From a virus: a stretch of DNA of 24,326 nt. The stretch spans positions 1-24,326 of the IMG/VR virus record IMGVR_UViG_3300030103_000371; one strand, given 5' to 3'. Positions 1 to 24,326 of this stretch are shown piece by piece. Under the pieces are notes generated by a model that was given only the letters and a program-made list of their open reading frames with translations, searched no databases and had not been told where the DNA came from. The position numbers and the translations under genes were made by a program. Each line of letters starts with the position of its first letter. Position 1 is the first letter of the stretch.

Positions 1-1
1 A

Positions 2-97
2 CGTAAGGATGACGTTAAGGATGATATGCACGAGTTGATGGATGCACTAAGAAGATTAGAAGATAAGTTAGACAAAGTATTAATAGGAAATAGATAA
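2..97 (+). CDS. 3' end of an unidentified phage gene (partial)
   Basis: The frame is open from the left edge and ends with TAA at 95-97, whose last A is the first base of the next gene's ATG (TAATG). The 31 visible residues are highly charged (Lys/Asp/Glu/Arg) with Leu/Met/Val spaced as in a short amphipathic helix, and end in LIGNR. The first codons carry a near repeat, RKDD then VKDD. This looks like the helical C-terminus of a structural-module protein, but the family cannot be identified from this fragment. The start-stop overlap implies translational coupling to the downstream virion gene. Confidence 0.6.
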   Translation, partial: RKDDVKDDMHELMDALRRLEDKLDKVLIGNR

Positions 98-2367
98 TGA
101 ATCAAGCTCAGTTACAAAGTGAACTCACTAAATCTATAGCAGAAAATTTAGGATATACAGGACCTATAAGTGGGTTTCAGAAGTTTATAATGTCTAACCA
201 ACCTGCTTCACAAAGATACGCAGGTATATTAAAAGCAATAGATATATCTAAGAATACAGCAAAGAAAAAAGCACAGAGACAAACAGGTACACCTATGCCA
301 CAGATGGCAGAGGGTGGAATGCCTATGCGTAGGTTTGACCAACGACAAGAGACAGAAGGTGTAGGAGCATTTGTACCACCACCTATGCAATCTTTTCAAG
401 TTGGTGGTATGGCTAGAACAAATCAAGTGCCTAGAGATGTTGGCTTTGGTGACACTGTTGGTTCTGACCCTAATCAACTATTCTCTATTCCACCAGAACA
501 AAATCCGGAATTAACATTAAGACAAGGACCTGCTCTAGTTACAACTCCAACTAATCAACCCCCTGCTCAAAAGTTTGATAAAGTAAAAAGAGCAAAGGTA
601 GACACTAATCAATTCTTATCAGATGGTACAACTCCTAATCCTAACTATGGTCAACCCATAACAGATGCACAGGGTAATATTCTCACAGAAGAAGTTGCAC
701 CTAACATAGGTGACATAAGTGCTCAAATGATAACTCAACCGGGTTTACCTGCAGGAGCAGTAATACAAACTGTAAGTCCTAGTTCTACTGCAGAGACACT
801 AGTTGCTAGTGGAACAGGTCAGGTAGCAGGTGACTTTGCTGTGCCTACAACTGTGGCAGGAACAGCTACTGCAATACCACAGACAACCACCGATGCTAAT
901 TTAATACAAGCACAACAAGCATCTAAACAAATAGAAGATGCAGTAGCTAAAACTCAAACTGCTCAAGGTAAAATTTTACCACAGGCACAAATACAGGCAC
1001 AACAACAAACTGCTAGTTCTATAGGGCAACTTAATGCCGCTCAAGGAGTAGCTAATCAAATAGTTAGTCCTGTGCAAAGACAAATACAACAAGGTGAGCT
1101 AGTTAGTGGTGTAGCAAATGCAGAAACAGCATCTAAATACACAGAACAGATACAAGCCGCAACTGCAACACCTTCAGAAAAAGCCACTGTAGCAGGACAA
1201 CTTGCTACCTTAACTGCAGACTTCGATGCAACCAATCCACCTGCATGGGCAGCAGGAGCGATAAGAGGTGTTCAAGCAGTCATGCAACAAAGAGGTCTTG
1301 GTGCTTCTAGTATAGCAGGACAGGCACTTGTACAGGCTGCAATGGAATCAGCATTACCTATTGCACAAGCAGATGCTAGAACTGTGGCAACATTTGAAAC
1401 ACAAAACTTATCTAATAGACAGCAAAGAGCTATGTTAGCTGCTCAACAAAGAGCACAGTTTATAGGTCAAGAGTTTGACCAAGCATTTCAAGCAAGAGTT
1501 CAGAACGCATCTAGAATAGGAGATATTGCTAATACTAATTTTAATGCACAGCAACAAATAACTTTAGAGAACTCTCGTGCCGCAAATACTATGAATCTTA
1601 ATAACTTGTCTAACAGACAGGCATTAGTAATAGCAGAAGCATCAGCACTAGCTAACTTAGATTTATCTAACTTATCGAATAGACAACAGTCTGCTGTTCA
1701 GAATGCTCAGAACTTTTTGCAAATGGATATGGCTAATTTATCTAATCAACAACAAACTAATATGTTTAATGCTCAACAGAGAATACAGTCTTTATTCACT
1801 GACCAAGCCGCAGAGAATGCGTCAAGACAGTTCAACGCAACTTCACAGAATCAGGTTGACCAATTCTTTGCATCATTAGGACAACAAGCTAATCAGTTTA
1901 ATGCTACGCAGATAAATGCTCAAGAGCAATATAATGCAGGTCAAAGAAATACTTTAGAGAGATTTAATGCAGAACTAAACAATCAGCGTGACCAATTTAA
2001 TGCACAGAACCAAATGGTTATTGCACAGTCAAACGCTAATTGGAGAAGACAGATAGCTACACAGGCTACTGCGGCAACTAACAGAGCAAACGAATTAAAT
2101 GCACAAGCTGTGCTTGGTTTAAGTAATCAAGCCTATAATAACTTGTGGCAATATTATGGTGACACTATGGAGTGGGCATGGACTTCTGCAGAGAATGAAA
2201 GAAGTCGTGTGATTGAACTAGCAAAAGAACAGCTTAGGGCTGATTCAAGTGCAGATATACAAAAGATGAAGAATGACTATAACTCATCTGCGGCTTTTGG
2301 TGGACTCATTGGTAAATTCATCACAGGTGGACTACTTGGTGGTGGTGGTTTTGGTGGACTATTCTAA
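97..2367 (+). CDS. Q/N/A-rich putative virion (internal or ejection) protein with 22-residue repeats
   Basis: This 756-aa protein lacks cysteine-rich or enzymatic motifs. Residues 1-60 are basic. Residues 60-110 are Met/Gly/Pro-rich and contain two GGM motifs (AEGGMPMRR and QVGGMAR). Residues about 140-270 are low-complexity Thr/Pro/Gln. From about 270 the chain is Ala/Gln-rich and helical, with a segment around residues 380-430 (PPAWAAGAIRGV, then RGLGASSIAGQA) that I recall from marine podovirus structural proteins. Residues 437-656 are a 22-residue tandem repeat. The C-terminus is Gly-rich and hydrophobic (GGLLGGGGFGGLF), as in a membrane-interacting tail. It overlaps both neighbours by TAATG. 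A role as an ejected virion protein is inferred from composition and from its place in the structural block. A tail-fibre or adaptor role is not excluded. Confidence 0.55.
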   Translation: MNQAQLQSELTKSIAENLGYTGPISGFQKFIMSNQPASQRYAGILKAIDISKNTAKKKAQRQTGTPMPQMAEGGMPMRRFDQRQETEGVGAFVPPPMQSFQVGGMARTNQVPRDVGFGDTVGSDPNQLFSIPPEQNPELTLRQGPALVTTPTNQPPAQKFDKVKRAKVDTNQFLSDGTTPNPNYGQPITDAQGNILTEEVAPNIGDISAQMITQPGLPAGAVIQTVSPSSTAETLVASGTGQVAGDFAVPTTVAGTATAIPQTTTDANLIQAQQASKQIEDAVAKTQTAQGKILPQAQIQAQQQTASSIGQLNAAQGVANQIVSPVQRQIQQGELVSGVANAETASKYTEQIQAATATPSEKATVAGQLATLTADFDATNPPAWAAGAIRGVQAVMQQRGLGASSIAGQALVQAAMESALPIAQADARTVATFETQNLSNRQQRAMLAAQQRAQFIGQEFDQAFQARVQNASRIGDIANTNFNAQQQITLENSRAANTMNLNNLSNRQALVIAEASALANLDLSNLSNRQQSAVQNAQNFLQMDMANLSNQQQTNMFNAQQRIQSLFTDQAAENASRQFNATSQNQVDQFFASLGQQANQFNATQINAQEQYNAGQRNTLERFNAELNNQRDQFNAQNQMVIAQSNANWRRQIATQATAATNRANELNAQAVLGLSNQAYNNLWQYYGDTMEWAWTSAENERSRVIELAKEQLRADSSADIQKMKNDYNSSAAFGGLIGKFITGGLLGGGGFGGLF
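1405..2064 (+). repeat. Ten-unit 22-residue (66-bp) protein-level repeat
   Basis: Within the 756-aa virion protein, residues 437-656 fall into ten consecutive 22-residue units without insertions. NLSNRQQ or a variant opens the units at residues 437, 503 (NLSNRQA), 525 and 547 (NLSNQQQ). Intervening units begin with related residues such as NFNAQQQ and NAQNQM. Later units carry FNA at matching positions (RQFNAT, NQFNAT, ERFNAE). Twenty-two residues equal two hendecads, the period of long right-handed or amphipathic helices. The DNA copies have diverged, so this is an old repeat and not a recent tandem duplication. Confidence 0.75.
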
Positions 2368-2588
2368 TGGAAACAAATTTAGGAAGTAAAATATATCAAC
2401 AGTTTGATGCTATGTTAAAAGATAAGCCTGAAGAAGCAGAAGAAAAGATGGGTGGCTTACTAACTAGAACAATGCCTAAGAAAAATAAAATGGGTATGGG
2501 TTCTAAAAATGACATAAACAAACGAGTTGCAAGTTATATGATGCAAATAAGAGAGAGAAGAGAAAGTATAAAAAATGGCAGAAGTTAA
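2367..2588 (+). CDS. Small basic structural-module protein, unknown function
   Basis: A 73-aa, strongly charged protein. Its N-terminus is helical (GSKIYQQFDAMLKD). The middle is Met/Lys/Gly-rich (TRTMPKKNKMGMG) and the C-terminus is Arg/Lys-rich (QIRERRESIKNGRS). No domain is recognised. The ATG shares a base with the TAA of the upstream virion gene (TAATG), and its own end overlaps the next gene by 14 bases, so it lies inside a coupled string of virion genes. A small virion or assembly protein is the most one can infer. Confidence 0.6.
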   Translation: METNLGSKIYQQFDAMLKDKPEEAEEKMGGLLTRTMPKKNKMGMGSKNDINKRVASYMMQIRERRESIKNGRS

Positions 2589-3072
2589 TGAGGTAACATT
2601 TGATGCACCTATCCCGGGTCAATCACTAACTCATGAAGTGGGTGCTCGACCTTGGCAACAACCTGCTCAGTATGCAACTGTAGAAGAAGCATTAGAGTGG
2701 TATCTTTCTCGCTTTGAACAGCGTGATACAACCGAAGAATTACTAAACGTAATGGAAATGGGTATACCTATCACTGTAATAGCCAATTCCCTGCAGTTAG
2801 GAGCAGTTCTAGAGGGGGTACACTCAATAGACGTAGGTATACTAGTCACTCCTATTTTAATTGAGATGATGGCTTATATAGCCGAACAGAATGGCATAGA
2901 CTTTAAGATAGGAAATGAAGAAGAAGAAAGTCCTAAACCATCTGAATCATTGATATCTGCAGCAATACAAGGATTAGAAGAAAGAGGGGTAGTAGGTGAT
3001 GAAGAGCCTACAGAAGAAGTAGAAGAAGAAACTGAAGAAGAACCTAAAGGACTTATGGCGAGGAGACAGTAA
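2575..3072 (+). CDS. Conserved marine-phage protein with acidic C-terminus
   Basis: A 165-aa protein. It opens with a proline/aromatic segment (IPGQSLT followed by ARPWQQPAQY) that I recall from other marine podovirus and myovirus proteins of unknown function. A helical core follows (EEALEWYLSRF, IPITVIANSLQLGAVLEG). The last 60 residues are very acidic (repeated Glu between about 110 and 155) and end in a basic GLMARRQ. A GGAG about 7 bases before its end serves the next gene. The acidic tail and location in the structural block suggest a virion-assembly or chaperone-like partner, but no function is established. Confidence 0.6.
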   Translation: MAEVNEVTFDAPIPGQSLTHEVGARPWQQPAQYATVEEALEWYLSRFEQRDTTEELLNVMEMGIPITVIANSLQLGAVLEGVHSIDVGILVTPILIEMMAYIAEQNGIDFKIGNEEEESPKPSESLISAAIQGLEERGVVGDEEPTEEVEEETEEEPKGLMARRQ

Positions 3073-4607
3073 TGGGATTTAATTTTGGTGCATTTTTAGG
3101 TGGTGCGGCTACACAGATTACTAAGGATATTGACGAGGAAGAAAAGAGAGTCAAGCTCCGTATGGATAAAATCTTGGACAGGCAACAAGAATTAACTATA
3201 CAAAATCAAAAAGAGTTCAAAGCCAAAAAAGAAAAAGTAACAAATCAAATGAATGCACTCGTACCTTTATTTGGTGGAGGTCCTGATGCTATTGCTAAAG
3301 CTAGAAGTATCGTAGCAGGTGGTGATAATCACTATAACTTTATGTTTAGTAAACTCTCTACAGCACAAGAGAGAGGTGATGATATTAATCAGATATACAG
3401 TTTAATACCTAACAAAGACGCAGTAGGTTTTGAAAGTGTAGAGGATGCCACAGGTAGTTTAGTTAAGATGGCAGAGTTACCTGAAATAACTATAGGTGAA
3501 TCTTCTAACATGGCTAAATTATTTGGTATAGACCAAAAGGCATACTTTAATAGAGAACAACAAAAGTTAGTAGAGGTCGGTCAAATAATCTCAGGAGAGA
3601 AAAAACCTGCAGAAACAAACTTTGCTCAAGGTAAATTAAATTTAGACAAGATGAGTAAAGACTTTAAATCTGTATCCGAGATGCAAGATGCAAAGTTTGC
3701 TAATGAGTTAAAAAAGCTAACTCCGGGAAGTGAAGAATATAAAGCTAAATTTGCAGAGTATGAAACATTTAAAAAGGATGAAGCTAAATTAACTGCAAGT
3801 TATTTAATAGCTAAATATAAAGAAGATAATGACAAGGGAGACGGATTATCTGCTGCTTCTATGCAAATAGGATGGCAAAAAGAAAAGAAAGCAATTCAAG
3901 ATAAGTTTGGAGATAGGTTAACTTTACCAAATGGAGAGATAGTTAGAAAGGGTAGTCCAAAGTTTGATGTTGAAGTAAAAAAGAAAGTGGATGCATATAA
4001 CTATGAGTATGTTAAAGGTATTGTAACAGACAAAACAGGTCTAAATGTAAATGGACTAGCAGTTATCAGTGCTAACCCTGAACTTAAAAACTTATTACCT
4101 CAAGTTAAAAAAGACTTAGAAGATTCAATAGCTACAGGTGATAAAGATATTACCTTAAAGCCGGGTCAAAAAATAGGTAATCTTTTGAAAAAAGAAAGTA
4201 GTAAAAATTTATCTTTAGGAATAATATCAGAAATTAAAAACATAAAACCTAACATATCTAAAGCACAGATATTTGATGTATTAGAGGCAAAATATCCTAA
4301 AGCAGATTCTGAAACTCAAGAAGACTATGACCAAAGAATGAAAAGATTAATTGACTTAGCTTTCAAAGGCTTTGAAGTAGGGGAAGCAAAGAAAAAGAAA
4401 AGACTAGAAGATAAGAAAAAATTATTTGGACCTGATAAACCTGAAAAAACAGAAAGAAAACTAGATTCTAAAGGTAATGCTCCAAGTAGAAACGATATAG
4501 TAAAAGGTTTAGGTTTAGTAATAACTGATGAAGAAAAAAGAAAGTTAAAAGAATGGGATGATTTATATGGAGAAGACTTTAACCCTAATGGAACTCCTAA
4601 AAAATAA
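3072..4607 (+). CDS. Putative internal virion protein, 511 aa
   Basis: The N-terminus is a short Gly/Ala hydrophobic patch (GFNFGAFLGGAATQ) followed by a charged predicted coiled coil at residues about 18-60 (EEEKRVKLRMDKI, KEFKAKKEKV). The rest is Lys/Glu-rich and helical, with Lys-rich tracts near the C-terminus (EAKKKKRLEDKKKL). No catalytic motif is visible. The start is well supported by AGGAG seven bases upstream and TAATG overlap with the preceding stop. It sits directly before the 1192-aa protein, the position often held by smaller internal core proteins in T7-like genomes. The in-frame sequence after the stop looks like more coding sequence of the same style (see 4608-4655). Confidence 0.55.
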   Translation: MGFNFGAFLGGAATQITKDIDEEEKRVKLRMDKILDRQQELTIQNQKEFKAKKEKVTNQMNALVPLFGGGPDAIAKARSIVAGGDNHYNFMFSKLSTAQERGDDINQIYSLIPNKDAVGFESVEDATGSLVKMAELPEITIGESSNMAKLFGIDQKAYFNREQQKLVEVGQIISGEKKPAETNFAQGKLNLDKMSKDFKSVSEMQDAKFANELKKLTPGSEEYKAKFAEYETFKKDEAKLTASYLIAKYKEDNDKGDGLSAASMQIGWQKEKKAIQDKFGDRLTLPNGEIVRKGSPKFDVEVKKKVDAYNYEYVKGIVTDKTGLNVNGLAVISANPELKNLLPQVKKDLEDSIATGDKDITLKPGQKIGNLLKKESSKNLSLGIISEIKNIKPNISKAQIFDVLEAKYPKADSETQEDYDQRMKRLIDLAFKGFEVGEAKKKKRLEDKKKLFGPDKPEKTERKLDSKGNAPSRNDIVKGLGLVITDEEKRKLKEWDDLYGEDFNPNGTPKK

Positions 4608-4655
4608 AAAAGAAGATATAAACCAGATGGTACATTAAAAGATGAATTTAAATAA
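4608..4655 (+). other. In-frame coding-like extension beyond the stop of the 511-aa gene
   Basis: Directly after the TAA at 4605-4607 the same frame stays open for 15 more codons, ending at TAA 4653-4655. The extension reads YKPDGTLKDEFK at its end, echoing the last residues of the gene before the stop (FNPNGTPKK). The stop follows an A-rich run. Possibilities are a recent nonsense mutation, a sequencing error, occasional readthrough, or chance. It overlaps the start of the next gene at 4642, which has only a weak ribosome binding site. Confidence 0.3.
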
Positions 4656-7600
4656 TGATAGATTAAATTCTCTTTTGTCCTCTCTAGATGATGAAGAAGA
4701 AGAATCTACTATCACTATAGAAGAAGAAAAAGAGAAGCCACAAATAAATAAATTAGATTCTATTCTATCGTCACTAGACGAAGAGGAGAAGCCTACCCTA
4801 GACCTACAAGAAACACAAGTTCCTCGTGTTGATGTAGACTATGAAGAAGAAACACGAGACCTATCCCAAAAGAAAACCTTCCAAGAATTTGTAACTGATA
4901 AAAACTTTCTAAGAGAAGCAGACTTATATATGCAGTCTCGCTTTGGAAAGGATGATGGCAGACAAGCCGATGAATCAGACAAAGAGTTCACCAAAAGATT
5001 TATAGAACATTACAGACACGTAAATGGTAATACACTTGACTTGATGAGTCAGGTGGATTGGACTCGTGGTGCATCCAATGCAGATAAAGCTAGATATGGT
5101 GCTTTATTTAGAGATATGGAAAGACTGCCTGACTTCTATGAAGAAGGTGGCACAGGTACGTTTGATGCATTGATGGATTATGGAGAGGGTTTACTTACAG
5201 ACCCACTTACCTACTTTGGTTTTGGTGCAGGTGCTGTGGCTAAGTTTGGTGCTACTAAAGCTGCCAAGAAGCTAATATTAGATAATGTAGCAAAGGGTAT
5301 GACCAAAGAAGCTGCCACTGAAGCAGCTAAAAAACAATCTCTAAAAATAGGATTAAAAGCTAGTGCTAAACCTTTAGCTGTAGAGACAGCAGTCGCTTCA
5401 GGTGAAGGTGCTTATGCTGCTTCAGCAGGAGCAGAGCTTGATGCAGAAGCAGGTATAAGAGAAGCATATGGTCTAGAGGACAAAGCTAGTGCAGAAGAGA
5501 TAGCTATTACAGGTGGTATTACAGGTGCTTTGACTTTAGGACTAGGTGCTTTTGCTGTACCTGCTATAGGTAAGTTAGGAATGTTTGACGCTAAAAGAAA
5601 TATTGACTTACAGCAAACAGTAAAAGAAGGTTTAGATAAAAAGCTAAGAGCAAAGGCACAAAAGGGAAATGTTACTAAAGAACAGCTAGATGAGTTTGAC
5701 CCAATAAATGAATCAAAGATATTAGATGATATTAGAAACATCGATGAGAGTGTAGCAAAAAGAAAAGAAGATTTAAAGAAGGGAAGAGAAACAATAGAAA
5801 AACTCGACCCTGCCACAGATATTACAGAAGCTAATTTGTCAGCAGAGATACAAGAAAAGGTAGCTAAGATATCTATAGATGTAGTCAAACAGATGTCAGG
5901 GTCAAACGATAAAGTTGTTAGAGCTTTTTTTGAAGACTTAAAATCAGGTTATGCATCTAGAAAAGATAAGACCATGAATCTTACTATGATGATGATAAAA
6001 AAGCTAGACGATTTAAAAACAGGTGGCATAGCTATAGAAGATTTTGACAGGATTATAGCTAGGTCAGGTTTAAGTGCTGAAGAATTTGCAAATGCTTATG
6101 GTGCTACTAGAAGTAAAGTCGGTTCTGATTTAAGAAAAGACAGTGACTTTGGTAAAATGATGAGAGAGCTTGTAGACTTTGACCCTAAACTAAAACAAGA
6201 GTTTGATAAAAAGTTTGGAAAGATAGACCCAACAACAAATATGCTAAGTAAAGCTCATGATATTATGATGAGACTTGATAGAGAACGTAGAGCCTTGATG
6301 GTTACCCAGTTATCTACAACTATGCGTAACGTGGCTACAGGTGCTATGAGATTAACAATGGAAGCAGGTTCTAATCTTGTAGAGTCAAGTGTGTATAATA
6401 TAGGTAGAGGATTAAATAGTGCATTAAAAGGTGAGATTAGTGCTAAAGGGGTACAAAAAGGTTTTACTGATATATTTAGGGATACTTTTGGTACACTTGG
6501 CAATGTAGTAGGCACAGGTTTAGGTGGTATAAGAACAACAGAAGTAGCTGAAAACTTACTGCGTTATAATCCTATGTTATTAAGACAGTTAGATAGGTCT
6601 TTACAAGAGGTAGGAGCAGACCAAAGTCTAAGTGCATTTACTAGATTTCTAAACAAAGCTAATATGGCTCAAGATATAGTGTTTAGAAAGGCAGTTTTTA
6701 CTGCTAACATAGACAAACAACTAAGACGAATGGGAACTAACGCATTAGAAGTCGCAGTTAGTGGTAAAACACTACCAACTGAAATGCTAAAAAATGCAAT
6801 GGAAGAGTCTTTATACTTTACCTTTGCTAGAATGCCTAAAGCAGGTACAGGTGATAAGCCACTAGACACTCTAGGTTCTCACTTTGTAAAGATAAACGAA
6901 GCATTAGGTCCTTTGCCCGGATTAGTTGGTATACCTGCAGGTACAAGTGCATTTCCATACACTAGATTTATGGTCAATGCCATGCAGTTTAACTTACAAT
7001 ATCAACCCGGAAGTGTGTTGGCTGCTTTTTGGAATGCAGGTGCAGGTTGGAATAATTTACGTAAAGGAAAACTAGATGCTAATTTTAAAGAGTTAGGCGA
7101 GAAGCAAATAGCTAAAGCTAGAGACCAATTAGGTAGAGGTATTGTGGGTTCAGCTGCTTTATTAGCTGCCTATAAATATAGGAAAGAAAGCCAAGATACT
7201 AATTGGTATGAGATGAAAAGTGATGATGGTAGAACTGTAGATATAAGACCTTTCTTTCCACTAGCTCCATATATGATAGTGGGTGACCTATGGGCAAAGT
7301 ATCAAGAGGGTACGTTAAGGTCAGGCGAAGTTATGGGTAACTTGTTTGAAGGTGTGACAGGCACTATGATGAGAGCAGGTGCTAGTGAGTATGTAACAGA
7401 AAACCTATTCTTTGCATTAGGTGGAGTAGAAGATTTTAACTCTAGAGATGGAGAAAGAACAGGTGAGATAGTTGCAGGTTATATAGGAGAGTTAGTTGGT
7501 GGTGCGTTTACACCTGCAAGAGTATTAAAAGATATAGAAGCTGCTTTTAGTAAAGAAGCCGCCATTATACGTGACTCTAAACAAATAGAAGGTATAGGTA

Positions 7601-8220
7601 TAGAAAGACCTATGAAGACATTACAAAACTCTATACAAAGAAACTTACCATTCGTAAGTAAATATTTACCTGAAAAGCAGTTTGCTACTAGGTCAGGTCC
7701 TGTATATGAGCAAAGCTCAATAGGTAAGCAACTTACAGGTAGAAGATTTACACCTAAAAAGAATACTATAGAAGAAGAATTAGTTAGATTTGGAATGGAA
7801 GAGTTTGAGCTACTTACACCTACAGGTGACAAGACAGCAGACTCTTATGTAAAAAAGTTTTTAGGTAAGTTAGCAGAGGAAAACTTAACTAGAGAAATAA
7901 ACTCTGACTATTATCAAAGTTTATCTGATAAGAAAAGAGAAGCATCCTTTGCTAACAAGTTAAAATATTATAGAAAGATAGCTAAAGAGATGGGTGAGGA
8001 CTTAGCAACATCAGAAGCTAATCAAAAAGGTAAAAGTATTACTCCTTTTGATAGAGCTAAATATAATAAATTAACAAAGAGACAACGAAGATTAGCAGAT
8101 GAATATTACATGGAGCAATATGGTAGAAGTGTACTAGCGATGCAACAAGAAGAGCCTAATATAAATCATTTTTTAAATGCAGTTTTTATAGGCAGAGAAT
8201 TATCTCAAGCATTTCAATAA
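4642..8220 (+). CDS. Large putative internal virion / ejection protein, 1192 aa
   Basis: This is the largest gene in the window and closes the + strand structural block. Residues 8-50 hold a duplicated acidic motif (LNSLLSSLDDEEEE and LDSILSSLDEEE, 30 residues apart). Hydrophobic Gly/Ala segments occur near residues 175-205 and 285-312 (GGITGALTLGLGAFAVP) and near 830-850 (GIVGSAALLAAYKY). The stretch from about 550 (VTQLSTTMRN) and the later FRKAVFTANIDKQLRRMG resemble, from memory, large internal proteins of marine podoviruses. Size, position and amphipathic character parallel T7 gp16, which is ejected and helps form the channel for DNA entry. No transglycosylase catalytic motif was recognised. 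The start has only a weak A-rich leader. Confidence 0.6.
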   Translation: MNLNNDRLNSLLSSLDDEEEESTITIEEEKEKPQINKLDSILSSLDEEEKPTLDLQETQVPRVDVDYEEETRDLSQKKTFQEFVTDKNFLREADLYMQSRFGKDDGRQADESDKEFTKRFIEHYRHVNGNTLDLMSQVDWTRGASNADKARYGALFRDMERLPDFYEEGGTGTFDALMDYGEGLLTDPLTYFGFGAGAVAKFGATKAAKKLILDNVAKGMTKEAATEAAKKQSLKIGLKASAKPLAVETAVASGEGAYAASAGAELDAEAGIREAYGLEDKASAEEIAITGGITGALTLGLGAFAVPAIGKLGMFDAKRNIDLQQTVKEGLDKKLRAKAQKGNVTKEQLDEFDPINESKILDDIRNIDESVAKRKEDLKKGRETIEKLDPATDITEANLSAEIQEKVAKISIDVVKQMSGSNDKVVRAFFEDLKSGYASRKDKTMNLTMMMIKKLDDLKTGGIAIEDFDRIIARSGLSAEEFANAYGATRSKVGSDLRKDSDFGKMMRELVDFDPKLKQEFDKKFGKIDPTTNMLSKAHDIMMRLDRERRALMVTQLSTTMRNVATGAMRLTMEAGSNLVESSVYNIGRGLNSALKGEISAKGVQKGFTDIFRDTFGTLGNVVGTGLGGIRTTEVAENLLRYNPMLLRQLDRSLQEVGADQSLSAFTRFLNKANMAQDIVFRKAVFTANIDKQLRRMGTNALEVAVSGKTLPTEMLKNAMEESLYFTFARMPKAGTGDKPLDTLGSHFVKINEALGPLPGLVGIPAGTSAFPYTRFMVNAMQFNLQYQPGSVLAAFWNAGAGWNNLRKGKLDANFKELGEKQIAKARDQLGRGIVGSAALLAAYKYRKESQDTNWYEMKSDDGRTVDIRPFFPLAPYMIVGDLWAKYQEGTLRSGEVMGNLFEGVTGTMMRAGASEYVTENLFFALGGVEDFNSRDGERTGEIVAGYIGELVGGAFTPARVLKDIEAAFSKEAAIIRDSKQIEGIGIERPMKTLQNSIQRNLPFVSKYLPEKQFATRSGPVYEQSSIGKQLTGRRFTPKKNTIEEELVRFGMEEFELLTPTGDKTADSYVKKFLGKLAEENLTREINSDYYQSLSDKKREASFANKLKYYRKIAKEMGEDLATSEANQKGKSITPFDRAKYNKLTKRQRRLADEYYMEQYGRSVLAMQQEEPNINHFLNAVFIGRELSQAFQ

Positions 8221-8580
8221 TCAACGACTGTCACCTGAACCTTGTAGTGTTCCTCTTGTCTTTCTATCACTAAGTTTATACAAATTATCTTCCATAATCT
8301 TACCTAGATTAGCATCTAACTCATTTGCTAACATGGCACAATACCAAAGCACATCACCTATCTCAGACGCTACGTTTGATACTGTACCATCACGTATTTG
8401 TTTCTTTACTTTCCCTGCTACCTCTCCTGCTTCACTCACAAGTCCAAGAGATAGGTAAGCTATGGCATCTTTTTTAGGATAGATAGCTGTAGACTTACAC
8501 TTCTCTTGGTATTCGTTTGCAGTTATCATGCTCTTATTGTGCGACTGCATGAACCTCTTGGCTTCTTCTTCTAGCTTCAT
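8221..8580 (-). CDS. MazG-like nucleotide pyrophosphohydrolase
   Basis: The protein (119 aa from the ATG at 8580) carries the all-alpha NTP pyrophosphohydrolase signature: SEAGEVAGKVKK supplies the ExxE pair and EIGDVLWYCAML the ExxD pair that together bind Mg2+. The C-terminal RKTRGTLQGSGDSR is typical of phage MazG-like proteins. The family hydrolyses NTPs or dNTPs to NMP and PPi. In phages it is proposed to cleanse or rebalance the nucleotide pool, and an effect on ppGpp has been discussed. Start choice is uncertain: GTG 8583 or ATG 8580 follow a GGAG but overlap the upstream gene by about 47-50 bases, while ATG 8529 begins with the canonical NEYQEK region just after that gene's stop. It is the last - strand gene, abutting the converging virion gene. 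Confidence 0.88.
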   Translation of the reverse strand: MKLEEEAKRFMQSHNKSMITANEYQEKCKSTAIYPKKDAIAYLSLGLVSEAGEVAGKVKKQIRDGTVSNVASEIGDVLWYCAMLANELDANLGKIMEDNLYKLSDRKTRGTLQGSGDSR

Positions 8581-8818
8581 CACGTTTTACTTTCTCCAAC
8601 TGTTTAGAGTAGGCAAAGTTATATCCTCTTTGCCACTCTCTATGTTGCATGGAGTTAGGATTGTATGGACTTTCTGTGCATATAATCTTAGCACCAAACT
8701 TAGCAACATTACGTATATATTGTTTGCCCTTGAAGGCATTGACCCCACGCTCAAACTGAATACGTAGGGGTGCATCATACTTACTTAGATTTGGATTCCT
8801 TTTTTTCTTCGATTTCAT
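8534..8818 (-). CDS. Small basic protein, possible RMF/CrpP-like fold
   Basis: A 94-aa, Lys/Arg-rich protein with a strong AGGAG 8 bases before its ATG. The central part (ESPYNPNSMQHREWQRGYN) has the Asn-Pro then H-x-x-W-x-x-G-Y arrangement of the small ribosome-modulation-factor/CrpP-like domain found in many phage proteins. It is followed by a charged C-terminal helix. RMF itself dimerises ribosomes, but whether phage versions do so is unknown, and the family assignment here rests on pattern memory only. The first 38 bases overlap the end of the upstream gene. Confidence 0.55.
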   Translation of the reverse strand: MKSKKKRNPNLSKYDAPLRIQFERGVNAFKGKQYIRNVAKFGAKIICTESPYNPNSMQHREWQRGYNFAYSKQLEKVKRDEARRRSQEVHAVAQ

Positions 8819-9029
8819 TTGCTTGTCTCCTTTCTAAATATTTGATTATCATTGAAAGTCTTGAGTCATACTTTTCAATGCAATCTACCTCTTTATCCAT
8901 AGCTTCTATGATATCAGAATGTTCTCCAATACCTGTAGACCTACTTAGATAGATTTCTACATTGGCAATATGTTTGTTTATGTGTCCTACATAATAGGAC
9001 TTCAAAGCTGATAGTAACATCTCTCTCAT
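8781..9029 (-). CDS. Conserved small phage protein, unknown function
   Basis: An 82-aa charged, helical protein. The pattern YVGHINKHIANVEIYL followed by GIGEHSDIIEAM and a second helix is one I recall in many marine and other phages, always without assigned function. AAAGGAG precedes the ATG, which shares its A with the TAA of the upstream nuclease-like gene (TAATG). The C-terminal tail is Glu/Lys/Ser-rich and overlaps the next gene, whose ribosome binding site it contains. It probably acts early, because it lies in the nucleotide-metabolism end of the replication operon. Confidence 0.7.
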   Translation of the reverse strand: MREMLLSALKSYYVGHINKHIANVEIYLSRSTGIGEHSDIIEAMDKEVDCIEKYDSRLSMIIKYLERRQANEIEEKKESKSK

Positions 9030-9445
9030 TAGTGTTCTCCTTTAAATGTTTTTATAACGTCAGACGAAAATAACTTATCTAGTTTTAACAAGTACATTCT
9101 AGATGCATTATGGTCTCCACCTGATACACTTCTCTTGTAATCTAATCTGTCAATTAGTTTCTTGAGATTCTCTACATTAAAAACAAGTGTGCAAAAAACA
9201 TCATCACCTATACATAAATTATGAAACCAATAGTCTGCTTCTGTTGCATTGATACCACTAGGCTTACCATATGATTCGTATTCTATAGCTATGTTGCCTG
9301 TCTTCTGCCACTTATCTCTTTCACTTTTTACTTCTATCTTTTTGTTTTGTAACATATCTGCTACAAACTGTTCCCTGACTTTACCATACTCTAGGTCTAT
9401 GTCAAACTTCTTTCTGTCTTCTTTACTTGGTGCTAGGTTTTCCAT
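9029..9445 (-). CDS. PD-(D/E)XK nuclease-like protein
   Basis: A 138-aa protein. Around residues 18-60 it shows an acidic helix (DLEYGKVREQF), then a strand with the core E-x-K (IEVKSERDKW, Glu38/Lys40), then TGNIAIEYESYGKPSGI. This matches the small PD-(D/E)XK-like phage proteins in which E-x-K and a following Glu strand form the active site. Such folds usually cut or bind DNA, but the substrate is unknown and activity has not been shown for this subgroup. It starts with ATG after AAAAGGAG, overlapping the end of a 59-aa membrane protein by 23 bases. Confidence 0.7.
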   Translation of the reverse strand: MENLAPSKEDRKKFDIDLEYGKVREQFVADMLQNKKIEVKSERDKWQKTGNIAIEYESYGKPSGINATEADYWFHNLCIGDDVFCTLVFNVENLKKLIDRLDYKRSVSGGDHNASRMYLLKLDKLFSSDVIKTFKGEH

Positions 9446-9602
9446 GTGTAACTCCTTTTCTCTTAGGTTTCAAATGTAATAGTTCCCTTATGTGTAGCTT
9501 TCTACCTTTAAAGAAAACGATTAAGTTTATTGTCGTATTTATAGTGATGGCAATAAGTAACCACCATTGCCACCATATTAGTTGTACTGTATTTTCTAAC
9601 AT
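9423..9602 (-). CDS. 59-aa single-pass membrane protein, Trp-rich
   Basis: A short gene in the gap after the ribonucleotide reductase. Its ATG shares a base with the reductase stop (TAATG at 9600-9604), with AGG about 9 bases upstream. The peptide begins MLENTVQLIWWQWW and continues as one long hydrophobic segment (about residues 8-31). A strongly basic C-terminal tail follows (KGRKLHIRELLHLKPKRKG). By the positive-inside rule the tail should be cytoplasmic. Its last codons contain the ribosome binding site of the next gene. No family is recognised. A holin-like or membrane-anchor role would be speculation. Confidence 0.65.
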   Translation of the reverse strand: MLENTVQLIWWQWWLLIAITINTTINLIVFFKGRKLHIRELLHLKPKRKGVTHGKPSTK

Positions 9603-11512
9603 TAACTAGCCTGTATGTCAACCATTTCACACGCATCGGCAGTACACGCTAGTTCTTTAGAGCCACTTGTCGTGTCCTCTTTCTCAAAGTCTGCTAACTT
9701 AGACCAATCAATAGACTCAGGCATCTCGTGTAATAAGGCATAATACCTTGCTTCATCTATATCTTGATAAGGTGCTTGTGCATATGTGTGGTCACTGAAA
9801 GGTAAGAAGGATATACCTGATACCTCATCAAAGTTTTTATACACCCAAGCTCCTACTTCCATCCACTCATCTTCCTTTACAGATATAGTTACAGATGGTT
9901 TGTGCTCACACCAATGCCTTTGAAACATGAGCCAATATTCTAACTGCTGTATGGCAGTCATCTCAGTTCTAGTGATAGCACCTGTAGGTGATTTCATAGG
10001 AAAGCTAAAGACAGTTGTACTGTCAGGCTTCATAACATCAGGCTCACTAGGTATACCACTATCTTTCATAAACTGTGTGAGTGGGTCTTTGTTATCACCA
10101 CGCACAGTTCTAATGTAGTAGTCATTATGTCTTGCGTGTATACCTGATGCACTGTCTACTAACTGACTAACTGTACCACTAGGCTTTACACAAGTGATTG
10201 CAGTAGACTGTGGTATACCTAATGCTTCAGCAATCTTTTTATTTGCTTCAACTGCTACTTCTTTTAGTATTATTAATACTTCTTCTGACCATATGTCTGT
10301 ATCTAAGATACCTGTCAAAGACACACCTAACAATCTTTCCTCTTCTGTGTTAGTCTTCCATATCTTACGTAGATATTTGAAGTCTGTAAGTGTAGATTGA
10401 AATGTGCCTAAAATAGTAGCCATACGTACTTTATCTTTTAGAGACTCTAAGTCATCTGTTTCACGTGCAACAACTTCTGTAAGATTACAAAACTGATAAG
10501 GTCTAAGTATAATCTCACTACATGGATTACAACCAAACTCATGGTCAGTCTCACGTCTACCATTCTCTGATGCTTTCACCTTGGCGGCTTTTCTATTAAA
10601 GATACCACGTTCACCTGACTTAGATTCGTATAATGATGTCCACTCTCTCATGAATGTACCCATCTCAGGCTTACCTTTGAAGGCTACAGAGTTATTAGCC
10701 AATGCTCTTTGTCCTTCATTCTCCCACCATTGACCTGCTTTAGCGTGACGCATTTGGTCATCACCTAAATTAGACAAAGATATAAGAGCAGAACGTCTTA
10801 CACCACCAACAACTACAACCTCTCCTATCTTACACATAATATCGTGGCACTCAATAGGAAATAGTCTTCTTCCTTTTGCTCCTTCAAACTTCTGTATACA
10901 AAACTTAAACAGGTCTATAAGAGGAGCAGGTCCTGATGCTCTACCACCAAAAGTTTTTAGTCTAGCACCTGCAGGTCGCACCTCTGACACATCCCATGTG
11001 GGTATCTGTCCTGCATATAATAAAGATATTAACTCACGTAATGCTCTTGACCATCCGGGTCTACTATCACCAACCTTTATCACAGTAGATGACTTCTCAA
11101 AGTGTTCATTTACCACAGGTAACTTATCCACGTTCTCTCTTTCTACAGAGAAACCTACACCTGTACCACACATAAGTATATACATACATTCATCAAAGCT
11201 ACGTGGACTATCTACAGGTATATAGCTACAGTTATATCCTGCTACGTGACATCTGTCTAATGCTACACCTGCAGTCATCAAGGCTCTCATACTAGGCATA
11301 ACACCGAGAGATGTTATAGCATCAAATAGTTTTTCGTTGAGAGCATAAGTAAGGTCATAATTATATTTAGTTTTTAAGTGGTTAGTCATGTAATCCATAT
11401 ATCTATCCACAGTTTCTGCCCAAGTCTCTCGTCTTTGGTCATCCTCTCTCCATCTAGCATATCTAGAAAGAGCGATAAAATTTTGATAATCAGTTGGTAA
11501 ATAGTTTTGCAT
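9602..11512 (-). CDS. nrdJ: Class II (adenosylcobalamin-dependent) ribonucleotide reductase
   Basis: The 636-aa protein reduces ribonucleotides to deoxyribonucleotides using a B12-derived thiyl radical, supplying dNTPs for phage replication. Visible motifs are the redox cysteines Cys95 (GYNCSY) and Cys342 (QFCNL), the N-x-C-x-E finger loop at Asn329, Cys331 and Glu333 (GCNPCSEI), CGTGVGFSVE near 115-124, and CVKPSGTVSQLV. A C-terminal Cys623/Cys628 pair (ACTADACEM) should regenerate the active site. The layout matches the monomeric Lactobacillus-type reductase, which is about 740 aa. The missing length is consistent with compact phage forms. AGAGGAG lies 7 bases before the ATG. No intein or frameshift is seen. 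Confidence 0.95.
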   Translation of the reverse strand: MQNYLPTDYQNFIALSRYARWREDDQRRETWAETVDRYMDYMTNHLKTKYNYDLTYALNEKLFDAITSLGVMPSMRALMTAGVALDRCHVAGYNCSYIPVDSPRSFDECMYILMCGTGVGFSVERENVDKLPVVNEHFEKSSTVIKVGDSRPGWSRALRELISLLYAGQIPTWDVSEVRPAGARLKTFGGRASGPAPLIDLFKFCIQKFEGAKGRRLFPIECHDIMCKIGEVVVVGGVRRSALISLSNLGDDQMRHAKAGQWWENEGQRALANNSVAFKGKPEMGTFMREWTSLYESKSGERGIFNRKAAKVKASENGRRETDHEFGCNPCSEIILRPYQFCNLTEVVARETDDLESLKDKVRMATILGTFQSTLTDFKYLRKIWKTNTEEERLLGVSLTGILDTDIWSEEVLIILKEVAVEANKKIAEALGIPQSTAITCVKPSGTVSQLVDSASGIHARHNDYYIRTVRGDNKDPLTQFMKDSGIPSEPDVMKPDSTTVFSFPMKSPTGAITRTEMTAIQQLEYWLMFQRHWCEHKPSVTISVKEDEWMEVGAWVYKNFDEVSGISFLPFSDHTYAQAPYQDIDEARYYALLHEMPESIDWSKLADFEKEDTTSGSKELACTADACEMVDIQAS

Positions 11513-11677
11513 TTAAGTCTCCTCTGTTACTATCTTTATACTCTTAACTTTCACTCCTTCTATCTCGTGAAAAGTCTCATTGATGTATTCTTCCATCTCT
11601 TCATCTACTTTGCCATCGGCAGGTACTGCATAATCTTCAGGGTCAATTAGCAGTGTCATCATAATTTTAACTCGCAT
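11513..11677 (-). CDS. 54-aa acidic conserved phage protein
   Basis: A short gene filling the gap between the reductase and the DUF3310 gene. It begins MRVKIMMTLLIDPEDYAVPA, continues DGKVDEEMEEYINE and ends KSIKIVTEET. The pattern, with a strand, an acidic Asp-Pro-Glu-Asp-Tyr, PADG and a helix, resembles a small protein I remember from many marine phages. Its function is unknown. It overlaps the DUF3310 stop by 11 bases, and its final codons hold the AGAGGAG used by the reductase. It has no obvious Shine-Dalgarno of its own, so coupled translation is likely. Confidence 0.65.
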   Translation of the reverse strand: MRVKIMMTLLIDPEDYAVPADGKVDEEMEEYINETFHEIEGVKVKSIKIVTEET

Positions 11678-11975
11678 CTTTTTCAACCACATCTATTAGT
11701 TCTGTAAGATACCATTGTGCTTTCTTTAAGTCTTCTACACCATTCTTATATCTGTATCTCCAAAGATATTTCATGATGTTACCTTGTAGGTAATATTCAA
11801 ATCCACCATCAGTCATAGCTTTTATAGCATCAATAGTTTCTATACCTGCTTTATTATAATGTGGTGGATGATTGACCATATCATCTTTTTTTCCTGATAA
11901 ATACTTCACTGTTTGCTCCTTTGATTTCTCTTCAACTTCTTTAAGTTTCTTTTTCATATACTCCAAATGTCTCAA
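11667..11975 (-). CDS. DUF3310 protein (T7 gp1.7-related family)
   Basis: The 102-aa protein has the DUF3310 hallmark: VNHPPHYNKAGIETIDAI, then YLQGNIMKYLWRYRYKNG and DLKKAQWYL at about residues 34-90. T7 gp1.7, a nucleotide kinase, carries a related domain. Whether this short version is a kinase is not known. The preceding 30 residues form a Lys/Glu coiled coil. The start is probably TTG at 11975, because it overlaps the upstream TGA (TTGA) and has GGAG seven bases before it. The alternative ATG at 11957 has its GGAG only three bases away. The neighbouring ribonucleotide reductase and MazG support a role in nucleotide metabolism. Confidence 0.82.
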   Translation of the reverse strand: MRHLEYMKKKLKEVEEKSKEQTVKYLSGKKDDMVNHPPHYNKAGIETIDAIKAMTDGGFEYYLQGNIMKYLWRYRYKNGVEDLKKAQWYLTELIDVVEKDAS

Positions 11976-12319
11976 TGTAACTCTCCGTCAGGTTTAAAGT
12001 TAACGTGTATAACATTATCACGTTCTTTAATCTTAGTCAACCTATCTATGCCTTGTGTTAACTCTTCATGTGATAAATATTTATCTGCTAGTCTTTCAGT
12101 TTCTTCTCTAAATATTTTATTCTCTTCCATCAAAGGAACGGAAGCACATATCTGTTTAGTGAAGCCAATCATAGAATAGAAATCGTCATCATCAAGTTTA
12201 TTAGCCTTGTCCACCACCATTTTAAGAGTAACTTCTCCTGTCCATTTATTTTTCTTATCAAGGTGTGGTCTAACTATAATCATAAAATCAGATGTAAATA
12301 CAGGTTCTTTAGTTGTCAT
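11972..12319 (-). CDS. Unidentified 115-aa early protein
   Basis: A soluble, mixed-charge protein with an AAGGAG about six bases before its ATG. It begins with a beta-rich segment (DFMIIVRPHLDKKNKWTGEV), continues with an acidic patch (KLDDDDFYSM) and ends in a helical region and VIHVNFKPDGELH. No domain is recognised. It lies one base after the stop of endonuclease I and ends in a TTGA overlap with the DUF3310 gene, so it is clearly part of the replication and nucleotide-metabolism operon. Confidence 0.65.
   Translation of the reverse strand: MTTKEPVFTSDFMIIVRPHLDKKNKWTGEVTLKMVVDKANKLDDDDFYSMIGFTKQICASVPLMEENKIFREETERLADKYLSHEELTQGIDRLTKIKERDNVIHVNFKPDGELH
11983..11986 (-). promoter_or_regulatory. 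Ribosome binding site that sets a TTG start
   Basis: GGAG on the - strand lies seven bases before TTG 11975-11973. That TTG overlaps the preceding gene's TGA as TTGA, the same geometry as the ATGA junctions elsewhere in this operon. This spacing favours TTG over the downstream ATG at 11957 as the DUF3310 start. Confidence 0.5.
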
Positions 12320-12320
12320 G

Positions 12321-12773
12321 TTATCTCCTTATCTTTGCTGTAGAAAATCGTATGAATTTAGGGTGTTTGTTTTTACCTTTCTCTTTCAACCAATCTTCAG
12401 GTATTATTCTATCATAATATCTAAATCCATATTTTATACACCACTCTGCATATGATGACTTCGCACCTTTTCTAAGTTTCTTTCTGCTGTTTTCAAACAC
12501 AAATCTAATGTCTAAGTTTGGATGTTGTTTCTTAATCGCTAGATGTTTTCTTCTATCTAATGTTAAGAATCTACCTTTAGTTTCTATTATAATCCCATTA
12601 TGTAATATAAAATCAGGGGTATAGGTGCGATAACATAAATCTTCCCACTCTATTTTAATAGACTCATAAGAAAACTTACACTTGTTTTCTTTTAAGTATG
12701 TGGAGAGCTTATGTTCTAAGCCACTCCTATACCCATGCTTGATTGCATCTCTGCGTATCTTGTGTGGAGACAC
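12321..12773 (-). CDS. Endonuclease I (T7 gp3-like Holliday-junction resolvase)
   Basis: The protein matches T7 endonuclease I along its length: YRSGLE, YTPDFILHNGIIIETKG, KKQHPNLDIRFVF and SYAEWCIKYGFRYYD. The catalytic set is Glu20, Asp54, Glu64 and Lys66 when counted from GTG 12773, almost the numbering of T7 (E20, D55, E65, K67). The enzyme resolves branched DNA before packaging and helps degrade host DNA. GTG 12773 shares its G with the upstream TAG (TAGTG) and has GGAGAAGG eight bases before it. GTG 12791 would add six residues but lacks a well-placed binding site. It sits in a nuclease cluster with the exonuclease. Confidence 0.93.
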   Translation of the reverse strand: MSPHKIRRDAIKHGYRSGLEHKLSTYLKENKCKFSYESIKIEWEDLCYRTYTPDFILHNGIIIETKGRFLTLDRRKHLAIKKQHPNLDIRFVFENSRKKLRKGAKSSYAEWCIKYGFRYYDRIIPEDWLKEKGKNKHPKFIRFSTAKIRR

Positions 12774-13012
12774 TAGAGTAACCTTCTCCACCCTGAAAAA
12801 GGACTGAACTCGTAAGAATCATGAGAGTATGTAACACCAAGAGCTTTCATTTCTTCTTTAACAGCTTCGTCAGCTAACTTTTTAGCTTCCATAGCTTCCC
12901 TCAAACCTTTAGTTCTCAGTTCACGAAGAGTCTTCTTAGCTTCAGCTAACTCTTTCTCCATAGTTTCTATATCTTTATTCAGTTCTTCTATCTTTTTTGT
13001 ATCTGTAGTCAT
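12773..13012 (-). CDS. Small coiled-coil protein
   Basis: A 79-aa protein. Residues 5-55 form a heptad-like coiled coil (KKIEELNKDIETMEKEL, then LRTKGLREAMEAKKLADE). The C-terminal 20 residues are aromatic and Ser-rich (SHDSYEFSPFSGWRRLL). ATG 13012 overlaps the exonuclease TGA as ATGA and has GGAG seven bases upstream. An upstream ATG at 13024 is less likely. Its place between exonuclease and endonuclease I suggests an accessory role in DNA processing, but no homologue is recognised. Confidence 0.68.
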   Translation of the reverse strand: MTTDTKKIEELNKDIETMEKELAEAKKTLRELRTKGLREAMEAKKLADEAVKEEMKALGVTYSHDSYEFSPFSGWRRLL

Positions 13013-13755
13013 TTTAAACTCCATATTTTACTTGCTTCTTCTTTCATACCTGTCCACAACCAAGAGTCAAGGTTAGGATATGTAAGAGAAGCTATCTCAT
13101 GTTTGTCATTACTGACAGACAAAAACTTTTGTATACCTAAAGCTACTTTCTCAAGTTGTTTTTTGTATACAGATAAGTTTTTAAGTGTAAATATCTTATG
13201 CTCTTTAGGACTTGCAAAGAACAGGTCTACACTACTCTTAGGGTATGCCATAGAATATAATGCCATCTGTCTTTTCTGTGCTTCAGTCGGTCTTGTAGGC
13301 ATCCTTGTGGTTGTCTTCAAGTCAACTATCTTGTTAGCAAATCGGAAGTCAATATATCCTATGATAGGTACAGGTAAAGTATCAAGTTGAACTGAAACTT
13401 TCTCTTGGTATGCTTCAAGATTATCATAGTTAAAGTTCTCATCAATGACTTTACCAAAACCTTCTAACAACTTTTTTTCTTTAGCTGTCTTTGTGTCTCC
13501 TAAATCAATACCTGATTCAGCACACAGAGACATGAAGTGCATATCTAAATACTTGTAGTCAAAGGTTTTCTTTTCGTACTTGTCTGCTAAAGTAGCTTCA
13601 GTAGCAATACCCCTCACAGCACTAGCACCACTAGATGATTTAACACCAAACAAATACCTAGCAACCCACAAAGCATTATCATTAATGTATGTGTTGATGC
13701 TACTAGGTGACAAGTAGTTGATACCATGCACTGCGAAAGGATTGTTACTTAGCAC
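13009..13755 (-). CDS. PD-(D/E)XK exonuclease (RecB/Cas4-like)
   Basis: The 248-aa protein carries RecB-family nuclease motifs in order: LSPSSINTYIND near the N-terminus, RGIATE (motif I), GYIDFRFANKIVDLKTTT (catalytic Asp and D-x-K) near residues 137-154, and QKRQMALYSMAY (the Q-x3-Y motif). This family digests DNA ends. Beside DNA polymerase it is the likely counterpart of T7 gp6 exonuclease, degrading host DNA and processing replication ends, although it is unrelated in fold. The only good start is GTG 13755, which shares G with the upstream TAG (TAGTG). Its Shine-Dalgarno is weak, suggesting dependence on upstream translation. Confidence 0.85.
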   Translation of the reverse strand: MLSNNPFAVHGINYLSPSSINTYINDNALWVARYLFGVKSSSGASAVRGIATEATLADKYEKKTFDYKYLDMHFMSLCAESGIDLGDTKTAKEKKLLEGFGKVIDENFNYDNLEAYQEKVSVQLDTLPVPIIGYIDFRFANKIVDLKTTTRMPTRPTEAQKRQMALYSMAYPKSSVDLFFASPKEHKIFTLKNLSVYKKQLEKVALGIQKFLSVSNDKHEIASLTYPNLDSWLWTGMKEEASKIWSLK

Positions 13756-14660
13756 TATGCGTTTTCCACTTCTATGAAGTTATCTTCTGCATCTACTATA
13801 TCACTTACTGCAGTAGACATATCTTCATCAATGGATTTTTGAGAAGCCTGTTCGTTCCACTCAGAGACTATATACTGATTATAGTTCTCCACCCAAGCCA
13901 AGAAGTCTCCAAACATAACTTGGTCTTTATCTGACAGGTCTATCTTCTCAGACAAGTTTAACGTGCTAGTAGGTAAGTAAAACTTACTACCATTAGGTAG
14001 CTTTCTAGGTTCAGTAGCTAAAGCTATAGTATGTTGAACAGGTAAGCACTTTTGCTTTGCAAGTTTTGTAAAGTTAGCACCAATAGTTTTGAATGCTTCT
14101 CTATTATCTATCTCCCATATAAAAGGAGTAGTTTCAAACTCAACTTTATTACCATTAACATCAACAGCATCATGTAAGTCTACTAAACCAAACACTACAC
14201 GTACACGTTTAATCTGCTTGATAAGGTCTTTAGTTTTATCAGGCAGAGCATCAAAGTCTTGTATCCAACCTGCAGGTTTACCACAGTTGAATCCACCTTG
14301 ATTATCCTTTAGGTCTTTATTCAAATTGTCAGACATGACTGTCTTATGATAAGTACCCATAGGTTCTCCTGCTTTTGCAGACATATTCTTTACAAATCTT
14401 TTGTACATATATCTCTGCATAAAAGGTCTGATAGTTGCAGTCTTACCATACAACACCTGACCTTCAGGGATATCTAATTTATAAGTACCACCCTTCACTA
14501 TAATCTCATCATCCTCTTCAATCGGAGCATGATTGATTCTAAATCTAGGTAGTTGTGGAGCTTTCTTTTCTACCACATTAGTTTCATTTGCTATTCCCAT
14601 AGCCTTTGCCATAGAGTCGTAATTGTTAGTATCTATGGTTACTAAGTTTGCTTCTGTCAT
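13755..14660 (-). CDS. Probable single-stranded DNA-binding protein
   Basis: A 301-aa soluble protein with a beta-rich middle (IIVKGGTYKLDIPEG, RVRVVFGLVDLHD). Its last 25 residues are strongly acidic (SIDEDMSTAVSDIVDAEDN). An acidic C-terminal tail is the hallmark by which SSB and T7 gp2.5 contact polymerase and helicase. Its position directly after DNA polymerase and before the exonuclease matches that of a replication SSB. I did not recognise a clear OB-fold sequence signature, so the call rests on context and tail. AGGAG lies about eight bases before the ATG. Confidence 0.55.
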   Translation of the reverse strand: MTEANLVTIDTNNYDSMAKAMGIANETNVVEKKAPQLPRFRINHAPIEEDDEIIVKGGTYKLDIPEGQVLYGKTATIRPFMQRYMYKRFVKNMSAKAGEPMGTYHKTVMSDNLNKDLKDNQGGFNCGKPAGWIQDFDALPDKTKDLIKQIKRVRVVFGLVDLHDAVDVNGNKVEFETTPFIWEIDNREAFKTIGANFTKLAKQKCLPVQHTIALATEPRKLPNGSKFYLPTSTLNLSEKIDLSDKDQVMFGDFLAWVENYNQYIVSEWNEQASQKSIDEDMSTAVSDIVDAEDNFIEVENA

Positions 14661-14702
14661 ATATATTCTCCTTTCAGAAAGTTAAAATGTTTCATAGTTA
14701 TA

Positions 14703-16730
14703 TCAGCTAACGTCTTTAGTGTCAAGCCAATTATCACCTATTTTTGCTTCTAATAATAAAGGTACATTGAAGTCTATTCTAAACTGTTGATTTATAATAG
14801 TATTCATGTCTTCATTAATAGAATTTAAGATGAAAATAACTTTGTTAATCTCATCAGGGTGTACATCAATCACAATTGAATCATGTACTGTATTCACGAT
14901 ACAAGACTGTAATATTTTTAACCTGTCTTCTATGTGTGTAAGAACTAATGGAACTATATCTGCAGTTGCAAAACTCTGCACAGGATAATTCTTTATCTGT
15001 GTAAAGTGAGATACAGAACCATTCATTCTTCTTTGTACATCAGGAAAACTAAACTCTCTTCCTGATGGGGTTGTAATACTTCTCTTCTCTAGAGCTTCTT
15101 TAGCCAATCTGGAATGCCATGATGCGATTCCTTTGTACTTTTTGGTAAAGTCTTGGTAGTATTTTGCTTCTGCTTTTGTTCTACCAAACCCTGTCGCACC
15201 ATACAACGGAGCAAAGGTATGTGCTTTAGCATCTTGCCTAGTCGTACTTTGACCTGAAGCTGATATAACTTTAGCAGTATAAGAATGTACGTCAAATCCT
15301 GTTTTAATCTCATTCATAGCCACCTTATCTTGTGATAAATAGGCAGCAGTTCTAAACTCTAACTGTGCAAAGTCAGCTTCCAAAATCTTACCACCTTCCC
15401 AACGTGACACAAACACCTTCTTAACAGGAAACGTGCCACCTCTAGGCATATTCTGCATATTAGGGTCTGCTCCACTAAATCTGCCTGTTGCAGTTCTATG
15501 TTGCAATAGTCTTACGTGTAACATACCATCAGACTTTACGTGTGTCTTGATACCTTCAACAAAAGAAGATAGGTATGTATCTAGTGCAGACAATCTCTTG
15601 AGGTCTTGTAAGAAGTCACTAGCTTGTTTCATACCTGCTCTATTTGCCATGCCTTGTAGTACATCTAGATTACCTTTGGATACACCAAACCCATTTGCAG
15701 ATACCCACTTAGCATTTGGTGCGTTAAACTTTAATCCTGCGATTTGTTTAGTGGGAGTAAAAGTATAACCACTAGCACCACAAAGAACACAATTATTTTG
15801 ATTAGCGAATGGAGTTCCATTTTTTCTTACCTTTCTTATCTTGCCTGTACCATTACAGGTCTTGCACATAAGTGCTGTTGTTCTATATAAAATATCAGAG
15901 TTATCTCTGACTGCTCTCTTAAACTCATCATTAGCCATATGAGGAGTAAACTCATTTCCCCACATAGCTTTGTCTTTAGGTTTTCTACTATAGATAACCC
16001 ATGACATCTGTTCAGGACTGTTAAGATTGATAGGCATATCTCCCATTATTTTTCTAACTTGGGCAGACAGTCTTTTCTCTATATCTACCTTCTCTGTCTC
16101 AAACTCTTTTCTAACAGACTCTAACATAGTCTCATCCACTTTAAAACCATTTCTGTGTGTCTTAGCTAAAGTAACACACACTTTATTTGTTAGCAAAACT
16201 GTATCCATGAGATGAGCATATTTAGTAGAGTTAAGTTTCTTATACTGCTCGTCAGCTAACTGCTGTGTAGCGTGTAAGTCTGCAGATAAATACTGCCTTA
16301 ACTCTCCTCTAGGTATTTCATCTGTAGCATAACCCTTTGCAAAGTATTCCTTCAAGGTATCTTCTTTCTTAGTTTCTAAGTCATATCTCATTGCACAATC
16401 TTTGAGATGCAAAGGTTCTTTGATACCTCTTTGTAATATATACTCTGTAAGCATAGTATCAAAGACAGGACCTTCATACTTGAAGCCACATTCCCACATC
16501 CACATAAGGTCATATGCTATGTTATGTCCTATAAGGATTGTGGCTCTATCAAGCAAGTCTTGTATGTCAATATGCTGTGTGCCACCTGTATCCATATTAA
16601 ACAGATACTCGTTGCCTATGTCTGTCAAACATCCTACCATAACTAACTTGTTAGTAGGTTCGTATGGGTCGAGATGCATTCTGCCATCTCTTTTTGTTAC
16701 TGTATTTTCTACGTCTAATGTTAATTTCAT
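14703..16730 (-). CDS. Family A DNA polymerase with DnaJ-like zinc-finger insert
   Basis: A 675-aa replicative polymerase with 3'-5' proofreading. Exonuclease motifs are Asp6/Glu8 (LDVEN), GHNIAYDL at 68-75 and YLSAD at 147-151. Residues 289-320 carry CKTCNGTG and CVLCGASG (Cys289, 292, 314, 317), a DnaJ-type zinc finger. The polymerase domain shows GRFSGADPNMQNMP, motif A ADFAQLEFR (Asp453), motif B RQDAKAHTFAPLYG (Arg498, Lys502, Phe506, Tyr510) and motif C VHDS (Asp617). Phe506 corresponds to E. coli Phe762. The insert is the reported peculiarity of HMO-2011-type phages. ATG 16730 overlaps the helicase TGA as ATGA with GAGGT seven bases upstream. A longer frame from 16784 is not needed. 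Confidence 0.96.
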   Translation of the reverse strand: MKLTLDVENTVTKRDGRMHLDPYEPTNKLVMVGCLTDIGNEYLFNMDTGGTQHIDIQDLLDRATILIGHNIAYDLMWMWECGFKYEGPVFDTMLTEYILQRGIKEPLHLKDCAMRYDLETKKEDTLKEYFAKGYATDEIPRGELRQYLSADLHATQQLADEQYKKLNSTKYAHLMDTVLLTNKVCVTLAKTHRNGFKVDETMLESVRKEFETEKVDIEKRLSAQVRKIMGDMPINLNSPEQMSWVIYSRKPKDKAMWGNEFTPHMANDEFKRAVRDNSDILYRTTALMCKTCNGTGKIRKVRKNGTPFANQNNCVLCGASGYTFTPTKQIAGLKFNAPNAKWVSANGFGVSKGNLDVLQGMANRAGMKQASDFLQDLKRLSALDTYLSSFVEGIKTHVKSDGMLHVRLLQHRTATGRFSGADPNMQNMPRGGTFPVKKVFVSRWEGGKILEADFAQLEFRTAAYLSQDKVAMNEIKTGFDVHSYTAKVISASGQSTTRQDAKAHTFAPLYGATGFGRTKAEAKYYQDFTKKYKGIASWHSRLAKEALEKRSITTPSGREFSFPDVQRRMNGSVSHFTQIKNYPVQSFATADIVPLVLTHIEDRLKILQSCIVNTVHDSIVIDVHPDEINKVIFILNSINEDMNTIINQQFRIDFNVPLLLEAKIGDNWLDTKDVS

Positions 16731-17950
16731 GCACTGTACCTCGCTGTGTGTGGGTTGATGTTGCAGTTTATCATGCCATGCCAACCTGTAATTTTATTCT
16801 TAACAACATTCAAATGTCTCATGGTTGATTCTTCATCAATACCTTCAACACTTGCAGGTTGTCCTATTAATATCATCAAGTCTGCTTCAGCAGCCTTGCC
16901 TGTACGTGAGCCTTCCATCATTGCCTGATTAAGTCTCTGTCTACCCTCTGCTTCTGCATTGAGTTGTGACATGTAGAATATAACACAATTATATTGTTTT
17001 GCAATCTGTCTTGCATATATTGCATTTGCCTTGAGTGCTTCATCAGGTCTTGCATAACCTGCAGTACGTGCAAACTTATCTCCCATGTCAATCACAACCA
17101 CGTCAGGATTAACACTCTTACACATACTTTCTACCCAAGACATATCCTCGCCTGTCACATCTTTTATCTTTAGATTAGGAGATATTTCTTTGTACCTATC
17201 TCTTGCCTGTGATGGGTTATCTTTTATCTGATACTTATCCATGTTAGAGGATGCAGTCAGATATCTAAAACCTACCCTGTCATATGACTCTTCATTACAC
17301 AAGACAACACACTTAGCACCTTGTCTTGCAAAACCATTATCTCCTACAAGAAGAGATGCATGGAAGCTAGTCTTACCTGTATTAGGTCTTGCACCTACCT
17401 CAACAAGATAGCCACCATTCACACCTTCTACCTTTCTAGCTAACTCAGGTAGGTTAAATGACCACCTAGTCTGCTGACTCTGTTTAGCTATTAAAGTATC
17501 AAATGAGATATCATCCCATTCTATTTTCATCTCAGGTGTAAAGTCATCATTGTACTTCTCTAGTAAATCACGTAGAGGTTTCATACTTGTCTGCACACCA
17601 TTAACAAAGTCAAAGCCAAGATTAGCTACGTCTTCTCCAATAACTTGTTGGAACAGTTTGGACAACACATCCTGTGCTATGTCTGTTCCCATAGGCTTTT
17701 GTTTTTTAATATCGTTAAACAATGCAGAGTATCCTTGCTTCTGTGCAGTTGTCATAGCAGGATTGCTAGACAAGAACAGAGCTTCAAGTTCATCAGGTGT
17801 TACATCCCTGTCATACTTCCTCATTGCTTTATCTATTGTGTGCTTGATAGTCCTAGCATCTTTGCTAAATAATCTATCAGGACACCTTGCACCTCTATGG
17901 TCTTCATAGAAGTCTTTGTTCATTAAGCTACGTAGTAGTGCTAGTTCCAT
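16727..17950 (-). CDS. Replicative DNA helicase (DnaB/T7 gp4 helicase-like, RecA fold)
   Basis: The 407-aa protein unwinds the fork using NTP hydrolysis. Walker A is VEVGARPNTGKTSFHASL (about 183-200). NEESYDRVGFRYL follows, and Walker B is PDVVVIDMGDK with Asp288. The later FYMSQLNAEAEGRQ and EGSRTGKAAEADLMI fit the DnaB C-terminal core. The N-terminal 150 residues are helical and contain no primase motifs, so primase is separate (next gene upstream). AGGAG lies seven bases before ATG 17950. The gene begins inside the last 23 bases of the primase and ends in an ATGA overlap with DNA polymerase, so the three are translationally linked. Confidence 0.92.
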   Translation of the reverse strand: MELALLRSLMNKDFYEDHRGARCPDRLFSKDARTIKHTIDKAMRKYDRDVTPDELEALFLSSNPAMTTAQKQGYSALFNDIKKQKPMGTDIAQDVLSKLFQQVIGEDVANLGFDFVNGVQTSMKPLRDLLEKYNDDFTPEMKIEWDDISFDTLIAKQSQQTRWSFNLPELARKVEGVNGGYLVEVGARPNTGKTSFHASLLVGDNGFARQGAKCVVLCNEESYDRVGFRYLTASSNMDKYQIKDNPSQARDRYKEISPNLKIKDVTGEDMSWVESMCKSVNPDVVVIDMGDKFARTAGYARPDEALKANAIYARQIAKQYNCVIFYMSQLNAEAEGRQRLNQAMMEGSRTGKAAEADLMILIGQPASVEGIDEESTMRHLNVVKNKITGWHGMINCNINPHTARYSA

Positions 17951-18722
17951 GTTGGTTCTCCTTTGGGGTTAGTTTATATAAGTTGTTTATGTCTTCATCT
18001 TCTCCATATTTCAAATCATCTTTCAGTCTCAATACTTTTACATCATTTACATATCCTCGTAACTCTTTTGCAAAGGCTAGTGTTTTGGGCATTGCATCAG
18101 GGTCTAAGGCTATGATAGCAGTTGAGAATTGTGATAGGTATCTCTTGTGTGAATCGCTTAATGATGTTCCCAACACAGCTACCCCTACATAAACACCATT
18201 GCCTACAACAGATGCACTTACACAATCCTCAACAACTACAGCCACCTTACCACATCCATATGTGAAAGGCAAGTCACTATTTCCATATCTTTTCCATTTG
18301 GGCAGACGAAATCCCACAGACCGACCAACTGCATCTACAATCAGTCCATCTTTCTTGACAGGAAATACAACTCTCCTTTCTTTTATGTCGTAGTACAACT
18401 CCAACTTATCATATTCTAGATTCCATAACTCACAAAAGTCCATGACCTCTCGTCTATGATTGTGATGTACTACATACTCAGGTAAGGCGAAGCCTGTACT
18501 ATCTTTTTTGACATCAGACTTGGCAGTCTTGATATCATCCACAGATAAGTTAACCTTCTTTGTTCCTGAGATAGGACAAGAAGATTTATAACAGTTCCAA
18601 ACTACCCTACCCATGTTGTTGGTTACAGTAAATGTTTTATAACCATTACAACTAGGACAGTTAGTTCTTTTTGTTTCTCCTACACTTAAATGTAAATCAC
18701 TTATATAATTATATATATTCAT
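17928..18722 (-). CDS. DNA primase (zinc ribbon plus TOPRIM)
   Basis: The 264-aa protein has an N-terminal zinc ribbon with Cys22, Cys25, Cys44 and Cys49 (NCPSC, then NCYKSSC). A TOPRIM core supplies the catalytic Glu165 (VVVEDCVSA) and the DxD pair Asp207/Asp209 (IIALDPDAM). This is the primase half of T7 gp4 as a free protein. It would make short RNA primers on the template recognised by the zinc ribbon. ATG 18722 starts two bases after the integrase stop, with AAGAG about ten bases upstream. A GTG at 18749 is possible but has no comparable site. It overlaps the helicase start by 23 bases. Confidence 0.92.
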   Translation of the reverse strand: MNIYNYISDLHLSVGETKRTNCPSCNGYKTFTVTNNMGRVVWNCYKSSCPISGTKKVNLSVDDIKTAKSDVKKDSTGFALPEYVVHHNHRREVMDFCELWNLEYDKLELYYDIKERRVVFPVKKDGLIVDAVGRSVGFRLPKWKRYGNSDLPFTYGCGKVAVVVEDCVSASVVGNGVYVGVAVLGTSLSDSHKRYLSQFSTAIIALDPDAMPKTLAFAKELRGYVNDVKVLRLKDDLKYGEDEDINNLYKLTPKENQHGTSTTT

Positions 18723-18723
18723 A

Positions 18724-19617
18724 TTATATACTCTTAATGTAATTATCACGTAATGTCAATGCATTTTCTGCACTAGCATACGTATTTTTCATGTAAGGTT
18801 TAACTGACTGTGGATTTGCGTGTCCTGTGACGGACATAATCTGACCCATAGGCACTCCTGCTTCTACCATTTCGGTAGTTCCTGTCCTACGTAGGTCAGA
18901 TATTCGTAAATCATCAGGTAATCCTGACTCTTTTATGACTCTTCGAGCTACTTTTGACAGTCTTTGTATAGCATATGGACTGTAAACACCCCTCATAGGT
19001 GTTGGATATGGTGCAACATAAGGCTGAAAGTCGTAGTCTTTTGCTTGTTGTGTAAGCATTTCCAATAAGTCAACAGAAATCGGCAGGTGTACCACACTTC
19101 TTCTCTTTGACTGTTGCAAATTTAACACACCTTTGTCAAAATCTATGCTTGAGAACTGTAAAACTCGCATATCTCCCACTCTTTGACACCATTCGTATGC
19201 CATTTGTACTATCAATCCCAAGTTTCTATACTTGAAATCCTCGTAACAGTAGTTAAGAAATTTCCTAACCTGTTCTTTTGTCCAAACAGTTGTCCTAGAA
19301 TGTGCAGATTTACGTTTGAAAGTAGAGAAAGGGTTGCTCTCAGCATACCCCATCTCCATTCCAAAGGAATATATCTTACGTGCTACTGATGTAACTGCAT
19401 TCGCCAAGTACACGCCACGACCAAGCCATACTTCGTATGCTCTTCGTGCTATCGCACCTGACATTTTGCTAAGACATATTTCTGCCACACTTTTGCCATC
19501 AACTTTTGTGTCCAATAAAACAGTCACACAATATTGATAATCATGTTTAGTTTTATCAGCTAACCTATTGAAATCGTTGGACAAATAGTATTTATTTGTT
19601 AGGTCATTTATGTTCAC
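18724..19617 (-). CDS. int: Tyrosine recombinase / integrase
   Basis: A 297-aa site-specific recombinase. An N-terminal SAM-like core-binding region (about 15-100) precedes the catalytic domain. The catalytic residues I place are Arg146 (CQRVGDMR), Lys171 (QQSKRRS), Arg243 (SDLRRTGTTEM), His266 (TGHANPQ) and the nucleophile Tyr275 (VKPYMK). The first His of the usual H-x-x-R box is Ser240 here. GTG 19617 shares its G with the preceding TAG (TAGTG) and has AGGT seven bases upstream. An ATG at 19647 would overlap the 40-aa gene by 31 bases. It is directly coupled to primase instead of standing apart with a repressor. No attP was recognised nearby. Confidence 0.92.
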   Translation of the reverse strand: MNINDLTNKYYLSNDFNRLADKTKHDYQYCVTVLLDTKVDGKSVAEICLSKMSGAIARRAYEVWLGRGVYLANAVTSVARKIYSFGMEMGYAESNPFSTFKRKSAHSRTTVWTKEQVRKFLNYCYEDFKYRNLGLIVQMAYEWCQRVGDMRVLQFSSIDFDKGVLNLQQSKRRSVVHLPISVDLLEMLTQQAKDYDFQPYVAPYPTPMRGVYSPYAIQRLSKVARRVIKESGLPDDLRISDLRRTGTTEMVEAGVPMGQIMSVTGHANPQSVKPYMKNTYASAENALTLRDNYIKSI

Positions 19618-19739
19618 TAAGATACCTGTATCGCTATGTAAATACATAGTCCTATGATTAATAACTTGCCATAGTCAAGGTCAAACTTTGTACCCTCTCC
19701 ATAGTTTACATTAAAAAAATTTACTATTCTATGCCACAT
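19617..19739 (-). CDS. 40-aa membrane-anchored small protein
   Basis: A short gene in the gap upstream of the integrase. The peptide starts MWHRIVNFFNVNYGEGTKF, continues DLDYGK, and ends in a hydrophobic segment LLIIGLCIYIAIQV that could span or dip into a membrane. AAAGGA lies about eight bases before the ATG, and the gene overlaps the preceding TAG by 11 bases. Its own TAG overlaps a GTG that I take as the integrase start. No homologue is recognised. The end-to-end overlaps and the Shine-Dalgarno are the main support. Confidence 0.5.
   Translation of the reverse strand: MWHRIVNFFNVNYGEGTKFDLDYGKLLIIGLCIYIAIQVS
19624..19627 (-). promoter_or_regulatory. Ribosome binding site supporting a GTG integrase start
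   Basis: AGGT on the - strand lies six to seven bases before GTG 19617-19615, which shares its G with the TAG of the small upstream gene. The site supports the shorter integrase over the ATG at 19647, whose AGGA is only two bases away from the start. Confidence 0.4.
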
Positions 19740-19977
19740 TTTTCTTTCCTTTCACTTTAAATTTATAATCTCTCCACCTGTTAGCATAGTTATGCTCACA
19801 CTTGGGTAACTCTAACTCAAATAAATCTACCATTAGATATTCTAAACTAGGTAGTTCAATTACTTGATGATAGTCTAGAGGTATACCTTCAGATATATTG
19901 TTGCATATCTCTCTTAAATTATTAACCTGTTTTAGTATTCTATCTCTTTCATGCTCTGTAAGTTTAATCGTTGTCAT
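19729..19977 (-). CDS. Unidentified 82-aa protein
   Basis: A helical, charged protein. It starts MTTIKLTEHERDRILKQVN, has an acidic Leu-rich middle (ELPSLEYLMVDLFELEL) and ends in a basic tail rich in Lys and Arg with one Cys-His (KCEHN). ATG 19977 overlaps the upstream TGA as ATGA and has AGGAG seven bases before it. No domain is recognised. The operon position between integrase and a conserved phage protein gives no clear hint of role. Confidence 0.65.
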   Translation of the reverse strand: MTTIKLTEHERDRILKQVNNLREICNNISEGIPLDYHQVIELPSLEYLMVDLFELELPKCEHNYANRWRDYKFKVKGKKNVA

Positions 19978-20483
19978 GCTACTTCTCCTTTCATCCAAGT
20001 TGGTTTCTGTGTATATTTGTATCTCGCAAATCTAGACTTGTCAACAATATAAAATTTACGATAGGCTTCTATAGGATAGAACTCATCTGTCTTCAAGTCA
20101 TCATGCCCACTAAAACATTGTGGGTGTGCAGTCATCTTACCATCTGTGTGGTCAGGTATCAGCCAAGTACCTTGATAGATAGCTTCTTTATGTTTACTAG
20201 CACCATGCACTTTGCCATATCGTTTAGTATATTCTAATAGCATTAGTCCATACAAATCCATGGCGAACCAATAGTTTGCTCTTGTTTCCATTGCCCATAA
20301 CGTGCATGGATGCTTTTGATGTACAGGTTTGTACAAGTCATGCTCCTTTGCATAGTCAGGTACATGATGCCATAGTGCAGTACACAACATCTGTGCTTCT
20401 TCTAGTGGCATCTTGACTACGTGTTGGTCACATAGAGATGATGCAATCTTGCTTGGTGTATCTTCTATAATAAATCTATTCAT
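19974..20483 (-). CDS. Conserved phage protein (CDQHVVKMPLE family), unknown function
   Basis: A 169-aa soluble protein rich in His, Trp and Tyr. The pattern CDQHVVKMPLEEAQMLCTA, then HPCTLWA, ANYWFAMDLYGLM, RYGKVH and finally EAYRKFYIVDKSRFARY with PTW near the C-terminus occurs in many T4-like and marine phages. Such proteins are sometimes labelled pyrimidine-dimer glycosylase because of a vague likeness to the C-terminus of T4 DenV. I do not see DenV's N-terminal catalytic region, so I do not adopt that name. The conserved His/Cys/Glu residues suggest an enzyme or metal site. It has AGGAG before its ATG and an ATGA overlap with the next gene. Confidence 0.7.
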   Translation of the reverse strand: MNRFIIEDTPSKIASSLCDQHVVKMPLEEAQMLCTALWHHVPDYAKEHDLYKPVHQKHPCTLWAMETRANYWFAMDLYGLMLLEYTKRYGKVHGASKHKEAIYQGTWLIPDHTDGKMTAHPQCFSGHDDLKTDEFYPIEAYRKFYIVDKSRFARYKYTQKPTWMKGEVA

Positions 20484-20492
20484 GTCTATCTC

Positions 20493-20636
20493 CTATTCTG
20501 TTGGGTCTACTGCAACAACGTAGTATTCATCTCCAAACATATCAACTACTTGAGTTCTATTATATGCCATCATATAAAAGCTAATACTACTTTTTTGTTT
20601 TAGGTTTCGTTTTAGTTCTACGTAATATCTACTCAT
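20493..20636 (-). CDS. 47-aa small protein, unknown function
   Basis: A short gene between the two-helix membrane protein and the conserved CDQHVVKM-type gene. It begins MSRYYVELKRNLKQKSSISF, continues MMAYNRTQVVDMFGDEYYVV and ends AVDPTE. A mixed beta/helix, soluble character is likely. It overlaps the preceding TAG by eight bases, has a G-rich GGGGGAG just upstream of the ATG, and stops nine bases before the next ATG, providing that gene's AGGAG. No family is recognised. Confidence 0.6.
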   Translation of the reverse strand: MSRYYVELKRNLKQKSSISFYMMAYNRTQVVDMFGDEYYVVAVDPTE

Positions 20637-20985
20637 GCTCTCCCCCTTTGTCGTTATCATCATACTTAATTCTCTTGCCTTTGTAATACATATATCTACT
20701 TCTGCTTGGTGTATGATAGCCTTTCTTCAAAAAGAATGTAGGTTTTCTCTTCGCAGTTTCAAACGTAGCTACAGTTAATACAATAGCACTTATTAAAAAT
20801 ACGTGAGCAATGGCAGTTATACCAAACACCCACATACTACCAAAGTACATAGAGAATACAATGCACCACATCCATGCTAATACTTGCATGACCATGTGTC
20901 TAGTGTTCAAGTCAGGTATGTGTCGCAACGGATTAAGTTCATGATTCATGACAGAGTGCCATGTGTTATGTATTGTTTCGTTCAT
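20629..20985 (-). CDS. Two-helix inner-membrane protein
   Basis: A 118-aa protein. Residues 1-30 are polar (NHELNPLRHIPDLN). Two adjoining hydrophobic helices follow at about 32-54 (MVMQVLAWMWCIVFSMYFG) and 55-76 (ITAIAHVFLISAIVLTVATF). The C-terminal 40 residues are basic and then acidic (KRKPTFFLKKGYHTPSRSR, ending KGGEHE). The NPLRH-then-MQVLAWMW pattern is one I recall from other marine podoviruses, without known function. The hairpin layout would allow a holin or a superinfection-exclusion protein, but neither is shown. AGGAG precedes the ATG. Confidence 0.72.
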   Translation of the reverse strand: MNETIHNTWHSVMNHELNPLRHIPDLNTRHMVMQVLAWMWCIVFSMYFGSMWVFGITAIAHVFLISAIVLTVATFETAKRKPTFFLKKGYHTPSRSRYMYYKGKRIKYDDNDKGGEHE

Positions 20986-20993
20986 GTTATCTC

Positions 20994-21323
20994 CTATAAA
21001 TTTTGTAGTAAAGCTAAGTTCGTACCATAACTAATTATGCAATACACTTTATGCTCGTCATGATACTCCACTATTGTATAGGTTTTTGTATCATGGTTTA
21101 CATATATTTGTAAAGGTAATGTTACTATTCTTTTTTGTAACCCTTCCTTACTTCTAACTTTAGTTAATGATACTGCATTAAATACTAAGCTCTCTTCCTT
21201 CTCCTGTATTGTGTACATAACTTCTTGTTTCTCTGCACACATAACAGGCTTGTCATTCCACATTCCTGCAAAACTTTTTGTGCTAAATATTAGCAACGAT
21301 AATAATATAAATATGTTTTTCAT
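20994..21323 (-). CDS. Secreted (periplasmic) small protein with signal peptide
   Basis: The 109-aa product starts MKNIFILLSLLIFSTKSFAG, a textbook Sec signal (Lys, hydrophobic core, S-F-A cleavage site near residue 19). The mature part is about 90 residues, beta-rich, with two cysteines (Cys29 and Cys95) that could pair in the periplasm. No lipobox is present, so it is not an obvious outer spanin. ATG 21323 overlaps the upstream TGA (ATGA) and has GGGAG eight bases before it. The longer frame upstream belongs to the neighbouring 47-aa gene. Function is unknown; nearness to the cell-wall hydrolase suggests an envelope role. Confidence 0.7.
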   Translation of the reverse strand: MKNIFILLSLLIFSTKSFAGMWNDKPVMCAEKQEVMYTIQEKEESLVFNAVSLTKVRSKEGLQKRIVTLPLQIYVNHDTKTYTIVEYHDEHKVYCIISYGTNLALLQNL

Positions 21324-21463
21324 GTATACTTCTCCCATAATGCTTGTAGCACCACCCAAAGTCCATAGACATGAAGTGCTACTACTACTGTTTTTAATAC
21401 TTTGTTCATTGAGTCATCTGCCATGTATACCCAATCATGATATTTTTTATTATGACTTGTCAT
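21320..21463 (-). CDS. 47-aa single-pass membrane protein (holin-like size)
   Basis: A short gene that fills the gap between two annotated-size genes. The N-terminal 20 residues are polar (MTSHNKKYHDWVYMADDS). A hydrophobic helix, VLKTVVVALHVYGLWVVLQA, follows and a short charged tail WEKYT ends it. AGGG lies about six bases before the ATG, the start overlaps the preceding gene by 14 bases, and the TGA forms ATGA with the signal-peptide gene. With the SleB hydrolase two genes upstream, a holin or lysis-accessory role is possible but unproven. Confidence 0.65.
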   Translation of the reverse strand: MTSHNKKYHDWVYMADDSMNKVLKTVVVALHVYGLWVVLQALWEKYT

Positions 21464-21653
21464 AGTTATCCCTGTCAGCAATTACTAATTTAAGTGTGTC
21501 ATCTAGTTGTTTAACTACTTTCTTATTGCCTTTTGCTACTGCATCAGCAATCATTTTTTGTATAACTTCTACAGTTATATCTAGGTACAACTTATCATAG
21601 CCACGTTTTGCACTAGATAGATTAGTAGCTAATTGGTCTCTTTGTATTCCCAT
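21450..21653 (-). CDS. Small helical protein, unknown function
   Basis: A 67-aa soluble protein with two probable helices (QLATNLSSAKRGYDKLYLD and VEVIQKMIADAVAKGNKK) and an acidic end (RDNYDKS). ATG 21653 comes one base after the hydrolase stop and has AGGAG eight bases upstream. No family is recognised. Placement directly after the cell-wall hydrolase and before two membrane or secreted proteins makes a lysis-related or regulatory partner conceivable, nothing more. Confidence 0.65.
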   Translation of the reverse strand: MGIQRDQLATNLSSAKRGYDKLYLDITVEVIQKMIADAVAKGNKKVVKQLDDTLKLVIADRDNYDKS

Positions 21654-21654
21654 T

Positions 21655-22089
21655 TTATTTACTCCTTTCAATATCCCACCTATAAAATATGTGGTCATCT
21701 ATTCTTGTTACATATGTTTTAGTTTCTGCCCAACTAGGATTAACATAGTGTGCATGATAATGTGTAGAACCTTCTACGAAGTCATCTAGGTGTCCGTTGT
21801 ACACACCATTAGCAACGTGCATGGCAGTCTCCCATGCTTTAGCTTCTCTTGGCTTATCACTTTTACCATCACAGTACCAACTAAATTGACACCTGTTCTT
21901 GATAGGTAGTGATGGCTTCCACTTGTAAGTCAAGCCTTGTTTAACTACGTCACACACGTTGTTAGGGTATCTGCTATCCTTTACCCTATTCATCACAACT
22001 TGTGCTACTGCTACTTGCCCTATGAAACTTTGATTCTTAGCTTCATGATACACATTAAGTGCTAGGCATATTAGTGATTCCATTAACAT
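21655..22089 (-). CDS. Cell-wall hydrolase, SleB/Hydrolase_2 family (probable endolysin)
   Basis: The 144-aa protein matches the SleB-type peptidoglycan hydrolase domain from end to end. NVYHEAKNQSFIGQVAVAQV supplies the catalytic Glu16. Then come NRVKDSRYPNNVCDVV, CQFSWYCDG and, near the end, THYHAHYVNPSW and HIFYR. Such enzymes cleave the glycan strand and serve as endolysins in many marine phages. There is no signal peptide, so export would need a holin. ATG 22089 has AAGG eight bases upstream. ATG 22083, sharing a base with the methyltransferase TAA, and GTG 22098 are alternatives. Confidence 0.9.
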   Translation of the reverse strand: MLMESLICLALNVYHEAKNQSFIGQVAVAQVVMNRVKDSRYPNNVCDVVKQGLTYKWKPSLPIKNRCQFSWYCDGKSDKPREAKAWETAMHVANGVYNGHLDDFVEGSTHYHAHYVNPSWAETKTYVTRIDDHIFYRWDIERSK

Positions 22090-23108
22090 CTTGTCCACCT
22101 TTCATCCCATATAGGGTCAGTTAATAAATATTGTTTTTCAACATCCATAGTCTTGAGTATATGTGCAATCACATCTACTGTCCACCCATTGCCAATCATC
22201 TTGTATCTCTGTGAGTTGGACACATGATTGGTGTAGTTGTCAGGTAATGTCTGCAATCGCTCACACTCTAAGGGTGTCAGCTTTCGCCACATATCTCTAC
22301 TAGTAGCAACTTTTGGTTCTCTGTGTCCACCTTGCATGGTAGTAAGAGTAGGTGCTTTGCCTTCTTGTGCATACACTCGCTTGATTGAGTCATGCCCTTT
22401 GAGGTCAGCAGTACCAACACGTATCAACCCATCCTTAGACATGGTAGGGTTATCCTTGAGTACCATAGTACGTTGCTTACGTTCAATACTATTCCACCAT
22501 ACTGCACCATTGTATCTTGCAGTAAGACAATGAGACTTGCCACCACTAGTCATCTCATCTGTAGCATAGCCATCTTCTAGGATATCTTGCATAGTCAAAC
22601 ACTTGTCCACCATAGGTGGTATAGGTATCTGCTTATAGTAATCGCCCACAAGTTTACCAAACCAATACAATCTGTACCTGTTTTGTGCTGACACGTACTT
22701 AGAGTTTAATGCTTGTGGTTCAAATCCCATAGCTTCAGATATGATATCTTGAGACTTCTTAGCCATACGTACATTCTCTAGCAATACATACTTAGGTTTA
22801 ACTGCATCTAGTATACGTACAAAGTCAAAGAATAACTTACTACGTGGGTCATCAAAGTTTAGTTGGTTACCTGCGAATGAGAACCCTTGACAAGGCGAAC
22901 CACCCATCATCAAATCAATACTACCTTTGGTAGGTACTTTGATTTTAGTTACATCTCCCCATTGAAATGTGTTAGGGAAGTTAGCTTGTGTGACTGTGAT
23001 TGCATACTTATCAATCTCACAAGCAAAGTAGTTTTCTACGTCTATACCTGCCCTCTCAAGGGCAAGTTGTCCACCACTACAACCATCAAATAAACTTAGT
23101 ACATTCAT
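22083..23108 (-). CDS. Orphan DNA (cytosine-5) methyltransferase
   Basis: The 341-aa enzyme has the C5-methyltransferase motifs in order: SLFDGCSGGQLAL (motif I, AdoMet), MGGSPCQGFSFAG with catalytic Cys73 (IV), LLENVRM at 109-115 (VI), AQNRYRLYWFG (VIII), a target-recognition region about 165-270 including APTLTTMQGGHREP, LTPLECERLQTLPD (IX) and YKMIGNGWTVDVIAHIL (X). No restriction enzyme lies beside it. It probably protects phage DNA from host restriction or marks it against the phage's own nucleases. The recognition site cannot be read from sequence. AGGAG lies before ATG 23108. Confidence 0.95.
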   Translation of the reverse strand: MNVLSLFDGCSGGQLALERAGIDVENYFACEIDKYAITVTQANFPNTFQWGDVTKIKVPTKGSIDLMMGGSPCQGFSFAGNQLNFDDPRSKLFFDFVRILDAVKPKYVLLENVRMAKKSQDIISEAMGFEPQALNSKYVSAQNRYRLYWFGKLVGDYYKQIPIPPMVDKCLTMQDILEDGYATDEMTSGGKSHCLTARYNGAVWWNSIERKQRTMVLKDNPTMSKDGLIRVGTADLKGHDSIKRVYAQEGKAPTLTTMQGGHREPKVATSRDMWRKLTPLECERLQTLPDNYTNHVSNSQRYKMIGNGWTVDVIAHILKTMDVEKQYLLTDPIWDERWTRC

Positions 23109-23109
23109 G

Positions 23110-23196
23110 TTATACTCCTATGTAGCATGAGAAGTATAGCATTGCTATACCACTCAAGATTAAAACTAATAATGTGTCTCTGTTATTAGGCAACAT
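23110..23196 (-). CDS. 28-aa possible membrane peptide
   Basis: A very short frame filling the 88-base gap between the DUF932-like gene and the methyltransferase. ATG 23196 directly follows the upstream TAA and has GGTGG six bases before it. The peptide has a polar start (MLPNNRDT) and a single hydrophobic helix (LLVLILSGIAMLYFSCYIGV). It stops one base before the methyltransferase ATG and contains that gene's AGGAG. It could be a real micro-protein or only a translational leader. A hairpin lies inside it. Confidence 0.45.
   Translation of the reverse strand: MLPNNRDTLLVLILSGIAMLYFSCYIGV
23134..23150. repeat. Perfect 7-bp inverted repeat (GTATAGC / GCTATAC)
   Basis: Two 7-base arms flank a three-base loop. 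No U-run follows on either strand, so it is not a rho-independent terminator. It lies about 25 bases upstream of the methyltransferase ATG, inside the 28-codon frame. An RNA hairpin or a dyad for a DNA-binding protein (possibly autoregulation of the methyltransferase) is conceivable. Chance is also possible at this size. Confidence 0.45.
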
Positions 23197-24045
23197 TTAA
23201 GCCACCAATAACTCTTGGAAAGGTTTAGAGTCTATCCATTGGGATACCTGTTGCTCTCGCTTCCACATTGACTCGCCCTTGGTATCATTACCTGTATTAC
23301 GTAATGAGAAACCATTTCTCTCATCTGCATAAGATGAGTAGTTAGTGAATGCAGAATACAAAGCATACATATTCTTACCCCTTTTGCTAATCTCTTCTTG
23401 TGTGAGCTTTAGCATCTTCTTAGAAAGTCTTTCAGACTTTACTATTCTATCAAGAAGTAGTCTTACATTAGCCTTGATAGGTGTCTCTGCCCATACTTGT
23501 AGCATTCTACAATGAGCATCGAAGTCTGCCTTGGCAGTTTGTAACTCACTTACAAATGTTTCAATACTGAAACCACTTGTGTTCTTCTTCTTGACTATGT
23601 CATATTTACCCCTAATCTGTCCATTGGTACAGTAACTATCTATACCACCAAACAATGCCACATTAGAACATGACCCATCAATACCATGTAAAAGGATAAT
23701 CCTTTCATTGATATCTGTCTGATGCTTGTCTGTGTAGATACGATAGGTTACTTTAGGTAAAGTAATATCCACCATTGCCCAAGCATTATTCCTGCATGAC
23801 CTTTGCTTGACCTTTGCATCAATCAACTCATGTGGTTCTCTGTTATCTAAGATAACTTCTTTGACAGAGTTGAAGAATGTAGGGTGTGAAACACAGTTGA
23901 ATGTGTTCTTTGTATGACTAATCGCTTCGCCTGTATTCACATTGAATCCAAACTTGTGACCTGCCAACTTACTATCCTCATAGGATAGCTCGAAGTTTAA
24001 GTTGTTATCTAACTCAAATAGATTTGGGATTACATCAAATGGCAT
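23197..24045 (-). CDS. DUF932-like phage/plasmid protein
   Basis: The 282-aa protein fits the DUF932 pattern: KFGFNVNTGEAIS near the N-terminus, a central region with GIDGSCSNVALFGGIDSYCTNG, and YALYSAFTNYSSYADERNG near residue 235. DUF932 proteins are common on phages and plasmids and their function is not established. AAAGGAG lies about six bases before ATG 24045. It overlaps nothing downstream; the next ATG follows the TAA directly. Assignment is from remembered family pattern and is moderately secure. Confidence 0.7.
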   Translation of the reverse strand: MPFDVIPNLFELDNNLNFELSYEDSKLAGHKFGFNVNTGEAISHTKNTFNCVSHPTFFNSVKEVILDNREPHELIDAKVKQRSCRNNAWAMVDITLPKVTYRIYTDKHQTDINERIILLHGIDGSCSNVALFGGIDSYCTNGQIRGKYDIVKKKNTSGFSIETFVSELQTAKADFDAHCRMLQVWAETPIKANVRLLLDRIVKSERLSKKMLKLTQEEISKRGKNMYALYSAFTNYSSYADERNGFSLRNTGNDTKGESMWKREQQVSQWIDSKPFQELLVA

Positions 24046-24047
24046 AA

Positions 24048-24326
24048 TTATGCTCCTTTCTTTTTGTCTATGTACACTCTAAGGTGTGTTGATTCTTCTA
24101 TGGACTGACCCCAATAAGTTGCTCCTGTGCCACGTAACTCAGGCTTAATGTGTTGTCCACGTACTCTCATGGTGTATGACTCGTCATTGAGATATACTTT
24201 CATACCCCTTGTTAGCTTCTTGCCATACTCGTTGTTAGGTATCTCTGTGAAGATATACCTACTTCCTTTTGTACTACACTCGTCATAGTATGCATTTCTC
24301 CAAGTATCTTTTTGTAGAATTTCTTT
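24048..24326 (-). CDS. Unidentified early protein, C-terminal part (N-terminus beyond window)
   Basis: The - strand is open from the right edge to TAA at 24048-24050, giving 92 residues. Visible segments include DTWRNAYYDECSTKGSRY, KKLTRGMKVYLNDESYTMRV, ELRGTGATYWGQS and a basic end IDKKKGA. The composition and alternation suggest a beta-rich soluble protein. No family is recognised. Its last codons contain the AAAGGAG of the DUF932-like gene, so it belongs to the same operon. The start lies outside this window. Confidence 0.6.
   Translation of the reverse strand, partial: KEILQKDTWRNAYYDECSTKGSRYIFTEIPNNEYGKKLTRGMKVYLNDESYTMRVRGQHIKPELRGTGATYWGQSIEESTHLRVYIDKKKGA

Follow-up and report, generated by a model that had tools for sequence, protein, structure and literature searches.

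What role does the 756-residue repeat protein of this podovirus play, given that the records of its named relatives annotate the homologue as "hypothetical protein", with the one exception of "huntingtin"? The latter label, on a homologue at 2285–4876 of locus L097 (phage record MW202701), is apparently a misannotation, perhaps due to Gln-rich composition. The repeat gene comes from a marine podovirus of the HMO-2011 type, represented by a virus record of 24,326 bases, the whole of which was analysed and is called the window below. The window also encodes DNA polymerase A, ribonucleotide reductase, MazG, a DnaB-type helicase and an integrase, which fits a podovirus of the HMO-2011 group. The family A DNA polymerase (14703–16784, minus strand) shows a weak DnaJ-like cysteine-rich match at residues 305–342 (E 0.0004, below Pfam's cutoff).

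Among 50,697 phage records, 27 matched the 756-residue protein, none reaching 80% query coverage. HMO-2011 gp25 ranked best (67% over 69% of the query); next came Roseobacter CRP phages and, further down, Pelagibacter HTVC phages. Sequence similarity, both anchor motifs and the junction described below place the window protein in the HMO-2011 gp25 family, together with homologues in CRP, HTVC, phiM6, RHph, CHOED, MQM1 and Slicky01 phages. Gp25 and the window protein are 66–67% identical over the matched part and both possess 20 repeats of 11 residues (hendecads), while gp25 and the other homologues differ from the window protein in N-terminal length and C-terminal extension. Some members carry a C-terminal "CWVAREVYG...W..FR" extension (L082 11746–13866; L027 6531–10034; L057 1599–4085), which the window protein lacks. 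The features of the gene and of those following it are:

97–2367, plus strand: 756-residue repeat protein, homologue of HMO-2011 gp25 (phage1322_25)
97–282, plus strand: N-terminal helical segment, residues 1–62 (pLDDT 86–96 by 10-residue block to residue 60)
1351–1377, plus strand: N anchor motif ALPIAQADA, residues 419–427
1354–1815, plus strand: N-arm, residues 420–573, 13 hendecads plus 10 residues; family dialect N[AL][QS][NA]xQQxx[LMVI]x
1801–1842, plus strand: conserved junction DQAAENASRQFNAT, residues 569–582; low-confidence break between predicted helices
1816–2031, plus strand: C-arm, residues 574–645, 6 hendecads plus 7 residues; family dialect NAxxxNx[IVM][DE]QF
2032–2049, plus strand: C anchor motif NANWRR, residues 646–651
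2050–2301, plus strand: predicted post-repeat helix, residues 652–735; W684 and R704 nearly invariant
2367–2588, plus strand: 73-residue ORF of the same cassette; homologue in 19 of 279 loci, the window's own included
2575–3072, plus strand: 165-residue likely partner gene; downstream homologue in 222/222 loci with room
3072–4607, plus strand: 511-residue cassette ORF; gp15-like position suggested by order and size
4642–8220, plus strand: 1192-residue cassette ORF; gp16-like position suggested by order and size; 21% identical to HMO-2011 gp22

A preliminary description of this locus had seen ten helical units of 22 residues at 1405–2064, that is, residues 437–656 of the ORF, with NLSNRQQ-type openings. 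Direct reading of the protein bears out the openings, NLSNRQQ, NLSNRQA, NLSNRQQ and NLSNQQQ at residues 437, 503, 525 and 547 (spacing 66, 22 and 22). The predicted autocorrelation peak at 11 or 22 was likewise found: with BLOSUM62 scoring over residues 437–656, z was 8.0 at lag 22, 6.2 at 44, 6.0 at 33, 5.4 at 11 and 3.1 at 55, the next lag reaching 1.9. The highest z of any lag in any of 300 shuffles was 4.6, which lags 22, 44, 33 and 11 each exceed and of these five lag 55 alone does not. Within residues 1–436 and 657–756 the eight top lags include no multiple of 11. Asn occupies one fixed hendecad position in 14 of the 20 hendecads, the maximum in 2,000 shuffles being 10. The basic unit is 11 residues. 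A unit of 22 is rejected on two grounds: there is a peak at lag 33 as well, and the hendecad count of some relatives is odd. The register is kept as had been described, but over a repeat that extends from about residue 420 to 646 and in which several units (459–480, 569–590) match only weakly, which makes ten a generous count. At the DNA level the repeat consists of diverged units and not of a tandem array: TRF over 1200–2367 found no array of 33 or 66 nt, its sole report being a weak 12-nt array at 1468–1502. Gln accounts for 19% of the repeat, Asn for 15% and Arg for 6%; Lys is absent, and Asn and Gln together make up about one third.

Is the 11-residue unit also a constraint on the family? 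Relatives were collected by scanning IMG/VR, the queries being the window protein and alignments A1 and A2 (the best 80 of 541, 562 and 281, respectively), to which 22 named phage records and 16 MAG contigs from GTDB genomes were added. Of the resulting 279 rows two are the window itself (q and L001), and some phages are represented by more than one record; 233 rows are unique by flank and arm length. Since the sample comprises the best 80 per scan, picked by similarity, rare off-lattice members may be missed. When 84 relatives were aligned with the window protein by MAFFT, 81 of them showed no gaps between residues 400 and 747; the gaps in the distant HTVC103P, MQM1 and phiM6 homologues are net multiples of 11 inside the repeat, the other gaps lying outside it.

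Repeat length was taken as the distance separating two conserved motifs, LPIAQ and NxxWRR. By regular expression 243 of the 279 rows could be measured and all were 6 mod 11, as were 130/130 once near-duplicates of more than 90% identity were dropped. With flank HMMs built from those 130 representatives, 275 rows were measurable and the anchor-to-anchor length was 6 mod 11 in every one, the 14 different lengths spanning 116–534 residues (10 to 48 hendecads). The remaining rows were L276 (cut at its 5' end), L097, L278 and L279. L278, a Luteibacter MAG contig of 393,600 bases, is a distant match on a long bacterial contig through the N-terminal anchor only, and is possibly a prophage relative with a different repeat region.

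The junction, consensus QAAxNAxxQFNA (modelled by an HMM on 72 of the 130 representatives), divides the repeat into two arms. From LPIA to the junction the N-arm is 10 mod 11 in 275/275 rows (11 distinct lengths, 3–39 hendecads), and from the junction to NxxWRR the C-arm is 7 mod 11, again in 275/275 (7 distinct lengths, 5–14 hendecads). The arm lengths vary independently, giving 20 combinations in the 275 rows. At least 16 length changes are required to produce the observed arm states, and Fitch parsimony on a 138-column flank tree of the 233 unique rows gave at least 15 + 12; were indel sizes random, sixteen on-lattice steps would have a probability, by rough arithmetic, of about 11^-16. Flank identities are as low as 16% in a sample of 60 rows.

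Other stretches of the same proteins served as controls among the 130 representatives. From the start to LPIA there were 99 distinct lengths in 122 rows, and from NxxWRR to the stop 45 in 128 rows, all 11 residues mod 11 being occupied in both. AAQG to PxWA showed 17 distinct lengths in 55 rows and nine of the 11 residues, 30 of the 55 rows falling at one residue. PxWA to LPIA is nearly constant at 36–38 residues, yet single-residue changes occur there.

The longest N-arms, in L272 (439 residues), L273 (329) and L083 (219), amount to 39, 29 and 19 hendecads, exact ten-hendecad steps which may be chance, two of the three lengths being singletons. Duplications of 110 residues were considered as their source and rejected: the top lag of L272 is not 110, and the top eight lags of L273 do not include it. 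Nor does the repeat length appear to be a simple ruler of envelope thickness, or to be set simply by the host, as one of four Pelagibacter phages has 14 hendecads in all and the other three have 28, and the N-arm spans 3–39 hendecads across the family.

AlphaFold2 models were examined for the window protein (using 86 relatives) and for its homologue in Vibrio phage CHOED. The former has helices at residues 405–482, 490–575 and 582–735, separated by breaks at 483–489 and 576–581, with a mean pLDDT of 67, a pTM of 0.29 and 10-residue blocks of 44 to 85 over the repeat. The latter has helices at 171–255, 263–381 and 385–459, with a mean pLDDT of 69.4 and a pTM of 0.27; most helix blocks score 76–91, and residues 241–290 around the junction 45–66. 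The conserved junction is thus a break in both models, and the window model is broken at 483–489 too. Long helices are thus predicted over the region, and not the disordered loops that, like a lack of 11/22 periodicity, would have refuted the preliminary description. Local confidence is moderate, and the global arrangement in both models is unreliable. The window model begins with a confident helical head (residues 1–62) and has a small beta-containing part (163–200); low-confidence linkers lie between these and the rod, and family members differ freely in N-terminal length. Foldseek found no match with E < 0.001 in the PDB for either model. In BFVD, five of the 46 matches listed were below 0.001, four of them carrying no name in the tables and one being a DUF4214 protein; match W8FPS3 belongs to CHOED.

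With in-register 11-residue periodicity and predicted alpha-helix over the region, the repeat has two of the features by which hendecad coiled coils are recognized, and together with family lengths locked to 11 these uphold the earlier reading of a long hendecad helix. The alternative then offered, a membrane-lipid-binding helix, is not supported. Lipid-binding 11/22-mer helices of the apolipoprotein or synuclein kind have Lys-rich amphipathic hendecads, while the window repeat has no Lys, is one-third Asn and Gln, and lacks a strong single amphipathic face.

On a hendecad wheel the hydrophobic face lies at about 100 degrees in the N-arm and at 294–298 in the C-arm, Gln at 188–200 degrees in both arms, and charged residues at 23–79. 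Because the hydrophobic faces of the two arms point opposite ways, pooled hydrophobicity lacks a 98-degree peak: the Kyte–Doolittle amplitude at the alpha-helical harmonic k=3 was 0.58 pooled (0.83 shuffled), and 1.4–1.5 per arm against 0.9 shuffled. The strongest harmonics were k=4 (131 degrees per residue) and k=5, both exceeding k=3, which is unlike the prediction for a simple amphipathic helix. Hendecad coiled coils have a hydrophobic stripe with 3-4-4 spacing; here F/L/I stand at positions 10, 3 and 7 in the C-arm, and the stripe of the N-arm is on the opposite face and includes a polar position. The wheel pattern is compatible with helices in contact with a neighbour on either side, an arrangement that a sheet or a large barrel would have.

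The gene context suggests a function. The repeat gene heads a cassette, and a gene of the 165-residue type lies downstream, directly or after other ORFs, in all 222 loci with room for it (L277–L279 having been excluded from this count beforehand), at a distance of up to 700 nt in 160 loci and more in 62. Its product is a likely partner of the repeat protein. The 165-residue protein (window 2575–3072) carries the pattern DAPIPGxxLTxELGxRPW..., and two of 22 scanned members match a PHROG, which is unnamed. The window, HMO-2011, phiM6 and MQM1 share the order repeat protein, about 165–186, about 500–615 and about 820–1190 residues. BLAST connects the 165-type proteins across all four phages and the 1192-type proteins between the window and HMO-2011 only, and among these four gave no links for the 511-type; for the latter two types the correspondence accordingly rests on order and size. 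Pfam and PHROG searches with the window cassette proteins returned no significant family, and neighbour families were uninformative.

Links to DNA ejection proteins come from other phages. In Salmonella phage 7-11 the genes from the annotated "DNA ejection protein" on specify 412, 299, 181, 545 and 650 residues, and in Cronobacter phage GAP52, from the same cassette start, 410, 280, 177, 548 and 1304 residues. Like the window protein, 7-11 gp20 and its GAP52 counterpart are the first gene of the cassette, with a similar size order following; the second gene, however, specifies 280–299 residues compared with 73 in the window. One of 39 family members scanned, that of CRP-212, matches phrog_4287 "DNA ejection protein" (5e-10), and the CRP-212 branch has a Peptidase_S74 C-terminus in common with 7-11 gp20, GAP52 and Pseudoalteromonas H6/1. 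In a profile comparison of this branch with the 7-11-type ejection proteins, the C-terminal S74 domain alone was shared. The helical repeat region could not be aligned with the 7-11-type proteins, in which the anchor motifs are absent or below significance, so homology of the helical part was rejected; since only S74 aligns and the window protein lacks that domain, the PHROG match is weak evidence for the latter. In coliphage SU10, gp20–24 are reported to be present in virions and lost from the genome-release intermediate (PMC9509320). They may be counterparts of the present cassette genes.

We suggest that the protein is probably an internal, ejected DNA-delivery protein of HMO-2011-type podoviruses, whose hendecad helices would form a register-matched rod or tube. 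Residues ~420–646 would form long alpha-helices of the hendecad repeat in two arms joined at the conserved junction, and helices from multiple copies would align laterally, in register as a straight or right-handed coiled coil, to give a rod or tube which, after ejection, may help DNA to cross the cell envelope. Only whole-hendecad indels would be tolerated, because neighbouring helices would be matched hendecad by hendecad. An ejected virion protein building a long rod or tube had been proposed in the preliminary description and is compatible with the data, gene order and the indirect links above being what argue for location in the virion and for ejection.

A rather improbable alternative is that the protein serves the tail as a fibrous, trimeric stalk or a needle-like component, a solid coiled-coil rod on or in the tail with no ejected conduit. 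Hendecads are common in solid coiled coils, and Peptidase_S74, the chaperone domain that folds trimeric tail fibres and spikes, is present in two of the 39 members scanned, although some proteins with a DNA injection or ejection annotation have it too. Genes upstream in HMO-2011 are annotated as tail fibre, but the cassette headed by the repeat gene has no such annotation in HMO-2011, phiM6 or MQM1. For the window protein itself Pfam and PHROG gave no significant family and no fibre or spike domain; its weak match to phrog_1958 "minor tail protein" (E 0.048) would suit a tail component.

It is unlikely that the protein is instead a soluble hairpin or bundle scaffold, with an assembly or chaperone role, in which the arms fold back at the junction. 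The break of both models at the junction would suit such a fold, as would the similar length of its flanks in the window model (405–575, including the break at 483–489, and 582–735); since the arms do not co-vary in length (N-arm 3–39, C-arm 5–14 hendecads), however, a full-length hairpin is not conserved.

Very improbably, the 11-residue steps reflect a mutation mechanism only, in-frame unequal crossing-over with no structural need: the steps do equal the repeat unit, as slippage would yield, and the window holds direct repeats, diverged in sequence, whose spacings of 330, 132, 231 and 660 are multiples of 33 nt, but two further spacings (390 and 225 nt) are off lattice, the units, devoid of any 33- or 66-nt array, are too diverged for easy slippage, and the lack of off-lattice arms in 275 rows, despite flank divergence and free lengths elsewhere in the protein, requires purifying selection even if crossing-over supplied the steps.

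The register-matched rod or tube that we favour has its closest working analogue in the H protein of phiX174, which is reported to form a 170-Ångstrom decameric tube of three hendecads followed by heptads, with Asn, Gln or Arg at 18 of 23 inward positions (PMC7354561). Like the window repeat, H is helical and rich in Asn, Gln and Arg; unlike it, H is an unrelated protein of a single-stranded DNA microvirus and consists mostly of heptads, whereas the present proteins have hendecads throughout (10–48). PDB sequence searches at E up to 1 gave no match, phiX174 H included. The Gln stripe is roughly opposite the charged stripe, an arrangement that, judged from the sequence, would be compatible with an amide/guanidinium lumen of the H-tube kind.

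Among podoviruses, the ejection cassettes T7 gp14-15-16 and P22 gp7-20-16 are assigned tunnel and membrane roles in PMC8954989, and like the window cassette they are a gene run closing with a large protein. The gp14-like proteins have 196–240 residues in the same text (PMC8954989), and the 756-residue repeat protein is far larger. Homology to T7 gp14 or gp15 was rejected, hhalign of the single T7 sequences against alignment A5 giving no match. The relatives CRP-1 to CRP-3 are likewise described as short-tailed phages infecting Gram-negative hosts (PMC6918029). A literature search by title and abstract openings, covering little subscription literature, found no account of this repeat.

A bolder and speculative reading, which we consider rather improbable, is that the amide-lined DNA tube arose a second time, independently, in this family, in the form of a large all-hendecad helical barrel guiding double-stranded DNA across the envelope. 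Many copies would assemble with Gln lining one face (~195 degrees), charge on the face across from it, and a hydrophobic seam along each side, at ~100 degrees in the N-arm and ~294 in the C-arm. If this were true, tube length would evolve by entire hendecads and, at full extension, would range from about 17 to 80 nm (116–534 residues at 0.15 nm, our own arithmetic).

For the family as a whole, a strict 11-residue lattice maintained over more than fourfold length variation is unusually clean evidence for a register-matched helical assembly. A "hypothetical protein" also gains a likely role and, in the gene found downstream at all 222 eligible loci, a likely partner, and the lattice makes the question of register matching testable in a laboratory phage.
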